Shown here: positions 1 to 64,000 of the stretch, piece after piece
Position numbering within the stretch: the first letter of the stretch is position 1
Layout of the letters: every line of letters starts with the position of its first letter
Assembly: GCA_016806145.1 (NCBI GenBank)
Contig: CP063167.1
Span: 1,422,501-1,486,500 of the forward strand
From: Variovorax paradoxus
GTDB taxonomy: Bacteria; Pseudomonadota; Gammaproteobacteria; Burkholderiales; Burkholderiaceae_C
Direction of reading: 5' to 3'
Length of the DNA stretch: 64,000 nucleotides
Translations under genes and position numbers: made by a program
The notes under the pieces: model-generated
The model's database searches: none
What the model saw: the letters and a program-made list of their open reading frames with translations, nothing else
What the model was told of the DNA's origin: nothing

Positions 1-1243
1 GCGCGCACAGGAACAGGGCGGAACTCAGCAGCATCACGCCGGCCGATATCGCGAGGATCAGGTCGTAACTGCCGGTTCGTTCGGCACTCTGGGCGAGCAG
101 CAAGGCGCTGAAGGAACTGGCGCCCGAGACGGTGCTGTAGAAGACGCCGTAGTTCCTGCCATAGTTCTTCAGCGGGAAGTAGCGCGAGACGAGGTAGGCA
201 AGCACGTCCAGCTCTGCGCCCAGCGCGAAGCCGACGGTGAACGCCGCCGGCAGCAGCAGGGCTGGCTCGTGGCTGCGCAGCATCAGCAGGCCGGCGCCGA
301 ACATCGCCAGGATGACCGCCATCACGCGCGGTGCGAACAGATGGTCGAGCAGGAAGCCGGTGCCCAGGCGCCCGATGAACAGCGCGGCGCCGATCACCGA
401 CACCACCATGCCGGCGTCGGTGGCGCTGTAACCGCGGTCTCGCAGCAGCAGGATGAAGTGCGACATGTAGCCCGAGCCGAACAGCATGGGCAGCATGAAG
501 GCGACCATCAGCAGCCAGAACACGGGACGGCGGACGAGGGGAATGTCCTCGTGCTCGCCACTTTCCGATGCCGCGCGCTTGTCGAGAGACTGGGCATCCC
601 CTCGCAGCCGTGGATGGGAGTGGCGCTGCGCGCCCGACTTCCTGCTGCTGTCCGGGCCCAGCAGCCAGAGAGTGGGAATGCTCAGCACGGCGATGAAACC
701 CGCCATCGACAGGTAAGCGCCGCGCCAGCCGATGACGGCCATGAGCGGCGGCAGTATCAGGGGCGCGGTGATCGCGATGAGGCCCATGCCGCTGATGGAG
801 ACGCTCAGCGCGAAGCCGCGCTTGGCGTCGAAATGGGAGCTGATCGCACGCGAGTAGCCCAATGGCGTGGCCGCCACGCCCAGCGCCGACAGCAGCGCCT
901 GGAGACCGTAGAAGGCCCAGAGCTTGGCCGGCATGGCGGCGAGCGCGATGTAGCAGACGACCTGCGCGACCAGGGAGAAGGCGATGGGACCCCGGATCCC
1001 CCGGCGATCCATGAAGCTGCCGACGAAGGGGGCCAGTACCACGATGAATGCCACGTGCGCGATGCTCGCGATGGCCAGCTCGCTGCGCGACCAGCCGAGA
1101 CTCAGGTGCAGCTCGGCGAAAAACATCGGCTTCGTGTAGATGTACATCCCCGACGAGCTGATGCATAGCCCCAGGAACGAAGCGAGAAGCACGCGCCAGT
1201 TTCGCGTGACCTCGGACCAGTTGTTGTACGAACTGCTCTTCAT
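1..1243 (-). CDS. MFS transporter, partial (C-terminus beyond window start)
   Basis: Major facilitator permease of the inner membrane; substrate unknown, probably an organic acid given the neighbours. The reading frame is open from an ATG at 1243 to the window edge (414 codons), so the last segments are missing. A clear ribosome site (GAAGGAG) lies 6 bases before the ATG. Repeated hydrophobic segments are visible and the loop after the second one has the MFS signature-like string FMDRRGIRGP. A hydrophilic central loop around residues 200-225 separates the two six-helix halves. It is the last gene of a minus-strand string with fumarylacetoacetase, a cyclase and a porin, 86 bases after the porin, so it may import the substrate of that pathway. 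Confidence 0.85.
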   Translation of the reverse strand, partial: MKSSSYNNWSEVTRNWRVLLASFLGLCISSSGMYIYTKPMFFAELHLSLGWSRSELAIASIAHVAFIVVLAPFVGSFMDRRGIRGPIAFSLVAQVVCYIALAAMPAKLWAFYGLQALLSALGVAATPLGYSRAISSHFDAKRGFALSVSISGMGLIAITAPLILPPLMAVIGWRGAYLSMAGFIAVLSIPTLWLLGPDSSRKSGAQRHSHPRLRGDAQSLDKRAASESGEHEDIPLVRRPVFWLLMVAFMLPMLFGSGYMSHFILLLRDRGYSATDAGMVVSVIGAALFIGRLGTGFLLDHLFAPRVMAVILAMFGAGLLMLRSHEPALLLPAAFTVGFALGAELDVLAYLVSRYFPLKNYGRNYGVFYSTVSGASSFSALLLAQSAERTGSYDLILAISAGVMLLSSALFLCA

Positions 1244-1329
1244 GCTGACTCCTTCATGGTTGCGATGGCAGGTGGATCGGCGGTGCCATGGACCGCGCGG
1301 GAACACGGGGAAACGGGCGATCGCCCGCC

Positions 1330-2469
1330 TCAGAAGTTGTGCGTGATGCCGAAGTCGAACCCGGTGGCGGAGCCGCCGGAGAAGGTCTTTGCGCTTGGCG
1401 TCGGCCCGCCTGGTATTCCCAGGAACGAAGTGCCCCGGTTGTTCATGCGCACGGCATTCGCGTAGAGCCAGGTGCGCCTGGACAGGACATGCACATAGCC
1501 CAATGCGAACAACGACGTGCCATTGCCATCGATCGAGCCGGCCGTGGTACCGGCCGCCAGGTGCGAGCTCACGCTGCCGGCCAGCCGGCTCCTGCCGTAG
1601 GTGGCATGGATGCGGTCGCCGCCGATCGGTAGCGTGGCGGTGACGTAGGCAACGGTCTCCCGGCTGGTTTCGGCGCGGAACTGGCGCACCGCGGCGGCAA
1701 GCTTGAAGGACCGCAGGTCGTAGGCCATCGCCACGAGGCTGTCGGTCAGCCGGCGCACCGATTCCGCGGTGGCGAACTGGGCTTGCGTCCGCGAATGCGC
1801 GACGGCGAAGGACAGCCGGTCGTCGGGCTTGTAGGCGAGTTCGAGCAGCCGCAGTCCGGCGCCGCCGGTGGTCGTCGATTGGCCGGCGCGCGTCGCGTAT
1901 GCCAGCACGCCGGAGAATCCGTTCAGCGTGGGGCTGAGGTACTGGATCGTCCTGCGGGAATAGGCCACGGTCGTCTCGTACCGGCCGACCGGGCCGAAGC
2001 TTTCACGCAACGGCCCGTTCTGCGTGAGGTCGTACAGGTTGTTCGCCGAACCCATGCCCGCGAACCAGGGATCGTTCTCGAGCCATCGACGATAGAGCGC
2101 GTTGCTGTCGTGACCCAGGCGCAGGGTGCCGAGGGATCTGCTGCCGATTTCGACGTAGGACGCGCGGTTCCAGAACTGTTCCGGCAGCGAACGCGAACCG
2201 ACGCCGCCGACATCCGCGTGGAGGGTGGTTTCGAGCTTGAAGCCCGCATGCCAGCCACCGCCTAAGTCTTCCGTGCCTCGCAGGCCCAGGCGGCTTGCAC
2301 GGTAGCCGGCGCTGGCCAGCGAAGTCTTCGAGCCGATGCCGTCGCCGCTCACGCTCCGGATGCCGAGGTCGACGGCGCCGTAGATCGTCAGCGAGGACTG
2401 GGCGCGACCCGCCTCGGTGAATGTCAGCGATACCAGGGCGCAAAGTGGAAGCAGTGATCTGCGGGGCAT
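1330..2469 (-). CDS. Gram-negative outer-membrane porin (Burkholderia type)
   Basis: General diffusion porin of the outer membrane, 379 residues, the usual size for the OmpC-like porin family of Burkholderiales. The start at 2469 is preceded by AAGGAGACACGA and begins a typical signal peptide ending near residue 23 (GRAQ/SS). The mature protein opens with SLTIYGAVDLGI, the first beta strand characteristic of the family, and ends in phenylalanine (ITHNF), the outer-membrane assembly signal. Frames extending further upstream lack a signal peptide and were rejected. Position between a cyclase and an MFS gene suggests a pathway-linked porin that lets a small carboxylate into the periplasm; this role is inferred. 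Confidence 0.92.
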   Translation of the reverse strand: MPRRSLLPLCALVSLTFTEAGRAQSSLTIYGAVDLGIRSVSGDGIGSKTSLASAGYRASRLGLRGTEDLGGGWHAGFKLETTLHADVGGVGSRSLPEQFWNRASYVEIGSRSLGTLRLGHDSNALYRRWLENDPWFAGMGSANNLYDLTQNGPLRESFGPVGRYETTVAYSRRTIQYLSPTLNGFSGVLAYATRAGQSTTTGGAGLRLLELAYKPDDRLSFAVAHSRTQAQFATAESVRRLTDSLVAMAYDLRSFKLAAAVRQFRAETSRETVAYVTATLPIGGDRIHATYGRSRLAGSVSSHLAAGTTAGSIDGNGTSLFALGYVHVLSRRTWLYANAVRMNNRGTSFLGIPGGPTPSAKTFSGGSATGFDFGITHNF

Positions 2470-2587
2470 TCGTGTCTCCTTGGTCATGCATGCGGCGGCG
2501 GGACGGCCGTGCGCCATCCGTCTGCGCGAGAAGGCGCTTGCTCGATGGGCGTCTGGCGCCCGGTGGTGCGGTTTCCGACGCGGCGCG

Positions 2588-2704
2588 TCAGGGCCGCGGC
2601 GGCGGCGCCGGGTCGCTCGGCTTGCAGTTCTGTCGCGAGGGCGGAGGGACGATCGCTTGCTCGGGCGCGGGCCGGGCAAGCGTCCTGGTCGGACTGCGGT
2701 GCAT
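2588..2704 (-). CDS. Possible small ORF, 38 aa, unknown
   Basis: A short frame starting at an ATG preceded by AGGGAGACAGAC, a fair ribosome site, in the 365-base gap between the cyclase and the porin genes. The product is rich in proline and arginine and resembles nothing I recognise. It could be a leader ORF for the porin or chance. Apart from it I see nothing coding in 2470-2834; a porin promoter is expected there but no clear hexamers stand out. Confidence 0.2.
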   Translation of the reverse strand: MHRSPTRTLARPAPEQAIVPPPSRQNCKPSDPAPPPRP

Positions 2705-2834
2705 GTCTGTCTCCCTGAATGGCGGGTCGGCCGGATCGCCGCCCGTTCTTTTCTGAATTACCGACGCTGCTTGCCGCGCGATGCGGTGCCTGCGTTGACG
2801 GCGATGGCTGCCCATGGGCACGCCATCGCCGGCC

Positions 2835-3611
2835 TCATGCCAAGGGGTCAAGGATGGCCAGACAGCGCGTCCAGCCCGCGGAAGCCGCCTTGATCTTGAT
2901 GGGAAAGCAGGCCACCAGGAAGCCATGCGAGCCGATCGCCTCGAGGTTGTGCAGCTTCTCCATCTGGTAGTACTCACCTTCGAGGCCCGCTTTGTGACCT
3001 TCCCAGACGATCGAAGGGTCGCCCTCGCGAGCGAAGCGCTCGCGCATGAAGCGGAAGGGAACGTCCCAGCTCCAGGCATCGGTGCCGACGATCTTCACGC
3101 CCTGCTCCAACAGGTGCAGCGTGGCCGCGCGGCCCATGCCGCAGCCGCGGTCGCGATACTCGGGCAAGCCGTAGGTCGCGCCGGCCGAGGTGTTGACCAG
3201 GACGATGGTGAGCGGCTCGATGGTCGCGCCGACACGCGCCAGTTCCACGTCGATATCCTCGGGCTGGACGACGTAGCCGTCGGGCAGATGGCGGAAATCC
3301 AGCTTCACGCCTTTCTGCAGACACCACTCCAGCGGAAGCTGGTCGATGGTGCGCGCGGGCTTGCCATGGTCCATGGTGGACGCGAAGTGCCACGGCGCAT
3401 CCATGTGCGTGCCGCTGTGGGTCGACAGGTGCAGCCATTCGCCGGCCCAGGCTTCGCCGTTGGGCAACTGGTCTTCGCGCAGGCCAGGGAACGTCGACAG
3501 GTAGGCCTCGATGCTCTGTGTGTGGTTCAGGTACTCGATCTGCGGCAGCAGCTTCGGAGGATCGGACGGCACGCCCGTTTCGATCGCGATGGAAAGATCG
3601 ATCATGCGCAT
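2835..3611 (-). CDS. Cyclase family protein (kynurenine formamidase-like metal hydrolase)
   Basis: Cytoplasmic metal-dependent hydrolase of the cyclase/KynB fold, 258 residues. The hallmark metal-binding motif HSGTHMDAPWH is at residues 65-75. Known members open N-formylkynurenine or cyclic amides, lactones and isatin-like rings. Here the gene follows fumarylacetoacetase by 27 bases, so a ring-opening or hydrolytic step in an aromatic or fumaryl-type pathway is more likely than tryptophan breakdown, as no kynureninase or tryptophan dioxygenase gene is next to it. The exact substrate cannot be read from the sequence. Confidence 0.85.
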   Translation of the reverse strand: MRMIDLSIAIETGVPSDPPKLLPQIEYLNHTQSIEAYLSTFPGLREDQLPNGEAWAGEWLHLSTHSGTHMDAPWHFASTMDHGKPARTIDQLPLEWCLQKGVKLDFRHLPDGYVVQPEDIDVELARVGATIEPLTIVLVNTSAGATYGLPEYRDRGCGMGRAATLHLLEQGVKIVGTDAWSWDVPFRFMRERFAREGDPSIVWEGHKAGLEGEYYQMEKLHNLEAIGSHGFLVACFPIKIKAASAGWTRCLAILDPLA

Positions 3612-3638
3612 GGTGCTCTCCTGTGCAGTGGAAGGAAT

Positions 3639-4985
3639 TCAGCGAGGTGTGTCGGAATCCGGCCAGCTCGGCGCGGGCAGCAGTTCGCCGCTGGCTTCGC
3701 CGAAGCCGATCGCGACGTAGCCCTCGCGCTGCGCCCTGCCGCGCAGCGTGACGCGGTCGCCGTCCTGCAGCCATCGCGGTGCAGCGCCGCCGGGCTGGGT
3801 CGGGGACGGGGCGAAATGCAGTTCCGCCAGGCATGCCGCCTCGTCGAGCGCGGGTCCCGAGCAGGTGCCGCTGGCAATCAGGTCCCCCGCGGCCAGCGCG
3901 CAGCCGTTGCTGGCGTGGTGCGCGACCATCTGCGCAAAGGTCCAGTACATGTGGCAGAAATTGCTGCTGCACAGGCGCAGGTCGGGCTCGCGCTGCGCGC
4001 GCATGTCGGCCGTGGCCAGATGGCTTTCGAGCGTGATGTCGAAGCCGCCCTGGCGCTGATCTTCGGCCGAATGCAGATGCGTCGGCACCTCGGGGTCGCC
4101 CTGGGGCCTGGCGAAGGCCGGAATGCGAAAGGGCGCCAATGCCTCGGCCGTCACGATCCAGGGCGCGGCCGTGGTCGCGAGGCTCTTGCCGAGGAACGGG
4201 CCGAGCATCGCTTCCCAGAACTGGATGCCGCGCGCCGACCAGTCGTTGACGAGGCTGAAGCCGAACAAGGCGTCGGCTGCCTGATTCATGCCCATCGGTT
4301 CACCAAGCCGATTGCCGGGGCCGCCGATCCAGGCCCCCAGTTCCAGTTCGTAGTCCTGTCGTGGCTCGGGGCCGAAGCGAAGCGCGCCGGACTTGAGTTG
4401 TTCCTGCCAGCTTCCGAGCGGGCGGCGCACGGGTGTGCCCGAGCACACCACCGAACTGGCGCGGCCGTCGTAGCCCACGGGCAATGTGCGGAAGACCGGC
4501 GGGCAGATGGGTTCGCCGCGTTCGTCATTGCCGCGCTGACGGCCTATATGGAAGGTCGATGCGCACATGTCGGTGAACTGGCGCACGGTGGTGGGTAGCA
4601 GCATCTCGACCTCGGCCTGGGGCACCAGCAGCCGCTCGGCGTGGGCGCGCGCGGCGCCATTCGCCGCGAGCAGCGCGCACAGGTGCGCGCGCAGGGCACC
4701 CGCTGCCTCGTTGCCGAGCCGCAGCAGCGGCAGCAGATCGTCGCCGCAGGCGGCCCGCGCCGCTTCTCTCGCCTGCGGCGATGCGCGGTCGAACAGGCCC
4801 AGCGCCAAAGCCGCCCTGAGGTCGACGATCCGATCGCCGATGGCGACACCGCCCTGCGGCGTGCCGCCGCGACGGCGAAAGCGGCCGAGCGGCAGGTTCT
4901 GGATGGGGAAATCCGTGGTTCCGTCGTTGGCGGAATCGACCCAGCTTCGCAGCGTCGGATCGTGCGTGGCGTTGAGATTCGGCAT
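3639..4985 (-). CDS. fahA: Fumarylacetoacetase
   Basis: Hydrolyses 4-fumarylacetoacetate to fumarate and acetoacetate, last step of the homogentisate (tyrosine/phenylalanine) pathway, cytoplasmic. The 448-residue length fits the full-length two-domain enzyme. The N-terminal domain opens with SWVDSANDGTTDFPIQNLP, typical of the family, and the catalytic domain contains DWSARGIQFWEAMLGPFLGK and the following TTAAPW segment that shape the metal site. It is first in a minus-strand string with the cyclase, porin and MFS genes. No homogentisate dioxygenase is in the window; it may lie to the left, or this enzyme may serve a related fumaryl-pyruvate type pathway. The promoter is expected in the AT-rich segment 5040-5100. 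Confidence 0.9.
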   Translation of the reverse strand: MPNLNATHDPTLRSWVDSANDGTTDFPIQNLPLGRFRRRGGTPQGGVAIGDRIVDLRAALALGLFDRASPQAREAARAACGDDLLPLLRLGNEAAGALRAHLCALLAANGAARAHAERLLVPQAEVEMLLPTTVRQFTDMCASTFHIGRQRGNDERGEPICPPVFRTLPVGYDGRASSVVCSGTPVRRPLGSWQEQLKSGALRFGPEPRQDYELELGAWIGGPGNRLGEPMGMNQAADALFGFSLVNDWSARGIQFWEAMLGPFLGKSLATTAAPWIVTAEALAPFRIPAFARPQGDPEVPTHLHSAEDQRQGGFDITLESHLATADMRAQREPDLRLCSSNFCHMYWTFAQMVAHHASNGCALAAGDLIASGTCSGPALDEAACLAELHFAPSPTQPGGAAPRWLQDGDRVTLRGRAQREGYVAIGFGEASGELLPAPSWPDSDTPR

Positions 4986-5042
4986 GTCTTGTCTCCCTGT
5001 TGCTCGATGGCTCTTCGGTTCTCTTGCACCGAGCCGCCATCG

Positions 5043-5079
5043 TATTTTTCATTTTCTGATTGTCAATAGGTGAAAAATA
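5043..5079. promoter_or_regulatory. Inverted repeat in divergent promoter region
   Basis: A perfect 9-base inverted repeat, TATTTTTCA at 5043-5051 and TGAAAAATA at 5071-5079, with 19 bases between, in an unusually AT-rich island between the fumarylacetoacetase string (minus) and the DHA2 exporter (plus). The spacer itself holds ATTGTCAAT. Such symmetry at a divergent promoter suggests a regulator-binding site controlling both sides; no regulator gene is adjacent. The role is inferred. Confidence 0.45.
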
Positions 5080-5121
5080 GAAATTGATAAAAAATCAGGC
5101 GCCGGGGACATTGGCTTGCCT

Positions 5122-6552
5122 ATGAACCCTTCTTGCCCTTCGGTCCGGGACGGACTGCCATCCGCCTCGCGCGGCCGAGCCATGCTGGTCGTGATGGTCG
5201 GCCTGTCGCTGGCCGTGCTCGACAACACCCTGCTCAATCTCGCATTGCCGGTCCTGGCGCGTGAGTTGCAAGTCAGTGCGGCGCAGGCGCTTTGGGTGGT
5301 CAATGCCTATCAGCTGGCCAGCCTCGCGCTGATCCTGCCCCTGGCGGCGCTCGGCGAACGCCTCGGCTATCGACGCGTCTACCTGGCCGGGATGCTGGTC
5401 TTTTCCCTGGCCTCGCTGGGGGCCCTGTGCGCGAACTCGCTGGCGGCGCTGATAGTGGCGCGCGCATTCCAAGGCTTGGGCGCGGCCGGGATCATGAGCG
5501 CCAACTCCGCGCTGGTGCGACTGATCCATCCCAAGGACCTGTTGGGCCGCGGCATGGCAGTGAATTCGCTGGTGGTGGCCACGGCGACCATGGCCGGTCC
5601 CACCGTGGCGGCGATGATTCTCTCCGTGGCTTCGTGGCCCTGGTTGTTCGCGGCGAACCTGCCGCTGGGACTGTTCACGCTGTGGCTGGGCCTTCGCGCG
5701 CTGCCTTCCAATCCCGATCCGCGTCCGACCGACGTCGCACCCTCGCCCTTCGATGTGCTGCTGAACATCCTGGTGTTCAGCCTGATCCTGCTCGGCGTCG
5801 GGCAATTGGGTGCGGACGCGCACGGTCGCGGCGTTACGGGAGCCCGGCCGTCTTCGGGGTGGCTGTTGCTCGGCGCGGGCCTGTGCGTGGGCGCCTGGTA
5901 CCTGCGCCGGCAGTGGCCGCTGAGCCGCCCCCTGTTTCCCGTGGACCTGCTGCGCATCCCGGTCTTCGCACTGTCGATGTGCGGCTCGGTCTGCGCCTTC
6001 TGTGCGCAGATGCTGGCCTACCTGGCCTTGCCATTCCTGTTGCTCGAGTCGCATGGCCTGTCGCCGCTCGAAGCCGGCATGCTGCTCACCGGCTGGCCTC
6101 TCGCGACGATGCTCACCGCACCGCTGGCGGGTCGGTTGATCGGGCGCTATGCCGACGGGTTGCTCGGCGGCGCCGGGATGGCCTTGTTCGCCTGCGGCCT
6201 GTGGCTGCTGGCCGCCATGCCGGACCAGGCCGCTGGCTGGGACATGGCGTGGCGCATGCTGCTGGCCGGTGGTGGCTTCGCGCTCTACCAGTCGCCGAAC
6301 AACCACGCCATCATGTCCGCGGCGCCCCTGTCGCGCAGCGGTGCCGCGGGCGGCATGCTCAGCTCGGCGCGAGTGGCGGGCCAAGCGCTGGGCACCGTGA
6401 TCCTGTCGGTCATCTTCAGCGTCTCGAACGGGCATGGCGGCGACGCCGAGATACTGGCATTGGTCACTGCCGGTGGCTTCGCGACCTTGGCAGGCATGTT
6501 CAGCATGCTGCGTCGACCGCGCACGAAACCCGCATCGGCCGCAGGAGGTTGA
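5122..6552 (+). CDS. MFS transporter, DHA2 (EmrB/QacA-like) drug exporter
   Basis: Proton-driven inner-membrane exporter of the 14-helix DHA2 group, 476 residues. The first helix carries LDNTLLNLALPVLARELQ, the DHA2 version of motif D1, followed by WVVNAYQLA and the loop motif LGERLGYRRVYLAG. The ATG at 5122 was preferred over an in-frame TTG two codons upstream because the TTG adds nothing conserved. Transcribed divergently from the fumarylacetoacetase string across an AT-rich region with an inverted repeat, so it may export a toxic pathway intermediate or a drug. Specificity is not predictable. Confidence 0.88.
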   Translation: MNPSCPSVRDGLPSASRGRAMLVVMVGLSLAVLDNTLLNLALPVLARELQVSAAQALWVVNAYQLASLALILPLAALGERLGYRRVYLAGMLVFSLASLGALCANSLAALIVARAFQGLGAAGIMSANSALVRLIHPKDLLGRGMAVNSLVVATATMAGPTVAAMILSVASWPWLFAANLPLGLFTLWLGLRALPSNPDPRPTDVAPSPFDVLLNILVFSLILLGVGQLGADAHGRGVTGARPSSGWLLLGAGLCVGAWYLRRQWPLSRPLFPVDLLRIPVFALSMCGSVCAFCAQMLAYLALPFLLLESHGLSPLEAGMLLTGWPLATMLTAPLAGRLIGRYADGLLGGAGMALFACGLWLLAAMPDQAAGWDMAWRMLLAGGGFALYQSPNNHAIMSAAPLSRSGAAGGMLSSARVAGQALGTVILSVIFSVSNGHGGDAEILALVTAGGFATLAGMFSMLRRPRTKPASAAGG

Positions 6553-6561
6553 GCAAGGCCT

Positions 6562-6585
6562 CGGGTGTCATCCCGTTGACACCCG
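6562..6585 (+). terminator. Stem-loop after DHA2 exporter: terminator or operator
   Basis: Perfect 9-base-pair stem (CGGGTGTCA / TGACACCCG) with a 6-base loop, starting 10 bases after the exporter stop codon. It lacks a T-run, which is common for stems in very GC-rich genomes. Its right arm contains TTGACA, a consensus -35 hexamer for the next operon, so the same symmetry could be an operator instead. Confidence 0.4.
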
Positions 6586-6605
6586 CGCGCGCGCTGCGTT
6601 AACCT
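6576..6605 (+). promoter_or_regulatory. Candidate sigma-70 promoter of the amide operon
   Basis: TTGACA at 6576-6581 is a perfect -35 hexamer; 18 bases later TAACCT (6600-6605) is a weak -10 keeping the T1, A2 and T6 positions. It would start transcription near 6612, giving a leader of about 240 nucleotides before the first gene at 6850, with the first hairpin beginning about 11 nucleotides in. Confidence 0.35.
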
Positions 6606-6622
6606 GCGCCCCGTTCCCTTCT

Positions 6623-6703
6623 CCGGCAGCTTTGCCGGATTTCCTCGGCGCCCTCGCGGCGCAACCGGCAGCTTCGCTGGTTCTCCCCTCGGCAGTTCTG
6701 CCG
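6623..6703 (+). promoter_or_regulatory. Leader with three hexaloop hairpins, candidate ANTAR (AmiR) target
   Basis: Three successive stem-loops lie in the leader. They are CCGGC-loop AGCTTT-GCCGG (6623-6638); AACCGGC-loop AGCTTC-GCTGGTT (about 6663-6682, one G-U pair); and CGGC-loop AGTTCT-GCCG (6690-6703). Each has a six-base loop starting AG. ANTAR proteins such as AmiR bind paired hairpins with six-base loops having A at loop position 1 and G at position 4. Here the A1 is present in all three but G4 is not, so this is a candidate only. The operon downstream encodes an AmiR-like ANTAR protein at 15325. The rest of the gap 6553-6849 holds no gene. Confidence 0.4.
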
Positions 6704-6755
6704 TCCCCCTCGTGTCCGCGGTCGCACCGCATTGCCGACGCGCCTGCGCGCGCTT

Positions 6756-6774
6756 CGCATGGCCTGGCCATGCG
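6756..6774. repeat. Perfect 9-1-9 palindrome upstream of the amide operon
   Basis: CGCATGGCC and GGCCATGCG flank a single T, 75 bases before the first gene and inside the predicted leader. It may be a terminator stem that an ANTAR protein would overcome, or an operator; there is no T-run after it. Confidence 0.35.
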
Positions 6775-6849
6775 CGCGTGCCGGCGCTTGCATCGGCATG
6801 GCGTCCCGGGCACGTCGATCCATCCAGACACCCCCAGGAGACAGCCACC

Positions 6850-8097
6850 ATGCACACCCCTTCTTCGCGTCCCTTCGCGCGGCTTGCCGGACTCTTCCTC
6901 GCCGCGGGCCTCGCCGCCTTCGGCACCCATGCCTTCGCCGCCGGCGAGCCGGTGCGCATCGGCGCCATCTTCGACAAGACCGGCGGCCTCAACATCTACG
7001 GCATCCAGCAGAGCCGGGCGCTGCGGCTCGCGGTCGACGAAATCAATGCGGCGGGCGGCGTGGCCGGCGCCAAGGTCGAGGTGGCCGAGGCCGACGCGCA
7101 GTCGGAGGACGCCAAGTACACGCAGTACACGACCACGCTGATCCTCAAGGACAAGGTGCAGGCGCTGTTCGCGGGCCTCACGAGCTCGAGCCGCGAGGCG
7201 ATCCGCCCGATCGTGCGACGCTCGAAGATCCCCTACTTCTATTCCTCGCTCTACGAAGGCGGCGCCTGCGACCGGCAGACCTTCGTGACCGGCGCCACGG
7301 CCTCGCAGCAGCTCAGCGTGCTCGTGAAGTGGGCGATCAAGAAGTACGGGCCCAAGGTCTACATCATGGCGCCCGACTACAACTTCGGCACCATCTCGGC
7401 GCAGTGGGTCAAGCTCTACGCCAAGGAGTTCGGCGGCGAGGTGGTCGGCGCCGACTTCCTGCCGCTCACGCTGACCGACTACTCGCCCACCATCAACAAG
7501 ATCCAGCAGGCCAAGCCCGATTTCGTGGTCGCGCTGCCGGTGGGCGCGAACCAGACCGGCTTCCTCGAGCAGATGGCGGCCGCGGGCCTGAAGAGCCGCG
7601 TGGGCGTGGTGTCGACCAACTATGGCGGCGGCAACCAGCAGGTGGTGGTGTCGCCGCAGGCTGGCGAGGGCATCGTGGCGGCGCTCGAATACTTCGCCTG
7701 GCTCGACACGCCGCGCAACAAGGCCTTCAAGGCTTCCTGGGAAAAAGCCTACGGCAACAAGGAGCCGGTGACCGCGGTCGCGGTCGACGTCTACAACGCG
7801 GTGCACCTGTGGGCCAAGGCCGCGAACAAGGCGAAGTCGGCCGAGCCCGCGAAGGTGATCCAGGCCTTCGAGGAGGGCGAGGGCGTGGCCTTCGACTCGC
7901 CGGCCGGTCCGGTGTCGATGCAGCCGAAGTCGCACCACGTGCGCCAGAACATCTACATCGGCGTGGGCACGAAGACGCAGAGCTTCGACATCGTCGAGAC
8001 CTACGCGTCGGTGGCGCCGAAGTTCGAGGACCAGGTCTGCGACCTGGTCGCCAAGCCGCAGACGGCGCAGCACTTCACGCCCGGCGCGTCGAACTGA
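6850..8097 (+). CDS. Amide/urea-type ABC transporter substrate-binding protein
   Basis: Periplasmic binding protein of the branched-chain amino acid/urea/short-chain amide group (Peripla_BP family 5/6), 415 residues. A signal peptide ends near residue 30 (AFA/AGEPVRIG). The fold start RIGAIFDKTGGLNIYG and the segment LFAGLTSSSREAIRP match this group and resemble the AmiC-like protein of the same operon. The start is preceded by CAGGAGACAGCCACC. First gene of a ten-gene operon with permeases, ATPases, two amidases and an amiCR pair, so the ligand is most likely an aliphatic amide, urea or a derivative; the exact ligand is unknown. It may be controlled by the hairpin leader upstream. Confidence 0.88.
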   Translation: MHTPSSRPFARLAGLFLAAGLAAFGTHAFAAGEPVRIGAIFDKTGGLNIYGIQQSRALRLAVDEINAAGGVAGAKVEVAEADAQSEDAKYTQYTTTLILKDKVQALFAGLTSSSREAIRPIVRRSKIPYFYSSLYEGGACDRQTFVTGATASQQLSVLVKWAIKKYGPKVYIMAPDYNFGTISAQWVKLYAKEFGGEVVGADFLPLTLTDYSPTINKIQQAKPDFVVALPVGANQTGFLEQMAAAGLKSRVGVVSTNYGGGNQQVVVSPQAGEGIVAALEYFAWLDTPRNKAFKASWEKAYGNKEPVTAVAVDVYNAVHLWAKAANKAKSAEPAKVIQAFEEGEGVAFDSPAGPVSMQPKSHHVRQNIYIGVGTKTQSFDIVETYASVAPKFEDQVCDLVAKPQTAQHFTPGASN

Positions 8098-8109
8098 GCG
8101 AGGCCCCCG

Positions 8110-8976
8110 ATGGCATGGGATCAATTGCTGACCGGCGTGCTCTCGTCGGTCGCCAGCGGCTCGGTGCTGCTGATCGCGACGCTCGGCCTGGCCGTGGTGT
8201 TCGGGCTGATGGGCGTGGTGAACCTCGCGCACGGCGAATTCATCATGTTCGGCGCCTATGCGGCGCTGACCGCGGTGCGCGCGGGCGTGCCGTTTCCGCT
8301 CGCGGTGGCGCTGGCCGCGCTGGCGGCCGCGGCCTTCGGCGCGCTGGTCGAATGGCTGATCGTGCGGCGCCTGCACGGCCGGCCCTTCGACACGCTGCTG
8401 GCCATGTGGGGCCTGAGCCTCGCGCTCTACCAGAGCGCGGTGCTGCTGTTCGGCACGGTCACGCCGGGCATCGGCATGCCGGCATCGAACGTGCGCATCG
8501 GCGACTACACGATCTCCAGCTACCTGCTGTTCCTGATCGCGGTGGCGGCGGTGCTGATCGCGGCCGTGTATGCGCTGCTCACGCGCACCAACTACGGCCT
8601 GATGGCGCGCGCCGCGATCCAGGACCCGGCCACCGCGGCCGCGATGGGCGTGCGCACGGTACGCATCAACAACCTCACCTTCGCCCTGGGCTGCGGCCTC
8701 GCGGGCCTGGCCGGCGCGATCCTGGTGCCGGCCGTGCCGGCCACGCCCAGCATGGGCTTCGCCTTCGGCATCAAGGCCTTCCTGGCGGTGGTGGTGGCGG
8801 GCCCGGTCACGCTCGCGGGCACCATCGCCGCGGGCGGCATCCTGGGCTCGGCCGCGAGCGCGGTGGCCAGCGTCTGGTCCACCGTCGCGGGCGACGTGGT
8901 GTTCTTCGTGATCACGCTCGTGGCCCTGCGCGCCTGGCCGCAGGGCATCTCCGAGCGCTGGCGCCTGAAGCTCTGA
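8110..8976 (+). CDS. ABC transporter permease, LivH/UrtB type
   Basis: First membrane subunit of the importer, 288 residues and largely hydrophobic. The segment GLAVVFGLMGVVNLAHGEFIM is the LivH-family hallmark near the N-terminus, and the C-terminal half carries the ATPase-docking loop region around TNYGLMARAAIQDPATAAAMG. It starts 12 bases after the binding-protein stop codon and is followed 13 bases later by the fused second permease. With the neighbours it forms a complete importer for the amide-type ligand. Confidence 0.9.
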   Translation: MAWDQLLTGVLSSVASGSVLLIATLGLAVVFGLMGVVNLAHGEFIMFGAYAALTAVRAGVPFPLAVALAALAAAAFGALVEWLIVRRLHGRPFDTLLAMWGLSLALYQSAVLLFGTVTPGIGMPASNVRIGDYTISSYLLFLIAVAAVLIAAVYALLTRTNYGLMARAAIQDPATAAAMGVRTVRINNLTFALGCGLAGLAGAILVPAVPATPSMGFAFGIKAFLAVVVAGPVTLAGTIAAGGILGSAASAVASVWSTVAGDVVFFVITLVALRAWPQGISERWRLKL

Positions 8977-8989
8977 ACGGAGGCCACGC

Positions 8990-10843
8990 ATGAACATGAG
9001 CAGAACCCTGGCCGCACCCGTGGCCACGACCGCGGCCACCACGCGCCGCGCGCTTCCCTGGTGGCTGGCCACCGTCGCCGGCACCGTCGTGCTGGGCGCC
9101 GGCGCCTTCTTCGTCGACGAGTACCTCGCCTACCTCGCGAGCTCCTGGCTGATCTTCGGCATGCTGGGCCTGAGCCTGGACATGGTGTGGGGCCGCGGCG
9201 GCATGCTGAGCCTCGGGCAGACGGCCTTCTTCGGCCTCGGCGGCTACGCGGGCAGCGTGGCGGCGATCAACCTCGCGAGCGTCACCGGCAACACGCTGGT
9301 GTGGTCGCTGCCGGTCGGCGCGATCGTGGGCGCGGCCGCCGCCGGCGCGGTCGGCTGGCTGCTGTTCCACGGCCGCCTCGGCGCGCTGCAGGCCACCATC
9401 CTGACCTACACCGTCACCCTGCTGCTGTGGACCGGCAGCATCTCGTTCTCGGCGCGCTTCGGCGACGCGGTGGTGGGCGGCGACAACGGCCTGTCGAACA
9501 TCCCGGGCATGGTGCTGGGCTTCGGCGCCGACGCGCAGGGGCTCGGGCCGCAGGGCACCTTCGCCTGCGTGCTGGCGGTCTCGGCGCTGGTGCTGCTGGG
9601 CGTGCGCGCGCTGCTGCGATCGCCCTTCGGCACGGTCGTCGACTGCGTGCGCCTCGACGGCCCCAAGACCGAGCTGCTGGGCTACGACGTGCGGCGCTGC
9701 CAGCTCGTGGTGTTCACGCTGGCCGGCGGCATCGCGGGCCTGGCCGGCGCGCTCTACGGCGCCTGGGCCAACTACCTCAACCCCTCGCTGTTCAGCGCGC
9801 AGCAGGCGCTGCTGGTGCCGATCTACGTGCTGGTGGGCGGGCTCGGCACGCTGGCCGGTCCGTTCGTGGGCGCGGTGGCGGTCGGCGGGCTGTCGTACTG
9901 GCTGGGCGGCGGCGTGGTCGGCGGGCAGACCACGCTGATCATGGGCGTGGCGCTGATCCTGCTCGTGCTGTTCCTGCGCGGCGGGCTGCTCGGCGGTCTC
10001 GGCCGGTTGTGGGCGCTGCGCGGGCCGGGCGGCGCGCAGGGCAAGGCGCGCCAGGCCAAGACCGCGATGGACGTGGACCTGGTGCGCGGCCTGCGCGAAG
10101 GCGCGGCCGTGCCGGCGCCGGTGCTCGAGATCCGCGACGGGGTCAAGCGCTTCGGCGGCGTGGTGCCCGTCAACCGCGTCACCCAGCGCTTCGCGCCGGG
10201 CCGCGTGCGCTGCCTGATCGGGCCGAACGGCGCGGGCAAGAGCTCGCTGCTGCGCTGCCTCACGGGCACGCACCTGCTCGACGCGGGCGAGATCGTGCTC
10301 GACGGGCGACCGGTCACGCGCTGGATGCCGTACCGCCGCGTGCAGGCCGGCGTGGGCATCAAGATGCAGGTGGCGCAGGTGTTCGGCGAACTGAGCGTGC
10401 GCACCAACCTCTGGATCGCCGCCTACAGCCGCGACCGCGATGCCGCGGTGGCCGACCGGCTCAGCGAGCGCACCCTGCGCGCGCTCGGCCTCGAGACGCT
10501 GGCCGAGCGCGATGCGGCCGACCTCTCGCACGGCGAGCAGCAATGGCTGGACCTCGGCATGGTGCTGTGCCTGCAGCCCTCGGTGGTGCTGCTCGACGAG
10601 CCGGCCGCGGGCATGACCGGCGACGAGCGCCGCGAGCTCTCGCAGCTGGTGCGCGTGCTCGCCGAAACGGCGGCCGTGGTCGTGGTCGAGCACGACATGG
10701 CCTTCGTGCGCACGCTCGACGCCGAAGTGACCGTCCTGCACCGCGGCGAGGTCTTCGCCCAGGGCGACCTCGACACCCTGCGCCAGGACGAACGCATCCT
10801 GGACATCTATCTCGGGAGACAGCAGCATGTTCGAAGCCATTGA
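8990..10843 (+). CDS. Fused ABC transporter permease-ATPase (LivM-LivG / UrtC-UrtD type)
   Basis: One 617-residue protein joins the second permease and one ATPase. Residues 1 to about 345 are hydrophobic LivM-type sequence with the family string SSWLIFGMLGLSLDMVWGRGG. About 380-617 are an ATPase with Walker A GPNGAGKSS near 411, signature LSHGEQQ near 512 and Walker B VVLLDEPAAG near 532. In most genomes these are two genes. An ATG two codons later is an alternative start. The fusion has no internal stop or obvious internal start, and it overlaps the next ATPase gene by 17 bases, so the two ATPase halves are translationally coupled. Confidence 0.9.
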   Translation: MNMSRTLAAPVATTAATTRRALPWWLATVAGTVVLGAGAFFVDEYLAYLASSWLIFGMLGLSLDMVWGRGGMLSLGQTAFFGLGGYAGSVAAINLASVTGNTLVWSLPVGAIVGAAAAGAVGWLLFHGRLGALQATILTYTVTLLLWTGSISFSARFGDAVVGGDNGLSNIPGMVLGFGADAQGLGPQGTFACVLAVSALVLLGVRALLRSPFGTVVDCVRLDGPKTELLGYDVRRCQLVVFTLAGGIAGLAGALYGAWANYLNPSLFSAQQALLVPIYVLVGGLGTLAGPFVGAVAVGGLSYWLGGGVVGGQTTLIMGVALILLVLFLRGGLLGGLGRLWALRGPGGAQGKARQAKTAMDVDLVRGLREGAAVPAPVLEIRDGVKRFGGVVPVNRVTQRFAPGRVRCLIGPNGAGKSSLLRCLTGTHLLDAGEIVLDGRPVTRWMPYRRVQAGVGIKMQVAQVFGELSVRTNLWIAAYSRDRDAAVADRLSERTLRALGLETLAERDAADLSHGEQQWLDLGMVLCLQPSVVLLDEPAAGMTGDERRELSQLVRVLAETAAVVVVEHDMAFVRTLDAEVTVLHRGEVFAQGDLDTLRQDERILDIYLGRQQHVRSH

Positions 10844-11522
10844 GATCAGCGGCGGCTACGGCAAGACATCGATCGTCGAGCGCGCCAGCCTGCGCGTGGG
10901 GCGCGGCGAGATCGTCGCGCTGCTCGGCCGCAACGGCGTGGGCAAGTCCACGCTGATGCGCCTGCTGGTCGGCCAGGCCACGCCCATGGGCGGCAACACG
11001 CGCCTCGACGGCCGGCCGCTGCCCGAGCGCACCGACGACCGCGCGCGCTGCGGCCTGGGCTACGTGCCGCAGGGGCGCTTCGTGTTCCCGCGGCTGTCGG
11101 TCAGCGAGAACATCGCGCTGGCGGCCGTGGCCTGCGGCCATCCGCGCGCCGAGGCGATCGCGCGCGCCTTCGCCGACTTTCCGGCGCTGGTGCCCAAGGC
11201 CAACGACCTCGCGGGCCGGCTCAGCGGTGGCCAGCAGCAGATCCTCGCGATGGCGCGCGCGCTGGCCACGCGGCCGAAGCTGCTGCTGCTCGACGAGCCG
11301 ACCGAGGGCGTGCAGCCCTCGATCGTCGACGAGATCGCCGAGGTGCTGCTGCGGCTGCGCCGCGACGGCCTGTCGGTGCTGGTCGCCGAGCAGGACCTGA
11401 ACTTCTGCCTCTCGATCGCCGAGCGCGCCTACGTCATGGACCAGGGCCGCATCGTGCGCGAGACGCGCAAGGCCGAGCTCGAGGGCGACCGCGCGCTCCT
11501 GCAGGAACTGCTCGGCGTCTGA
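10827..11522 (+). CDS. ABC transporter ATPase, LivF/UrtE type
   Basis: Second ATPase of the amide/urea-type importer, 231 residues, the usual LivF length. Walker A GRNGVGKST lies near residue 33, signature LSGGQQQ near 132 and Walker B LLLLDEPTEG near 152, followed by the family string VQPSIVDEI. The start overlaps the fused permease-ATPase gene by 17 bases and has CGGGAGACAGCAGC before it. It would pair with the ATPase half of the fusion protein at the cytoplasmic face. Confidence 0.92.
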   Translation: MFEAIEISGGYGKTSIVERASLRVGRGEIVALLGRNGVGKSTLMRLLVGQATPMGGNTRLDGRPLPERTDDRARCGLGYVPQGRFVFPRLSVSENIALAAVACGHPRAEAIARAFADFPALVPKANDLAGRLSGGQQQILAMARALATRPKLLLLDEPTEGVQPSIVDEIAEVLLRLRRDGLSVLVAEQDLNFCLSIAERAYVMDQGRIVRETRKAELEGDRALLQELLGV

Positions 11523-11565
11523 GCCCCCACATCCACGCACACATCCAAAGAGAGGAACGAACACC

Positions 11566-12576
11566 ATGGACCACGAGATCTTCGAGGCGGGCGACATCGC
11601 CCTGCAATCGGGCCGCATGCTGCGCAACGCGAAGCTGGCCTACAAGACCTACGGCAAGCTCAATGCCAAGCGCGACAACGCCATCGTCTACCCGACCTGG
11701 TTCGCGAGCACGCACGCCGACAACGAATGGCTGATCGGGCCCGGCAAGGCGCTCGATCCGTCGGAGTACTTCATCGTCGTGCCGAACTCCTTCGGCAACG
11801 GCGTCTCGAGCTCGCCGAGCAACCAGCCCGCGCCCAACAACCGCGGCCGCTTTCCGAACGTGACCGTCTACGACAACGTGGTGCAGCAGCACCGGCTGGT
11901 GACCGAGCACCTGGGCATCGACAGCCTGCGCCTGGTCACGGGCTGGTCGCTGGGCGCGGTGCATGCGTTCCACTGGGCCGCGCTGTACCCGGACATGGTG
12001 CAGCGGCTGCTGCCGTTCCAGGGCGCCGCGCGCGCGTCGCGCCACTTCCAGGTCTTCTTCGCGAGCGTGAAGGCCGCGCTGCAGGCCGACGCCGAATGGC
12101 GCGAGGGCTTCTACGAGCGCCAGCCCGAGCGCGGCCTGCGCGCCGCCGGCCGGGTGTACGCGGGCTGGGGCTTCTCGCAGAAGTTCCTGCGCGACCGGCT
12201 CGACATCGAGGCACTGGGCTTCGCCTCGCTCGAGGACTTCCTGATCGAGTTCTGGGAAGGCTGGCTGCTGTCGAAGGATGCCAACAACCTGGTCGCGTCG
12301 CTGTGGACCGGGCAGCACGGCGACATCGCCGACAACCCGGTCTACCGGGGCGACTTCGTCGCGGCGCTGTCGGCGATCAAGGCGCGCGCCATCGTCATGC
12401 CCTCGTCGAGCGATCTCTACTTTCCGCCCGAGGATTCGGCCTTCGAGGTCGCGCACATGCCCAACGCCGAGCTGCGCGTGCTGCCTTCCGACTGGGGCCA
12501 CCTGGCGGGCAAGGGCCTGCACGAACCCGACAACGCGTTCATCGACAGCGCGCTGCGCGAACTGCTGGCGGCATGA
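11566..12576 (+). CDS. Alpha/beta hydrolase, MetX-like (homoserine acetyltransferase superfamily)
   Basis: Cytoplasmic alpha/beta-fold enzyme, 336 residues. The string LAYKTYGKLNAKRDNAIVYP is typical of the MetX superfamily. The nucleophile elbow is GWSLGA with Ser128; SSSDLYFPPED offers the acid and DWGHLAG the histidine. Members of this branch act as hydrolases rather than homoserine acyltransferases. The gene lies between the transporter and an amidase, so hydrolysis of an ester, amide or nitrile-derived intermediate is plausible. The biosynthetic role is unlikely because no sulfur-metabolism gene is nearby. Confidence 0.75.
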   Translation: MDHEIFEAGDIALQSGRMLRNAKLAYKTYGKLNAKRDNAIVYPTWFASTHADNEWLIGPGKALDPSEYFIVVPNSFGNGVSSSPSNQPAPNNRGRFPNVTVYDNVVQQHRLVTEHLGIDSLRLVTGWSLGAVHAFHWAALYPDMVQRLLPFQGAARASRHFQVFFASVKAALQADAEWREGFYERQPERGLRAAGRVYAGWGFSQKFLRDRLDIEALGFASLEDFLIEFWEGWLLSKDANNLVASLWTGQHGDIADNPVYRGDFVAALSAIKARAIVMPSSSDLYFPPEDSAFEVAHMPNAELRVLPSDWGHLAGKGLHEPDNAFIDSALRELLAA

Positions 12577-12794
12577 CCATGGCAACCGTTCCCACCCAGC
12601 CCGCCGCACCCTGGAACGCCGACAGCGTGGCCGCGCATCGCCGCGCCGCGGGCCTCGCGGCGCTCGACCCCGCGCTGTGCGGCGAGGTCGCGGCGATCCT
12701 CGAGGACCTGCGCACGGGCCTGCGCGAGATGCCCGGGCGTGCCTGGTTCGCGCTCGTTCCACCGTCGACGGAGACCGATCATGTCCATCGCTGA
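12573..12794 (+). CDS. Small protein preceding amidase (AtzG-like position)
   Basis: A 73-residue ORF that starts inside the hydrolase stop codon (ATGA) and ends 14 bases into the amidase gene, so it is tightly coupled on both sides. The sequence is helical-looking (AAHRRAAGLAALDPALCGEV) and has no motif I recognise. In cyanuric-acid operons a small AtzG-type subunit precedes and stabilises the amidase AtzE; this gene has the same position and size, but I see no clear sequence match. A second ATG two codons in is an alternative start. Confidence 0.5.
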   Translation: MTMATVPTQPAAPWNADSVAAHRRAAGLAALDPALCGEVAAILEDLRTGLREMPGRAWFALVPPSTETDHVHR

Positions 12795-14217
12795 GACCAT
12801 CGACGGCGCTGGCGTGGCGCAATTGGCCGCGCTGATCCGCCGCGGCGAGCTCGGCGCGGTCGAGCTGGCCGAACGCCGGCTGGCCGACATCGAACGCCGC
12901 GCCGCGCGCACCAATGCCTTCGTGGCCGTCGACCGCGAAGGCGCGCTGGCCCAGGCGCGCGAGGCCGACCTCGCGCTGGCGCGCGGACTGTCGCTGGGGC
13001 CGCTGCATGGCGTGCCGATCGCGGTGAAGGACAACGTGCTGACCGCCGGCCTCGGCAGCAGCGCGGCCTCGGCCGTGCTGGCCGACGCGCCGCTGCAGGG
13101 CGAGGCACCGCTGGTCGCGCGGCTGCGCCGGGCCGGCGCCATCGTGGTGGCCAAGACCAACATGCACGAGTGGGCCTACGGCGCGACCAACAAGGGATCG
13201 CACCATGGCCCCACGCGCAATCCCTGGGACCCGCGCGCGATCACCGGCGGCTCCAGCGGCGGCTCGGCCGCCTGCGTGGCCGACGGGCTGCTGCCGCTGG
13301 CCATCGGCACCGACACCGGCGGCTCGATCCGCATTCCCGCCGCGGCCTGCGGCATCTCGGGCATCAAGCCGGGCACCGGCCGCGTCGAGGGCGAGGGCGT
13401 GCTGCCGCTGGCCTGGAGCTTCGATGCCGCCGGGCCGATGGCGCGCAGTGCCGAGGACCTGTGGCTGGGGCTCGACGCGATGTGGCCCGGCGCGGCCGGC
13501 GATTCCTCGCGCCATGCCGCGCAGTTCCGCGAGGCACGCGGCCGCGCCCGGCTGCGCATCGGCGTGCTGGCGGGCGAGGGCTTCGAGACCGCGTCCGACG
13601 TGGGCCGGGCCTTCGAGGCGGCGCTCGAGGTCTTCGGCCAGCGCGGCAGCGATCTCGTGCCGGTGCCGGTGCGCGGCATGGCGGCGGTGTTTGCGGCCTG
13701 GAAGGCCATCATGTACGCCGAGGCCAGCACCTTCCACCGTCCGCTGATGCACGACCGGGCGCGGCACTACGCACCCGACGTGCGCGCGCTGCTGCATGCG
13801 GGCGAGAGCGTGTCGGCCGTCGACTACCTCGCGGCGCAGCAGTTCCGCGGCGCCTTCTGCGCCGCGTTCGCGCGCGACATGGCGGGCCTCGATGCGCTCG
13901 CGCTGCCGACGCTGCCCGTGACCGCGCCGCCCTTGGCAGAATCGCGCATCGAATTCGCCGGCCGCACGACCACCGTCCAGGACGCCATGACCGCCATGCC
14001 CTGCCTCGCCAACTTCACCGGCCTGCCGGCGGTGAGCCTGCCCTGCGGCTTCGGCGACACGGGCCTGCCGGTGGGCCTCACGCTGATCGGCCATGCCGGC
14101 GGCGAGTTCGCGCTGCTCGGGCTGGCCGCGGCCTTCCAGGACGACACCGCCTGGCACGCCATGCGGCCCGGCCATGCGACGGCGACAGGCCGCGAGGAGG
14201 GCGTGCATGTCCGATGA
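12781..14217 (+). CDS. Amidase (amidase signature family, AtzE/GatA-like)
   Basis: Cytoplasmic amidohydrolase of 478 residues. The complete Ser-cisSer-Lys triad is visible: Lys83 in AVKDN, Ser158 in the ITGGSSGGSA loop and Ser182 in GTDTGGS. Because of the small upstream gene and the amide transporter, a substrate such as an N-substituted amide or urea derivative taken up by the importer is likely, releasing ammonia. The tRNA-amidotransferase role (GatA) is unlikely, as no gatB or gatC is near. The ATG at 12781 was chosen because it begins at the conserved length and overlaps the small ORF by 14 bases. Confidence 0.9.
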   Translation: MSIAETIDGAGVAQLAALIRRGELGAVELAERRLADIERRAARTNAFVAVDREGALAQAREADLALARGLSLGPLHGVPIAVKDNVLTAGLGSSAASAVLADAPLQGEAPLVARLRRAGAIVVAKTNMHEWAYGATNKGSHHGPTRNPWDPRAITGGSSGGSAACVADGLLPLAIGTDTGGSIRIPAAACGISGIKPGTGRVEGEGVLPLAWSFDAAGPMARSAEDLWLGLDAMWPGAAGDSSRHAAQFREARGRARLRIGVLAGEGFETASDVGRAFEAALEVFGQRGSDLVPVPVRGMAAVFAAWKAIMYAEASTFHRPLMHDRARHYAPDVRALLHAGESVSAVDYLAAQQFRGAFCAAFARDMAGLDALALPTLPVTAPPLAESRIEFAGRTTTVQDAMTAMPCLANFTGLPAVSLPCGFGDTGLPVGLTLIGHAGGEFALLGLAAAFQDDTAWHAMRPGHATATGREEGVHVR

Positions 14218-15325
14218 GATCGGCGTGGGCGTGCTGTTCGCCCAGACCGGCAACATGGCCGTGACCGAGCAGGCGCTGCTGAGCGGCACGCTGGTCGCCA
14301 TCGACGAGATCAACTCGGGCGGCGGCGTCGCGGGCCGGCCCATCGTGCCGATCATCGAGGACCCGGGCCCCGATCCCGCGAGCTACCGCGACATCGCGCG
14401 CCGCATGGTGCTGCACCACCAGGTGCCGGTGATCTTCGGCTGCTGCTCGTCGGCCAGCCGCAAGGCCGTGCTGCCGGTGGTCGAGCGCCATGGCGCGGTG
14501 CTGTTCTATCCCTCGGTGTACGAGGGCTTCGAGTATTCGCCCAACGTGATCTACACCGGACCCACGCCCGCGCAGACCATCGTGCCGCTGATCAAGTACC
14601 TGTTCGCGCACCACGGGCGGCGCTTCTTCCTGGTCGGTTCCGAGTATGTGTTCGCGCGCGAGATCTCGCGCATCGCGAAGGAGTTTCTGCTCGAGAGCGC
14701 GGGCAGCGTCGCGGGCGAAACCTACCTGCCGATGGGCGCGCCCGACAGCGCCTTCGCCGAGGTGGCCGAGCGCATCGCCGCCGCGCGGCCCGACGTGGTG
14801 CTCAGCACCGTGGTGGGCGCCGACACCGCGCGGCTCTATGCCGCCTGCCATGCCATCGGCGCCACCTCGGCCGAACACCCGATCGCGAGCCTCACCGCGA
14901 GCGAGGCCGAGATCGCGGCACTGAGCCCGGCCGCGCGCGCGGGGCACCTCACGGTCGCGCCCTATTTCGCGGGCATCGAGAGCCCGGCCAGCGCGCGCTT
15001 CACCGCGCTCTACGAGAAGCGCTACGGCGCCGGCCGCCGGCCCAACATGTATGCCGAGGCCGGCTACCTGCAGGTGCACCTGTTCGCGCGCGCCGTGCCG
15101 CGCGAAGGCGCGCCCGACCCCGACCGCATCGTGCGCAGCCTCGGTGGCACGCGCCATGCTTCGGCCCAGGGCGAGGTCGAGATCGACGCCGACACCAACC
15201 ACACCGCGCTCAAGGCCCGCATCGGGCGCTCGCGCGAGGATGGCGGTTTCGACCTGCTGTGGGAGGATGCCTCCATCGTCCGCCCCGATCCCTACCTCGT
15301 CGCCTACGAACGAAAGATCCTCTGA
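14207..15325 (+). CDS. amiC: AmiC-like cytoplasmic amide sensor, negative regulator of AmiR
   Basis: A periplasmic-binding-protein fold of 372 residues without any signal peptide: it begins MSDEIGVGVLFAQTGNMAVTEQ, right at the fold. In Pseudomonas AmiC is such a cytoplasmic protein; it sequesters the antiterminator AmiR until an inducing amide binds. The string GCCSSASRKAVLPVVE and YPSVYEGFEYSPNVIYTG fit the AmiC/UrtA group. It overlaps the amidase gene by 11 bases and the amiR-like gene follows with a TGATG overlap, the same order as in P. aeruginosa (amiC-amiR). A plain transport role is excluded by the lack of export signal. Confidence 0.85.
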   Translation: MSDEIGVGVLFAQTGNMAVTEQALLSGTLVAIDEINSGGGVAGRPIVPIIEDPGPDPASYRDIARRMVLHHQVPVIFGCCSSASRKAVLPVVERHGAVLFYPSVYEGFEYSPNVIYTGPTPAQTIVPLIKYLFAHHGRRFFLVGSEYVFAREISRIAKEFLLESAGSVAGETYLPMGAPDSAFAEVAERIAAARPDVVLSTVVGADTARLYAACHAIGATSAEHPIASLTASEAEIAALSPAARAGHLTVAPYFAGIESPASARFTALYEKRYGAGRRPNMYAEAGYLQVHLFARAVPREGAPDPDRIVRSLGGTRHASAQGEVEIDADTNHTALKARIGRSREDGGFDLLWEDASIVRPDPYLVAYERKIL

Positions 15326-15948
15326 TGTCGCCCGATCCGATCCAGCTGCGCTCCCTGCGTGACATCCGGGTCGCCGTCATCCATCCCGACGACGAGGACG
15401 CCCGCGTGCTGTGCGAGCAGCTGCGCCGCTTTGGCTGCCGCGTCACCGCGCTGTGGCCCGAGCCGAACCACCTGCCCGAGGGCACCGAGGCCGTGTTCTT
15501 CAGCATCCAGTCGGAGCGCGATGCCGCGCACCCGTGGCTGGCCGGTTCCTCGCACGCGGTGCTGATCGCGCTGCTGGCCTACGAGAACCCGGCCGTGCTC
15601 GAGGCTGCCGCGGCGGCCAACGTGCACGGCGTGCTGCCCAAGCCGATTCGTCCCTTCGGCGTGCTCGCCACGCTGTACGTCGCACGCATGCTGTTCCGCT
15701 ACGAGGAGCGGCTGCTCAACCGCATCGCCAAGCTCGACGAGACTTTGCGCACGCGGCGCATCGTCGAGCGCGCGATGAAGATCCTCGCCACGCGCCAGGG
15801 CATCTCGGAGGACGAGGCCTACGCCATCATCCGGCGCGAGGCCATGCGCAAGCAGTTGCCGGTGTCGTCGATGGCCGAGTCGATCGTGCATGCGGAAGCG
15901 ATCTACGGTTTGCCGCCCGATCGCGGCACTTCCGATCCGGCCGAGTGA
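15325..15948 (+). CDS. amiR: AmiR-like ANTAR transcription antiterminator
   Basis: Cytoplasmic RNA-binding regulator, 207 residues. Residues about 10-125 form a receiver-like (pseudo-receiver) domain. Then comes a coiled coil (FRYEERLLNRIAKLDETLRTRR) and a C-terminal ANTAR three-helix domain, about 145-195, with IVERAMKILATRQGISEDEAY and RREAMRK. Known AmiR binds leader RNA hairpins and prevents early termination; AmiC holds it inactive. Here it is coupled to both neighbours by one-base overlaps (TGATG). The triple-hairpin leader at 6623-6703 is the obvious candidate target. Confidence 0.9.
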   Translation: MSPDPIQLRSLRDIRVAVIHPDDEDARVLCEQLRRFGCRVTALWPEPNHLPEGTEAVFFSIQSERDAAHPWLAGSSHAVLIALLAYENPAVLEAAAAANVHGVLPKPIRPFGVLATLYVARMLFRYEERLLNRIAKLDETLRTRRIVERAMKILATRQGISEDEAYAIIRREAMRKQLPVSSMAESIVHAEAIYGLPPDRGTSDPAE

Positions 15949-17159
15949 TGGCCCGCCCTCCCTTCGAGAGTCCGGAACGCTTCGGACTCGATACTTCGTT
16001 CGCGCGCGATCCGAGCGATCCGTTCGGTGATGGCCCGTTGAGCGGCCTCGGCTTCGCCGCCAAGGAGGTGTTCGACCTCGCGGGCCACGTCACGCGCGCG
16101 GGCAATCCCGACTGGCTGCGCACGCATGCGCCGGCCACGGCCGACGCACCCGCGGTCGCGCGCCTGCTCGAGGCCGGCGCGCGGTTGCAAGGGCGAACGC
16201 TCAGCGACGAACTCGCGTTCTCGCTCGCGGGCGAGAACCTGCACTACGGCACGCCGCTGAACCCGCGCGCACCCGGCCGCGTGCCCGGCGGTTCGTCGAG
16301 TGGCTCGGCCTCTGCCGTGGCCGGTGGCTGCGTCGACTTCGCGCTGGGCACCGACACCTCGGGCTCGGTGCGCATCCCGGCCAGCTACTGCGGTCTGTAC
16401 GGTCTGCGGCCCACGCATGGCGCGATCGAGGCGCGCGGCGTCACGCCGCTGGCGCCGGCATTCGACACGGTCGGCTGGTTCGCCGCGACCGCGGCGGTGC
16501 TCGAGCGCGTGGGCGCGGTGCTGCTGCCGCCGGGCGAGGCACGGCCGCTGCGGCGCGTCGTCCCGATGGCCGATGCCTTCGACGATGCCGCGCCGGGCGT
16601 GGCGACAGCACTTCGTCCCGCGCTCGATCGCCTCGCGTCGCTGGACCTGGCCTTCGATGCGCCCGCGCGAGGCTTGCCGCTGGGTGCCGCGGCACAGACC
16701 TACCGCGTGCTGCAGAGCGCCGAGGTCTGGCGCACGCATGGCGAATGGTTCGAGCGCACCCGGCCGTCGATGGCGCCCGAGATCGCGGCGCGGCTGCGCG
16801 CGGCGTCGCAGGTCACGGCCCGGGAGATCGATGCCGCCCAACGCGAGGCCGACGCGCTGCGCGCGAGGATCGACGACCTGCTCGCGCACGACCGCGTGCT
16901 GTGCCTGCCGACCGCGCCCGACGTGGCGCCGCTGCTGGGCGCATCGGCACAGCCCGATGCGCAGACCCGCATGCGCGTGCTGGCCCATACCTGCATCGCG
17001 GGGCTGTGCGGCTTGCCGCAGGTCAGCCTGCCGCTGGGGGTGGTCGATGGCCTGCCCGTGGGGCTGGGGTTGATCGCGGGGCGGGGGAGGGATCGGGATC
17101 TGCTGGCGTTGGTGGGGCGGATCGCATCCGACGATGCGAACAAGACGGCGAGGGCTTGA
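15948..17159 (+). CDS. Second amidase of the amide operon (amidase signature family)
   Basis: Amidohydrolase of 403 residues, shorter at its N-terminus than the first amidase of the operon. The triad is Lys39 (GFAAKEVF), Ser116 (GGSSSGSA) and Ser140 (GTDTSGS). The shortened N-terminal segment and the strings FGDGPLSGLGFAAKEVFDLAG and GTPLNPRAPGRVPGGSSSGS resemble the AtzF/allophanate-hydrolase-like and plant AMI1-like branch. Start ATG overlaps the amiR stop codon (GTGATG). Two distinct amidases in one operon suggest a two-step hydrolysis or two substrates. Confidence 0.88.
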   Translation: MARPPFESPERFGLDTSFARDPSDPFGDGPLSGLGFAAKEVFDLAGHVTRAGNPDWLRTHAPATADAPAVARLLEAGARLQGRTLSDELAFSLAGENLHYGTPLNPRAPGRVPGGSSSGSASAVAGGCVDFALGTDTSGSVRIPASYCGLYGLRPTHGAIEARGVTPLAPAFDTVGWFAATAAVLERVGAVLLPPGEARPLRRVVPMADAFDDAAPGVATALRPALDRLASLDLAFDAPARGLPLGAAAQTYRVLQSAEVWRTHGEWFERTRPSMAPEIAARLRAASQVTAREIDAAQREADALRARIDDLLAHDRVLCLPTAPDVAPLLGASAQPDAQTRMRVLAHTCIAGLCGLPQVSLPLGVVDGLPVGLGLIAGRGRDRDLLALVGRIASDDANKTARA

Positions 17160-17206
17160 ACTACATTCGGCTGAAGAAGGCCATCGATGCCAAGGACCAG
17201 GGATAA
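17157..17206 (+). pseudogene. Remnant of a BrnT-like toxin C-terminus
   Basis: After the amidase stop codon an open stretch encodes the tail NYIRLKKAIDAKDQG and a stop at 17204-17206. This resembles the C-terminal end of BrnT toxins (pattern IISLRKAN.RE). A BrnA-like start follows four bases later, as in intact brnTA pairs. Nothing upstream of the tail is left; it has been replaced by the amidase gene end. The identification rests on a short match and is tentative. Confidence 0.35.
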
Positions 17207-17210
17207 CGAG

Positions 17211-17798
17211 ATGGAGCAGTTCGAGCAGAACCTGCTCCAGTCGATCGATGAAATGAAGCGCGGCGAGTTTGCCGCCGTTCATGCGCCGGAGCAGATCGAG
17301 GCCCACCTACGTGGCAGGCCGATGGACTCCAGCGAGGCGACGCCGAAGGCGTCGACCCCTGTCGGATCGAATCTCGTCTTCGTCTTCGGCACCCTGAAAG
17401 AGGGCTACCCCAACTTCGCCACCAACCGCGGCCGGCGCATCCCCGGCGACTTCGTCACGCGGGAGCGCTATCCGCTGTACCTGATGGGCGAGCGCTTCTC
17501 GCCCTGGCTGGTCTTCCTGCCAGGCGAAGGAGAGCGCATCGTCGGTCAGCTGTTCGAGGTCGACGACGCGGCGCTGGCCGCCATGGACCTGCTCGAGAGG
17601 ATCGACGCGTCGGACGGTTATCGGCGTGTCCCGATCGCTGTCGAACGCGTTGGCGATGCCGTTGGGCAGCGGCTGACCGTTCACGCCTACGTCAAGCCAA
17701 CGGAGCAGTTCGACGTGACGCAGGCGAGGCTGGGGCCGCTGGCGGAATACACGATGGCGCACGCCAAGCTCTATCGATCGCGGGGCGTCGTGTCCTGA
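17211..17798 (+). CDS. GGACT-like gamma-glutamylcyclotransferase family protein with BrnA-like N-terminus
   Basis: Product of 195 residues. Residues about 55-185 are a gamma-glutamylamine cyclotransferase (AIG2/GGCT) domain: VFVFGTLKEGYPNF corresponds to the family motif YGTLKxGxPN that binds the gamma-glutamyl moiety, and PWLVFLPGEGERIVGQLFEVD and LERIDASDGYRRV supply the conserved acidic region. Residues 1-45 (FEQNLLQSIDEMKRGEF, HAPEQIEAHLRGRP) instead resemble the start of BrnA-type antitoxins, cut before the DNA-binding domain. The native cyclotransferase start may be the ATG at 17322 (158 residues). Starts at 17187 or 17211 give the fusion; AGGGATAACGAG precedes 17211. Confidence 0.75.
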   Translation: MEQFEQNLLQSIDEMKRGEFAAVHAPEQIEAHLRGRPMDSSEATPKASTPVGSNLVFVFGTLKEGYPNFATNRGRRIPGDFVTRERYPLYLMGERFSPWLVFLPGEGERIVGQLFEVDDAALAAMDLLERIDASDGYRRVPIAVERVGDAVGQRLTVHAYVKPTEQFDVTQARLGPLAEYTMAHAKLYRSRGVVS

Positions 17799-17875
17799 GA
17801 CCTGGTGGCCCTTGGCGATCGGAGGCGTTCGAGAGGCCGGCCTGACGCCGTTCAGGCGTCCGCGGCGATCGACCG

Positions 17876-18036
17876 TTGCCGCGCGCGATCACCGCGAACA
17901 GCGGCATCACGCTCGCGCAGGTGAACCCGAACAGCGCGGCCCGTGAGTCCTTCCATGCTGTAGATCGACACGGCCGCCATCAGCGGAATGCCGCAACGCG
18001 GGCGGACGACTCACCAGCAGGGCCAGGGGAATCATG
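17876..18036 (-). pseudogene. Decayed MFS transporter fragment
   Basis: On the minus strand, neighbouring frames encode pieces that read like consecutive transmembrane parts of one MFS protein: IPLALLVSRPP, then IPLMAAVSIYSMEGLTG, then ALFGFTCASVMPLFAVIAR. They are separated by frameshifts near 17990 and 17940. No start or full-length frame remains. The rest of 17799-18064 shows no gene. Confidence 0.35.
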
Positions 18037-18064
18037 GTGACTGCTGCCCACTGCCCTCCCGGCC

Positions 18065-18379
18065 CTACTGTGGCGTGCCACCTTGCGTGGTGCGGCGCTT
18101 GAGGCTCCCGTCCTTGTTCCGGCGGCGCTCGTCCCGCGTGTGGGCACGGGCGTCGCCAGCGACGGCCGCGCGGCCCGTGCCGATCGCGCCGCCTTCCTCG
18201 GTCTTCGGTTCGTCGCCACCGGGCGCCTTGACCTGGCCGGCCGGCCGGGCCTTCACCTTGGCTTCAGCGCGCGCGGCCGGTCGGCCCTGTCCGGTGGGGT
18301 CGAGTTCGCCCGGTTTCGTCTGGGCGTACGCGCTGGATGCGAGAAAGGCGGCGATCAGGAGGCAGAGAGGCTTGTTCAT
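18065..18379 (-). CDS. Small secreted hydrophilic protein, unknown
   Basis: A 104-residue protein whose start, MNKPLCLLIAAFLASSAYAQ, is a clear signal peptide cleaved after residue 19 or 20. The mature part is rich in Lys, Arg, Glu, Gly and Pro with the string TRDERRRNKDGSLKRR near the end and has no recognisable domain; it is probably disordered in the periplasm. A longer frame upstream lacks coding character. It lies just after a membrane-protein gene on the same strand and may be cotranscribed with it. Confidence 0.65.
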   Translation of the reverse strand: MNKPLCLLIAAFLASSAYAQTKPGELDPTGQGRPAARAEAKVKARPAGQVKAPGGDEPKTEEGGAIGTGRAAVAGDARAHTRDERRRNKDGSLKRRTTQGGTPQ

Positions 18380-18387
18380 GGCGAGGC

Positions 18388-18939
18388 TCATGGAAGGTTC
18401 ATGGGAGGACGAGAAGCGGGAGGGCGCTGCGGCTGCGCGAGGCTCGCCGCCGTCGGTGCCGATTCGGCACGCAGGCGTCGCACCTGCAGCAGGCAACCCA
18501 CGACCAGCACCGCGAAGCAGGCGCCCACGGTTTTCTGCAGGGCGGGATCCTCGGGGCTGCTGAACAGCGGGGCGCCCGTGGGCAGGCGCGTGAAGGTCTC
18601 GGTCAGGCCCGGGATCAGGTGAAAGAAGAATGTGGTCGAGTACGCGATGGTTGCCACGTAGCGCGAAGCGCGGCCGAAGGCGTTCGTTCTGCCGGCCACC
18701 GCCGCGACGAGCAGCACCGCCAGCGTCAGGATGCCCAGCACGTGGGGCGCGCCGAAGCCGCCGCGCTGGAAGATCCCGAAACCCGTGAGGCAGGTGAGCA
18801 CCGTGGCCCAGATGTAGGTCTGGCCCAGCATCGTGCGGGCGGGGATCTCGCGGTGGCGCAGCAGCGCCGAGGCGCCGGCCGCGAGCGCGACCAGGCTGAT
18901 CGCCGTATGGATGGCGCCGAGCGTCGTCAGGCCGAACAT
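18388..18939 (-). CDS. Small integral membrane protein, DUF2306-like
   Basis: Inner-membrane protein of 183 residues with about four hydrophobic segments: AISLVALAAGASALL, IWATVLTCLTGFGIF, LGILTLAVLLVAAVAG and ACFAVLVVGCLLQV. The spacing of the segments and the MLGQTYIWATVLTCLTG string resemble DUF2306-type membrane proteins, but the match is loose and the function is unknown. The C-terminal 35 residues are a Pro/Ala/Arg-rich tail. It follows the alpha/beta hydrolase genes on the same strand and precedes the small secreted protein by 8 bases. Confidence 0.7.
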   Translation of the reverse strand: MFGLTTLGAIHTAISLVALAAGASALLRHREIPARTMLGQTYIWATVLTCLTGFGIFQRGGFGAPHVLGILTLAVLLVAAVAGRTNAFGRASRYVATIAYSTTFFFHLIPGLTETFTRLPTGAPLFSSPEDPALQKTVGACFAVLVVGCLLQVRRLRAESAPTAASLAQPQRPPASRPPMNLP

Positions 18940-18966
18940 GTGCTTCTCCTTGGCGTCATGGGCGGC

Positions 18967-19788
18967 TCAGCCCTTGATGAACGCCAGCAGGTCGGCGTTG
19001 ATCACCTCGGGATGCGTCGCGCACATGCCGTGCGGCAGGCCTGGGTAGACCTTGAGCGTGGCTCCCTTCACCAGCTTGGCCGACATCAGGCCCGCCGCGC
19101 CGATCGGCACGATCTGGTCGTCGTCGCCGTGCATCACGAGCGTGGGCACGTCGATCTTCTGGAGGTCCTCGGTGAAGTCGGTCTCGGAGAAGGCCTTCAC
19201 GCAGTCGTAGTGGGCCTTGATGCCACCCATCATTCCCTGCAGCCACCAGTGGTTGCGAATGCCCTCGGAGATCCTGGCGCCCGGGCGGTTGTAGCCGTAG
19301 AAGGGCAGCGTGACGTCGCGGTAGAACTCGGCGCGGTTGCCGGCGACGCCGGCCCGGATGCCATCGAAGACCTCGATCGGCAGTCCGCCCGGATTCGCGG
19401 CGGTCTTGAGCATCAGCGGCGGCACCGCGCCGATGAGCACCGCCTTGGCGACGCGCTTCGTGCCGTGGCGGCCCAGGTAGCGCGCGACTTCGCCGCCGCC
19501 GGTCGAGTGGCCCACGTGCACGGCGTCCTGGAGGTCCAGCGCGGCGGTGAGCGCGGCCAGGTCGTCCGCGTAGGTGTCCATCTCGTTGCCGGTGGCCGTC
19601 TGCGTGGAGCGGCCATGGCCGCGGCGGTCGTGCGCGATGACGCGGAATCCCTGGTGCAGGAAGTACAGCATCTGGTTGTCCCAGTCGTCGCCCGACAGGG
19701 GCCAGCCGTGCGAGAAGACGATCGGCTGACCCTGGCCCCAGTCCTTGTAGTAGATCTGGGTGCCGTCGTTGGTCGTGATGCAGGGCAT
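18967..19788 (-). CDS. Alpha/beta hydrolase, cofactor-free haloperoxidase/esterase type
   Basis: Cytoplasmic enzyme of 273 residues, very typical of the bacterial non-haem chloroperoxidase/arylesterase group. [16 protein letters not shown] forms the oxyanion region, Ser95 lies in GHSTGGGE, the acid is in GDDDQIVP and the histidine in [11 protein letters not shown]. In vivo these enzymes act as esterases; perhydrolase activity is a side reaction. The start at 19788 sits after AGGAACCGCGACC. It follows another hydrolase gene by 50 bases, and the AraC gene further upstream may regulate both. Confidence 0.92.
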
Positions 19789-19838
19789 GGTCGCGGTTCC
19801 TCGTGGTGGGGTTGAAAAAGCGGTGGGATGTCGATCGC

Positions 19839-20789
19839 TCACGGCGCGTCGAGAAATCGGTTCACCTCGTCCGAGAAGGACTCGGCGTGCTGGAACAGGA
19901 AGCCGTGCCCCAAGTCCGGATAGACGACGAGACGGGCATGGGGCAGTCGCTGCGCCATCGCATAGGAGGCATAGGTGGGCACCATGACGTCGTGGCGGCC
20001 GTTGGCCACCAGCACGGGATGCGGCACGTCTTTGAGGCGCGGCAGCAGGGAACTGCCTTCCGAGCCCACGGCCATCGCGGCCTTGAGCTGTGCCTGCCAG
20101 GCCGCGGGCTCCACCTGTCGGGCGAAGGCGTCCTCGCGCTGCGCGAGTCGCGCGAGATAGGCCTGCCCCGCTGCCCTGCTGGTCGGCGTCGGCTCGAAGA
20201 AGAGGAACAGGAAGTCCTCGTCGCTGTTGACGGGCTTCGTCGCCACCTGCCAGACGGCGGCATCCGCTGGCGCGACGCCGCCGCCTTCGGCGGGCACATG
20301 CCCGGGCCCGGAACCGGCGATGACCGCGCGGCGCACCCGTTCCGGATGGTCCAGCAGCAGCTGCAGTGCCACGGTGCCCCCCATCGAGAAGCCCATCACG
20401 TCGACCTGCCGGTGGTTCAGCTGCGCGACGACGCGCGCCGCCATGGCGGCGAAGGCCTGCAGCGAGTCCTCGGGCACGCCCGAGGAACGCCCGAACCCGG
20501 GCTGGTCGAACATGAGCACCGGGCGCTTCGCCGCCAGCGCATCGATGAGCTTCGGGTCCCAGTGGTCCATGGTGCCGCGGAAGCGGTTGAGCAGCAGCAA
20601 GGGGATGCCCGTGCCGTGCCCGATGGCGCGGTAGGCGATCTCCTGCCCGTCGAGCGACATGCGCAAGGTCGGTGCCGAGACCGTGGGCCCCGATGCCGGG
20701 GGCGCGGCGGTGCCTTCGCTCGACGTGCCCGCGGGCACGCCTGCGGCGGTCGAAGGCTGGAGGGCCTGGAGATTCTGTGAGGACGTCAT
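19839..20789 (-). CDS. Alpha/beta hydrolase
   Basis: Product of 316 residues. The first 45 are a Ser/Ala/Pro/Thr-rich extension with no signal peptide. The fold follows: [16 protein letters not shown] at the oxyanion hole, [11 protein letters not shown], the nucleophile elbow GFSMGG with Ser135, the acid in NGRHDVMVP and the histidine in DLGHGF. Family members include epoxide hydrolase-like and carbon-carbon hydrolases, so the substrate is open. It is cotranscribed with the haloperoxidase-like gene and lies downstream of an AraC gene on the same strand. A second ATG upstream (20801) is less favoured. Confidence 0.85.
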
Positions 20790-20894
20790 GGCCGTCAGCA
20801 TCGCCGCCGCGGCGCGTCGCCAAACCTCCCCGTTGGCGATGGACAGCTCTCTCCAAAGGAGGAGCGGGGCTCGTCCTCCCGACCCTGAAACGGG

Positions 20895-21788
20895 TCAGGA
20901 CGACTGGCGGCGGTACTCGCTCGGGGACAGGCCGGTGGCCTGCCGGAAGGCCCGCGCGAAGTTGGCGGGCGTCGAGAACTGCATCGACAGCGCGATCTCC
21001 GCCAGTGGCATCCGGCCATCGGCCAGCAGGCGCCGCGCGTTCTCCATGCGCAGGTTCGCGAGGTACCGGTAGGGCGGAAGGCCGGTCGAGGCACGGAACA
21101 GGCGCGCGAAATGGAAGGGGCTGACCGCGACGGCCGCGGCGATCTCGTCCAGGCCGATGGGCTGGTCAAGGTGCGCACGCATGAACTCGATCGCCAGCCG
21201 GACGCGTCGCATGTCGCGCGCGGCCGTCGCCGCGGTGCCGCGCGGCATCCCTGTGTCGCAGTAGTCGCGGGCCATGCGGTTCGCCAGGGCCGCGGTCAGG
21301 GAGTCGACCAGCATGCGGCCCGCGGCAGAGGGATTCCTCATGTCTTCGGCCAGGGCGTGACCGATCTGCACGATCGATTCATCGCGCACGCCCGCGAGGT
21401 AGCGGACGTGGTGCAGCGATGCGCCGGCGTCGCCCTCGGGATCGCTCAAGGCGAGCAGTCGGTCCATCGACAGGTAGATGTGGAAGATGGACGGCAGGTA
21501 GCGGCTGATCCGGATGTCGTCCTCGGCGACGCCCATCGGGCTGATCCAGATGGTGCCCTTCTCGACCCGGGTCTGCTGCCGCTGTCCCCAGCCCTTGCGG
21601 CTCACCGATGCGCCGGGCGTGGTCTCGGGCGCGATCGTGATCTCGATCTGGCTCGACACGAACGGCGGCAGGTCGCCGGCCGGATGCGAGCGCATCTCCG
21701 CGGCAATCCCGCGCCAGCCCAGCCCGCTCGAAGAGCAGAGCACCCGTGCCTCGGGGAACTTGCTGTCGCCATGCCGCAGGAGATTCAT
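20895..21788 (-). CDS. AraC family transcriptional regulator
   Basis: DNA-binding regulator of 297 residues. The last 100 residues contain two helix-turn-helix units: [31 protein letters not shown] and [33 protein letters not shown]. The N-terminal two-thirds would bind the inducer and has no close family cue. It lies 105 bases upstream of two alpha/beta hydrolase genes on the same strand and probably activates them. No strong ribosome site is visible before the ATG. Confidence 0.92.
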
Positions 21789-21886
21789 GATGACTGGAGG
21801 GACGAAGGAGTGGCCCCAAGGTAGTCGATGAAGTCTACGTAATCCTTACAAGGAGCCTGCGCGCCGGGCCTCCACGGGCCGCGGGA

Positions 21887-22633
<747 letters not shown>

Positions 22634-22661
22634 TCGACGGGCTCCTTCAGGCAACGGCAGA

Positions 22662-22675
22662 TGTCAAACGACACA
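22662..22675. promoter_or_regulatory. Candidate operator TGTCAAACGACACA
   Basis: This 14-mer between the OmpR-type and lone-receiver genes matches the palindrome at 25176-25189 in 12 of 14 positions (TGTCARAYGACACA). Both intergenic regions of the signalling cluster therefore share the motif, suggesting a common regulator, possibly one of the cluster itself. Confidence 0.4.
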
Positions 22676-22707
22676 AAGGCACCCATCTGCGGCACGGGTC
22701 GGCGACC

Positions 22708-23166
22708 ATGCGTCCTTCGGCGGATTGCCCGGGCTTCATTGTCCGGCGAGACGCCCGTGGGGAGCACGACTTGAGGATTCAAATCTTGCGGGGTTGTTTT
22801 CGCATCGCGGTCATCGAGGGCGACTCTCTCATGCGGGAGCTGGCGAGCCGGTGGCTGTCCGACGCGGGGCACGAGGTCGTCTTGCTCGCCGAGCGCCAAC
22901 GCACGCCGGTGCCGGGACTGGACCTGGTGATGCTGGACATCGCGAACCCCGGCCGTGCCTCCGGGCGCGTCGAGGCGTTGCGCGCGCTGCACCAGGCGCC
23001 GGTGATGGTGGTGTCGGCGCACCAGCGAAAGGCGCCGGGGGCATCGCCGCTGCTCGCCCGCCGGGTCGGTGCCGCCGCCATTCTTCCCAAGCCCTATACG
23101 CGGGACGAGCTACTGGCGGCGGTCGCGTCGGCCTGCGCTTCGTCCCGCGGCGCCCGGGAACAATGA
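22708..23166 (+). CDS. Stand-alone receiver-domain protein
   Basis: Product of 152 residues consisting mainly of one receiver domain (about 30-145): IEGDS gives the acidic residues, LDLVMLDIANPG the phosphoacceptor Asp, VVSAH the Ser/Thr switch and LPKPYT the Lys. There is no output domain. Such proteins carry phosphate in relays or act as phosphate sinks. The gene converges on the hybrid kinase and the two coding regions overlap by 57 bases at their 3' ends. The start at 22708 is a choice; the domain itself begins about 30 codons later. Confidence 0.75.
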   Translation: MRPSADCPGFIVRRDARGEHDLRIQILRGCFRIAVIEGDSLMRELASRWLSDAGHEVVLLAERQRTPVPGLDLVMLDIANPGRASGRVEALRALHQAPVMVVSAHQRKAPGASPLLARRVGAAAILPKPYTRDELLAAVASACASSRGAREQ

Positions 23167-25116
23167 GGAGAGGGCCGCGGCCAGCTCGGCCCTCGCGACC
23201 GGCTTGGCCAGCACCTGCGATGCACCTTCCGCGCGGGCGCGGTGGACCAGGGTGTCGCCCAGGTAGCCGCTCATCACGATGACCGGCAGGTCCTCGCGGA
23301 TGTCCTTCATCAGGCGCAGCAGCGCCATGCCCGTCATGCCGGGCATGCGCTCGTCCGTGAGCACGGCATCGAAGCGGTCCGGCGCTTCGCCGAAGAGGCG
23401 GGCGGCCTCGGCACCCGAGGTGCAGGCCGTCCATTCGTAGCCGAGGTCCGCGCACAGCTGGGAGGTCATGCGGACCAGCGCCGGGTCGTCGTCGACCACG
23501 AGGACGCGCTGCTTGCCGCCGCGCGGCAGGCGCCGCGCCTCGACCGCCGGCGGCGCCGGCACGTCGCCCATCCTCGGCAGGTAGACGACGAAGGTGCTGC
23601 CGCATCCCAGGCTCGACGCGACGTCGATGGCACCGCCCAATTCCGCCACGATGCCGTGCACCAGCGACAGGCCGAGGCCGGTGCCGACGTTGACTTCCTT
23701 GGTCGTGAAGAACGGATCGAAGATGCGCTGCCGGTTCTCGAGCGCGATGCCGATGCCGGTATCGGAGACCGTCAGCACGACGTAGTCGCCCGAGGCCAGC
23801 GGGCCCGTCGTGGCCGAACGGCCCTGCGGAAGGGACTCGCAGGCGAGCGCGATGCGCAGCGTTCCGCCGTCGGGCATGGCCTGCATCGCATTGATCGCCA
23901 GGTTGCCCACGACCTGGTGGACCTGGGTAGGGTCGCCCATGATTGCCGCCGTTCCCGCCCGGAAATCGCAGACGAGTTCGATCTCGCCTTGCAAGGCCGG
24001 CTTGAGCAGGTCCGCCGATTCGCGCGCGACCTGCTCGAAATGAACCCGCACCCGCTCGCTGACGCTGCTGCGGCTGAAGGCGAGGATGCGGTCGACCAGC
24101 GCGCGGCCGCGTTCCCCGGCGGTCACGATCGATTCGAGGTCGCGGCGCATGCGGCTTCCGGCGCGGGTCCGCCGCAGCGACATCTCGCCGAAGCCGAGGA
24201 TGGCGCCGAGGATGTTGTTGAAATCGTGCGCGATGCCGCCGGCGAAGGTGCCGACCGCCTCCAGCCGCTGCGACTGCTGGCGCGATGCCTGCTCGCGCCG
24301 GCGCGCGTCCACGTCGCTGATCGATCCGCTCAGCCGGATCGCCTTGCCCTCGGGGTTGCGCAGGCAGCGCCCGCGGATCCTTCGCCAGCGGTCGGTGCCG
24401 TCCGGCTGCCGGAACAGCCATTCGGCATCGAGCGAGTCGGTTTCCCCGGCGATGTAGCGCGCGATGGCATCGCGGCGGGCGGCGACATCGGCCTGCGGCT
24501 CGAGCACCAGCGTCATCCACTCGGCGCGCGGGCGCGAGGCATCGGCGCTCGGCGGCAGCCCGTAGAGGAACTGCGCGCGTTCGGACATGAACATCATGCC
24601 GGTCTGCAGGTCCCAGTCCCAGATGCCGTCGGCCGAGCCCTCCACCGCCAGCGCGAAGCGCTCCTCGGACTCGCGCAGCGCCGCCGCCGTCAGCCGCAGC
24701 CGCGTGATGTCCGCCGAGGCGCCGACGACGCGCAGCTTGCCGTCGCCCTCGACCATGGCGACACCGCGCTCGTGGATCCATCGCAGCTCGCCGTCCGGAC
24801 GAACGATCCGGAATTCCGCCTCCCAGCGCTCGGTCGGTTGCGCGAGCCAGTCGTGGAAGGCCAGGCCGATCCGGTCCCGGTCCTCGTCGTGGATGCACTG
24901 GATCCAGAGGCCCGGCTCGCGGTAGAGCTGCGCGACCGTGTAGCCCCAGATCTGCTCGAAGCTCTCGCTGCAGTACACGACGCGCTCGGGGTCGCACTCG
25001 GTGATCCAGATCACGTCGCCCGTGGCCTCCACCAGGTGGTGGAAGCGCGCCTCGGCCCGGTCGAGGTCCTTGCGCAGTTCGTGCGGGAGCGAAGGGGCCG
25101 TCGAAGGTCGCGCCAT
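23110..25116 (-). CDS. Soluble PAS-PAS hybrid sensor histidine kinase with C-terminal receiver
   Basis: Hybrid kinase of 668 residues with no transmembrane segment, hence cytoplasmic. In order: a PAS domain (about 20-140, FEQIWGYTVAQLYREPG), a second PAS/PAC (about 155-275, DGIWDWDLQTG), the dimerisation box with phosphorylated His (GGIAHDFNNILGA, near 300), an ATPase domain (NLAINAMQAMPDGG, DTGIGI, GTGLGLSLVHG) and a C-terminal receiver (VVDDDPALVRM, LTDERMPG, AKPVAR). AHDFNN kinases belong to the HisKA-type group that often signal to NtrC or LuxR regulators. Divergent from a LuxR-type gene across a shared palindrome. Confidence 0.93.
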   Translation of the reverse strand: MARPSTAPSLPHELRKDLDRAEARFHHLVEATGDVIWITECDPERVVYCSESFEQIWGYTVAQLYREPGLWIQCIHDEDRDRIGLAFHDWLAQPTERWEAEFRIVRPDGELRWIHERGVAMVEGDGKLRVVGASADITRLRLTAAALRESEERFALAVEGSADGIWDWDLQTGMMFMSERAQFLYGLPPSADASRPRAEWMTLVLEPQADVAARRDAIARYIAGETDSLDAEWLFRQPDGTDRWRRIRGRCLRNPEGKAIRLSGSISDVDARRREQASRQQSQRLEAVGTFAGGIAHDFNNILGAILGFGEMSLRRTRAGSRMRRDLESIVTAGERGRALVDRILAFSRSSVSERVRVHFEQVARESADLLKPALQGEIELVCDFRAGTAAIMGDPTQVHQVVGNLAINAMQAMPDGGTLRIALACESLPQGRSATTGPLASGDYVVLTVSDTGIGIALENRQRIFDPFFTTKEVNVGTGLGLSLVHGIVAELGGAIDVASSLGCGSTFVVYLPRMGDVPAPPAVEARRLPRGGKQRVLVVDDDPALVRMTSQLCADLGYEWTACTSGAEAARLFGEAPDRFDAVLTDERMPGMTGMALLRLMKDIREDLPVIVMSGYLGDTLVHRARAEGASQVLAKPVARAELAAALSSLFPGAAGRSAGRRDRRQ

Positions 25117-25173
25117 GTCGTGTCCAGTGGGATGCGCGGGATTATCGAGCAGCAGCGGCGACCGGCCCGCCCG

Positions 25174-25189
25174 TGTGTCAGATGACACA
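25174..25189. promoter_or_regulatory. Perfect palindrome TGTGTCA-GA-TGACACA between kinase and LuxR gene
   Basis: Seven-base arms around two bases, lying 58 bases upstream of the kinase ATG and 98 bases upstream of the LuxR-type ATG. Most of the motif recurs at 22662-22675. This is a good operator candidate for the signalling cluster. Confidence 0.5.
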
Positions 25190-25286
25190 TGGGGAGGTCG
25201 AATGTGATGCCGTCGAGATACACGGCCCTTCCAGACTGCGCGCCATCGTCTTCGAGTCCGCATCCCAACCGGAAAGCGTCATCACC

Positions 25287-25910
25287 ATGGTTCCACGCGT
25301 GGAAGTCTTCGTGTGCCACGAATCGCCGCTCGTTCGCGCGGGGCTGGGCGCCACCCTGCAGGGCCACGCCGATCTCTCGGTGACCGTGGCGAGCGACACC
25401 TTGCCCGCGCCCGCGGAACTTCGCTGCGATGTGCTGGTGGCCGACTACGCGACGGGCCTGCGATGCATCGAGGCGCTGGCGCCATCGCCCGAGTTCCGGC
25501 ACGGGCCGTCGCCGCGATTGCTGATCGTCACCTCGCGGGACGGCGAGTGGGACATCCGCAGCGCGCTGACCCGTGGCGTGCCCGGCTACCTGCTGCTCGA
25601 GTGCCCGGCCGAACGCCTGCTTCATGCGGTGCGCTCGCTGGCCCGTGGCGGCCGTTGCTACGACGACGCGGTCTCGGCGCGCATGGCCGAGAGCCTCGTG
25701 CACGCGCCGTTGACGAAGCGCGAGCGCGACGTGCTGAACCTGATCTCGCAGGGCGCGGGCAACAAGCACATCGCGCGGACGCTGGACATCCAGCTCGGCA
25801 CCGTCAAGACGCATGTGAAGGCCATCCTCGCGAAGCTCGACGTGCGCACCCGGACGCAGGCCGTCGTCGTCGCCGAGCATCGCGGCCTGACGGGAACGGT
25901 CTGCGGATGA
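25287..25910 (+). CDS. LuxR/NarL-type response regulator with degenerate receiver
   Basis: Product of 207 residues. The receiver-like domain (1-125) has the phosphoacceptor-position Asp in VLVADYATG. The N-terminal acidic pair is reduced to VCHES, and the usual conserved Lys (GYLLK) reads GYLLLE, so phosphorylation may be weak or absent. The C-terminal LuxR helix-turn-helix is canonical: LTKRERDVLNLISQGAGNKHIARTLDIQLGTVKTHVKAILAKL. Divergent from the hybrid kinase, its probable partner. The start at 25287 fits the receiver; an earlier ATG at 25173 would add an unconserved 38 residues. Confidence 0.88.
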   Translation: MVPRVEVFVCHESPLVRAGLGATLQGHADLSVTVASDTLPAPAELRCDVLVADYATGLRCIEALAPSPEFRHGPSPRLLIVTSRDGEWDIRSALTRGVPGYLLLECPAERLLHAVRSLARGGRCYDDAVSARMAESLVHAPLTKRERDVLNLISQGAGNKHIARTLDIQLGTVKTHVKAILAKLDVRTRTQAVVVAEHRGLTGTVCG

Positions 25911-25916
25911 CCTCCC

Positions 25917-26903
25917 CTAGCCGTCGATGCGTATCCGATTCGCCTTCGCGATGCGCCCCCACTTCTCGAACTCGCTGCGCGAGATCGCGCCGAACTGCTC
26001 GACCGAATTGCCCACCGGCACCAGCCCCAGTTCGGTGAGCTTGCGCTGGACCTCGGGGTTGCGCAGGATCTTCACGAGCTCCCGGTTGTAGCGCGCGACG
26101 ATGGGTTGGGGCGTGGCGGCCGGCACGTAGAAGCCCTGCCAGCCGTCGCCGTCGTAGCCGGGCAGCAGTTCCGCCACGGCCGGCACCTCGGGCAGCAGCG
26201 CGCTGCGCTTCGGGCTCGTCACCGCGAGCGCGCGGAGCTTGCCGCTGCGCACCAGCGGGATCGCCGTGGTCGCGGGCTCGAAGGCGATCGGCATCTGGCC
26301 GGCCATCACGTCGGCCAACGGGCTGCCCTTGTAGGGCACGTGCACCATCTGCACGCCGGCCATGTTGTTCATCATCTCCATCACCACGTGCGGGCCCGAG
26401 CCCACGCCCAGCGAGCCGTAGTCGACCGAGCCCGGCTTGGCCTTGGCGCGCGCCAGCAACTCGCGCAGGCTGGCGTCGGGCTGGCTCGGGCCGGTGATCA
26501 GCACATAGGGCACCAGCGCGACCTGCGTCACGGGCGCGAAGTCGCGGAAGGTGTCGTAGGGCAGCTTGGCGTAGACGTTGGGGTTGATCCCCATGATCGA
26601 GTTGACGGTCATGAAGAGGGTGTAGCCATCGCCGGGACTGCGCGCCGCGACCTCGGCGCCGATGATGCCGGCCGCGCCGGCGCGGTTGTCGATGACGATC
26701 GGCTGCCCGAGCGCCTGGCCCAGCGGCTCGCTGAGGATGCGCGCCACCACGTCGGGCGACACGCCGGCCGAGAACGGCACGACGAGCTTGATCGGCTTGG
26801 TGGGCCAGCCGGCCTGCGCGAAGGCCGCGCGGCCCGTGGTGGCGGCCAGGGCCGCGAGGCCCAGGCGCTGGAGCGCGAGGCGCCGGGAACGAGAGACGGG
26901 CAT
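25917..26903 (-). CDS. Bug-family (TctC-like) periplasmic binding protein
   Basis: Extracytoplasmic solute receptor of the Bug family, 328 residues. Signal sequence: a basic start SRSRRLALQRLGLAALAATTG and cleavage near AFA/QAGWPTKPIK. Family marks: the opening strand WPTKPIKLVVPFSAGVSPD, VIDNRAGAAGIIGAE, SPGDGYTL and VPYKGSPLAD. These receptors bind carboxylates or amides and either feed a TctAB transporter (absent here) or act as sensors. Strongly similar to the protein at 31061-32044 over its whole length. Third gene of a cupin - hydrolase - Bug string; GAGGAGTTCACC precedes the ATG. Confidence 0.93.
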   Translation of the reverse strand: MPVSRSRRLALQRLGLAALAATTGRAAFAQAGWPTKPIKLVVPFSAGVSPDVVARILSEPLGQALGQPIVIDNRAGAAGIIGAEVAARSPGDGYTLFMTVNSIMGINPNVYAKLPYDTFRDFAPVTQVALVPYVLITGPSQPDASLRELLARAKAKPGSVDYGSLGVGSGPHVVMEMMNNMAGVQMVHVPYKGSPLADVMAGQMPIAFEPATTAIPLVRSGKLRALAVTSPKRSALLPEVPAVAELLPGYDGDGWQGFYVPAATPQPIVARYNRELVKILRNPEVQRKLTELGLVPVGNSVEQFGAISRSEFEKWGRIAKANRIRIDG

Positions 26904-26947
26904 GGTGAACTCCTCAGCGTGGGTCGATGCAGGTGTCATGAGTGTTG

Positions 26948-27802
26948 TCATTGCAGCCAATCGCGCATGCGCTCCACCAGCAGCTCGGCCGTGACGATGT
27001 GCGGGTAGTGGCCGCCCTGCGCCTGCGTGAGATGGCGCGCCTTCGGATAGCGCGCGCGCACGCGGGCCCGGGTCGCGGGCGCGATGATCGCGTCGTCCTC
27101 GCATTCGAAGACCACGGTGTTCGCGATCGCCCGCGACGCCGGCAGCTCGGCCGCTCCCGCCACCTGGCGCAGCCGCCCGTGGAAGTCCGAAGCGGGCAGG
27201 CCGGCATGCAGCATGTGCAGCTGCACCGCGCGCAGCAGGTCGTCGGGCCGCCCGCGCAGCGCCTGGTCCCAGCGCGCGATCACGGTGGCGCTGTCGCTGG
27301 CCGCGAGCCAGAGCGCATCGAACAGCGGATGCTGCGCCACGTCGCGTCCGTCGACGAAGGTGTTGCCGAGCCAGAGCGCCGCCACCTGATCAGGGAAACG
27401 CAATGCGAAGGCCTGCGCCCACCAGGCGCCGTACGACGAGGCCCAGAGCGCGACCGCGCCGGTGCGCCGTTCGCGCAGCAGCTCCTCGAGCCCGAGCGCG
27501 AGCAGCTCGGGCGCGACGCCGCCCGGGTAGGTGATGCTCAGCACGCGGCGCTCGGTGGCGAAGGCCTGCGCGATGCGCCAGGCGCTGTCGCCGTTGCCCA
27601 GCGCGCCCGGCAGCAGGACCAGCGGCGGCGGCCCGGCGGTGGCCGTGTCGCCGCGCGTGCCGGTGTCGCGCAGCGACCAGGCCAAACCCCGCGTGTCGGT
27701 GAAGCGGTGCAGGGGCTGCGCGGCGACGAAGCGGCGCAGGTTCTCGGGCATCGCGGGCAGGTCTTCGGCGAGCGTCGTCATGCGGTGGGCCGTCGCGTGC
27801 AT
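26948..27802 (-). CDS. Alpha/beta hydrolase
   Basis: Product of 284 residues. PPLVLLPGALGNGDSAW makes the oxyanion region. The nucleophile elbow reads ASSYGA, with Ser123 and an Ala in place of the first Gly of GxSxG. CEDDAIIAP holds the acid and GGHYPH the histidine. The start overlaps the cupin stop codon (TGATG) and an ATG seven codons later is an alternative. With the cupin, the Bug receptor and the divergent LysR gene it forms a small catabolic unit of unknown substrate. Confidence 0.8.
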   Translation of the reverse strand: MHATAHRMTTLAEDLPAMPENLRRFVAAQPLHRFTDTRGLAWSLRDTGTRGDTATAGPPPLVLLPGALGNGDSAWRIAQAFATERRVLSITYPGGVAPELLALGLEELLRERRTGAVALWASSYGAWWAQAFALRFPDQVAALWLGNTFVDGRDVAQHPLFDALWLAASDSATVIARWDQALRGRPDDLLRAVQLHMLHAGLPASDFHGRLRQVAGAAELPASRAIANTVVFECEDDAIIAPATRARVRARYPKARHLTQAQGGHYPHIVTAELLVERMRDWLQ

Positions 27803-28353
27803 CAGGCCAGCAGGCCTTCTTCGCGCAGCGTCTTCTTCGCGTCTTCGGTGAAGTCCGCTTCGGGCGCGTTGCCGCCGATCACGAACATCAGGAAGTGCGT
27901 CTTGCCCGGCTCCTCGTGTGTGATGTTCTCGAAGCGGCGGTTGACGCCGGCCGGGAACGAGAAGATGTCCCACGGTCCGACGTCGAAGTACTCCTCGCGG
28001 CCGTCGAGCTCCCACGAACAGCGCCAGCGGCCCGTGAGCGGCATGAAGGTCTCGTTGGTGTCGTGGTTGTGCATCATCGGGCCCTTGCCGGGCTTGGCCT
28101 CGCAGAAGCCGAGGTTGAAGCCCTCGCTGATGCGGATGGCGGCGTTCTCGGCCGCCTGCGCGCCGACCGGCGATATCACGTCGTCGCCGCCCTTGCCGCG
28201 CGGCGGCTGGAAGCCCACCGCGTTGTAGAGCTTGCGCTCGGCGCTCGGATGGCGGCTGTCGGGCAGCCCGCCGTCGAAGCCCTTGAGGTCCTTGAAGTAG
28301 GCGACGCGCTGGCGCATCTCTTCGCGGGTGACACGGATCTGGGGAATGGCCAT
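27802..28353 (-). CDS. Cupin domain protein
   Basis: Beta-barrel cupin of 183 residues. The metal-site motif begins HNHDTNETFMPLTGRW near residue 95 and continues with VGPWDIFSFPAGVNRRFEN, the second cupin motif. Cupins of this size act as dioxygenases, isomerases or sugar-type sensors, so the activity is open. First gene after the divergent LysR gene, with an inverted repeat in between, and coupled to the downstream hydrolase by TGATG. The N-terminal 90 residues are unusual for a minimal cupin and may form a lid or dimer domain. Confidence 0.85.
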   Translation of the reverse strand: MAIPQIRVTREEMRQRVAYFKDLKGFDGGLPDSRHPSAERKLYNAVGFQPPRGKGGDDVISPVGAQAAENAAIRISEGFNLGFCEAKPGKGPMMHNHDTNETFMPLTGRWRCSWELDGREEYFDVGPWDIFSFPAGVNRRFENITHEEPGKTHFLMFVIGGNAPEADFTEDAKKTLREEGLLA

Positions 28354-28373
28354 GACGATCTTTCTCGTGGAGT

Positions 28374-28394
28374 GAATAATGGCCGCCAGTATTC
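28374..28394. promoter_or_regulatory. LysR-type box GAATA-N11-TATTC
   Basis: Perfect 5-base arms around exactly 11 bases, in the 141-base gap between the cupin gene (minus) and a lysR gene (plus). The spacing is that of classic LysR (T-N11-A) operators, and it lies where it could control both divergent genes. Confidence 0.5.
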
Positions 28395-28494
28395 GAGGCC
28401 GCGGCCGCGCGGTCCATCGAAGCCGCCGATGCCCGGCATCGCGTTCTTGATGATCCATGCGGGTTTACCCGCCCGCGCCCCGCTGTCGCCCCCG

Positions 28495-29403
28495 ATGAAG
28501 CTGCAAGACCTCGACCTGAACCTGCTGCGTGCCTTCGATGCGCTGATGCGCGAGCGGCACGTCACGCGCGCGGGCGAACGGCTCGAGATGAGCCAGTCGT
28601 CGATGAGCGTGTCGCTCGCCAAGCTGCGCGACCTGCTGGGCGACGAGCTGCTGATGCGCGCCGGCACCGGCTGGATGCCGACCGAGCGCGCGCTCGTGCT
28701 GTGGCCGCGCGTGCAGGAGGCGATCGCCGCGCTCGAGCGCCTGACCGAGCCCGTGCGCTTCGACCCCGCGACCTCGACACAGGTGTTTCGGCTCATCGTC
28801 ATCGACTACATCGACCTGCTGATGATGCCCTCGGTGATGCGCCGCATCCGCCAGGAGGCGCCGGGCGTGCGGGTGCACATGCTGCAGACCAACCCGCACC
28901 ACTTCGGCGAGATGATGGCGGCCGGCGAGCTCGACCTGGCGCTGACCTACTTCCCGAACGCGCCGACCTACGTCAAGGGCCGCAAGCTGTTCTCCGACCG
29001 CTTCCTGGGCCTGGCCGCGCGCTCGCACCCGGTGCATGGCGCGGCGCTCGACGTGCCCTCGTTCTGCGCGCTGCCGCACGTGACGATCGAACCCGACGCA
29101 TCCCAGATCTACAACGTGCAGATCGACGCCGCGCTCGAGCCGCACGGCCTGCGTCGGCGCGTGCAGATGATCAAGCCCAGCTTCCTCGCGCTGCCCTTCG
29201 TGCTCGAGACCTCCGACATGGTGGCCAGCGTGCCGGCGCGGCTCGCGCGCCGCATGTCGCGCATGGCCGAGGTCGAGGCCTTCGACCTGCCGCTGGACCT
29301 GCCGCTGTTCGACGTGCGCATGGTCTGGCATCCGCGCACCGACCACTCGCCGGCGCACGAGTGGCTGCGCGAGCTGATGCTGGCTTGCGCGCGCGACGCC
29401 TGA
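28495..29403 (+). CDS. LysR family transcriptional regulator (NodD/LinR-like)
   Basis: Regulator of 302 residues. The N-terminal helix-turn-helix is DLDLNLLRAFDALMRERHVTRAGERLEMSQSSMSVSLAKLRDLLGD, which with the initial LNLLRAFDAL is typical of the NodD/LinR/SyrM branch. The effector domain follows from about residue 95. Divergent from the cupin - hydrolase - Bug string with a LysR box between, so it is the likely regulator of that unit. Convergent with the next lysR gene, whose stop lies ten bases away. Confidence 0.93.
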   Translation: MKLQDLDLNLLRAFDALMRERHVTRAGERLEMSQSSMSVSLAKLRDLLGDELLMRAGTGWMPTERALVLWPRVQEAIAALERLTEPVRFDPATSTQVFRLIVIDYIDLLMMPSVMRRIRQEAPGVRVHMLQTNPHHFGEMMAAGELDLALTYFPNAPTYVKGRKLFSDRFLGLAARSHPVHGAALDVPSFCALPHVTIEPDASQIYNVQIDAALEPHGLRRRVQMIKPSFLALPFVLETSDMVASVPARLARRMSRMAEVEAFDLPLDLPLFDVRMVWHPRTDHSPAHEWLRELMLACARDA

Positions 29404-29412
29404 GCCTGGCCC

Positions 29413-30351
29413 TCAGCGCCGCAGCGCGCCGCTCACCATCTCGATGAACACGCGCACCTTCGCGGGCAGGAAGCTCGCGGTGGGCGTCACGATGTAGATC
29501 GCGCCGGGCTCGCCGACCTCCCAGTCGGGCAACACCGGCCGCAGCTTGCCGCCCAGCGGATGCTTCTCGACCAGCCAGCCGGTGGCGATGACCAGCCCCG
29601 CGCCCTCGGCCGCGGCGGTGATCAGCGAATCGGAGTCGTCGGTATGCATCGCGAGCTTCACGCCCACGGTGACGCGCTGGCGGCCCTTGCGCAGCGACCA
29701 TTCGGCGCTGCGCTGGTAGCCCGCGAAGCCCAGGCAGCGGTGCTGCGCGATCTCGCGCGGCGCGCTCGGAGTTCCGTGCGCGCGCAGGTAGGCGGCCGAG
29801 GCGTAGACGTGGCGGCGCACCTCGCCGACCTTGCGCGCCACCAGGCTGCTGCTCTGCAGCGCACCGAGCCGCACCGCGACGTCGAAGTCCTCGCTGACGA
29901 GGTCGACGAACTGGTCGGAGAAGCGTACGTCGAGCTGCACGTCGGGATAGGCGGCCATGAAGCGCGGCAGCAGCGGCGCGAGCCACAGCCGACCGTAGGT
30001 GCGCGGCAGCGAGATGCGCAGCAGGCCCTGCGGCCGGTTGCCGCGCGCCGACAGTTCGGCATCGGCGTTCGCCATCTCCTCGAGCACCGCGCTCATGCGC
30101 GCGAGATAGCTGTTGCCGGCCTCGGTGATCGCCAACCGGCGCGTGGTGCGCGCGATCAGCCGCACGCCGAGGCGGCGCTCGAGCGCGGCGATGCGCCGCG
30201 AGATGGTCGAGGCGTCCTTCGACAGCAGGGCGGCCGCGGCCGAGAAGCTGCCGGTTTGGCCGACCGCGACGAAGGCCTGGATCTCGTCGAGCTGGCTGGC
30301 CTGCCGCGTCACCACTGAGGCCGGGATCGAAGCGGAGCGCGGAGAGGTCAT
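29413..30351 (-). CDS. LysR family transcriptional regulator (CrgA-like branch)
   Basis: Regulator of 312 residues. The helix-turn-helix lies at about 20-80: [53 protein letters not shown]. The effector domain contains PQGLLRISLPRTYGRLWLAPLL, the pattern of the CrgA/DmlR-type branch, and TADDSD-like contacts are in the second half. Divergent from a DUF3237 - Bug - NAD(P)-binding protein unit, which it probably regulates. Confidence 0.92.
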   Translation of the reverse strand: MTSPRSASIPASVVTRQASQLDEIQAFVAVGQTGSFSAAAALLSKDASTISRRIAALERRLGVRLIARTTRRLAITEAGNSYLARMSAVLEEMANADAELSARGNRPQGLLRISLPRTYGRLWLAPLLPRFMAAYPDVQLDVRFSDQFVDLVSEDFDVAVRLGALQSSSLVARKVGEVRRHVYASAAYLRAHGTPSAPREIAQHRCLGFAGYQRSAEWSLRKGRQRVTVGVKLAMHTDDSDSLITAAAEGAGLVIATGWLVEKHPLGGKLRPVLPDWEVGEPGAIYIVTPTASFLPAKVRVFIEMVSGALRR

Positions 30352-30472
30352 CGCGGAAGTTTAGTGCGCCCGACGCAAAAGTCATGTGTATCGCGGGGCA
30401 TTGCGGCAGGCGGTGCACGAATTTCAAATGCAGGCCTGTTCCCCATCGATCGCCTTTTCTTCCTTCTTCACC

Positions 30473-31027
30473 ATGACCCTGACCTCGCTCCTGCGCTCGG
30501 CCGCCTGGCTGTTCGGCGGCGTGCTCGCCGCGCCCATCGTGCCGGCCGCGCCCGCCGGCAGCGCGCTGCCGCCGCTGCGCACCGAATTCCTCGCCACGCT
30601 GGTTGCACCGCTCCACGCGCCGCAGGCGCCGAGCGCCAACCTGCTGGTGTTCTCCCCGCGCGCCGGCGGCACGCTGCGCGGCCGCATCAATGCCGAGGTG
30701 ATCGATCCCACGGGCGACTGGGTGCGCGTGATGCCCAACGGCAGCATGCGCATCGATGTGCGGATGATGGCCCGGCTCGACGACGGGGAGCTGCTCTACG
30801 TGACCTACGGCGGCGTGCTGCGCAAGCCCGACGAGGCGAGCTGGTCGCGCTTCATGGCCGGCGAGCGGATCGACGCGCCGCGTTGGTACTACGTGGTCAC
30901 GCCCCAGTTCGAGACCGCCTCGAAGAAGTACGCCTGGCTCAACGACGTGCAGGCACTGGGCCGCTTCCTCTCGATCCAGACCGGCGAACAGGCGCACGTG
31001 GCCTTCGAGCTGCTCGAACTCAAGTAG
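30473..31027 (+). CDS. DUF3237 family protein
   Basis: Product of 184 residues. The N-terminus SLLRSAAWLFGGVLAAPIVPAAPA could be a signal or membrane anchor, which most DUF3237 proteins lack. The domain follows: LLVFSPRAGGTLRGRINAEV, GDWVRVMPNGSMRIDVRMM, DGELLYVTYGGV and the C-terminal VTPQFETASKKYAWLNDV, the family signature. Function is unknown; the fold is a lipocalin-like beta barrel in solved members. An earlier ATG (30386) would add an unconserved stretch. First gene of a unit with a Bug receptor and an NmrA-type protein. Confidence 0.82.
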   Translation: MTLTSLLRSAAWLFGGVLAAPIVPAAPAGSALPPLRTEFLATLVAPLHAPQAPSANLLVFSPRAGGTLRGRINAEVIDPTGDWVRVMPNGSMRIDVRMMARLDDGELLYVTYGGVLRKPDEASWSRFMAGERIDAPRWYYVVTPQFETASKKYAWLNDVQALGRFLSIQTGEQAHVAFELLELK

Positions 31028-31060
31028 GGATCAGGACAAGATCAAGACGAAGGAGACACC

Positions 31061-32044
31061 ATGACCGATGCGATTCCGAACCCCGCGCGGCGCCGCTTGT
31101 CGCTGGCCGCCGCGGCGCTGTGCGCCGCGCCCGCCTGGGCGCGCGCCGCCCCCGACTGGCCGGCCAGGCCGATCCGCATCGTCGTGCCCTTCGCGGCCGG
31201 CATCTCGCCCGACATCGTGGCGCGGCTGGTCGGCGATGCGCTGGTGCGCACCCTGGGCCAGCCGGTGCTGGTCGACAACAAGGCGGGCGCGGCCGGGATG
31301 ATCGGCGCCGAGGCCGCGGCGCGCAGCCCGGCCGACGGCTACACGGTCTTCATGTCGGTCGAATCGATCGTCGGCGTGCTGCCCCACATCTACAGCCGGC
31401 TGCCCTACGACCACTTCCGCGACTTCGTGCCCGTGACCCAGGTGGTGCAGGTGCCGTATTTCCTCGTGACCGCGCCGGGCTTGGCGCTCAACTCGCTGCC
31501 GGCCGTGCTCGCGCAGGCGCGCGACAAGCCCGGCAGCATCGATTTCGCGTCGCTGGGCGTGGGCTCGGGCGCGCACGTGCGCATGGCGATGTTCAACAGC
31601 CTCGCGGGCGTGCGCATGAATCACGTGCCCTACAAGGGCTCGCCGCTGGCCGACCTGATGGGCGGGCAGATCGCGCTGGTGTTCGAGCCGGCCACCACCG
31701 CGCTGCCGCTGATCAAGGCCGGCAAGCTGCGCGCGCTGGCGGTGACCAGCGCGCAGCCGCATCCGCTCGCGCCCGAGGTACCGCCCGTGGCCTCGCTGCT
31801 GCCCGGCTACCGCGCCGACGGCTGGCAGGGTTTCTTCGTGCCGCGCGGCACGCCGCAAGAGGTGGTGGCCACCTTGAACACGCACACGGTGCGTGCGTTG
31901 CGGCACCCGGACGTGGCCGCGCGCATCGCGCAGCTCGGCCTGCAGGCGGTGGGCAACACGGCCGAGGAGTTCGCCGCCATCACGCGCAGCGAGTACGAGA
32001 AGTGGGGCAAGGTCGCCCGCGACAACGACATCCGCGTCGAATGA
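31061..32044 (+). CDS. Bug-family (TctC-like) periplasmic binding protein
   Basis: Solute receptor of 327 residues with a signal peptide ending near ARA/APDWPARP. Family motifs: RIVVPFAAGISPD, VLVDNKAGAAGMIGAE, SPADGYTV and VPYKGSPLAD. It shares long identical stretches with the product of 25917-26903 (for example PVTQV, RSGKLRALAV-like KAGKLRALAV and PGYRADGWQGFFVP), so the two are recent paralogs. AAGGAGACACC precedes the ATG. No TctA or TctB gene accompanies it. Confidence 0.93.
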   Translation: MTDAIPNPARRRLSLAAAALCAAPAWARAAPDWPARPIRIVVPFAAGISPDIVARLVGDALVRTLGQPVLVDNKAGAAGMIGAEAAARSPADGYTVFMSVESIVGVLPHIYSRLPYDHFRDFVPVTQVVQVPYFLVTAPGLALNSLPAVLAQARDKPGSIDFASLGVGSGAHVRMAMFNSLAGVRMNHVPYKGSPLADLMGGQIALVFEPATTALPLIKAGKLRALAVTSAQPHPLAPEVPPVASLLPGYRADGWQGFFVPRGTPQEVVATLNTHTVRALRHPDVAARIAQLGLQAVGNTAEEFAAITRSEYEKWGKVARDNDIRVE

Positions 32045-32060
32045 AAAAAGGAACCCGAAC

Positions 32061-32984
32061 GTGACGAAGACCATCCTCATCACCGCCGCGAGCGGACAGA
32101 CCGGCACGCGCCTCATCCGGCAACTGGTGGCGCGCGGCGTGCGGCCGCGTGCGCTGGTCAGGCGCGCCGCATCCGCCGAGCGCGTGCGCTCGCTCGGTGC
32201 CGAACCGGTGATCGGCAACGAATGGGACAGCGCCGACCTGCTGCGCGCCATGGAGGGCGCCGACAGCGTCTATCACATCGCGCCGAGCCTCACGCTCGAC
32301 GAGCCCGAACTCGGCCGCCGCATGGTGGCGGCCGCGTCTTGCGCCGGTGTCTCGCACTTCGTGCTGCACGGCGTGATCGCGCCCTACCTCGACAACATCA
32401 ACTACCACTGGGCCAAGCAGATCGTGCAGCGCGAGCTCTACCGCAGCGGCCTGCCCTACACCGTGCTGCTGCCGACCAACTTCATGCAGAACGTGAGCTG
32501 GACCTGGCCCTCGATCGCCAGGGACGGCCGCTGGCTGCTGCCCTACGATCCCGCGCGGCGCCTGACCTGGGTCGACCTCGACGACGTGGCCGAAGCGGCG
32601 GCGATCGTGCTGACCGAGCCGGGCCATGCCCTGGGCACCTACGAGCTGGTGGGGACCGATGCCTATCTGTCGCGCACGCAGATCGCCGCGCTGATGGCAC
32701 AGGCGCTGGGCCGGCTGGTGGTGGCGGTGAAGGAGTCGCCCGAGGCCTACCTCGCCCACGCGCGTGGGCAGCCCTTCTTCGAGCGCTTCCGCGACGAGGA
32801 GGTGGCGCAGATCCTCGCCATGTTCGACGACTACGACCGCCACGGCATGCCCGCGGGCAACGCGCGCGTGCTCTCGATGCTGCTGGGCCGCCCGGCCCGC
32901 GGGTGGCCGGAGTTCCTGGCCTCGCTGCGCCATGCCGGCGAGGCGGCGCGAGGCGTCACCTCATACGGCCTCGGTGGCGCCTAG
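32061..32984 (+). CDS. NAD(P)-binding NmrA/atypical SDR protein
   Basis: Rossmann-fold protein of 307 residues. It begins with a GTG codon preceded by AAAAAGGAACCCGAAC. The nucleotide-binding loop is ITAASGQTGTRLIRQL. The string HWAKQIVQRELYRSGLPYTVLLPTNFMQN is typical of the NmrA-like/NAD(P)H-sensing branch, which lacks the classical YxxxK dehydrogenase pair. It may be a redox-sensing regulator or a quinone oxidoreductase. It overlaps the convergent amidase gene by 24 bases. Confidence 0.85.
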   Translation: MTKTILITAASGQTGTRLIRQLVARGVRPRALVRRAASAERVRSLGAEPVIGNEWDSADLLRAMEGADSVYHIAPSLTLDEPELGRRMVAAASCAGVSHFVLHGVIAPYLDNINYHWAKQIVQRELYRSGLPYTVLLPTNFMQNVSWTWPSIARDGRWLLPYDPARRLTWVDLDDVAEAAAIVLTEPGHALGTYELVGTDAYLSRTQIAALMAQALGRLVVAVKESPEAYLAHARGQPFFERFRDEEVAQILAMFDDYDRHGMPAGNARVLSMLLGRPARGWPEFLASLRHAGEAARGVTSYGLGGA

Positions 32985-34307
32985 CGCCTCGATGCGCGCG
33001 CAGGCGCGCAGCAGCTCCGCATCCCGGCCGCGCGGCATGCTGAAGAGCACGCTGGTAGGCAAGCCTCGGGCATCGAAGCCGCTGGGCATCGCGATGCCCG
33101 GCATGTCGAGCAGGCTCCCGACCATGCAATGGGCGAGCGCGCGTGCGTTGAGGGCCGCGTGCCGTGCGGGATCCGAGGCGTGCTCGATCGTGGGCGCGAC
33201 GATGGGCGTGGTGGGGAACATGAACAGCGTTCCGGGCGCACAGGCACGCAGCGCGCGCAGGCCGCTGTCGCGCGCCGCCAGCAGCGCGAGGTAGTCTGAC
33301 GCGAGGAAGCCGCGCGCGCTTTCCAGGCGCGCGCGGATGTGCGGATCGATGCGCGTGGCCTCTGGGCCGTCGAGCAACGCGCGGTGGCGATGGAAGGCAT
33401 GCGCGGCCACCACCGTGCCGTGGCGCGCCATGGCCTCGCGTGTGGCGGTCAGTGGCGCGGCGCGACCGCGCGAGACGGCGAAGCCGGCCCGGCGCAGCCG
33501 CTCGAACAGCGCGAGGCAATGGGTGCGTTGCGCCGCGTCCACCGTGTCGTCCATGAAGTCGTCGAGCAGCACGATGCGCGGCGGGCCGATGTCCTCGTCC
33601 GGCCGTGCGCGAGCGGTGAGCACCGCGTCGACGCGCGCAATGTCCTCCACGCCGCGCGCGATCACGCCGAGGGTGTCGAGCAGCGGCGACAGGCCATGCA
33701 GGCTCGCCATCGGATAGCGGCCACGGCTCGCGCGGAATCCGCACAGGCCGGTGAAGGCGGCCGGCACGCGCACCGAGCCCGAGGTGTCGGTGCCCATGCC
33801 GATGGCGCACAGTCCCAGCGCGACCGAGGCCGCCGCGCCGCTCGAGGAGCCGCCGCACACGCGCGGTTCGGCTTCGCTGCCGAAAGGGTTGGCCGGCGTG
33901 CCGAAATGCGGGTTCAGGCCCAGGCCCGAGAAGGCGAACTCGCTGAGGTTGGTCTTGCCCACGCACACCGCGCCGGCCGCGCGCAGGCGGGCCACGGCCG
34001 CCGCGTCGGCCGCGCGCGGCGCCGACGGCAGCACGCGCGAACCGGCGGTGGTCGGCAGGCCCTCGAGGTCGAACAGGTCCTTCCACGACACGGGCATGCC
34101 ATCGAGCGGGCCGAGGGCCTTGCCGCACGCCAGGCGCGCGTCGGCCGCGGCCGCCTCGGCGCGGGCGCGTTCGGCGGTCGTCGCGATGAAGACCGACTGC
34201 GCGCAGGGCAGCGCCGCGTGCGCGAGGCAGCCGTCGAGCACCTCCGACGGCTTGCGCGCGCCGCTTCGGAAATCCGCCGCAAGGCCCGCGACCGTCAGGC
34301 GCCGCAT
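32961..34307 (-). CDS. Amidase (amidase signature family)
   Basis: Amidohydrolase of 448 residues. Triad: Lys76 (VSWKDLFD), Ser154 in the GGSSSGAA loop and Ser178 (GTDTSGS). The string [25 protein letters not shown] is classic. It overlaps the deacetylase gene by 13 bases and belongs to a three-gene string with DUF1989 and a NodB deacetylase, so a nitrogen-containing substrate released by those enzymes is likely. It is distinct from the two amidases of the operon at 12781-17159. Confidence 0.9.
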
Positions 34308-35188
34308 GCGATCCGTTCGCGCACGCGCCGGTCGATCTCGGCGAAGGTGCAGAAGCGCACGCCGGGCTTGCTCAGGAAGTAGTCGATCAGCCGCTCGTGC
34401 ATGAGCACCGCCTGCGCGCGGCCCGACACGTCGGGATGGATGGTCATCGGGAACACCGCGAAGTCGTACTCGCGCCAGACGTAGTCGAACTGGTCGCGCC
34501 ACTGCACCTCGAGGTTGCGCGCGCCCACGTAGCCCTGCGCATTGGCGAAGGACTTGATGTAGAGCAGTGCTTCCATGTCGTCGAGCTCCCAGTTGGCGGG
34601 GATCTCGAGCAGCGAAGTCTCGGTGCCGCGCTCCACCGGCTTCATCCAGCTCGCGGCGGGCTGGCCGTAGTCGATCGGCGTCCAGCGGTCGCCGCGGCGC
34701 AGGAAGTAGGCCTCGAAATCGCGGTGCATCAGGCTGTGGTCGTAGGCGATCCCGCGTTCGAGCAGAAGCTCGAGCGTGTCGGCGCTGAACTCCCACCACG
34801 GCGCGTTGTGGCCCACCGGTGCGCGGCCGGTGAGGTCGGTGATCAGCGCGATGCAGCGGTCGAGCACGTCGGCCTGCTGCTGGCGGCTCATCGCGGTGGG
34901 GTTCTCGTGGGTGTAGCCGTGCAGGCCGACCTCGTGGCCGGCCTCGACCACGGCGCGCGCCTGCGCGGGAAAGCTCTCGATCGAGTGCCCGGGCATGAAC
35001 CAGGTGGTGGCGATGCCGCGGCTCGCGAACAGCTTCAGCAGGCGCGGCACGCCGACCTCGCCCGCGAAGAAGCCGCGCGACACATCGCTGGGCGAATCCT
35101 GGCCGCCGTAGGAACCGAGCCAGCCGGCCACCGCATCGAAGTCCACGCTGTAGGCGCAGAGGATCTCCTTGGTCGTCGAATTGCTCAT
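34295..35188 (-). CDS. Polysaccharide deacetylase-family amidohydrolase (PuuE-like)
   Basis: NodB-fold hydrolase of 297 residues without a signal peptide, so cytoplasmic, unlike cell-wall deacetylases. Metal and catalytic positions: the DFD pair at 16-18 (YSVDFDAV) and His90/His94 in HGYTHENP. The long insert [23 protein letters not shown] and IHPDVSGR near the end match the PuuE/allantoinase-like group, which hydrolyse small cyclic amides such as allantoin. Coupled to DUF1989 upstream by ATGA and to the amidase downstream. The substrate is probably a small ring amide or ureide; inferred. Confidence 0.85.
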
Positions 35189-35889
35189 GCGGCGGCCCCC
35201 GTCACGCAGAACTGCAGAGCCTTCGGCACGCAGTCGGCGCCGTTGACCGGCACCATGTCCTGCGGGCAGGCCGACAGCACGACGATGCAGTCGAGGCAGG
35301 CCTCGAACACCGTGCGGTCGCCGGGCCTGGACACCGGCGGCGCCCAGCCGATGGTGCCATCGGCGGCCACGGGGTTGTTCATCCATACGTTGAAGGGCGC
35401 CGGCACTTCGGTGGTGCGAAGGCCGATGGCGCGCAGTGCCAGGCGCAGGTTGTCGCTGCAGTTGTCGTGGTAGCCGTGCACGCCCAGCGCGCGGTAGCGC
35501 GGCAGGTCGCAGGCCGCGATCAGCGTGTCGTGCACGCCGGGCGAACTGTCCTCCACCAGCCGCAGGATCGCGCGGCGGCGGTTGGTGAGGAGTTCGTCGC
35601 CCACGCGCGGCGTGGTGCGGCCGAGGCCGGCGCGCAGGTGCTCCATCGACAGCGCCTCGTGCAGGCCGTCGCGGCAGAAGGCCCAGAGGTCGCAGACCTG
35701 GGTGCCGTGCGTGTTGACCAGCGCCAGCTGCTGGCCGCGCCGCAGCGCGACCGCGCGGCCCTGTCGCGCGGGCAGGGTGTAGAGCTGTCCGGGCTCGGGC
35801 GTGCCGTCGGGCGAGATCGGCGTGTGCAGCGTGTCGTTCTCGCCGTCGGCGTGGCCGTTGTCGGTGTAGTGGGGATTGATCCAGTCCAT
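35185..35889 (-). CDS. DUF1989 urea carboxylase-associated family protein
   Basis: Product of 234 residues of the DUF1989 (urea amidolyase-associated) family. The strings [53 protein letters not shown] and [10 protein letters not shown] are family hallmarks. Such proteins accompany urea/guanidine carboxylases and related nitrogen pathways and are needed for activity in some; their chemistry is unclear. First gene of a minus-strand operon, divergent from a Pot-type ABC transporter across 243 bases (35890-36132). That gap has no gene; it holds a short CGGGG-N5-CCCCG stem at 35964-35978. Confidence 0.9.
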
Positions 35890-36132
35890 GCGCTTCGTCT
35901 CCGTGGTGCGTGGCGGCGAGTGTTCGCGCGGACCCCGATCGCGACAAACGGGAATTTCTCAGCCGGGGATGAGCCCCGCTCACCCATGGCCCGTGCGCAG
36001 GTGCCACGACGAACAAATCTCAGCCCGACGCCGAGAACTCATCAGTTGTCGCCGCGGCCCGCGGCCCCGAAGCTTCGACCCCGGCCGCATCCATCGCGGC
36101 CTTCGACGAACCGAACCCCCGGAGACAAGTCC

Positions 36133-37308
36133 ATGAAGAATCCTCCTTTCGCCGTGTCCGACGCACCGGCTTCGCCCGACGACGCGAGCGCCGTGCAAAC
36201 CGCGCGGCGTCGGCTGATCCGCGGCGCGGCCGCGGCCGGTGCCGCACTGGCATTGCCCGGCCTCGCGCAGCGTGCCTTCGCGCAGGCCAAGCCGACCGAA
36301 CTCACCATGCTCGCGTGGTACGGCCATGCCGAGAAGGACGTGGTGGCCGAGTTCGAGGCGCAGCACAACGTGAAGATCCGCCCCAAGTACTACGTGGGCG
36401 GCGACAACATGCTCGCGCTGATCTCGCAGTCGCCGCCCGGCACCTACGACCTGATCCAGGCCGACGCCGAGTACGTGCAGCAGCTGGTGCGCGCGGGCCA
36501 TGTCGAGCGGCTGCAGCCGGCCGACTATCCGTTCGACGACTTCTTTCCCGAGTTCCATCGCTTCCCCGGCCACTGGGACGGCGACAAGCTCTACGCGGTG
36601 ATGATCCGCTTCGGCTTCCTCGGCGTGGCCTACAACACCACGACCGTGAGCGAGAAGGAGGCGCGCAGCTACAAGGTCTATGCCGACCCCAAGTACAAGG
36701 GCCGGGTCGGCCATTTCGACTGGCACCTGCCGAGCATCGGCCAGGCCAGCCTGCTCGACGGCCAGCGCAAGCCCTTCGACATCGATGCCGCCGCCTGGGG
36801 CCGCGTGCAGCAGCAGATGATGGGCATGCGCCGCAATGTCGGCGGCTTCTTCGACTACGGCGGCACTTTCGCCTCGCTGCGCAACGGCCAGATGGTGCTG
36901 ATGGCCGGCATCGGCGACTGGATCACCGGCGTGCTCGAGAAGAACGGCGCCACCGTGCGCACCGTGCTGCCCGACGAAGGCGGGCTGCAGTGGACCGAGT
37001 CGTTCTCGATCGGCAAGGGCTCGAGGAAGGCCGAGCTGGCCCGCGCCTTCATCCAGTACATGGCCTCGCCGCCCGGGCAGGTGCGCTCGGCCACCATGCA
37101 GGCCTATCCCGCGCTGGTGCCCAACCGCAAGGGCTGGGAACTGCTCGCGCAGCAGCAGCCGCAGGAGGCGAAGCGCTCGCGCATGGAGCCCGGCAAGCGC
37201 AACGCGATGGACGACATCCGCGAAGGCCGCATCACCAACCGCGCGCTGCCGGTACGCCAGTCGCTCGAGGACTGGAGCGATTTCTGGTCGCGCTACAAGA
37301 ACGCCTGA
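36133..37308 (+). CDS. ABC transporter substrate-binding protein, spermidine/putrescine (PotD) type
   Basis: Extracellular solute-binding protein of 391 residues. The N-terminus has a twin-arginine export signal (TARRRLIRGAAAAGAALALPG) cleaved near AFA/QAKP. The mature part starts ELTMLAWYGHAEKDVVAEFEAQHNVK and contains YDLIQADAEYVQQLV, typical of the PotD/PotF group. GGAGACAAGTCC precedes the ATG. Together with two permeases and an ATPase it forms a full importer. The divergent DUF1989/deacetylase/amidase string suggests that the ligand is a nitrogen-rich compound, not necessarily a polyamine. Confidence 0.9.
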   Translation: MKNPPFAVSDAPASPDDASAVQTARRRLIRGAAAAGAALALPGLAQRAFAQAKPTELTMLAWYGHAEKDVVAEFEAQHNVKIRPKYYVGGDNMLALISQSPPGTYDLIQADAEYVQQLVRAGHVERLQPADYPFDDFFPEFHRFPGHWDGDKLYAVMIRFGFLGVAYNTTTVSEKEARSYKVYADPKYKGRVGHFDWHLPSIGQASLLDGQRKPFDIDAAAWGRVQQQMMGMRRNVGGFFDYGGTFASLRNGQMVLMAGIGDWITGVLEKNGATVRTVLPDEGGLQWTESFSIGKGSRKAELARAFIQYMASPPGQVRSATMQAYPALVPNRKGWELLAQQQPQEAKRSRMEPGKRNAMDDIREGRITNRALPVRQSLEDWSDFWSRYKNA

Positions 37309-37323
37309 GCCGGGGAGCACGCC

Positions 37324-38250
37324 ATGAACACCCTCACTTCCACGGCGGGCCCGCCGTTGCCGGCGACGACCCCGGTCGCCACCGACCGGGCGAAGGCCGC
37401 CCGGCACGAGCGCGCGCGCCGGCGCCGCTTCGCGCTGCTGCATGCGCTGCCGCTGCCCGCGTGGCAGCTGGCCTTCTTCCTCGGCCCGCTGCTGTTCCTG
37501 CTGGTGCTGAGCTTCTGGACGGTGCGCGACTTCCGCATCGAGCCTGCCTTCGCGTGGATCAACTGGGAGCGCATGCTGGGCCAGCCGCACGTGTGGCAGA
37601 CCTATGTGCGCACCTTCGGCTACGCGCTGCTCGCCACCGTGCTGGCGTCGCTGATCGCGTTCCCGGCCTCGTTCGCGATCGCCTTCCAGCTTTCGGAACG
37701 CCGGCGGCGGCTGTGCATGTTCCTGCTGGTGATCCCGTTCTTCACCAGCTACCTGGTGCGCGTCTATGCCTGGCAGATCTTCCTGAGCGACGAGGGCGTG
37801 ATCAACGCGCTGCTCGGCGCGCTGGGGCTCGGTCCGGCGCGCATGCTCAACACCGCGCTGGGCACGCAGATCGGCTACCTCACGCTCACGCTGCCGCTGG
37901 TGGTGCTGATCCAGACCATGAGCCTGCTGCTGGTCGACCGCAGCCAGATCGAGGCCGCGCGCAATCTCGGCTGCGCGCCATTGCGCAGCGTGTTCCAGGT
38001 CGTGATCCCGGCCGCGCGCGTGGGCCTGGTGGTGGCGGCGCTGTTCTGCTTCATCTTCGCCTTCGGCGATTTCGTCTCGCCGCTGTACCTCGGTGGCGGC
38101 ACCGCGCCCACCATGAGCCTGCTGATCATCGACACCACCAAGGCCGGCCAGCAGTGGCCGCGCGCCGCGGTGCTGGCCGTGCTGATGATCGCCACGCTGA
38201 TGGCGGTGGCGCTGGCGATGACCTCGTACGCCTACAGGGGGCGCAAATGA
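37324..38250 (+). CDS. ABC transporter permease, PotB type
   Basis: Inner-membrane permease of 308 residues, starting 15 bases after the binding-protein gene. After a basic cytoplasmic N-terminus of about 45 residues come six hydrophobic segments. The ATPase-docking EAA loop reads EAARNLGCAPLRSVFQVVIP. Its stop codon overlaps the start of the next permease gene (ATGA). Confidence 0.92.
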   Translation: MNTLTSTAGPPLPATTPVATDRAKAARHERARRRRFALLHALPLPAWQLAFFLGPLLFLLVLSFWTVRDFRIEPAFAWINWERMLGQPHVWQTYVRTFGYALLATVLASLIAFPASFAIAFQLSERRRRLCMFLLVIPFFTSYLVRVYAWQIFLSDEGVINALLGALGLGPARMLNTALGTQIGYLTLTLPLVVLIQTMSLLLVDRSQIEAARNLGCAPLRSVFQVVIPAARVGLVVAALFCFIFAFGDFVSPLYLGGGTAPTMSLLIIDTTKAGQQWPRAAVLAVLMIATLMAVALAMTSYAYRGRK

Positions 38251-39074
38251 GCGCCGCGCGCTGTGTGCGGCCGCTGCTCGCGGCCTACGTGGTGGCGGTG
38301 CTCGCGTTCCTGTTCGCGCCCATCGGCGCCAGCTTCGTGTTCTCGTTCAACTCCGACCGCTTCCCGACCCTGCCGCTGGGATCGTTCACGCTCGAGTGGT
38401 ATGAGGCCGTGTTCGGCGACGAGCTGGTGCGCGAGGCGCTGGTCAACAGCATCGTCGTGAGCCTGGCCTCGGCGACGCTGGCCACGCTGATCGGCTTCGC
38501 CGCGGCCTATACCGACTACCGCTACCGCTTCTTCGGCCAGCGGCTGTACCTGGCACTCGGGCTGCTGCCGCCGACCGTTCCCGCGATCATCCTCGGGCTC
38601 GCGATGCTGGCCTACCTCTCGCGCATCGGACTGGCCGGCGGCCGCTTCTCGATCGTGATCGCGCATGTCGTGATCTGCACGCCGTTCGCGGTGGCGCTGA
38701 TCCGGCTGCGGCTGTCGCAGATCGATGCCTCGCTCGAGGCCGCGGCCTGGAACCTCGGCGCCGGCCCGGGCCGCGCGCTGTGGCACGTGGTGCTGCGCTT
38801 CGCCGCGCCGGCCATGCTCGGTGCCTGGCTGCTCACCATGGCCGTGTCCTTCGACGAGTTCGCCATCGCCTGGTTCGTGGGCGGGCTCGAGGAGACGCTG
38901 CCGGTGCGCGTGCTCGGCTTCCTCCAGGGTCAGGTGAGCCCGCGCATCAACGCCATCGGCACCCTGGTCTTCATCGTCAGCATCAGCCTCGTGGGCATCG
39001 CCCAGGTGCTGCTGAACCAGCGCATATCGCAGCGCATTCCATCGCGTCCACGCAAAGAGGGCACCACGCCATGA
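38247..39074 (+). CDS. ABC transporter permease, PotC type
   Basis: Second permease of the importer, 275 residues. It starts MSAARCVRPLLAAYVVAVLAF, with the family string PIGASFVFSFNSDRFPTLPLGSFTLEWY, and has the EAA loop LEAAAWNLGAGPGRALWHVVLR. Both ends overlap neighbouring genes by four bases (ATGA), so translation of the transport operon is coupled throughout. Confidence 0.92.
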   Translation: MSAARCVRPLLAAYVVAVLAFLFAPIGASFVFSFNSDRFPTLPLGSFTLEWYEAVFGDELVREALVNSIVVSLASATLATLIGFAAAYTDYRYRFFGQRLYLALGLLPPTVPAIILGLAMLAYLSRIGLAGGRFSIVIAHVVICTPFAVALIRLRLSQIDASLEAAAWNLGAGPGRALWHVVLRFAAPAMLGAWLLTMAVSFDEFAIAWFVGGLEETLPVRVLGFLQGQVSPRINAIGTLVFIVSISLVGIAQVLLNQRISQRIPSRPRKEGTTP

Positions 39075-40210
39075 CTTCCTCCCCCGTCCCCGAATCCGGC
39101 CGTGCACCGCTGGTGCAACTGAGCGGCGTTTCCAAGTCCTATGGCGGCGTGATGGCCGTGAGCGGCGTCGACCTCGAGATCGCGCGCGGCGAGTTCGTCG
39201 CGATCATGGGCCCGAGCGGCTGCGGCAAGACCACCACGCTGCGCATGCTCGCGGGCCTCGAGAACCCGAGCAGCGGCTCGATCCGGCTCAACGGCGAGGA
39301 GGTGCGCGACCTCGCGCCCTGGCAGCGCGACACGCCGATGGTGTGGCAGAGCCTCGCGCTGTTCCCGTTCCTCAGCGTGATCGAGAACGTGGAGTTCGGC
39401 CTGCGCATGCGCAAGGTGGGCCGCGCCGAGCGCCGCCGGCGCGCCACCGACTGGCTCGCGCGCCTGGGCCTGGCCGACTTCGCGCAGCGCCGCGTCGACG
39501 AACTCTCAGGCGGCCAGCGCCAGCGCCAGCGCGTCGCGCTCGCGCGCTCGCTGGTGACCGAGCCGCCGCTGCTGCTGCTCGACGAGCCGCTGAGCGCGCT
39601 CGACCATCACCTGTCGCTGAAGATGCAGGGCGAGCTGACCCGGCTGCAGCGCGAGCTGGGCATCGCCTTCGTCTACGTCACGCACAGCCATTCGGAGGCC
39701 TTCGCCATGGCCGACCGCGTGGTGATCATGGCCAACGGCGAGGTGGCGCAGTGCGGCGCGCCGATGGAGGTGTTCCACCGGCCGGCCTCGCGCTTCGTGG
39801 CCGAGTTCCTCGGCGGCAACAACATCTTCCAGGCCGACGTCGTCGCGCGCGACGGCTCGCGGCTCGAGCTGCGCACGCCCGAGGGCCGCTTCACCGCGGA
39901 GGCGGGCGCGCAGGGCGGCGCGGCGCTCGCGGCCGGCGCGGCGATCGACCTGGTGGTGCGCGCCGACCGCATCTCGCTGACCGCGCAACCGGGCTGGGCC
40001 ACCAACGAGGTTGCCTGCACCCTGGTGGGCGAGGAGTTCATCGGCTCGACGGTCAACGGCCACCTCGAGACCTCGGGCGGCAAGCAGATCGTGGTGCAGC
40101 TCAACGCCAAGGACCTGGAGGAGATCGAGCTCGACGTGGGGCGCCAGTTCTACGCCTCGTGGCATCCCGAGGACTGCCACCTGGTGCAGCGGCCGCACGC
40201 GGCCCACTGA
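39071..40210 (+). CDS. ABC transporter ATPase, PotA type, with lengthened signature region
   Basis: ATPase subunit of 379 residues with a C-terminal TOBE domain (about 290-375). Walker A is GPSGCGKTT near residue 47, Walker B LLLLDEPLSALD near 168 and the switch His in YVTHSHSEA (usually THDQEEA). The signature LSGGQ is followed by RQRQRVALAR: one extra Gln-Arg pair compared with the usual LSGGQRQRVALAR, caused by a tandem CCAGCG hexamer (three copies, 39514-39531). Whether this alters activity is unknown. Last gene of the transport operon. Confidence 0.9.
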   Translation: MTSSPVPESGRAPLVQLSGVSKSYGGVMAVSGVDLEIARGEFVAIMGPSGCGKTTTLRMLAGLENPSSGSIRLNGEEVRDLAPWQRDTPMVWQSLALFPFLSVIENVEFGLRMRKVGRAERRRRATDWLARLGLADFAQRRVDELSGGQRQRQRVALARSLVTEPPLLLLDEPLSALDHHLSLKMQGELTRLQRELGIAFVYVTHSHSEAFAMADRVVIMANGEVAQCGAPMEVFHRPASRFVAEFLGGNNIFQADVVARDGSRLELRTPEGRFTAEAGAQGGAALAAGAAIDLVVRADRISLTAQPGWATNEVACTLVGEEFIGSTVNGHLETSGGKQIVVQLNAKDLEEIELDVGRQFYASWHPEDCHLVQRPHAAH

Positions 40211-40326
40211 GCGAGGGCGCGCCTGCGGGACGCACCGGATGCGCCGCGGGCTCGCCGCCGATACGATGGGCCCGCATCGGCGCCGCCCCGGCCTCGGTTT
40301 TCTTCTCATCCAGTCCCAACGGCACC

Positions 40327-41253
40327 ATGGCCACCCGCGGCAAGCTCCCACCGCTCAATGCGCTGCGCGCCTTCGAGGCGGCCGCGCGCCACCTGAGCTT
40401 CAAGGCCGCGGCCGAGGAGCTGTGCGTGACCTCGACCGCCATCAGCCACCAGATTCGGCACCTCGAGAGCCTGGTCGGCATGCGGCTGTTCGACCGCACG
40501 CCGCGCGCCATCAGCCTCACCGAGCCCGGCCGGCGCCTGTTCCCGGTGCTGCGCGACGGCTTCGACCGGCTCGCGCAGGCGGTCGGCGAACTCAGCGAGG
40601 TCAGCCATTCGATCTCGGTCAGCGTCACGCCCGCCTTCGCCTCGAAGATCCTGATCCCGTCGCTGGCCGGGCTGCACGACGCGCATCCCGAGATCCAGCT
40701 GACCGTGGATGCCACCGAGCGTCTGGCCGACGTCGCGCGCGGCGAGGTCGACCTGGCCGTGCGTTACGGACCGCCGGCCGATGCCGCGAGCCCCGCGCTC
40801 GCGCCCGGCCTGCGCGCCGTGCCGCTGTACACCGACCGCTACTTCGCCTGTGCCTCGCCGGCCTGGGTGGCCGGCCGCGCGCTGCCGATCGCGGCGGCGC
40901 AGCTGTCGAACGAGCGCCTGCTGAGCTATGCGTGGAAGAACCCCGCGCTGCGCGGCCCGACCTGGCCGCGCTGGATGCAGCATGCGGCCGTGGCCGGTTT
41001 CGACGAGGGCCGATGCGTGCTGTTCAGCGAGGAGAGCCATGCCCTGCAGGCCGCGATCGACGGCGCGGGCGTGGCGCTGGTCAGCAACCTGCTGGTGAGC
41101 CGGGACGAGGCCGCGGGCCGGCTGCTGCGGGTCTGCGCCGAATCGCTCGATGGGTTGCAGTACCAGTGCGTTTCGCGCGCCGACAACCCGAAGATCGAGA
41201 CGCTGCGGCGGGTGGAGGGGTGGCTGGCGGGGTTGATGCCGGTTGCCGAGTGA
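40327..41253 (+). CDS. LysR family regulator (GcvA-like)
   Basis: Regulator of 308 residues with the GcvA-branch start LPPLNALRAFEAAARHLSFKAAAEELCVTSTAISHQIRHLESLVGMRLFDRT. The effector domain includes FASKILIPSLAGLHDAHPEI and DLAVRYG, also typical. It lies 117 bases after the Pot-type ATPase on the same strand and is the only regulator near the transporter and the DUF1989 string, so it probably controls both. Confidence 0.92.
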   Translation: MATRGKLPPLNALRAFEAAARHLSFKAAAEELCVTSTAISHQIRHLESLVGMRLFDRTPRAISLTEPGRRLFPVLRDGFDRLAQAVGELSEVSHSISVSVTPAFASKILIPSLAGLHDAHPEIQLTVDATERLADVARGEVDLAVRYGPPADAASPALAPGLRAVPLYTDRYFACASPAWVAGRALPIAAAQLSNERLLSYAWKNPALRGPTWPRWMQHAAVAGFDEGRCVLFSEESHALQAAIDGAGVALVSNLLVSRDEAAGRLLRVCAESLDGLQYQCVSRADNPKIETLRRVEGWLAGLMPVAE

Positions 41254-41268
41254 AGCGCGCGGGCTCCA

Positions 41269-41775
41269 TCAGGCGCGCGCCAGTGCCGATGGCAGGTTGA
41301 GCACGGCGAAGCCCAGCAGGCCCCAGCAGCCGAGCAGCAGCTGCGTGAGCAACAGCCCTTCCTGCCGGATCCAGGCCCCGAACCACAGCCCCGCGACGCA
41401 CATCGCCGCCCAGCACAGCACGAAGGCGCCGAGCCCGAGGTTGAGGCAGGCGAGGGCGGAGGCCGAAGCGAAGCGCAGCGGCTCGCAGGCGATCAGCAGC
41501 GTGCCCGCCAGCAATGCCAGCGCGCTCGCCGCCTGCAGTGCGATCACGCCGAGCAGCGCGAGCCGGTGCACGGCCGACGATGCGATCGCGCGCCGCCGCA
41601 GCGGCAGCGTGTCGAACGGCGGCTCGCGCAGCAGCACCATGCCCATCGTGAGACCGATGGCGCCGGCCGAGGCCTGGAAGGCCTGCAGGTTGTTGAGGAC
41701 CGCGACGCTCATCCACGCCGCCAGGCCGGCCGCGACCGCGAACTGGAACATCCACACCGAGATTTCTGGATCCAC
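41269..41775 (-). CDS. DUF2165 family small integral membrane protein
   Basis: Inner-membrane protein of 168 residues with four hydrophobic segments, including MFQFAVAAGLAAWMSVAVLNNLQAF, ALLGVIALQAASALALLAG and the C-terminal LLLTQLLLGCWGLLGFAVLNLPSALA, matching DUF2165. The GTG at 41775 is preferred: AAGGAG lies five bases before it, while the longer frame from 41817 has no such site. Function is unknown. Divergent from a lysR gene, with a GTTG-N9-CAAC repeat in the gap. Confidence 0.8.
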   Translation of the reverse strand: MDPEISVWMFQFAVAAGLAAWMSVAVLNNLQAFQASAGAIGLTMGMVLLREPPFDTLPLRRRAIASSAVHRLALLGVIALQAASALALLAGTLLIACEPLRFASASALACLNLGLGAFVLCWAAMCVAGLWFGAWIRQEGLLLTQLLLGCWGLLGFAVLNLPSALARA

Positions 41776-41850
41776 ATGCACTCCTTGAAAGGGATGGCGA
41801 GAATGTAGAAGCCGCACCGTCGCGAAGGCGGCGCGCCCGCGCCAACACGA

Positions 41851-41869
41851 TGTTGCTGGCCGCGCAACA
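41851..41869. promoter_or_regulatory. Candidate LysR site TGTTG-N9-CAACA
   Basis: Perfect 5-base arms around nine bases, 18 bases before the lysR ATG and in the divergent gap to the DUF2165 gene. The same GTTG-N9-CAAC pattern recurs at 42790-42806 before wrbA, suggesting the binding site of this LysR protein. Confidence 0.5.
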
Positions 41870-41887
41870 GCCCACCCAGGTCACTCC

Positions 41888-42784
41888 ATGCGTCCCCCTC
41901 TGGAAGAACTCGAAGCCTTCCTGCTCGTTGCCGAAACGGGAAGCTTCACCAAGGCCGCGCAGCGGCTCGGACTGTCGAAGTCGGTGCTGAGCCGCCGCGT
42001 CGGCGCGCTCGAGCGGCGGCTCGGCGTGCAGCTGGTGCATCGCACCACGCATGCCGTGACGCTCACGGAGCTGGGCACGGGCTTCCAGGAGCGCGCGCGC
42101 AAGGCGCTCGAGGACCTCGACGATGCGGTCGATGCGAGTTCGCGCGGCGCGGCCGCCGTGCGCGGGCTGGTGCGCATCACCGCGCCCACCAACCTCGGCG
42201 TGCTGCACGTGTTGCCGGCCATCGCCGAGCTGATGGCGCAGCACGAGGGGCTGGAGATCGACATCGAGCTCAGCGACCGCTATGCCGACATCGTCGGCGG
42301 CGGCTTCGACCTGGCGCTGCGCATCGGCGAGCTCAAGGACTCGACCCTGGTCTCGCGCCGGCTCGGCACCATCCACCGCGCGGTGGTGTGCAGCCCCGAC
42401 TACCTCGCGCGGCGTGGACGTCCGTCGATGCCTTCCGACCTCGAGGCGCACGAGTGCCTGGCCTACGCCAACATGGGCGCGGCCGATCAATGGCGCTTCC
42501 TGGTCGACGGCGAATGGAAGGCCGTGCGCGCGGGCGGCCGGCTGCGCACCAACGATGGCGGCGCGTTGCGCGCGGCGGCGCTCGCGGGCCGCGGCCTGGT
42601 CGGGCTGCCGGCCTTCATCACGCAAGGCGATGTGCAGGCGGGCCGGCTCGTGCGCGTGCTCGAGGAATTCCGCATGCCCGAGGCCGGACTGTTCGCGCTG
42701 TTCCATTCGAGCGCGCGGCTGCCGGGCCGCGCCCGCGCGGTCGTCGAGCACCTCGGGGCTCATTTCCAGCGCATGGGTTTCTGA
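41888..42784 (+). CDS. LysR family transcriptional regulator
   Basis: Regulator of 298 residues. Helix-turn-helix at the N-terminus: [51 protein letters not shown]. The effector domain has [40 protein letters not shown], the CrgA/DmlR-like branch. The next gene, 107 bases downstream on the same strand, is wrbA, and matching inverted repeats lie before both genes, so it likely autoregulates and controls the quinone-reductase pair. Confidence 0.93.
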
Positions 42785-42789
42785 TTGCC

Positions 42790-42806
42790 GTTGTGCCGCG
42801 AGCAAC
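42790..42806. promoter_or_regulatory. Candidate LysR site GTTG-N9-CAAC upstream of wrbA
   Basis: Same arms and spacing as the site at 41851-41869. It sits 85 bases before the wrbA start and is immediately followed by another small inverted repeat, CACGG-N7-CCGTG (42806-42822). Confidence 0.45.
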
Positions 42807-42891
42807 ACGGTTGTGTGCCGTGCCGGGCTACCCGCGTCGCGGTCCTGTCGCTAACTTCGCGGCCTTCACTCCACTCACGAAGGCTGCTGCG

Positions 42892-43494
42892 ATGCCCGCG
42901 AAGATCCTGGTTCTCTACTACTCCTCCTACGGCCACGTCGAGGCGATGGCCGACGCCGTGGCCGAGGGCGCGCGCGCGGCCGGCGCCGAGGTGCACGTCA
43001 AGCGCGTTCCCGAACTCGTGCCGGACGAGGTCGCGCGGGCCGCGGGCTACCGTCGCGACCCCGCCGTGCCCATCGCGACGGTGGACGAGCTGCCCGGCTA
43101 CGACGCCATCCTCTTCGGCACGCCCACGCGCTACGGCGCGATGGCCGCGCAGATGAAGAACTTCATCGACCAGACCGGCGGCCTGTGGTCCGAGAACCGG
43201 CTGGTGGGCAAGGCCGCCGGCGTGTTCGTCTCGACCGGCTCGCAGCACGGCGGCCAGGAGTCGACGATCCTCGGCTTCCACACGGTGCTGCTGCACCTGG
43301 GCATGGTGGTCGTCGGGCTGCCGTACAGCTTCGCGGGACTGAACCGCATGGACGAGGTCGCGGGCGGTTCGCCCTATGGCGCGTCGACGCTCTCGGGCAG
43401 CGACGACGCGCGGCGGCCATCGGCGCTGGAACTCGACGGCGCGCGCTTCCAGGGGCGGCACGTGGCCACCATCGCCGGCAAGCTCGCCGCCTGA
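42892..43494 (+). CDS. wrbA: NAD(P)H:quinone oxidoreductase WrbA
   Basis: Flavodoxin-like FMN protein of 200 residues, the normal WrbA length, reducing quinones by two electrons and so avoiding semiquinone radicals; cytoplasmic. FMN-phosphate loop: [12 protein letters not shown] near residue 9. Further marks are [37 protein letters not shown] and the C-terminal YGASTLSG. Followed 11 bases later by a glutathionyl-hydroquinone reductase-like gene, a functional pairing for quinone handling. The LysR gene upstream is the probable regulator. Confidence 0.95.
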
Positions 43495-43505
43495 ACGGCG
43501 CCGCG

Positions 43506-44342
43506 ATGGTCGATGAAACGCATGCGCTGCCGCTGCATGGCGAGCTCGACGGGCTGCGGCTCTACGTCTCGCATGCGTGTCCCTTCGCGCACCGCGTGCT
43601 GATCGGGCTCGCGCTGACGGAGGCGGTCCATCGGCTGCCGGTCCGCGTGGTCGAGCCCGTGATGGGACCGCAAGGCTGGGTGCTCGATCCGCCGGACGAT
43701 TGCACCGGCGCCGCCACCCTGCGCGAGGTCTGCGGCCGCGCACAGCCCGGCTTCGAAGGGCGCGCCACCGTGCCGATGCTCTACGACGCGCGGGCGAATC
43801 GCATCCTCAGCCGCGATTCGATGCGGATCCTGCGCTGGATCGACTGGCGCTTCGGCCGCGGCGCGGGCACGAGCCTCTTCGCCCCAACGCTGGAGCCCGA
43901 ACTCGGCGCGCTGAGCCGCTTCATCGCCGAGGCGATCAACCATGGCGTCTACGACGCCGGCTTCGCGACCACCCAGCACGCGCACGACCGCGCCGTCGAG
44001 CGGTTGTTCTCGGCGCTCGCGTTGCTGGAGAAACGGCTGCCGCCGGGCCCATCGTGGCTGTTCGGCGACCGGCTCACGGTAGTGGACATCCAGCTCTTCA
44101 CCACGCTGGTCCGCTTCGACCGGGTCTACCACACGCTCTTCAAGTGCAACTGGCGCCATGGCTTCGAGCATCCGAGGCTCTGGGCGCTCGCGCGGCGCCT
44201 GCATGGCCGGCCCGGCGTGGCGGACACCGTGCGGCTGGAGGACATCGCGCAGCACTACTACCGCAGCCTGCCGGCGCTCAATCCGTCGGGGATCGTGCCG
44301 CGTGGGCCGGAGGTGCTGTGGACGATGGATGGGCCGCCTTGA
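43506..44342 (+). CDS. Glutathionyl-hydroquinone reductase-like GST (xi class, YqjG/ECM4 type)
   Basis: Glutathione transferase-fold enzyme of 278 residues. The active-site motif is CPFAHR near residue 25 (usually CPWAHR in this class), so the nucleophilic Cys is present. RDSMRILRWID replaces the usual SESSEIIRM region. The C-terminal domain has LVRFDRVYHTLFKCNW and FEHPRLWALARRL, characteristic of the xi class. These enzymes reduce glutathionyl-hydroquinones. It is about 50 residues shorter at the N-terminus than typical members. Coupled to wrbA, consistent with quinone detoxification. Confidence 0.85.
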   Translation: MVDETHALPLHGELDGLRLYVSHACPFAHRVLIGLALTEAVHRLPVRVVEPVMGPQGWVLDPPDDCTGAATLREVCGRAQPGFEGRATVPMLYDARANRILSRDSMRILRWIDWRFGRGAGTSLFAPTLEPELGALSRFIAEAINHGVYDAGFATTQHAHDRAVERLFSALALLEKRLPPGPSWLFGDRLTVVDIQLFTTLVRFDRVYHTLFKCNWRHGFEHPRLWALARRLHGRPGVADTVRLEDIAQHYYRSLPALNPSGIVPRGPEVLWTMDGPP

Positions 44343-44363
44343 AGACGAGCCTGCGGTCCCGCA

Positions 44364-45590
44364 TCAGCCCTGCCAGAGCCGAGCACGGCAGCTATCGACC
44401 GTTGCCTTCATCTGCCGCACCGTCGCTCGCCGGATTGGATGATCCGCCGTGCGTTGCGTGAAGGTCGCGGCTTGCGCCAGCATCCGGTCGATGGTTGCCT
44501 CGGCGGCGGCCACCGGCACGCCACCTTCCGACGCCAGGCGCATCAGATGACCCCGTTCCACGGCACGGGCTTCACCGCAGATGTCCATGTGGTGCTGTCC
44601 CATCGGGCCTTCGCTGAAACTCAGATCGAAGGCCGGCGCCAGTCGCCAGCGGCGATCGCGTTCGAGTCGCCATGCGAAATTCTTCGGATGGTCGTCGCGG
44701 TTGTGGAACAGCACGTTGAAGACGGCCCGCGCGTAGGCCTTCTCGACCTCGCGCTCGTCGCGGGTCAGGAAGCGCGTGGCGCGCAGGAAGGCGGTGTAGT
44801 CCGTGCTGCCCGGGATGCGGAAGTCCACGTGCAGCAGGCTCGCGAGGCTTTGCACCGGTGCGCGCAATCCCTGTTCGCGATCGAAGCGCGCCACGCCGAA
44901 GGCCGCCAGCGTGGGCGACAGGTCGAACCATGCACTGGTCGGCATGTCGAGACCGCAGTCGCGAGCAAGCCGTGCGTACATCTGCTCGATGGCACAGGCC
45001 TCCTTGTGCTCGCCCTGGGCAGGAAACTTCACCAACCAGGGCACCCCCGGGGCATCGCCGCGCGTGCTCACCTGGCCGGACGCCGCGTCGTACTGCACGA
45101 GGGCCTTGGGTCGCGCCCCTTGCGGCGAACCGCCGGCCAGCGCCAGTTCGCGCAAGGCGGCTCCCGCGTCCCCGGCCAGGGCGCGTTCGCTTTCCTTCGC
45201 CAGGGCCAGCAGATTCCAGTCCGGCTCTTCGGCATCGGGATGCATGGCTGGCACGAAGCGCAGGGCGCCCATGGCGCGATCGCCGATGAAGGCCAGGCGA
45301 TCCAGCGGTCCGGGATGGCGCAGGCCCTGCTGGCGGAACAGCCGGTCCATCAGCAGCAAGCCCCAGCCGTCGGGCAGGCTGTCGGCGATCAGACCGGGCA
45401 GGCGGTGCAGATGCGCAGGAAAGCCGCCATGGGCCGTGGCCCGCAACGCAAGGTGCAGCGGCGAGAGCTCCAGCCCTTGCCCGAGGGCTTCGGGCGCGTA
45501 CTCGAACAGCAGCGTGTGGCCGTCGTCGGCCAGCCGGCCCAGCGGCCAGTCCTCGCCCCAGCCGCAGTAGCGGACGGCCAGTTGCTTCAT
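44364..45590 (-). CDS. hipA: HipA-type serine/threonine kinase toxin
   Basis: Type II toxin of the HipA family, 408 residues. Known HipA kinases phosphorylate translation factors such as glutamyl-tRNA synthetase and induce dormancy. Seen here: the N-terminal HipA domain with SLPDGWGLLLMDRLF, the glycine-rich ATP loop GGSPQGARPKAL near 155, the catalytic string FHNRDDHPKNFAW near 300 and the metal-binding LAPAFDLSFS. All key residues appear intact. It overlaps the hipB antitoxin gene by four bases (ATGA) as in other hipBA pairs. Confidence 0.92.
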   Translation of the reverse strand: MKQLAVRYCGWGEDWPLGRLADDGHTLLFEYAPEALGQGLELSPLHLALRATAHGGFPAHLHRLPGLIADSLPDGWGLLLMDRLFRQQGLRHPGPLDRLAFIGDRAMGALRFVPAMHPDAEEPDWNLLALAKESERALAGDAGAALRELALAGGSPQGARPKALVQYDAASGQVSTRGDAPGVPWLVKFPAQGEHKEACAIEQMYARLARDCGLDMPTSAWFDLSPTLAAFGVARFDREQGLRAPVQSLASLLHVDFRIPGSTDYTAFLRATRFLTRDEREVEKAYARAVFNVLFHNRDDHPKNFAWRLERDRRWRLAPAFDLSFSEGPMGQHHMDICGEARAVERGHLMRLASEGGVPVAAAEATIDRMLAQAATFTQRTADHPIRRATVRQMKATVDSCRARLWQG

Positions 45591-45904
45591 GAACTGCTGC
45601 CTCGTCGACGCGTTGCCCGCTGCCGTTGGCTCACGGCCTCTGCCTGCTCCATCTGGGCGATGGATTGGCGCTTGAGCACGAACAGGTCGTCCAGCTCATT
45701 CACCAGCCCGAGCGCCTGCACCGCGCGGACCAGGGTCTCCAGCGAGGACTGCCCGCTGCTCTCCAGCTTGCGCAACGCGCCCAGGGACAGACCGGCCATC
45801 TGCGCCAGCTCGCGTTGAGGCACCTGCTGAGCCAGCCGCTGCGCGCGCACGCGTTGTCCCAGGGTCTGCAGAACCTCGGTGGTGGGTGCCAAAGCAAATG
45901 CCAT
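45587..45904 (-). CDS. hipB: HipB-type antitoxin, Xre DNA-binding protein
   Basis: Product of 105 residues. A Xre helix-turn-helix (about 10-72: LGQRVRAQRLAQQVPQRELAQMAGLSLGALRKLESSGQSSLETLVRAVQALGL) is followed by a basic tail ending RQRATRRRGSSS. It should neutralise HipA and repress the operon. The start codon lies inside a palindrome CCATATTTATGG, one of two similar sites 41 bases apart. The 50 bases upstream are strikingly AT-rich compared with the surroundings, which suggests acquisition by transfer. Confidence 0.9.
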   Translation of the reverse strand: MAFALAPTTEVLQTLGQRVRAQRLAQQVPQRELAQMAGLSLGALRKLESSGQSSLETLVRAVQALGLVNELDDLFVLKRQSIAQMEQAEAVSQRQRATRRRGSSS

Positions 45905-45953
45905 ATTTATGGACTTTATCTAAGATTTTGTGCTGTAAATGCCATTTTAATGG
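45901..45953. promoter_or_regulatory. Paired palindromic operator candidates of hipBA
   Basis: CCATATTTATGG (45901-45912) overlaps the hipB start codon and CCATTTTAATGG (45942-45953) lies upstream; extended to 15 bases (ATGCCAT...ATGG) they agree in 13 positions. Their 41-base spacing is about four helical turns, as expected for two HipB dimers on one face of the DNA. The AT-rich promoter lies between them. Confidence 0.55.
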
Positions 45954-46098
45954 TTGTTAGGTTCGCGATGAAACGACCATGCCGGCGAGGGTCCGGCATG
46001 CGGCTTTTGCCTACGCGAATGACGGGCGCTTGCCTTAGACCGTCGCGGTCTGGGTGGGAGAGGCTGGTACCCAACACATCAGCAAAGTGGAGCTTTCA

Positions 46099-46503
46099 AT
46101 GACGATCCAGCCGAATACCCCCCAGTCCCTGTCCGAACCGAACGCAGAGGAGTTGACGCCGCTGGAGATTTCCCGGGCCGTTCTCGAAGGCGAGGAAAAC
46201 CCCAACACCGCACGCGCCATCACCCCGCTGGAGCGCGCCGCCTCGGGCACGCCCGCGAAACCCGAACGCCAGCGCTCGGCCCTCGGCCGCGCGTTGCACA
46301 GCCCGGCCGTGGCCTGGGGTGGTGCGGCGCTCACGGGCCTGGGCCTGATCGCGGCGCTGGTTTATGCGCGCCGCTCGCCGCCTTCGCGCTGGCAGGCGCT
46401 GCAGGCTTTGCCTTCGAAGGTGCTGCCGTTCAAGGCGCGTGCCATGAAGGCCCTGCCGTCGAAGTCGCAGTCCTTGAAGGCGCTTCGCTCGTTCAAGATC
46501 TGA
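46099..46503 (+). CDS. Hypothetical single-pass membrane protein
   Basis: Product of 134 residues. A hydrophilic acidic N-terminus (about 1-75) precedes one hydrophobic segment, AWGGAALTGLGLIAALVYA, and a basic tail with repeats of a short unit (ALPSKVLPFKA, KALPSKSQSLKA). A GGAG-like site precedes the ATG. No family is recognised. It lies between hipBA and an AraC gene with which it converges. Confidence 0.6.
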   Translation: MTIQPNTPQSLSEPNAEELTPLEISRAVLEGEENPNTARAITPLERAASGTPAKPERQRSALGRALHSPAVAWGGAALTGLGLIAALVYARRSPPSRWQALQALPSKVLPFKARAMKALPSKSQSLKALRSFKI

Positions 46504-46543
46504 CGGCAGCACCGCGCTGCTGCATCCGGCACAGGGCCGGCGC

Positions 46544-47611
46544 TCAGTGCGGGTATCGCGCCCGATAGTCCCGCGGCGCCATGCCATGGCGCCGCCGGAA
46601 TGCGGCCGTGAAGCGGCCATGGCATTCCCATCCGGCCTCGGCCGCCACCGCCTGCACGCCGAGCTGCGTGTCGCGCAGCAGCCGCGCCGCGAGCGCGAGC
46701 CGCTCGTCGACCAGCAGGCCATGCACTGACAGCCCCGAAGCCGCGCGCACCTGCGCCTGGAGCCGCGCCGTGCGCAGGCCGACGCGCTGCGCGAGCTCGT
46801 CGACCGACCAGGCGCGTGCCGGCGCCTCGCCGACCAGCGCGCGCAGCCGGCGCACCGTGGCCTCGGCGTCATCGGCGCCTTCCTCGGCGCCCGAGCGCGC
46901 GGGGCGCAGCAACTGGTGCAGGTCGAGCAGTACGCAGGTCAGCAGCTCGGTCGCGCGTGCATGGAACAGCGGCACGAAGGCCGGCTGGTCGGCGGGCTCG
47001 TCGCGGATGCGCGCGAGGCAGTCGCGCACGCGCGGCGTGAGCGCGGCGTTGCACAGCACGCGGCCGTCGTCGCGCTCCACGAGTTCGGCCATCTGCCGCG
47101 CCGGCAGTTGCACGCCCAGCGCCTGCAGCCAGCGCGGCAGCAGCGCGCGCCGCAGCCGGAACTGCACGAAGTTGTTACGGCAGGCGCCGGGAATGTGGAT
47201 CAGGTAGCCGCCGTCGCGGTTGGGCGTGCGCAGCAGCGCGCGGTCGACACGGAAATCGAGCGCACGGCCCTGCGCGCTGCCGATCTGGCCCGTGACGTGG
47301 CCGGCCAGGAAGAAGGTGACCAGCAGCTCGTCGCCGGGCGGCAGTTGCACGTGCAGGTCGTCGTTGAGGCGGAAGTCGAAGTACAGCGCGCTCGCGCCTT
47401 CCCAGGGCGTGGTGCGCAGCCGCAGGATGCGGCCGCCGTCGCGCGGCCAGCGCACCTCGCGGCTCGCGCCGTCGTGCAGGCCCGCGAGCGCCAGCGGCCG
47501 CTCGACCGGCAGCCGGATCAGGGCCGCGTTGAAGTCGTCCTCGGGCAGCGCGCCCGGGGGCATGGCCGGAAGCAGCGACGGGATCGGCACAGTCTGCGAG
47601 CGGATCGGCAT
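46544..47611 (-). CDS. AraC family transcriptional regulator
   Basis: Regulator of 355 residues. The C-terminal domain (about 250-355) has two helix-turn-helix units: SVDELAQRVGLRTARLQAQVRAASGLSVHGLL and VQAVAAEAGWECHGRFTAAFRRRHGMAPRDYR. The N-terminal domain includes RNNFVQFRLRRALLPRWL and is not a standard cupin-type arm. Divergent from the Bug - racemase - RidA - acylase operon across 60 bases containing GTTGCAAC, so it is the probable regulator of that operon. Confidence 0.92.
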   Translation of the reverse strand: MPIRSQTVPIPSLLPAMPPGALPEDDFNAALIRLPVERPLALAGLHDGASREVRWPRDGGRILRLRTTPWEGASALYFDFRLNDDLHVQLPPGDELLVTFFLAGHVTGQIGSAQGRALDFRVDRALLRTPNRDGGYLIHIPGACRNNFVQFRLRRALLPRWLQALGVQLPARQMAELVERDDGRVLCNAALTPRVRDCLARIRDEPADQPAFVPLFHARATELLTCVLLDLHQLLRPARSGAEEGADDAEATVRRLRALVGEAPARAWSVDELAQRVGLRTARLQAQVRAASGLSVHGLLVDERLALAARLLRDTQLGVQAVAAEAGWECHGRFTAAFRRRHGMAPRDYRARYPH

Positions 47612-47671
47612 AGAAAACCCTGCCCTGCGGCGTTAGCGTTGCAACACTTTGATCGAGCGCGGAGTTTAGGT

Positions 47672-48661
47672 ATGAATGTGCGACGTGTCTGCCGGTTTCT
47701 GGGGCTTGCGGCGGCCTCCCTGGCGCTGGTGCTGCCGGCGTTGTCCGCGGCCCAGGCCGCCTGGCCCGCGCGGCCGATCCGGCTGGTGGTGCCCTTCGTG
47801 GCGGGCGGCGGCGCCGACGTGACGGCGCGGCTCATTGCAGCGAAGTTGCAGGAGCGGCTCGGCCAGCAGATCGTGGTCGACAACAAGCCCGGCGGCAACA
47901 CGCTGATCGGCGCGCAGGAGCTGATGAAGGCGCAGCCCGACGGCTACACCTTGCTGTGGTCGATCGACCAGACCTTCGTGCTGAACCCCTCGCTCTACAA
48001 CCGCCTGCCCTACGACCCGCGCAAGGACTTCGCGCCGGTGGCGCTCGCGATCACCTCGCCCAACGCGGTGATCGTGCGCGCCGGCGTGCCGGGCGCGGTG
48101 GCCGACGTGCACGAGCTCGTGAAGCGCGCCCGGGCCGAGCCCGGCAAGGTCAACATCGGCGCGGCGGCGATCCTGTCGCAGATGGCGCTCGAGGAGTTCA
48201 GCCGCAGCGCCGGCATCCAGAGCACGCGCGTGCCCTACAAGGGCAGCGCCGAGGTCGCCCAGGCCACGGTCGCGGGCGACATCGACGCCGCCTTCGACGG
48301 CATCGCGCCCTATGTGCAGTTCGCGAAGGCGGGCCGCGCGAAGATCCTGGCCTTCGCGTCGGCGCGGCGCTTCTCGGGCCAGCCCGAGGTGCCCACGCTC
48401 GAGGAGCTGGGCTACAAGGGCGTGGACTTCTCGGTCTGGTTCGGCATCGTCGGGCCCAGGGGCCTGCCGCCCGAGATCGTGGCGCGCGTGAGCGAAGGCG
48501 TGGACTGGGCGCTGCACCAGCCCGACGTGGTCGAGAAGCTGCTGGTGTTCGGCTTCGAACCGGCCGCCCAGACCGGGCCGCAGGCGCTCGCGACGCGCAT
48601 CGACGCCGACCTGGCGCGCTATGCGCCGGTGATCCGCCGGCTCGGCTTCAAGCTCGACTGA
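47672..48661 (+). CDS. Bug-family (TctC-like) periplasmic binding protein
   Basis: Solute receptor of 329 residues, signal peptide ending near AQA/AWPARP. Marks: RLVVPFVAGGGADVTARL, VDNKPGGNTLIGAQELM, QPDGYTLLW and VPYKGSAEVAQ. It heads an operon with an Asp/Glu racemase-family protein, a RidA-like protein and a periplasmic acylase, so an N-acylated or amino-acid-like ligand is possible. This is a different Bug subgroup from the pair at 25917 and 31061. Confidence 0.92.
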   Translation: MNVRRVCRFLGLAAASLALVLPALSAAQAAWPARPIRLVVPFVAGGGADVTARLIAAKLQERLGQQIVVDNKPGGNTLIGAQELMKAQPDGYTLLWSIDQTFVLNPSLYNRLPYDPRKDFAPVALAITSPNAVIVRAGVPGAVADVHELVKRARAEPGKVNIGAAAILSQMALEEFSRSAGIQSTRVPYKGSAEVAQATVAGDIDAAFDGIAPYVQFAKAGRAKILAFASARRFSGQPEVPTLEELGYKGVDFSVWFGIVGPRGLPPEIVARVSEGVDWALHQPDVVEKLLVFGFEPAAQTGPQALATRIDADLARYAPVIRRLGFKLD

Positions 48662-48674
48662 GGGCCCTCTCATC

Positions 48675-49376
48675 ATGAAAGTCGCGGGCCTGATCGGAGG
48701 CGTCGCGTGGCCCTCCACGCTCGGCTATTACAAGCTGCTCAACGAAGGCGTGCGGCGCGAACTCGGCGGCCTGCACTCGGCGCGCTGCGTGATCGTGAGC
48801 CTGGACTTCGCCTGCATCCATGCGGCCATGGCCGCGGGCCGGCCGGCCGACGCGCGCGCGCAGATGGAAACGGCCGCGCGACAGGCGCGCGCCGCGGGCG
48901 CCGAGTTGATCGCCATTCTTGCGAACACCGGTCATTTCGCGGCCGACGAGGTGCAGGCCGCGGCCGGCGTGCCGCTGGTGCACGTGGCGCGCGAGACCGG
49001 CGATGCCGTCGCCGCCGAGCAGCCGGGCCTGCGCCGGCTCGGCGTGCTGGCCACCAGCTTCGCGCTCGACGCGCCCTTCTTCGGCCGCCTGCTCGGCGAG
49101 GACGCGGGCTTCGAACTGGTGCTGCCCGACGCAGCCCAGCGCCGCACCCTCGATGCAGCGATCTTCGGGCCGCTGGCACGCGGCGAGGCCGGCCGCGACG
49201 AGGGCTTGATGGTCTCGACCTTGTGCAACGCGCTGGTGGCACGTGGCGCCGAGGGCGTGGTACTGGGCTGCTCCGAACTGAGCCACGCCAGGCCCTGGCT
49301 GCGCTGCCGCGCACCGATCTTCGATGCGACCGAGATCCATGCGCGCGCCATCGTGCGCGAGATGCTGCGCGCCTGA
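48675..49376 (+). CDS. Aspartate/glutamate racemase family protein lacking the first cysteine
   Basis: Product of 233 residues of the Asp/Glu/hydantoin racemase superfamily, opening KVAGLIGGVAWPSTLGYYKLLNEGV as in the YgeA-type group. Two-cysteine racemases use Cys in a CNT motif and a second Cys. Here the first is ILANTGHF, with Ala in the Cys position, while the second Cys is kept in LGCSEL. It may therefore be an isomerase, decarboxylase or hydrolase of the same fold. It lies 13 bases after the Bug gene. Confidence 0.8.
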   Translation: MKVAGLIGGVAWPSTLGYYKLLNEGVRRELGGLHSARCVIVSLDFACIHAAMAAGRPADARAQMETAARQARAAGAELIAILANTGHFAADEVQAAAGVPLVHVARETGDAVAAEQPGLRRLGVLATSFALDAPFFGRLLGEDAGFELVLPDAAQRRTLDAAIFGPLARGEAGRDEGLMVSTLCNALVARGAEGVVLGCSELSHARPWLRCRAPIFDATEIHARAIVREMLRA

Positions 49377-49425
49377 TTTTTTTCCTTCCCTCCGTTCATC
49401 CCATCGCCAGAAAGAGAGACACCGC

Positions 49426-49818
49426 ATGCAGACCGCCGAGTTCCCGCTGCCCTTCGTCAATGCACCCTACAGCCGCGCGATGTTCGACGACGACTGGATC
49501 TTCGTCTCGGGCACCATCGGCATGGACTACGACACCCAGCAGCTTGCCGAGAGCGCCGAGGACCAGACCCGGCTGATGATGCGCAACATCGAGCGCTACC
49601 TCGCGGCCTGCGGCGGACGGCTCGACCAGATCGTCAACTACACCTTGATCGTCGCGGGCGCCGAGCACCTGGGCGCGGTGGTGCGTACGTTGTCCGAAGT
49701 GCTGCCGAGCAAGCCCACCGGCACCGCGATGCTGGCCGGCATTGCAGTGCCCAAGGCCTGGGTCGAGATGCAGGTGATCGCGCGCAAGAGCCACGGTGCC
49801 GGCGGAGGGGCGCGATGA
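49426..49818 (+). CDS. RidA (YjgF/YER057c/UK114) family protein
   Basis: Small cytoplasmic protein of 130 residues. The family pattern is seen in FVSGTIGMDYDT, RLMMRNIERYLAACGGRLDQIVNYTLIV and VPKAWVEMQVIA. Archetypal RidA enzymes remove 2-aminoacrylate using an arginine before the last strand; by alignment that position is not Arg here, so this is likely one of the Rid subgroups tied to specific pathways. AAAGAGAGACACCGC precedes the ATG. Its stop overlaps the acylase start (ATGA). Confidence 0.9.
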   Translation: MQTAEFPLPFVNAPYSRAMFDDDWIFVSGTIGMDYDTQQLAESAEDQTRLMMRNIERYLAACGGRLDQIVNYTLIVAGAEHLGAVVRTLSEVLPSKPTGTAMLAGIAVPKAWVEMQVIARKSHGAGGGAR

Positions 49819-52151
49819 AGGCGCCGCTGCTGCGCGCGCTGGCGTGCGCAGCCGTGGTCGCGGGTGCGATTGCTGCGTGCGGCGGCGACGGAGGCGGCGG
49901 TGGTTTTCTGCCCGGCCCCGTCGGCGGCAATCCGCCCGCAACGCCGGACACCTACAGCGCGGAAGTTCGCTGGACGCAGTACGGCCTGCTGCATGTGAAG
50001 GCCGCCGACTACGCGGGCCTCGGCTATGGCTACGGCTATGCGGTGGCGCGCGACCACCTGTGCCTGCTGGCCGACCGCGTTGTCACCTTGCGTGGCGAGC
50101 GTTCCGAACGCTTCGGGCCCGACGGGGCATCGCTGGTGGCCTTCCTGCAGACCTCGAACCTGAACAGTGATCTGTTCTATCGCATGCAACTGTCCGACGA
50201 GGAGGTCGAGGCCGCATGGCGCGATCTCTCGGCCGATGCGCGTGGCCTGGCCGAGGGCTATGCGGCCGGCTTCAACCGCCGGCTGCGCGACATCGGCGTC
50301 GAAGCCGCCGCCACCGCCTGCCAGGGCGCGGCGCCACCGCGGATGCGCGCCAGCGACGTGGTGCGCGCCACGATGCAGGTCAACTCGCTGTGGAAGGCAC
50401 TGGCCGTCGCGCCCTATGCCGCGGCCTCGACCTGGGGCCAGCTGGGCGCGCCGGCCGTCGCCAAGGCAGTCGAAGACCGTCCGCCCGCGCAGCGCATGGC
50501 GAGCAATGCCTGGGCCTACGGCTCCGAGGCCACGGGCACGGGCGCATCGATCATGGTCGCGAACCCGCACACGCTGTGGCAGGGCCACTGGCTGCTGATG
50601 CACCAGATGCACCTGAGCATCCCCGGCGAGATCGACGTGATGGGCGCCGATTTCCTCGGCCTGCCGCTGCCGCTCTCGGGCTTCACGCAGCACCTGGCGT
50701 GGAGCATCGAGGCGCCGTCGACCGTGACCTATCCGCTGCTGATCGCGCTCGACGTGCGCGCCGGCGACAAGCCCTCGTACACGGTCGACGGCCAGCGCCG
50801 CGACCTTGGCACGAAGCGCGTGGCGCTGCGCGTGCGCCAGGCCGATGGCAGCGTGGCCACGCAGCAGCACGAGCTGCCCGTGTCGCACCTCGGGCCGCTG
50901 TACCGGCTGCCGGCCGATGGCGACCGCGCCGCGGGCTGGTATGCGATCACCGATCCCAGCGTCGCGAACGCGCGCGCGCTCGACCAGATGCTCGCGGTCG
51001 CGAAGGCGCGCGACATCGCCGGCTTCGAGCAGGCGGTGGCCAGCAACCGCGGCATCACCGCGCACCTGATCGCGGGCGACAGCCAGGGCCGCGCGATGTA
51101 CATCGAGTCGGGGCCGCTGCTGGACATCGCTGATGCCGCATTGCGCGACTGCGCCACCGTGCCGCCGCTCGACGTCATGACGGTGCCGGTCGCGCTCGAT
51201 GGCCGCCGCGGCGCCTGCGCCGTGCGCGACGCGCAGGGCCGGCCGAAGCTCGCACCCGCCAGCCGCGTTCCGGCGCTCGCCACGCGCGGCATCGTGCAGA
51301 ACGCGAACGACAGCTACAGCCTGTCGCTGGTGGGGCAGCAGCTCGACGGCTATTCGCTGCTGCTCGGCAGCCCGAAGGCACCGCCCGGCCTGCGCACGCT
51401 GATGTCGCAGCGCCAGATTCAGGACGGTATGCGTGATGGCCGCATCGACAGCGCCGAGGCGCTCGGCATGGTGTTCGACAACCGCAACTACCTGGCGGAA
51501 ACCACGCTCGATGCGGTGCTCGCGGCCTGCGCGGGCGCGAAGGGCGATGCCCAGGTACAGGCGGCCTGCGCCATCCTCTCGGCCTGGGACCGGCGGCACG
51601 ACGTGGACAGCCGCGGCACGCTGCTGTTCCATGAACTGGGCCCGCGGCTTGCATCGGTGCCCGGCCTCTACGCCGAGCCCTACGACAGTGCGCGCCCCTA
51701 CCGCGTGCGCCCGGTCTCCACCGCGCCGGCCGTGAGCGCGGCCATCGTCGCCGCGGTGCGCGACACGGCGCAGGCGCTCGCGGCGCTGGGCCTGCGTGGG
51801 GACGAGCGCTGGGGCGACATGCTCGCGCGCACCACGCCGCAAGGCCGCGTGCCGCTGCACGGCGGTTCGGGCGAGCAGGGCGTGCTCAACGCGCTCGACG
51901 GCGCGCCGCTCGGTCGCGAGGGCTTCGGCGACATCATCGCGGGCACCTCGTACGTGCACCTCGTGACCTGGGACCAGGGCCGGCTGGTGGCCAGGCTGAT
52001 GATGGCGGCCGGCCAGTCCACCGACCCGGCTTCGCCGCACCACGACGACCAGTTGCCGCTGTTCTCGCGCAAGCAGCTCGTGACGCCGCCGTTCACCGAG
52101 GCGGAGATCGCGGCCGATCCGAAGCTCGAGCGGCTGGTGTTGCGCGAGTGA
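49815..52151 (+). CDS. Penicillin-acylase family Ntn hydrolase, lipoprotein (N-acyl-homoserine-lactone or N-acyl amino acid acylase candidate)
   Basis: Product of 778 residues exported as a lipoprotein: the lipobox AIAAC puts the lipid-bearing Cys at residue 22, followed by a Gly-rich linker. Family S45 enzymes are precursors that cut themselves so that a Ser becomes the N-terminal nucleophile. Here that is Ser230 in MASNAWAYGSEATGTG, followed by VANPHTLWQGHWLLMHQMHL, typical of the PvdQ/QuiP-like long-chain acylases. Probable role: removing acyl chains from amides in the periplasm, with quorum-signal degradation as one option. Coupled to the RidA gene by ATGA. Confidence 0.85.
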   Translation: MKAPLLRALACAAVVAGAIAACGGDGGGGGFLPGPVGGNPPATPDTYSAEVRWTQYGLLHVKAADYAGLGYGYGYAVARDHLCLLADRVVTLRGERSERFGPDGASLVAFLQTSNLNSDLFYRMQLSDEEVEAAWRDLSADARGLAEGYAAGFNRRLRDIGVEAAATACQGAAPPRMRASDVVRATMQVNSLWKALAVAPYAAASTWGQLGAPAVAKAVEDRPPAQRMASNAWAYGSEATGTGASIMVANPHTLWQGHWLLMHQMHLSIPGEIDVMGADFLGLPLPLSGFTQHLAWSIEAPSTVTYPLLIALDVRAGDKPSYTVDGQRRDLGTKRVALRVRQADGSVATQQHELPVSHLGPLYRLPADGDRAAGWYAITDPSVANARALDQMLAVAKARDIAGFEQAVASNRGITAHLIAGDSQGRAMYIESGPLLDIADAALRDCATVPPLDVMTVPVALDGRRGACAVRDAQGRPKLAPASRVPALATRGIVQNANDSYSLSLVGQQLDGYSLLLGSPKAPPGLRTLMSQRQIQDGMRDGRIDSAEALGMVFDNRNYLAETTLDAVLAACAGAKGDAQVQAACAILSAWDRRHDVDSRGTLLFHELGPRLASVPGLYAEPYDSARPYRVRPVSTAPAVSAAIVAAVRDTAQALAALGLRGDERWGDMLARTTPQGRVPLHGGSGEQGVLNALDGAPLGREGFGDIIAGTSYVHLVTWDQGRLVARLMMAAGQSTDPASPHHDDQLPLFSRKQLVTPPFTEAEIAADPKLERLVLRE

Positions 52152-52202
52152 GGCGTCGTTAGACTGGCGGGCCGTCGTCTCTTCGTTCCGATCGCCCAGC
52201 CC

Positions 52203-52685
52203 ATGGCAGCCTCCCGCCCCGAGAACATCTTCGATCTGCTGCAGGTGGCGCAAGCCGGCCTCAAGGAAGCACGCGCCGACGACGGCGCGCTGCTGCTGAT
52301 GCATTTCGCGTTCCGCGGCCTGGTCGCGAAGGCCGACCTGTTCCTGGCCGGCCATGGCCTGTCGCGCGTCCATCACCGCATGCTCTATGCGATCGCGCGC
52401 ACCGACGGCATCGCGGTCGGCCAGCTGATCGCGCTGCTGGGCGTGTCGAAGCAGGCGATGCACCGGCCGCTCAAGCATCTGCAGGAACAGGGGCTGGTGC
52501 TGGCCGAGCGCAGCCCGCACGAGCATCGCAGCAAGCTGCTGCGGCTCACGCGCGAGGGTGCGCGCATCGAGCGGCAGGCCTCCGCGCACGAGGCGGCGGC
52601 GATGGAGCGCGCGCTGAAGTCGGTGGGCGAGAGCGAGCGCCAGGCCTGGCGCACGGTCATGCTCGAGCTGGCGCGGCAGATCTAG
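52203..52685 (+). CDS. MarR family transcriptional regulator
   Basis: Winged-helix regulator of 160 residues: LSRVHHRMLYAIARTDGIAVGQLIALLGVSKQAMHRPLKHLQEQGLVLAERSPHEHRSKLLRLTREG gives the complete DNA-binding domain and wing. It lies 51 bases after the acylase on the same strand and may regulate that operon together with the AraC protein. Convergent with the next lysR gene, with a four-base overlap of stop codons. Confidence 0.92.
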   Translation: MAASRPENIFDLLQVAQAGLKEARADDGALLLMHFAFRGLVAKADLFLAGHGLSRVHHRMLYAIARTDGIAVGQLIALLGVSKQAMHRPLKHLQEQGLVLAERSPHEHRSKLLRLTREGARIERQASAHEAAAMERALKSVGESERQAWRTVMLELARQI

Positions 52686-53671
52686 GCCGCCGAGATGCCC
52701 GCGCTCTCGAAGTAGGCGTCGCGTTGCTGGCGGAAACGCGCCGCCTCGTCGAGCAGCCAGGCCAGCACGGTCGGCGTGGCGGGATGGGAAGGGCTGCCGA
52801 TGAAGCGGTACGTCGCGTTGGAAAGCACCCGCTGGCGGAATGCGAGCACCAGCCGTCCCGACGTGAGGTAGTGCAGCACGAGCGCCAGCCGCCCCATGGC
52901 GATGCCTTGGCCTCCCAGTGCCGCCTGCACCGCCAACAGCGACAGGTTGAACTGCGTCCCCTGCCGCAGCGCCGAGGGCGCCAGGTCCACGCCCACGGCG
53001 CCGAGCCACTGCGCCCACTCCTCCGTCGGCTCGCCGCCTTCCCCCGGGTCCGCGGCATGCAGCAGCTGCGAGCCCTTGAGCTTGCTCGCCTTGCGCAACT
53101 CGGGATGGGCCTGCATGAAGCTCGGCGCGGCGACCGGCACCAGCCATTCGTCGAGCAGGTCGACCGCTTTCGCATCCTCGCTGCCCGCGGCACCCAGCCG
53201 CACTGCCGCGGCGATGCCTTCGCGCGACATGCGCGAGGGATCGACGCGGTCGGACTCTCCGACCACCCGGAACGCCATGTCCGGATTGGCGCGGTAGAGG
53301 CTGCCCAGCCGCAGCGTGAGCCACAGCATGGCGAGCGACGGCGAGCAACTGATGTTGACCGGCTCGCCCACATGCGCGAGCTGCAGCCGGTGCACGGTGC
53401 TCGCCAGGTTGCGGAACGACTCGCGCGTTGCCGCGTAGAGCTGTTCCCCCTGCGGCGTCAGCGCCAGTCCCGCGGGCGTGCGCAGCAGCAGCACGTGTCC
53501 GAGCCGGTCCTCCAGTCGCTTGACCTGCTGGCTCACTGCGCCCTGCGAGACGTGCAGCTCCGCGGCCGCCTTGGTGAAGCTGCCACAGCGCGCGGCCGCG
53601 TCGAAGCAGCGCAGCCACGCCAGCAGCGAGGGGGACAGTGAGGGCGTGGTGCTCGGGCTCATTAGTTTCAT
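52682..53671 (-). CDS. LysR family regulator (GcvA-like)
   Basis: Regulator of 329 residues. Helix-turn-helix: LLAWLRCFDAAARCGSFTKAAAELHVSQGAVSQQVKRLEDRLGHVLLLRTPAGLALT; the effector domain begins near residue 95 and includes GIAMGRLALVLHYLTSGRL. It is divergent from the M81 peptidase gene across 82 bases that contain TATAAA and CCATTGATGG, so it probably regulates that gene. Confidence 0.92.
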   Translation of the reverse strand: MKLMSPSTTPSLSPSLLAWLRCFDAAARCGSFTKAAAELHVSQGAVSQQVKRLEDRLGHVLLLRTPAGLALTPQGEQLYAATRESFRNLASTVHRLQLAHVGEPVNISCSPSLAMLWLTLRLGSLYRANPDMAFRVVGESDRVDPSRMSREGIAAAVRLGAAGSEDAKAVDLLDEWLVPVAAPSFMQAHPELRKASKLKGSQLLHAADPGEGGEPTEEWAQWLGAVGVDLAPSALRQGTQFNLSLLAVQAALGGQGIAMGRLALVLHYLTSGRLVLAFRQRVLSNATYRFIGSPSHPATPTVLAWLLDEAARFRQQRDAYFESAGISAA

Positions 53672-53753
53672 TGAGGCAGGAGCACTATAAATCCATTGAT
53701 GGTTGCTGGTTCGACGCGAAGAATCGCCTCAACAAAACTGATGTGGAGTCGAT

Positions 53754-55250
53754 ATGCGCGTACTGGTGGCCGGGTTCAAGCACGAGACGAACACCTTTGC
53801 CTCGAACCGCGCCGATTGGGCCGCCTTCGAGCGCGGCGAGAGCTTTCCGAAACCCACGCACGGCGACGCGATGCTGGCGATGATCTCGAAGGTGGACGTC
53901 TCCGCCAGCGGTTTCGCCAGCGTCGCGAAGCGCCATGGCTGGACGCTGGTTCCGAGCCTGTGGGCTGGGGCCGTTCCCTCGTCATACATCACCGACGATG
54001 CCTTCGAGCGCATCTGCGACACCATCCTGCGTGACGTGAAGACGCTTGCATACGACGCCATCTACCTCGAGCTGCACGGCGCCGCCATGAGCGAGTCGTT
54101 CGACGATGCCGAGGGCGAACTGCTCGCGCGCATCCGAAAGGCCGTCGGCAGGAACGTGCCGCTCGTGGCGAGCCTGGACCTGCATGCCAACGTCACCCGC
54201 GCGATGCTCGCGCATGCCGATGCGCTGGTGGCGTTCCGCACCTATCCGCACATCGACTACGTGAAGACGGGCGAGCGCACGGCGGACCTGCTCGCTCGAT
54301 TGACGCGCCATGGCGGGCGCGAGCCTTCGCATTGCGAACGCCTTCCCTTCCTCATCTCGGTGAGCATGCAGAGCACATCGGCCGAACCTGCCCGAGGCTG
54401 CTATGAACTGCTCGAGGACATCGATCGACGGCTGGGCACGGTCTCCAGCTTCTGCATGGCTTTCCCGGCCTCGGACTTCGAGGAATGCGGGCCGACCGTC
54501 TGGTCCCATGGCGAGCGTGCGCGCGAGGCCGTGGCCCTGCTCCATGCGCATGTCGGCGAGCCCGGACAGTGGCGGTTGAAGGCGCTGGACGCCAACGAGG
54601 CCGTGAACGCCGCCTTGCAGCGCGCCGACCGGAGCTCGCGCACCGTAGTGGTCGCGGACCTGCAGGACAACCCCGGCGTCGGCGGCACCGCGTCCACTAC
54701 CGGCATGCTGCATGCGCTGCTCGATGCCGGCGCGGGTCGCCGCTTTCCGGACCGGGTGGCGCTGGGCGTGCTCTACGACCCCGCGGCGGCAGCCTTGGCG
54801 CACCGTGCCGGCATCGGCCAGACGATCGACTGCGCCGTCGGAGAGTCGCTGGCCACGCCCATAGGCCAGAGCGAGCCGCCGTTGCAGGGCAGGTTCAGGG
54901 TCCGTTCGCTCTCCGATGGCATGGTCACCTTCAAGGGGCCGAAGATGACCGGGTTCCAGGCCGTGCTCGGTCCCACCGCCTGCCTGGAGATCGAGGGCGT
55001 GCTCATCGTGGTCTCCAGCGGACGTATCGGCACACAGGACCGCGAGCTCTTTCGCATGGTCGACATCGCGCCGGAGGCGATGAAGATCGTCGTCGTCAAG
55101 AGTTCGCACCACTTCCGCGCTGACTTCGAGCCGCTGACCGAGCAGCCCGAAACCGATGTCGTGATCGCGCACGCGAAGGGAATGTTCCCCTCCGATCCCG
55201 GGGCATTGACGTGGAAGAAGCTGTCCCCTGCCACGCGCACGCGGCCCTGA
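53754..55250 (+). CDS. M81 family metallopeptidase (MlrC/microcystinase C-like)
   Basis: Zinc enzyme of 498 residues. The N-terminal strand RVLVAGFKHETNTFA carries the first ligands, followed by YLELHGAAMSE, SLDLHANVT and the acidic helices; QDNPGVGGTASTTGML starts the C-terminal domain. MlrC finishes breakdown of microcystin peptides in sphingomonads. In Burkholderiales, homologs occur with transport genes and probably act on unknown small amides or peptides. No signal peptide, so cytoplasmic. Followed by a lysR gene and a Bug gene. Confidence 0.92.
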   Translation: MRVLVAGFKHETNTFASNRADWAAFERGESFPKPTHGDAMLAMISKVDVSASGFASVAKRHGWTLVPSLWAGAVPSSYITDDAFERICDTILRDVKTLAYDAIYLELHGAAMSESFDDAEGELLARIRKAVGRNVPLVASLDLHANVTRAMLAHADALVAFRTYPHIDYVKTGERTADLLARLTRHGGREPSHCERLPFLISVSMQSTSAEPARGCYELLEDIDRRLGTVSSFCMAFPASDFEECGPTVWSHGERAREAVALLHAHVGEPGQWRLKALDANEAVNAALQRADRSSRTVVVADLQDNPGVGGTASTTGMLHALLDAGAGRRFPDRVALGVLYDPAAAALAHRAGIGQTIDCAVGESLATPIGQSEPPLQGRFRVRSLSDGMVTFKGPKMTGFQAVLGPTACLEIEGVLIVVSSGRIGTQDRELFRMVDIAPEAMKIVVVKSSHHFRADFEPLTEQPETDVVIAHAKGMFPSDPGALTWKKLSPATRTRP

Positions 55251-55262
55251 GGGAGCGTGGCC

Positions 55263-56210
55263 ATGTTTCGCCTCGGCCTGCACCACCTCGAGACGCTGTT
55301 CTGGATCGATCGGCTCGGCTCCTTCGCGGCCGCGGCGGAACGCCTGAACACCACCCAGTCGGGCATCTCGAGCCGCGTGCGCGAGCTGGAAGCGCGGCTG
55401 AAGACGCGCGTCTTCCAGAAGGAAGGCCGTCGCATGCTGCTGACGCTGCGAGGCCGGGACCTGGTGCGGCGCTGCGAGCCCTTGCTGCAACAGGTGAATG
55501 GCGTGCTGCTGTCGGTGACCGACGAGGCCTACGCGACCGGCACCGTGCGACTCGGTCTCGACGAGATCGCCGCGGCGCCGCGCGTGTTCGGCTTCGTGCA
55601 CGACGTCGGCTCGGACATGCCGCATCTGAACTGGGACCTGATCGTCGATGCCGGCACGGCGCTGCGACAGAAGATCGCCGATGGCGTGCTCGACATGGGC
55701 ATCGTCAGCGGCCCCCTCGATGCGCAGGAACTGGTCGCCCAGCCGATCGGCCGGACCGGGCTGGCCTGGATGGCGAGCGCCACCTACTTCGCCGCAAGGC
55801 ACGACCGGGTGTCGCTGCACGATGGCCCGATCTGGGCCTTGCCGCGTCCCTCGCACCACCATCTGTTGACGACGGGCATGCTGCGCGAGGCCGGCCTGCC
55901 TCCCTCGGGCATCAATGCCTGCAACCACATGCAGGCGATGATCGACATCGTTCGGGCGGGCGCCGGCATCGGCATGCTGCCCGAGCATCTGGTGGGTGAG
56001 GACCTGGCACATGGCGTGCTGCGGCGCCTGGACATCGAGGCCGCGCCTCACGCGCTGGAGCTCCACGCCGTGCGCCGCCGCGACGAGGCCGATCCCATCG
56101 TGCTGCGCGTGTTCGAACGCGCGTCTCGAAGGCTGCGCTCCGCCTCGCCGGAGGCTGTTGCGGTGGCAGCGAACGCGAGTCCGCGCGTGCACGTCCTCAG
56201 TCGACCTTGA
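55263..56210 (+). CDS. LysR family transcriptional regulator
   Basis: Regulator of 315 residues starting 12 bases after the M81 gene; GGGAGCGTGGCC precedes the ATG. Helix-turn-helix: HHLETLFWIDRLGSFAAAAERLNTTQSGISSRVRELEARLKTRVFQKEGR. The effector domain includes [12 protein letters not shown] and INACNHMQAMIDIVRAGAGIGMLPEHLV. Its 3' end overlaps the convergent Bug gene by 14 bases. It may control both the M81 gene and the Bug gene. Confidence 0.92.
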   Translation: MFRLGLHHLETLFWIDRLGSFAAAAERLNTTQSGISSRVRELEARLKTRVFQKEGRRMLLTLRGRDLVRRCEPLLQQVNGVLLSVTDEAYATGTVRLGLDEIAAAPRVFGFVHDVGSDMPHLNWDLIVDAGTALRQKIADGVLDMGIVSGPLDAQELVAQPIGRTGLAWMASATYFAARHDRVSLHDGPIWALPRPSHHHLLTTGMLREAGLPPSGINACNHMQAMIDIVRAGAGIGMLPEHLVGEDLAHGVLRRLDIEAAPHALELHAVRRRDEADPIVLRVFERASRRLRSASPEAVAVAANASPRVHVLSRP

Positions 56211-57171
56211 CGCCCACGCGCTGGATCACCTGCTCGTTGCGGACCACCTCGGCCTTCATGAATTCGACCATCTGCGCAGGCGTCATGCGCCGCAGCTGAA
56301 TCCCCTGCATCTGCAGCGCCTTCTTCATCTCGGGCTGTGCCAGCGCGGCTTCGATCTCCCGGCGCCGCGCCGCCGCGCTGTCCGCCGGAATGCCTGCGGG
56401 GCTGACGATCGCGAGCCAGGCATCGACATCGAACTTGGGGAACCCGCTTTCCGCGAGCGTCGGCACCTGCGGCGCGATCTCCGTGCGCGTGGGCGTGTTC
56501 ACCGCGATGGCCTTGAGCTTGCCCGCGGCGATGTGCGGCGCCGCGCCCTGCGCGGAGACGAACGCGATGTCCAGGATGCCGGCGAGCAGGTCGTTCGTGA
56601 TCTGTGCCGAGCCCTTGTAGAAGATGCGGTTGGTCGCGATGCCCGCCTGTTCCTTGAAGACCTCGCTGGCGATCTGGTACACGCTGCCGGTCACCAGCCC
56701 CTCCGCCAGGGTTGTGGAGCGGGATTTCGCGAGCTTCACCAACTCCGCCGCCGTCGATGCCCCGACGTTGTTCGAGGCGACCAGCATCATCGGCAGGCTG
56801 CCGATCATCGCGATCGGCTCGAAGTCGGCGATCGCATCGAAAGGAGCGTTCTTGAAGATGCCGGGAATGATCGTGTGGTTGGAGCTGACCACCCCGAGCA
56901 CCAGCCCGTCCTTCGGCGCGCGCGCAAGCTGCTGCGTGCCGACCAGCGAGCCCGCGCCGGCGATGTTCTCGACGACGACGCCACGGCCGCTCTGGCGCCC
57001 CAATGACACCGACAGCGCGCGTGCCAGCGCATCGGCCGCGGAGCCGGGGGGCGTGGGCACGATCAGCTTGAGGGGCGCGGAGGCGTCGGCGGCGAAGCCG
57101 TTGCCGGCAGCGCCGGCGAGCAGTGAAGTCAGACCGACCAGGAAACGGCGGCGGTGGGAGACGGACGGCAT
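56197..57171 (-). CDS. Bug-family (TctC-like) periplasmic binding protein
   Basis: Solute receptor of 324 residues, signal SHRRRFLVGLTSLLAGAAGNGFA/ADASAPLK. The opening strand LKLIVPTPPGSAADALARA, VVVENIAGAGSLVGTQQLA and FYKGSAQITNDLLAG are family marks; PPGSAADA differs from the usual PFxPGGxxD and points to a Bug subgroup. The last residues are VGVKVD. Convergent with the LysR gene of the M81 cluster; it probably captures that cluster's substrate. Confidence 0.9.
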   Translation of the reverse strand: MPSVSHRRRFLVGLTSLLAGAAGNGFAADASAPLKLIVPTPPGSAADALARALSVSLGRQSGRGVVVENIAGAGSLVGTQQLARAPKDGLVLGVVSSNHTIIPGIFKNAPFDAIADFEPIAMIGSLPMMLVASNNVGASTAAELVKLAKSRSTTLAEGLVTGSVYQIASEVFKEQAGIATNRIFYKGSAQITNDLLAGILDIAFVSAQGAAPHIAAGKLKAIAVNTPTRTEIAPQVPTLAESGFPKFDVDAWLAIVSPAGIPADSAAARRREIEAALAQPEMKKALQMQGIQLRRMTPAQMVEFMKAEVVRNEQVIQRVGVKVD

Positions 57172-57340
57172 GGCACTGGGTTCCTTGACACGCGATGGCT
57201 GTTCGAAGCGATGGGATCTCTCCCATCGGCCAGGTCCAGCTTACAGCGGACCTCGCGCGGCGAACGCGCGAGTCTTCGATGCGATTGCATCGTGAATTCC
57301 GATGGATCGCGGTGCGCGTCGTGCCGCCTGTCCGTCGCGG

Positions 57341-57793
57341 TCAGCCCTTCACCATCAGCGTGGCCGAAGCCATCGCATGCAGCTTGCCGTCCGCGCCGCG
57401 CAGCTCCGCATTGCAGATGCCCAGCGAGCGCGTGCGCTCGACCAGCGTGGCGCTCGCCAGGTACTCGGTGTGCGGCGCCAGAGGTCGCAGGTACTTCACG
57501 CTGAGGTCGACGGTGGAGTAGGCCGTGCCCGCGTCGAGCGCCGAATACAGCGCGAGCGCCGCGGCGCCGTCGAGGCAGGTGGCCGCGAAGCCGCCGTGCA
57601 CCATGCCCGCGGGATTGAGATGCCGCTCGTCGGGCGTGACGCGCATGCTGACCTTGCCGGCCTCGATCGCCGAGAGCTGCATCGGCATGGTGTGGGCGAT
57701 GCCCGAGCGCTCGACGCGCCCGTCCATCATGGCTTGCAGGACGTCGAGGCCCGTGGCGGGCGAGGAGGAGGGCGATGGCTGGGAATTTGTCAT
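57341..57793 (-). CDS. PaaI-type hotdog thioesterase
   Basis: Cytoplasmic acyl-CoA thioesterase of the PaaI/YdiI type, 150 residues. Core motif: NPAGMVHGGFAATCLDGAAALALYSAL, where HGG and the following Asp shape the active site, then YSTVDLSVKYLRPL. No ribosome site is visible before the ATG. AATAAT lies six bases upstream of it, so the mRNA may start at the ATG itself. GTCAA-N5-TTGAC immediately precedes the ATG. Confidence 0.9.
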   Translation of the reverse strand: MTNSQPSPSSSPATGLDVLQAMMDGRVERSGIAHTMPMQLSAIEAGKVSMRVTPDERHLNPAGMVHGGFAATCLDGAAALALYSALDAGTAYSTVDLSVKYLRPLAPHTEYLASATLVERTRSLGICNAELRGADGKLHAMASATLMVKG

Positions 57794-57808
57794 GTCAACA
57801 TTATTGAC
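57794..57808. promoter_or_regulatory. Inverted repeat GTCAA-N5-TTGAC at the thioesterase start
   Basis: Perfect 5-base arms directly abutting the ATG of the thioesterase gene, in the gap to the divergent membrane-protein gene. It overlaps a possible -10 element (AATAAT on the minus strand), so a bound protein would block transcription. Confidence 0.4.
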
Positions 57809-57848
57809 CTAAAGTCGCGGTTTCACGAACAAGCCCGGAGACGTTGCA

Positions 57849-58289
57849 TTGCAATCCACGGTCTGGACAGTTCTTCTGCTGCTCAATGCCGCCTGGTTCG
57901 CGCTGGGCGCGCGCTTCTTCTGCCTCGACTCGATGCGTGCCGCGCGGCTGCTCGTGGCGAAGACGGAGCGTGCATCGTCGCTGCTGCCCGCGATCGCCGG
58001 CGCCGTGCGTTTTCTCGGCGCGATGAACCTGGCCTGGCTGGCGTTCTGCCTGATGCTGCTGGCGGGGCACCGGCTGTTCGAGACGCCGGCGCAATCGGCA
58101 TCGATGGCCGCGGTGCTGGCGCTGGTGCATGCGGGGCAGTTCGCGGTCAATGCCCACATGGTGGGCCAGCATCGTCGCGGCAGGTCCGGCAGCTGGGTGG
58201 TGCTGCGCGGGCCGATGCGGCTCATCTTCTTCGTCGATCTGGCGTTCGCGCTGGCGGATGCGGTGTTCGTGGTCTGGGTGCTTGGCTGA
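57849..58289 (+). CDS. Small integral membrane protein, unknown
   Basis: Product of 146 residues with four hydrophobic segments (VLLLLNAAWFALGARFF, AMNLAWLAFCLMLLAG, AAVLALVHAGQFAV, LIFFVDLAFALADAVFVVWVLG). It begins with a TTG codon preceded by CGGAGACG. No family is recognised. Divergent from the thioesterase gene. Confidence 0.65.
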   Translation: MQSTVWTVLLLLNAAWFALGARFFCLDSMRAARLLVAKTERASSLLPAIAGAVRFLGAMNLAWLAFCLMLLAGHRLFETPAQSASMAAVLALVHAGQFAVNAHMVGQHRRGRSGSWVVLRGPMRLIFFVDLAFALADAVFVVWVLG

Positions 58290-58498
58290 GCGGACTGCGT
58301 GTGCGTCGGTTGTCGGGCATCGGCGCCATGCCGGGCATGGAGCGGCTGTGCATGTGGATTCGCCTCGTCTGTCCCGCGAGGTGCTGCCAATCCCTCACGC
58401 TTTTCGGATTTTTCTCTCTCATCGTGGCTTGAACATCGAACTTCGCCCGCCGATTCTTGCGGTGCGCCCGGGAATCGGGTTTTGTGGGAGGAACCATC

Positions 58499-59575
58499 AT
58501 GGGAAGAATCAAGCGCATCGGGTCCACCCTGGACACGTCAGGACCATCCGCGCTGCTGGGCGACATCCGGACTCTGATCGAGATGGCGCGGCAACGCACC
58601 GTCTCGGCGGTGAACAGCGAGCTGACGACGCTTTATTGGCGCATCGGCCAGCGGATCCATACGCAGGTCCTGGAGGGGCGGCGAGCCGACTACGGCGAGG
58701 AGGTGCTGCCCAATCTGGCGGCGCAACTGGTGCGGGACTACGGCGGCAGTTTCTCGGTCAAGAACCTGCGCCGCATGGTGCAGTTTGCCGTCACGTTCCC
58801 GGACGAGCAGATTGTCGTATCGCTGATACGACAATTGAGCTGGACGCACTTCATCGCCCTGATCCCGCTGAAAGACCCGTTCCAGCGCGACTACTACGCG
58901 CAGATGGCCAGCGCCGAGTGCTGGAGCGTGCGGACGCTGCGCGAGCGCATCGACTCGATGCTGTACGAGCGGACGGCGCTGTCCAGGCAGCCGGAAGCGT
59001 TGATCGCACAGGACTTGGCGGCGCTGCAGGGCGCGGAGCGCATGTCGCCGGCGCTGGTCATGCGCGATCCTTACATCCTCGACTTCCTGGGGTTGCGCGA
59101 CACCTGGCAGGAGAGCGATCTCGAGGCGGCCATCATTCGGGAAATGGAGTCCTTCCTGCTGGAATTGGGTGCGGGCTTCACCTTCGTCGCCCGGCAAAAG
59201 CGCATCCAGATCGATGGCGACGATTTCCATCTCGATCTGCTGTTCTACAACCGCAAGCTGCGGCGCCTGGTGGCGGTGGAGCTGAAAGTCGGCGAGTTCA
59301 AGGCGGCATACAAGGGGCAGATGGAGTTGTATCTGCGCTGGCTCGACAGATACGAGAGGGAGCCCGAGGAGGCTTCGCCACTGGGGATCATCCTCTGTAC
59401 CGGCAAGAAATCCGAACAGATCGAACTGCTGGAGCTGAACAAGTCCGGTATCCATGTTGCCGAGTACCTCACCACCCTGCCTCCGCGCGCGGTGCTGATG
59501 GAGCGGCTGCACCAGGCGGCCCGGCGGGCGCAGTTGCAGATCGAACAACGCAAAGCGGATGGGGCTTCGGCCTGA
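58499..59575 (+). CDS. yhcG: YhcG-type PDDEXK nuclease (DUF1016)
   Basis: Product of 358 residues with the two-part DUF1016 architecture. The N-terminal helical domain (about 20-160) has NSELTTLYWRIGQRI, YGEEVLPNLAAQL, FSVKNLRRMVQF and QLSWTHFIALI. The C-terminal PDDEXK nuclease domain (about 190-345) has its catalytic Asp in HLDLLFYN and the ExK in VELKVGEF. Family members are found alone or beside type I restriction systems and are thought to act in DNA processing or defence. Here it is an orphan. GGGAGGAACCATC precedes the ATG. It has more moderate GC than its neighbours, consistent with transfer. Confidence 0.92.
   Translation: MGRIKRIGSTLDTSGPSALLGDIRTLIEMARQRTVSAVNSELTTLYWRIGQRIHTQVLEGRRADYGEEVLPNLAAQLVRDYGGSFSVKNLRRMVQFAVTFPDEQIVVSLIRQLSWTHFIALIPLKDPFQRDYYAQMASAECWSVRTLRERIDSMLYERTALSRQPEALIAQDLAALQGAERMSPALVMRDPYILDFLGLRDTWQESDLEAAIIREMESFLLELGAGFTFVARQKRIQIDGDDFHLDLLFYNRKLRRLVAVELKVGEFKAAYKGQMELYLRWLDRYEREPEEASPLGIILCTGKKSEQIELLELNKSGIHVAEYLTTLPPRAVLMERLHQAARRAQLQIEQRKADGASA
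58811..58835. repeat. 11-3-11 perfect inverted repeat inside yhcG
   Basis: ATTGTCGTATC and GATACGACAAT flank GCT within codons for IVVSLIRQL, just before the conserved QLSWTHF region. Such a long perfect hairpin in coding sequence is unusual; it could be an mRNA structure, a binding or cleavage site, or chance. Confidence 0.5.
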
Positions 59576-59627
59576 GAGCGAGGAATGCGCTAGCCCCCCG
59601 CCCGACCCCAGCTTCACCCGCGCAAAC

Positions 59628-59646
59628 CGATACACCGAACGTATCG
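59628..59646. promoter_or_regulatory. Inverted repeat CGATAC-N7-GTATCG before the CoA-pathway operon
   Basis: Perfect 6-base arms in the 222-base gap (59576-59797) upstream of the CoA-transferase operon, about 75 bases before a possible leader ORF. Operator-like; no regulator gene is adjacent in the window. Confidence 0.35.
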
Positions 59647-59720
59647 CCTGACACAGACACGGTATTTCACGCCCGCCCTCCATCTCCCTAGCATCGTCCC
59701 AACGACGAAAAGGGGATTCC

Positions 59721-59801
59721 ATGGAGACCAGCCCGGCGCCTGCGCGCCCCCGCGCTTCCTTGCGCACCGATGAACGAACGGCCCCGGAGGCCGGCCGATG
59801 A
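59721..59801 (+). CDS. Possible 26-aa leader ORF coupled to the CoA-transferase
   Basis: An ATG preceded by AAAAGGGGATTCC opens a 26-codon frame whose TGA overlaps the CoA-transferase ATG (ATGA). The CoA-transferase itself has only a weak site (CGGAGGCCGGCCG) that lies within this frame. The short ORF may therefore load ribosomes for the operon by coupling; the peptide is Arg/Pro/Ala-rich and unlikely to be functional. Confidence 0.35.
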   Translation: METSPAPARPRASLRTDERTAPEAGR

Positions 59802-61021
59802 GCGGCCCGCTCGAGGGGGTGCGCATAGTCGACATGACGTCGGTGCTGATGGGACCGTACGCGACCCAGATCCTCGGCGACCTCGGCGCGGACGTGATCA
59901 AGATCGAGCCGCCCGGCGGCGACACGGTGCGCGGCATCGGCCCCGCGCGCCATGCGGGCATGGGCGGCATCTTCCTGCATGCCAACCGCAGCAAGCGCAG
60001 CGTGGTGCTCGACCTCAAGCAGCCCGCCGGGCGCGAGGCGCTGCTGCGGCTCGCGGCCGAGGCGGACGTGCTGATCTACAACGTGCGGCCGCAGGCCATG
60101 GCGCGGCTCGGGCTCGGCCATGCCGAGGTCGCGGCGGTCAACCCGCGCATCCTGTACGTCGGTGTCTACGGCTACGGGCAGGACGGGCCCTATGCGGCCA
60201 AGCCGGCCTACGACGACCTGATCCAGGGTGCGGTGGCGATCCCCACGCTGGGCGTGCGCGCGGGCGCGCCGGTGCCGCGCTACGTGCCGAGCGCGATGGT
60301 CGACCGCATCGTCGGCATGAGCGCCGCCAACGCGGTGTCGGCCGGGCTGTTCCATCGCGAGCGCACGGGCCGCGGGCAGGCCATCGACGTGCCGATGTTC
60401 GAGACCATGGCGCAGTTCGTGCTCGGCGACCACATGGGCGGCCAAACCTTCGAGCCGCCGCTGGGCCCGGCCGGCTATGCGCGCCTGCTCAACGAGCAGC
60501 GCCGGCCCTACGCCACGCGCGACGGCCACCTGTGCGTGCTGATCTACAACGACAAGCAGTGGAAGACCTTCTTCGGCCTGATCGGCCGCGCGCAGGCGAT
60601 GGAGGACGACCCGCGCTTCAGCTCGATCGGCGCGCGCACCGAGCACATCGGCGAGCTCTACCAGCTCGTGGGCGAGGCGATGCGCACGCGCACCTCGGCC
60701 GAATGGACGGCGCTGCTCGAGGCCGCCGACATCCCGGTGATGCCGATGCACACGCTGGAATCGCTGCTGGACGACCCGCACCTGGCGGCCGTGGGTTTCT
60801 TCGAGACGGTGGAGCACCCGAGCGAGGGGCGCATGCGCTCGATGGCGATCCCGACGCGCTGGTCGGGCTCGCCGCCTTCGGTGTCGCGCCATGCGCCGCG
60901 GCTCGGCGAGCACAGCGCCGAGGTGCTGGCCGAGGCCGGCTACAGCGCGGCGCAGATCGCGGCGATGGCGGCGCAGGGCGCGACCCTGCTGCCGGCCGAA
61001 ACCTGCACCGAGGCGGGCTGA
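59798..61021 (+). CDS. CaiB/BaiF class III CoA-transferase
   Basis: Transfers CoA between acids, activating an organic acid using succinyl-CoA or another CoA ester; cytoplasmic, 407 residues, the normal family length. Signature regions are LEGVRIVDMTSVLMGPYATQILGDLGADVIKIEPPGGD at the start, KRSVVLDLKQPAGREALLRL, and YDDLIQGAVAIP, whose first Asp is in the position of the catalytic aspartate. It leads an operon with acyl-CoA dehydrogenase, MaoC hydratase, enoyl-CoA hydratase and Bug, i.e. activation, oxidation, hydration and uptake of one acid. Confidence 0.93.
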   Translation: MSGPLEGVRIVDMTSVLMGPYATQILGDLGADVIKIEPPGGDTVRGIGPARHAGMGGIFLHANRSKRSVVLDLKQPAGREALLRLAAEADVLIYNVRPQAMARLGLGHAEVAAVNPRILYVGVYGYGQDGPYAAKPAYDDLIQGAVAIPTLGVRAGAPVPRYVPSAMVDRIVGMSAANAVSAGLFHRERTGRGQAIDVPMFETMAQFVLGDHMGGQTFEPPLGPAGYARLLNEQRRPYATRDGHLCVLIYNDKQWKTFFGLIGRAQAMEDDPRFSSIGARTEHIGELYQLVGEAMRTRTSAEWTALLEAADIPVMPMHTLESLLDDPHLAAVGFFETVEHPSEGRMRSMAIPTRWSGSPPSVSRHAPRLGEHSAEVLAEAGYSAAQIAAMAAQGATLLPAETCTEAG

Positions 61022-61024
61022 GCC

Positions 61025-62191
61025 ATGGCGCTGGAACTCTCCCCCGGGCATCGCGAGATCCGCGAGGCGATCCTCAAGACCTGCGCGCGCTTCGATGCCG
61101 ACTACTGGCTCGAGAAGGACCGCGTGGGCGGCTTCCCCGTCGAGCTGCACCGCGCGCTCGCGCAGGAGGGCTGGCTGGGCATCTGCATTCCGCAGGCCTA
61201 CGGCGGCTCGGGCCTGGGCATCGCGGAGGCCGCGGTGATGATGCAGGCGATCGCGGAGTCGGGCGCGGGCATGAGCGGCGCCTCGGCCGTGCACATGAAC
61301 ATCTTCGGACTGAACCCGGTGGTCGCCTTCGGCACCGAGGCGCAGAAGCAGCGCATGCTGCCGCCGCTGATCGCGGGCGAGGAGCGCGCCTGCTTCGCGG
61401 TGACCGAGCCCGACACCGGCCTCAACACCACGCAACTGAAGACGCGCGCGCAGCGCGAGGGCGACCACTACCGCGTGCACGGCACCAAGACCTTCATCTC
61501 CACCGCGAGCAGCGTCGAGAAGATGCTGCTGCTGGCGCGCACCACGCCGCTCGAGCAGGTCAAGAGCCGCAGCGAGGGCCTGAGCCTGTTCTACACCACC
61601 ATCGACCGCGCCTGCGTCGAGACCCGCGAGATCGACAAGATGGGCCGCAAGGCGGTGGACACCAACCAGGTCTTCATCGACGGATTGCGGGTGCCGGTGG
61701 AGGACCGCATCGGCGAGGAGGGCCGTGGCTTCCACTACATCCTGCACGGCATGAATGCCGAGCGCATCCTGGTCGGCGCCGAAGCGGTGGGGCTGGGCCG
61801 CGCGGCGCTGGCGCGCGCCACGCAGTACGCGCGCGAGCGCATCGTGTTCGACCGCCCCATCGGCCAGAACCAGGCGATCCAGCATCCGCTGGCCGAGTGC
61901 TGGATGGCGCTGGAGGCGGCCAACCTCATGGTGTTCCATGCGGCCGAGCGCTTCGACCGCGGCGAGCCCTGCGGCGCCGAGGCCAACGCCGCCAAGTACC
62001 TGGCGGCCGAGGCCGGCTACAAGGCCTGCGAGACCGCGGTGATGACGCACGGCGGCTATGGCTACGCGAAGGAATACCACGTCGAACGCTACCTGCGCGA
62101 ATCGCTGATCCCGCGCATCGCGCCGATCAGCCCGCAGCTGATCCTGTGCTTCATCGCCGAGAAGGTGCTCGGCCTGCCCAAATCGTACTGA
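61025..62191 (+). CDS. Acyl-CoA dehydrogenase
   Basis: FAD enzyme introducing an alpha-beta double bond into an acyl-CoA, 388 residues, the typical length. FAD and substrate regions are CFAVTEPDTGLNTTQLKTRAQREGDHYRVHGTKTFIS, NAERILVGAEAVGLGRAALARATQYARERIVFDRPIGQNQAIQHPLAE and the C-terminal THGGYGYAKEYHVERYLRE. The last has Gly where medium-chain enzymes carry the catalytic Glu, so the base may sit elsewhere or the substrate is branched. Starts four bases after the CoA-transferase. Confidence 0.93.
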   Translation: MALELSPGHREIREAILKTCARFDADYWLEKDRVGGFPVELHRALAQEGWLGICIPQAYGGSGLGIAEAAVMMQAIAESGAGMSGASAVHMNIFGLNPVVAFGTEAQKQRMLPPLIAGEERACFAVTEPDTGLNTTQLKTRAQREGDHYRVHGTKTFISTASSVEKMLLLARTTPLEQVKSRSEGLSLFYTTIDRACVETREIDKMGRKAVDTNQVFIDGLRVPVEDRIGEEGRGFHYILHGMNAERILVGAEAVGLGRAALARATQYARERIVFDRPIGQNQAIQHPLAECWMALEAANLMVFHAAERFDRGEPCGAEANAAKYLAAEAGYKACETAVMTHGGYGYAKEYHVERYLRESLIPRIAPISPQLILCFIAEKVLGLPKSY

Positions 62192-62221
62192 TCCTCGTAC
62201 TGATCCGAACGGAGTGCTTCC

Positions 62222-62683
62222 TTGATCCAGCTGAACACCGGCTTTCATTTCGACGACCTGCCCGTCGGCACGCGCTTTCGCTCGCGCGCGCGCACCGTGA
62301 CCGAGGCCGACCTCGTGAACTTCATCAACCTGAGCTGGCTCCACGAGGAACTGTTCACCGACACCAGCGACCGCACGCACATGGCGATCCCGGGCCGGGT
62401 GGTGCCGGGCGCGCTGGTCTATGCCTTCGCCGAGGGCCTGATCACGCCGTCGATGCAGGGCACGGGGCTCGCGTTCCTGCATGCCGAGCTCGACATCGCG
62501 GCGCCGACCTTCGTGGGCGACACCATTCATGTCGAATGCGAGGTGATCGAGCAGCGGGCCACCTCCAAGCCCGGCCGCGGCCTCGTGCGCACGCGCAACG
62601 TCGTGCACAACCAGCACGGCAAGGCCGTGCTGAGCTACACGCCGCTGCGCATGATGCGCATGCGCGACGGCGGGAAGGACTGA
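62222..62683 (+). CDS. MaoC family hydratase
   Basis: Hotdog-fold enoyl-CoA hydratase of 153 residues. FDDLPVGTRFRSRARTVTEADLVNF is the characteristic MaoC start, and the segment GRVVPGALVYAFAEGL includes the hydratase region. The start codon is TTG with ACGGAGTG upstream; an ATG within the frame would delete the conserved N-terminus. It probably hydrates the product of the acyl-CoA dehydrogenase, as in mesaconyl-CoA type pathways; the substrate is inferred. Confidence 0.88.
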   Translation: MIQLNTGFHFDDLPVGTRFRSRARTVTEADLVNFINLSWLHEELFTDTSDRTHMAIPGRVVPGALVYAFAEGLITPSMQGTGLAFLHAELDIAAPTFVGDTIHVECEVIEQRATSKPGRGLVRTRNVVHNQHGKAVLSYTPLRMMRMRDGGKD

Positions 62684-62684
62684 G

Positions 62685-63512
62685 ATGCAGGACTTCCTCC
62701 AGATCGAACGCGAGGGCGCGATCGCCATCGTGACCATGAACCGGCCGCAGACCCGCAACGCGCTGTCCGACCCCGATGCCATCGAGGCCCTGCTCGCGCT
62801 GTGCGAGGCCGTGAACCGCGACCTGTCGGTGCGCGTGCTGGTGCTGACCGGCGCGGGCCCGGCCTTCTCGTCGGGCGGCAACCTGAAGACCCTGCGCGAC
62901 AGCGTGGGCAGCGGCCTCGGCGAGCCGGCGCACAGCCGCTACGCCTACCGCGACGGCATCCAGCGCCTGCCGCTGGCGCTGTGCAATCTCGAGGTGCCGA
63001 CCATCGCCGCCGTCAACGGCCCGGCCCATGGCGCGGGCAACGACCTGGCCTGCATGTGCGACATCCGCATCGCCTCGCGCCGTGCCGTGTTCGCCGAGAG
63101 CTTCGTCAAGCTCGGCCTGATCCCGGGCGATGGCGGCGCCTGGCTGCTGCCGCGCGCCATTGGCATGTCGCGCGCCTGCGAGATGGCCTTCACCGGCGAG
63201 GCCATCGATGCCGCGCAGGCGCTGCAATGGGGGCTGGTGTCCGAGGTGGTCGAGCCCGAGGCGCTGCTGCCCACGGCGCTCGGGCTCGCGCGCCGCATCG
63301 CCGCCAACCCGCCGCATGCCTTGCGCATGACCAAGCGGCTGCTGCGCGAGGCACAGCAGTCGCGGCTCGACACCGTGCTCGAGATGTCGGCCGGCTTCCA
63401 GGCCCTGGCCCATCACACGGCGGCGCACGAGTCCGCGCTCGACGCCTTCGTCGCCGCGGCCGAGGCCCGTTCCGCCGCGCGCGCATCCGCATCCATCGAA
63501 CCGGGGAAATGA
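62685..63512 (+). CDS. Enoyl-CoA hydratase/isomerase family protein
   Basis: Crotonase-fold enzyme of 275 residues. Oxyanion-hole loops: AFSSGGNLKTL and NGPAHGAGNDLACMCDIRIAS; the second catalytic region is LGLIPGDGGAWLLPR, where one of the two classical Glu positions is replaced, as in several isomerase or hydrolase members. It follows the MaoC gene directly (one base between stop and start). With a MaoC hydratase also present, it may act as isomerase, lyase or hydrolase rather than a duplicate hydratase. Confidence 0.9.
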   Translation: MQDFLQIEREGAIAIVTMNRPQTRNALSDPDAIEALLALCEAVNRDLSVRVLVLTGAGPAFSSGGNLKTLRDSVGSGLGEPAHSRYAYRDGIQRLPLALCNLEVPTIAAVNGPAHGAGNDLACMCDIRIASRRAVFAESFVKLGLIPGDGGAWLLPRAIGMSRACEMAFTGEAIDAAQALQWGLVSEVVEPEALLPTALGLARRIAANPPHALRMTKRLLREAQQSRLDTVLEMSAGFQALAHHTAAHESALDAFVAAAEARSAARASASIEPGK

Positions 63513-63514
63513 CC

Positions 63515-64000
63515 ATGCCTTTGCAACGACGCCACCTGCTGCACGCCGCCGGCGCGCTCGCCATCTCGCCGCTGATGCAGGCCGCGCGCGCGGCCGGCGA
63601 GCCCAACGCCTGGCCGCAGAAGCCGATCCGGCTCGTGCTGCCCTATGCGGCCGGCGGGCCCACCGACGTGGTGGCGCGCGCCATCGGCTTTCGGCTGGCG
63701 CAATTGCTCGGGCAGCCGGTGGTGGTCGACAACCGCACCGGCGCCAGCGGCAACATCGCGACCGAGTTCGTCGCGCGCTCGGCACCCGACGGCTATACCG
63801 TGCTCTATCACTCCTCGGGCCTGGCGATCAGTCCGGCGCTGCACCGGCGCCTGCCCTACGACACCTTGCGCGATCTCGTGCCGGTGGCGCTGCCGGCGCT
63901 GATCCCGACCGTGCTGATGGCCAGCCCGAAGCTGCCGGTCGGCAACGTCGAGGAGTTCGTGCGCTACATGCGCGCCAACCCGGGGCGGCTCAGCTATGGC
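63515..64000 (+). CDS. Bug-family (TctC-like) periplasmic binding protein, partial (3' end beyond window)
   Basis: The first 162 residues of a solute receptor. Signal: PLQRRHLLHAAGALAISPLMQAARA/AGEPNAWPQKPI. Family marks: RLVLPYAAGGPTDVVARA, VVDNRTGASGNIATEFVA and APDGYTVLYHSSG. An ATG at 63509 overlaps the enoyl-CoA hydratase stop, but CCGGGGAA fits the spacing to 63515 better. As the last visible gene of the CoA operon, it should bind the acid that the operon breaks down. Confidence 0.92.
   Translation, partial: MPLQRRHLLHAAGALAISPLMQAARAAGEPNAWPQKPIRLVLPYAAGGPTDVVARAIGFRLAQLLGQPVVVDNRTGASGNIATEFVARSAPDGYTVLYHSSGLAISPALHRRLPYDTLRDLVPVALPALIPTVLMASPKLPVGNVEEFVRYMRANPGRLSYG

Follow-up and report, generated by a model that had tools for sequence, protein, structure and literature searches.

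In P. aeruginosa, the amiE leader is described as carrying two hexaloops with A at position 1 (A1) and G at position 4 (G4), plus a terminator (PMC3369931). In the eut system of E. faecalis, EutV is reported to be activated by phosphorylation through EutW, and the eut loops carry G4, with the second hairpin (P2) overlapping a terminator (PMC3369931, PMC8934654). G4 is given in PMC8934654 as the base contacted by EutV, and is described there as obligatory for efficient antitermination by this protein. A linker of about 2–25 nt is stated as the rule for ANTAR targets in PMC8164766, and A1 and a C:G closing pair were favored by SELEX on NasR according to PMC7496416.

We analyzed a 64-kb stretch of Variovorax paradoxus DNA (the window), whose (+) strand carries at 6850–17159 an operon for a Urt-like ABC transporter, a MetX-like hydrolase, a 73-aa protein, two amidases, a signal-less AmiC and AmiR, with gene junctions that either overlap or leave gaps of 12–43 bp (Table 1). 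The gene list of the initial annotation (transporter, two amidases, signal-less AmiC and ANTAR protein AmiR) was thereby borne out, yet the MetX-like hydrolase and the 73-aa ORF had gone unnamed in it. All listed NCBIfam models of Urt subunits scored under their own cut-offs (e.g., 356.3 versus 494.8 bits for the SBP). The 73-aa ORF was without a match in the family search, and an AtzG/GatC-like role for it is a guess from its position. The assignment of AmiC and AmiR was upheld by profiles as well as by solved structures (1pea and 1qo0): AmiC matched PF13433 (Peripla_BP_5) with 396.5 bits, its alignments to solved relatives beginning at residue 3 or 7, consistent with the absence of an export signal, and AmiR exceeded the Pfam cut-offs in both domains (PF21332, 111.5 bits; PF03861, 55.2 bits).

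Table 1. Operon and leader features, numbered from the first letter of the window
Feature	Position	Strand	Basis or remark
Promoter-like TTGACA (6576–6581), 18 nt, TAACCT (6600–6605)	6576–6605	+	Sequence match only
Hairpin H1, tccggc[AGCTTT]gccgga, loop AGCUUU	6622–6639	+	Stem identical in second Variovorax
Hairpin H2, five-base loop CUCGC	6648–6662	+	Predicted from sequence
Hairpin H3, aaccggc[AGCTTC]gctggtt, loop AGCUUC	6663–6682	+	20/20 bases identical in second Variovorax
Hairpin H4, cggc[AGTTCT]gccg, loop AGUUCU	6690–6703	+	Predicted from sequence
Hairpin H6, 8 bp, no U-run behind	6756–6774	+	One pair-keeping change, U-A to U-G
Substrate-binding protein (SBP), UrtA-like, signal-like N-terminus	6850–8097	+	Below UrtA cut-offs
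ABC permease, UrtB-like	8110–8976	+	Profile matches
ABC permease-ATPase fusion, UrtC-UrtD-like	8990–10843	+	Profile matches
ABC ATPase, UrtE-like	10827–11522	+	Profile matches
MetX-like alpha/beta hydrolase	11566–12576	+	NF005757 above cut-off; GWSLG at residue 126
73-aa ORF, 5' of amidase A	12573–12794	+	Position
Amidase A, amidase-signature family	12781–14217	+	K/S/S motifs present
AmiC-like sensor without signal peptide	14207–15325	+	AmiC 1pea, E 2.2e-80
AmiR-like protein, pseudo-receiver and ANTAR	15325–15948	+	AmiR 1qo0, E 2.1e-23
Amidase B	15948–17159	+	NF006169 above cut-off; K/S/S motifs present

The TTGACA box that had been called a promoter is present, but the putative promoter is a sequence match with a weak second hexamer (3/6 matches to TATAAT), and a stricter scan listed no promoter at the leader. 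Behind it, the claim of three hairpins with AG-hexaloops (H1, H3 and H4) proved sound, since three such non-overlapping hairpins with a stem of at least 4 arose in 0 of 20,000 dinucleotide shuffles of 6606–6735 (two hairpins in 12), and the triple within 130 nt is unique to the leader on either strand of the 64 kb. A search of two Variovorax genomes with the tandem hairpin pattern gave this locus as the sole match. The hairpins are not strictly consecutive, as had been stated, because H2 sits between H1 and H3. Linkers of 7 nt (H3–H4) and of 23 nt (H1–H3, with H2 inside) agree with two hexaloops spaced by about 2–25 nt, the third hairpin being extra to this arrangement but rightly noted at the outset. 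In the H1 and H4 loops A1 is able to pair with U6, and the minimum-energy fold therefore shows tetraloops there; the H1 loop of the second Variovorax, AGCTCG, remains a hexaloop. A possible leader peptide (GTG at 6712, in frame with the SBP) had no visible ribosome site. Rfam gave no match at gathering level in the window, and in 6540–6900 a single chance-level match to a snoRNA model (E 0.41).

Operon and leader occurred together in 2 of the 101 Variovorax genomes searched, own genome included, among the matches listed. The E limit of the leader search was 1, and some match was therefore found in all 101 genomes; the two strong matches had E values of 1.5e-72 and 3.4e-40, while the next among those listed spanned 25 bases (E 2.9e-4). 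A genome repeat was rejected as an identity of the leader, with just these two strong matches listed in the 101 genomes. Between the window and the second Variovorax, 69 of 70 bases were kept in the six leader stems versus 61 of 80 at unpaired positions, which also had 3 gaps, and this backs the RNA-level constraint on the stems. Identity was 77/82 in the H1–H4 block versus 146/208 at SBP-gene four-fold sites (p 1e-7). In their stems, the two leader versions compared differ once, on one side of a pair in H6.

Outside Variovorax, same-order operons were found in Salipiger, Octadecabacter, Sneathiella, Nioella, genome G613, a plasmid of Rhizobium sp. TH2 and a plasmid of Vibrio nigripulchritudo, with the common core order SBP, permease, permease-ATPase, ATPase, amidase, AmiC, AmiR. 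The MetX-like gene and the second amidase were neither matched nor annotated in these seven operons (L017–L020, L090, L100 and L101). All seven operons have a classic ANTAR-type leader 34–37 nt after a TTGAC box, in which a P1 hairpin is followed by a P2 overlapping a U-run terminator. Among the nine leaders compared, TTGAC lies 46 nt from the first hexaloop hairpin in the window and 34–37 nt from it in the other eight. The initial annotation had named a lack of stem covariation in relatives as grounds for refuting its interpretation, and these grounds fail there, for P1/P2 stems of the related leaders covary, with both sides changed in 4 of 8 pairs; one of the five measures, that of further pair types, was no better than shuffles (281/500). 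Seven same-order operons with classic ANTAR-type leaders and covarying stems thus make AmiR control through RNA, as judged from sequence, well supported for this operon type.

Searches at order, family, class and phylum level revealed no further Variovorax-type operon. Counting the own genome, they yielded 18/300 at E 1e-25 (order, AmiR) and 7/319 (phylum, AmiR), while the own genome was the sole match at family (1/399, SBP) and class level (1/369, AmiR). Other operons had AmiC–AmiR preceding the transporter (L102–L106, SBP 30–34% like that of the window), or an AmiR beside amidase and amiC fragments, with the SBP and a matching permease absent (L021). A first dual-hexaloop scan was too strict, returning of the later-accepted sites the Salipiger and Octadecabacter leaders alone, plus three sites judged spurious. 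Its replacement, which ignores loop letters, solved 17 of the 28 regions, with G4 in 13/17 P1 and 13/17 P2 loops, counts that retain L085 P2, L079_-1422 and L093_urtA, which look mis-assigned by eye. The 11 regions without a solution were the window, L030, L080, L028 before the SBP gene, L079_-11896, L022, L086_-131, L088_-11, L091, L094 and L093_amiE, of which L086_-131 and L088_-11 had little upstream DNA in the scanned regions. Another locus of the window's own genome, L028, has a classic-looking leader with the P2 loop AGUGAA and an AmiR of its own. The leader analysis was made without L092, L102–L106, L021, the DNA around the nearer protein relatives (P0001–P0015) and the second V. nigripulchritudo plasmid (H43), and the loop comparison below (14 relative and 6 Variovorax loops) without the solved L085, L079_-1422 and L093_urtA.

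The Variovorax leaders resemble those of the same-order relatives in the TTGAC box followed by a hexaloop hairpin, as the operons do in core gene order; in contrast, the leaders of the relatives have a pair of hairpins, with G at position 4 in 11 of the 14 loops (U in 3), and a U-run terminator in 7/7. Position 4 in Variovorax is U in 6/6 loops and G in none (four distinct sequences), and A1 is present in 6/6 versus 4/14 in the seven relatives, so the loop was correctly described as atypical, with A1 kept and G4 not. The window hairpins have A1, G2 and a C:G closing pair in common, and all three thus keep both features favored in the SELEX on NasR. Leaders of other Burkholderiales AmiR-type loci (L075, L077, L078 and L082) have a P1, gcggc[AGGGCU]gccgc, nearly equal to window H4, which differs from its cggc[AGGGCU]gccg portion at loop positions 3 and 4 only; unlike the window, these leaders have G3 and G4, a P2 of the form ggc[UANGAA]gcc and a terminator, and their AmiC–AmiR genes lie upstream of the Urt-like transporter.

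We found 0 intrinsic U-run terminators in 6450–7050, and again 0 in two further scans of the window leader, in which no second hairpin overlaps an intrinsic terminator. A relaxed scan returned H1 followed by UUUCCUCG and the H1:H3 stem followed by UUCUCCCC. Weak candidates in the second Variovorax were H1 with UUUCU, which passes, and the H1:H3 stem with UUUUCUCC, which passes when longer stems are allowed. Classic antitermination by hairpins that exclude a terminator is therefore not established, because an excludable intrinsic terminator is not visible in the window in any of the three scans. Of the interpretation first offered, the AmiC/AmiR pair, the stem constraint and the ANTAR logic, as seen before 7/7 same-order operons examined outside Variovorax, were supported, but terminator-based antitermination was not.

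In the AmiR tree, classic-form leaders flank the Variovorax branch on both sides. Of the residues through which the EutV ANTAR domain contacts RNA (numbering and contacts as given in PMC8934654), AmiR keeps R142, E160, Y164, R168 and M172, and has R for K143 and K147, M for K149, R for N173, Q for R175 and P for R177. Lys149, the G4 contact of EutV, is Met in the window AmiR and Val in the relatives. A matched change of Lys149 and G4 was rejected as a simple explanation: the group with Thr149 (L075, L077, L078 and L082) has G4 in 8/8 loops, and the Val149 relatives, whose G4 count is given above, also contradict it.

In the reading we favor, with a probability of about 0.58, the AmiR encoded in this operon would have the leader as its RNA target, and read-through of this altered leader would depend on AmiR. 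An amide, the presumed signal, would bind AmiC and release AmiR to bind the A1 hexaloops in their altered form, and RNA polymerase would then continue into the genes for the transporter and the amidases. Without AmiR, transcription would stop in the leader. This stop is expected to differ from the classic one and is likely either Rho-type or formed by inter-hairpin pairing: Rho might act on single-stranded linkers rich in C, or a long stem might form between H1 and H3 (or H4) unless AmiR is bound. Speaking for this reading are the match of AmiC and AmiR to the solved P. aeruginosa pair, the hexaloop hairpin behind TTGAC in 9 of 9 leaders, the terminator-overlapping P2 and covarying stems of the relatives, the classic leaders on both sides of the Variovorax branch, the conservation of the Variovorax stems and H1–H4 block, the A1 and C:G closing pairs, and the likeness of H4 to the P1 of the other Burkholderiales. 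Once H3 is complete, the local hairpins are preferred over the H1:H3 stem (0.99 and 0.97). Counting against AmiR-dependent read-through are this preference for the local hairpins, the absence of G4 from 6/6 loops, the absence of a terminator in the window, Met in place of Lys149, the one covariation measure no better than shuffles and the number of Variovorax leaders, which is two. That the switch has been re-coded, with AmiR reading A1-G2-Y3-U4 loops in three hairpins and a non-U-run stop (Rho or pairing of the self-complementary AGCU loops), is a tentative proposal.

The same missing terminator, missing G4 and replaced Lys149 could mark a decayed ANTAR element: the Variovorax branch would have lost both terminator and G4, leaving an operon that is either constitutive or controlled at its promoter, with hairpins that only protect the mRNA 5' end. 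We consider this unlikely, as the stems are tighter than the unpaired bases and the H1–H4 block tighter than four-fold sites, A1, G2 and the C:G closing pair shared by three hairpins are hardly expected from decay, and the AmiC and AmiR proteins of the two genomes are still 91% and 89% identical. Less probable still is an action of AmiR on translation or RNA stability instead of termination: some predicted ANTAR targets are described as terminator-free, with a possible effect on translation (PMC3369931; PMC8164766), whereas here 146 nt separate the end of H4 from the start codon, and no named leader hairpin covers the GGAGA ribosome site. It is very improbable that the inverted repeats, each a near-perfect dyad downstream of a promoter-like box, are DNA operators for a repressor, given loops that are asymmetric (AG on the 5' side), a G.U pair in H3 of both genomes, the U-A to U-G change in H6, dyad centers 42 and 24 nt apart, and ten scanned proteins without a recognized DNA-binding regulator.

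A locus that keeps the ANTAR protein and the hairpins, has U4 in every loop and has seven classic relatives makes the G4 recognition rule directly testable, and raises the question of whether ANTAR proteins control stops beyond intrinsic terminators. As in the P. aeruginosa amidase operon, an AmiC sensor and an AmiR with pseudo-receiver and ANTAR domains are encoded with amidase genes, here together with an ABC transporter and with enzymes of the amidase-signature type, unlike in P. aeruginosa. The ANTAR domain and the A1 hexaloop hairpins are shared with EutV and the eut leaders of E. faecalis, from which the window leader differs in lacking G4 and the overlap of P2 with a terminator.

The three hairpins with AG-initiated hexaloops described in the initial annotation, designated H1, H3 and H4, were recovered in the leader, but they do not directly follow one another, as an additional hairpin, whose loop has five bases, was found between H1 and H3. 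Such a triple appeared in 0 of 20,000 shuffled sequences (two hairpins in 12 of 20,000), and no other triple was present within the 64-kb window, indicating that it is not due to chance. The 246-nt leader folded better than its shuffles (z −2.9; 2 of 200 equally good), and base-pair probabilities of H1 to H4 in the full leader ranged from 0.70 to 0.99 in both the window and the second Variovorax genome, Variovorax sp. J2P1-59, or from 0.85 to 0.99 once the outermost pair of each stem was left out. A further hairpin, H5, barely formed in either predicted fold (0.01 and 0.2).

These two genomes were the only ones among 101 Variovorax genomes to share the operon and leader, with 91% identity of the substrate-binding protein (SBP). 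The H1–H4 block was identical at 77 of 82 positions, versus 146 of 208 four-fold sites of the SBP gene (p 1e-7). Within the six leader stems, 69 of 70 bases were identical, the sole change converting a U-A pair of hairpin H6 into U-G with pairing kept, while unpaired positions of the same span showed 61 identities, 19 changes and 3 gaps; this test (Fisher 5e-6; 4e-5 without gaps) is somewhat biased toward structure, because the stems were picked from the window sequence and included H5, which is hardly present in the folds. The existence and conservation of the leader were confirmed, with the comparison between genomes pointing to a structured RNA. All six linker substitutions between H1 and position 6719 were C-T exchanges. 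C, G and A make up 43%, 27% and 5.5% of the surrounding segment, whose highest 78-nt C-over-G excess was greater than in 99% of windows of this size across the 64 kb, a composition that fits, without proving, Rho loading sites.

The operon genes all run in one direction, with junctions overlapping or 12 to 43 bp apart. Pfam and NCBIfam searches revealed a Urt-like ABC transporter, for which each Urt model listed scored below its cut-off, two amidase-signature enzymes, both with the Lys/Ser/Ser motifs, a MetX-like hydrolase, AmiC and AmiR. Among the best solved relatives are AmiC 1pea (E 2.2e-80) and AmiR 1qo0 (E 2.1e-23). Since the window AmiC starts at the mature domain, it should remain cytoplasmic. 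The permease-ATPase fusion occurs in the window and also in same-order relatives of the kind described below.

Features of the window and of related loci
Feature	Position	Remark
MFS transporter	5116-6552	upstream flank
C-rich, A-poor segment	6612-6720	leader
H1	6622-6639	AG hexaloop
H3	6663-6682	AG hexaloop
H4	6690-6703	AG hexaloop
H5	6718-6730	leader
Operon	6850-17159	
Fused ABC permease and ATPase	8990-10843	UrtC-like plus UrtD-like, 617 aa
AmiR	15325-15948	
Gamma-glutamyl cyclotransferase-like protein	17187-17798	downstream flank
L021	9127-10576 of that locus	Cypionkella psychrotolerans
L028	G000:C2:2451000-2470000	window's own genome
L029	3393-10548 of that locus (G000:C2:498000-512000)	window's own genome

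An AmiR scan yielded 8 loci, and the same core order was found in Salipiger, Octadecabacter, Sneathiella and Nioella, besides Variovorax sp. J2P1-59. The SBP search matched 3 of 394 genomes (Salipiger, Nioella and the newly added G613), and plasmids of Rhizobium sp. TH2 and Vibrio nigripulchritudo were added through SBP searches. L021 looks like a broken remnant: its AmiR gene lies beside a fragment of an amidase and pieces of amiC whose matches overlap, and the locus gave no SBP match.

All seven same-order relatives carried a TTGAC box 34 to 37 nt upstream of P1, the first leader hairpin, a second hairpin (P2) with an AGC/GCU or GGC/GUC stem, and a U-run terminator overlapping P2 in the minimum-energy fold. 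Pairing was possible in 94.6% of the P1/P2 cells of the 7-row alignment, a level attained in 0 of 500 shuffles. Changes on both sides occurred in 4 of 8 pairs (3 of 500 shuffles), and the covariation score was reached by none of 500 shuffles; the count of further pair types was not above shuffles (281 of 500). Loop position 4 was G in 11 and U in 3 of the 14 loops, and position 1 was A in 4, G in 9 and C in 1. Therefore, the rule of A at position 1 (A1) and G at position 4 (G4) is already loosened in the same-order clade.

A scan ignoring loop letters gave a P1/P2/terminator solution in 17 of 28 regions, 5 of them operons of the same-order type, with G4 in 13 of 17 P1 and 13 of 17 P2 loops. 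In four other Burkholderiales leaders preceding Urt-like transporters (L075, L077, L078 and L082), P1 is gcggc[AGGGCU]gccgc, whose loop differs from that of H4 at positions 3 and 4 only. A midpoint-rooted drawing of the AmiR tree, with 53 rows, united the L075, alphaproteobacterial and window types (97/86), joining the latter two within this group (98/95); the window AmiR fell in a 6-row set (100/98), and the wider window-side group was weak (81/66). Because classic-form leaders flank the Variovorax branch on both sides of this tree, the comparison suggests that the Variovorax leader is a derived form.

The window's own genome holds a further AmiC-AmiR-transporter-amidase locus, L028, where another, ANTAR-like leader with a terminator precedes a different amiC; both A1 and G4 are present in its P2, ggagc[AGUGAA]gcucc, and the assigned P1 loop, ACGACG, lacks G4. 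Ahead of the L028 substrate-binding gene, visual inspection alone picked out a P2-like sequence, ggc[AATGAA]gcc, and the scan gave no solution there. At L029, a second transporter copy (SBP 58%) with an amidase adjoined neither an amiR match nor a separate amiC match, and visual inspection of the sequence immediately upstream showed no hairpins like those of the window leader. On two Paracoccus plasmids (L091 and L094), AmiC-like, AmiR-like, nitrilase- or hydratase-like and transporter genes are followed by a urease gene cluster, suggesting urease under AmiR control.

Among the open-access papers listed on ANTAR, AmiR/AmiC, hexaloops, Rho, Variovorax and amide transporters, no title or abstract concerned this operon. 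In EutV, G4 stacks on Tyr164, and the G4 of P2 also makes bonds with Arg142, Lys149 and Glu160 (PMC8934654); A1, G4 and a C:G closing pair were favoured in NasR SELEX (PMC7496416), and terminator-less ANTAR targets were predicted previously (PMC3369931 and PMC8164766). The position of EutV Lys149 is occupied by Met in the window AmiR, by Val in all seven same-order relatives, by Thr or Ser in 14 of the 15 nearer protein relatives P0001-P0015 (Met in P0010) and by Lys in most other aligned AmiR proteins.

In the classic model, amide-bound AmiC releases AmiR, and terminator formation is blocked by the hold of the ANTAR protein on P1 and P2. The window has the AmiC and AmiR genes, A1, C:G closing pairs and a position near the predicted 5′ end. 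Antitermination of the classic form, as initially proposed, was not supported, in that no U-run terminator was seen in the window leader. Rho acting on the C-rich linkers might substitute for it, as might a long stem formed by H1 pairing with H3. The H1 and H3 loops share a self-complementary AGCU, kept in both genomes though H1 loop positions 5-6 changed, and without flanking pairs the H1:H3 stem was favoured over the local hairpins by about 1 kcal/mol (−27.3 versus −26.3; −27.2 versus −26.2). Once H3 was complete the local hairpins won (0.99 and 0.97), and local H1 fell to 0.36 and 0.38 when H4 was just made, a fall that in the window reflects the ability of H1 to pair with H4 at transcript lengths of about 90 to 105 nt. 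Such alternative pairing is weak evidence, since any two similar hairpins are capable of it. Two sites of the second Variovorax passed the terminator rule, H1 with UUUCU under the unaltered rule and, when stems of up to 65 nt were allowed, the H1:H3 stem followed by UUUUCUCC; in the window, the H1:H3 stem with UUCUCCCC and H1 with UUUCC both failed.

Taken from sequence, the leader is most likely controlled by AmiR and shifted away from the classic ANTAR form, with binding, signal and stop all predicted. Control by AmiR-type RNA leaders is already known, and the window leader would be an altered version of it.
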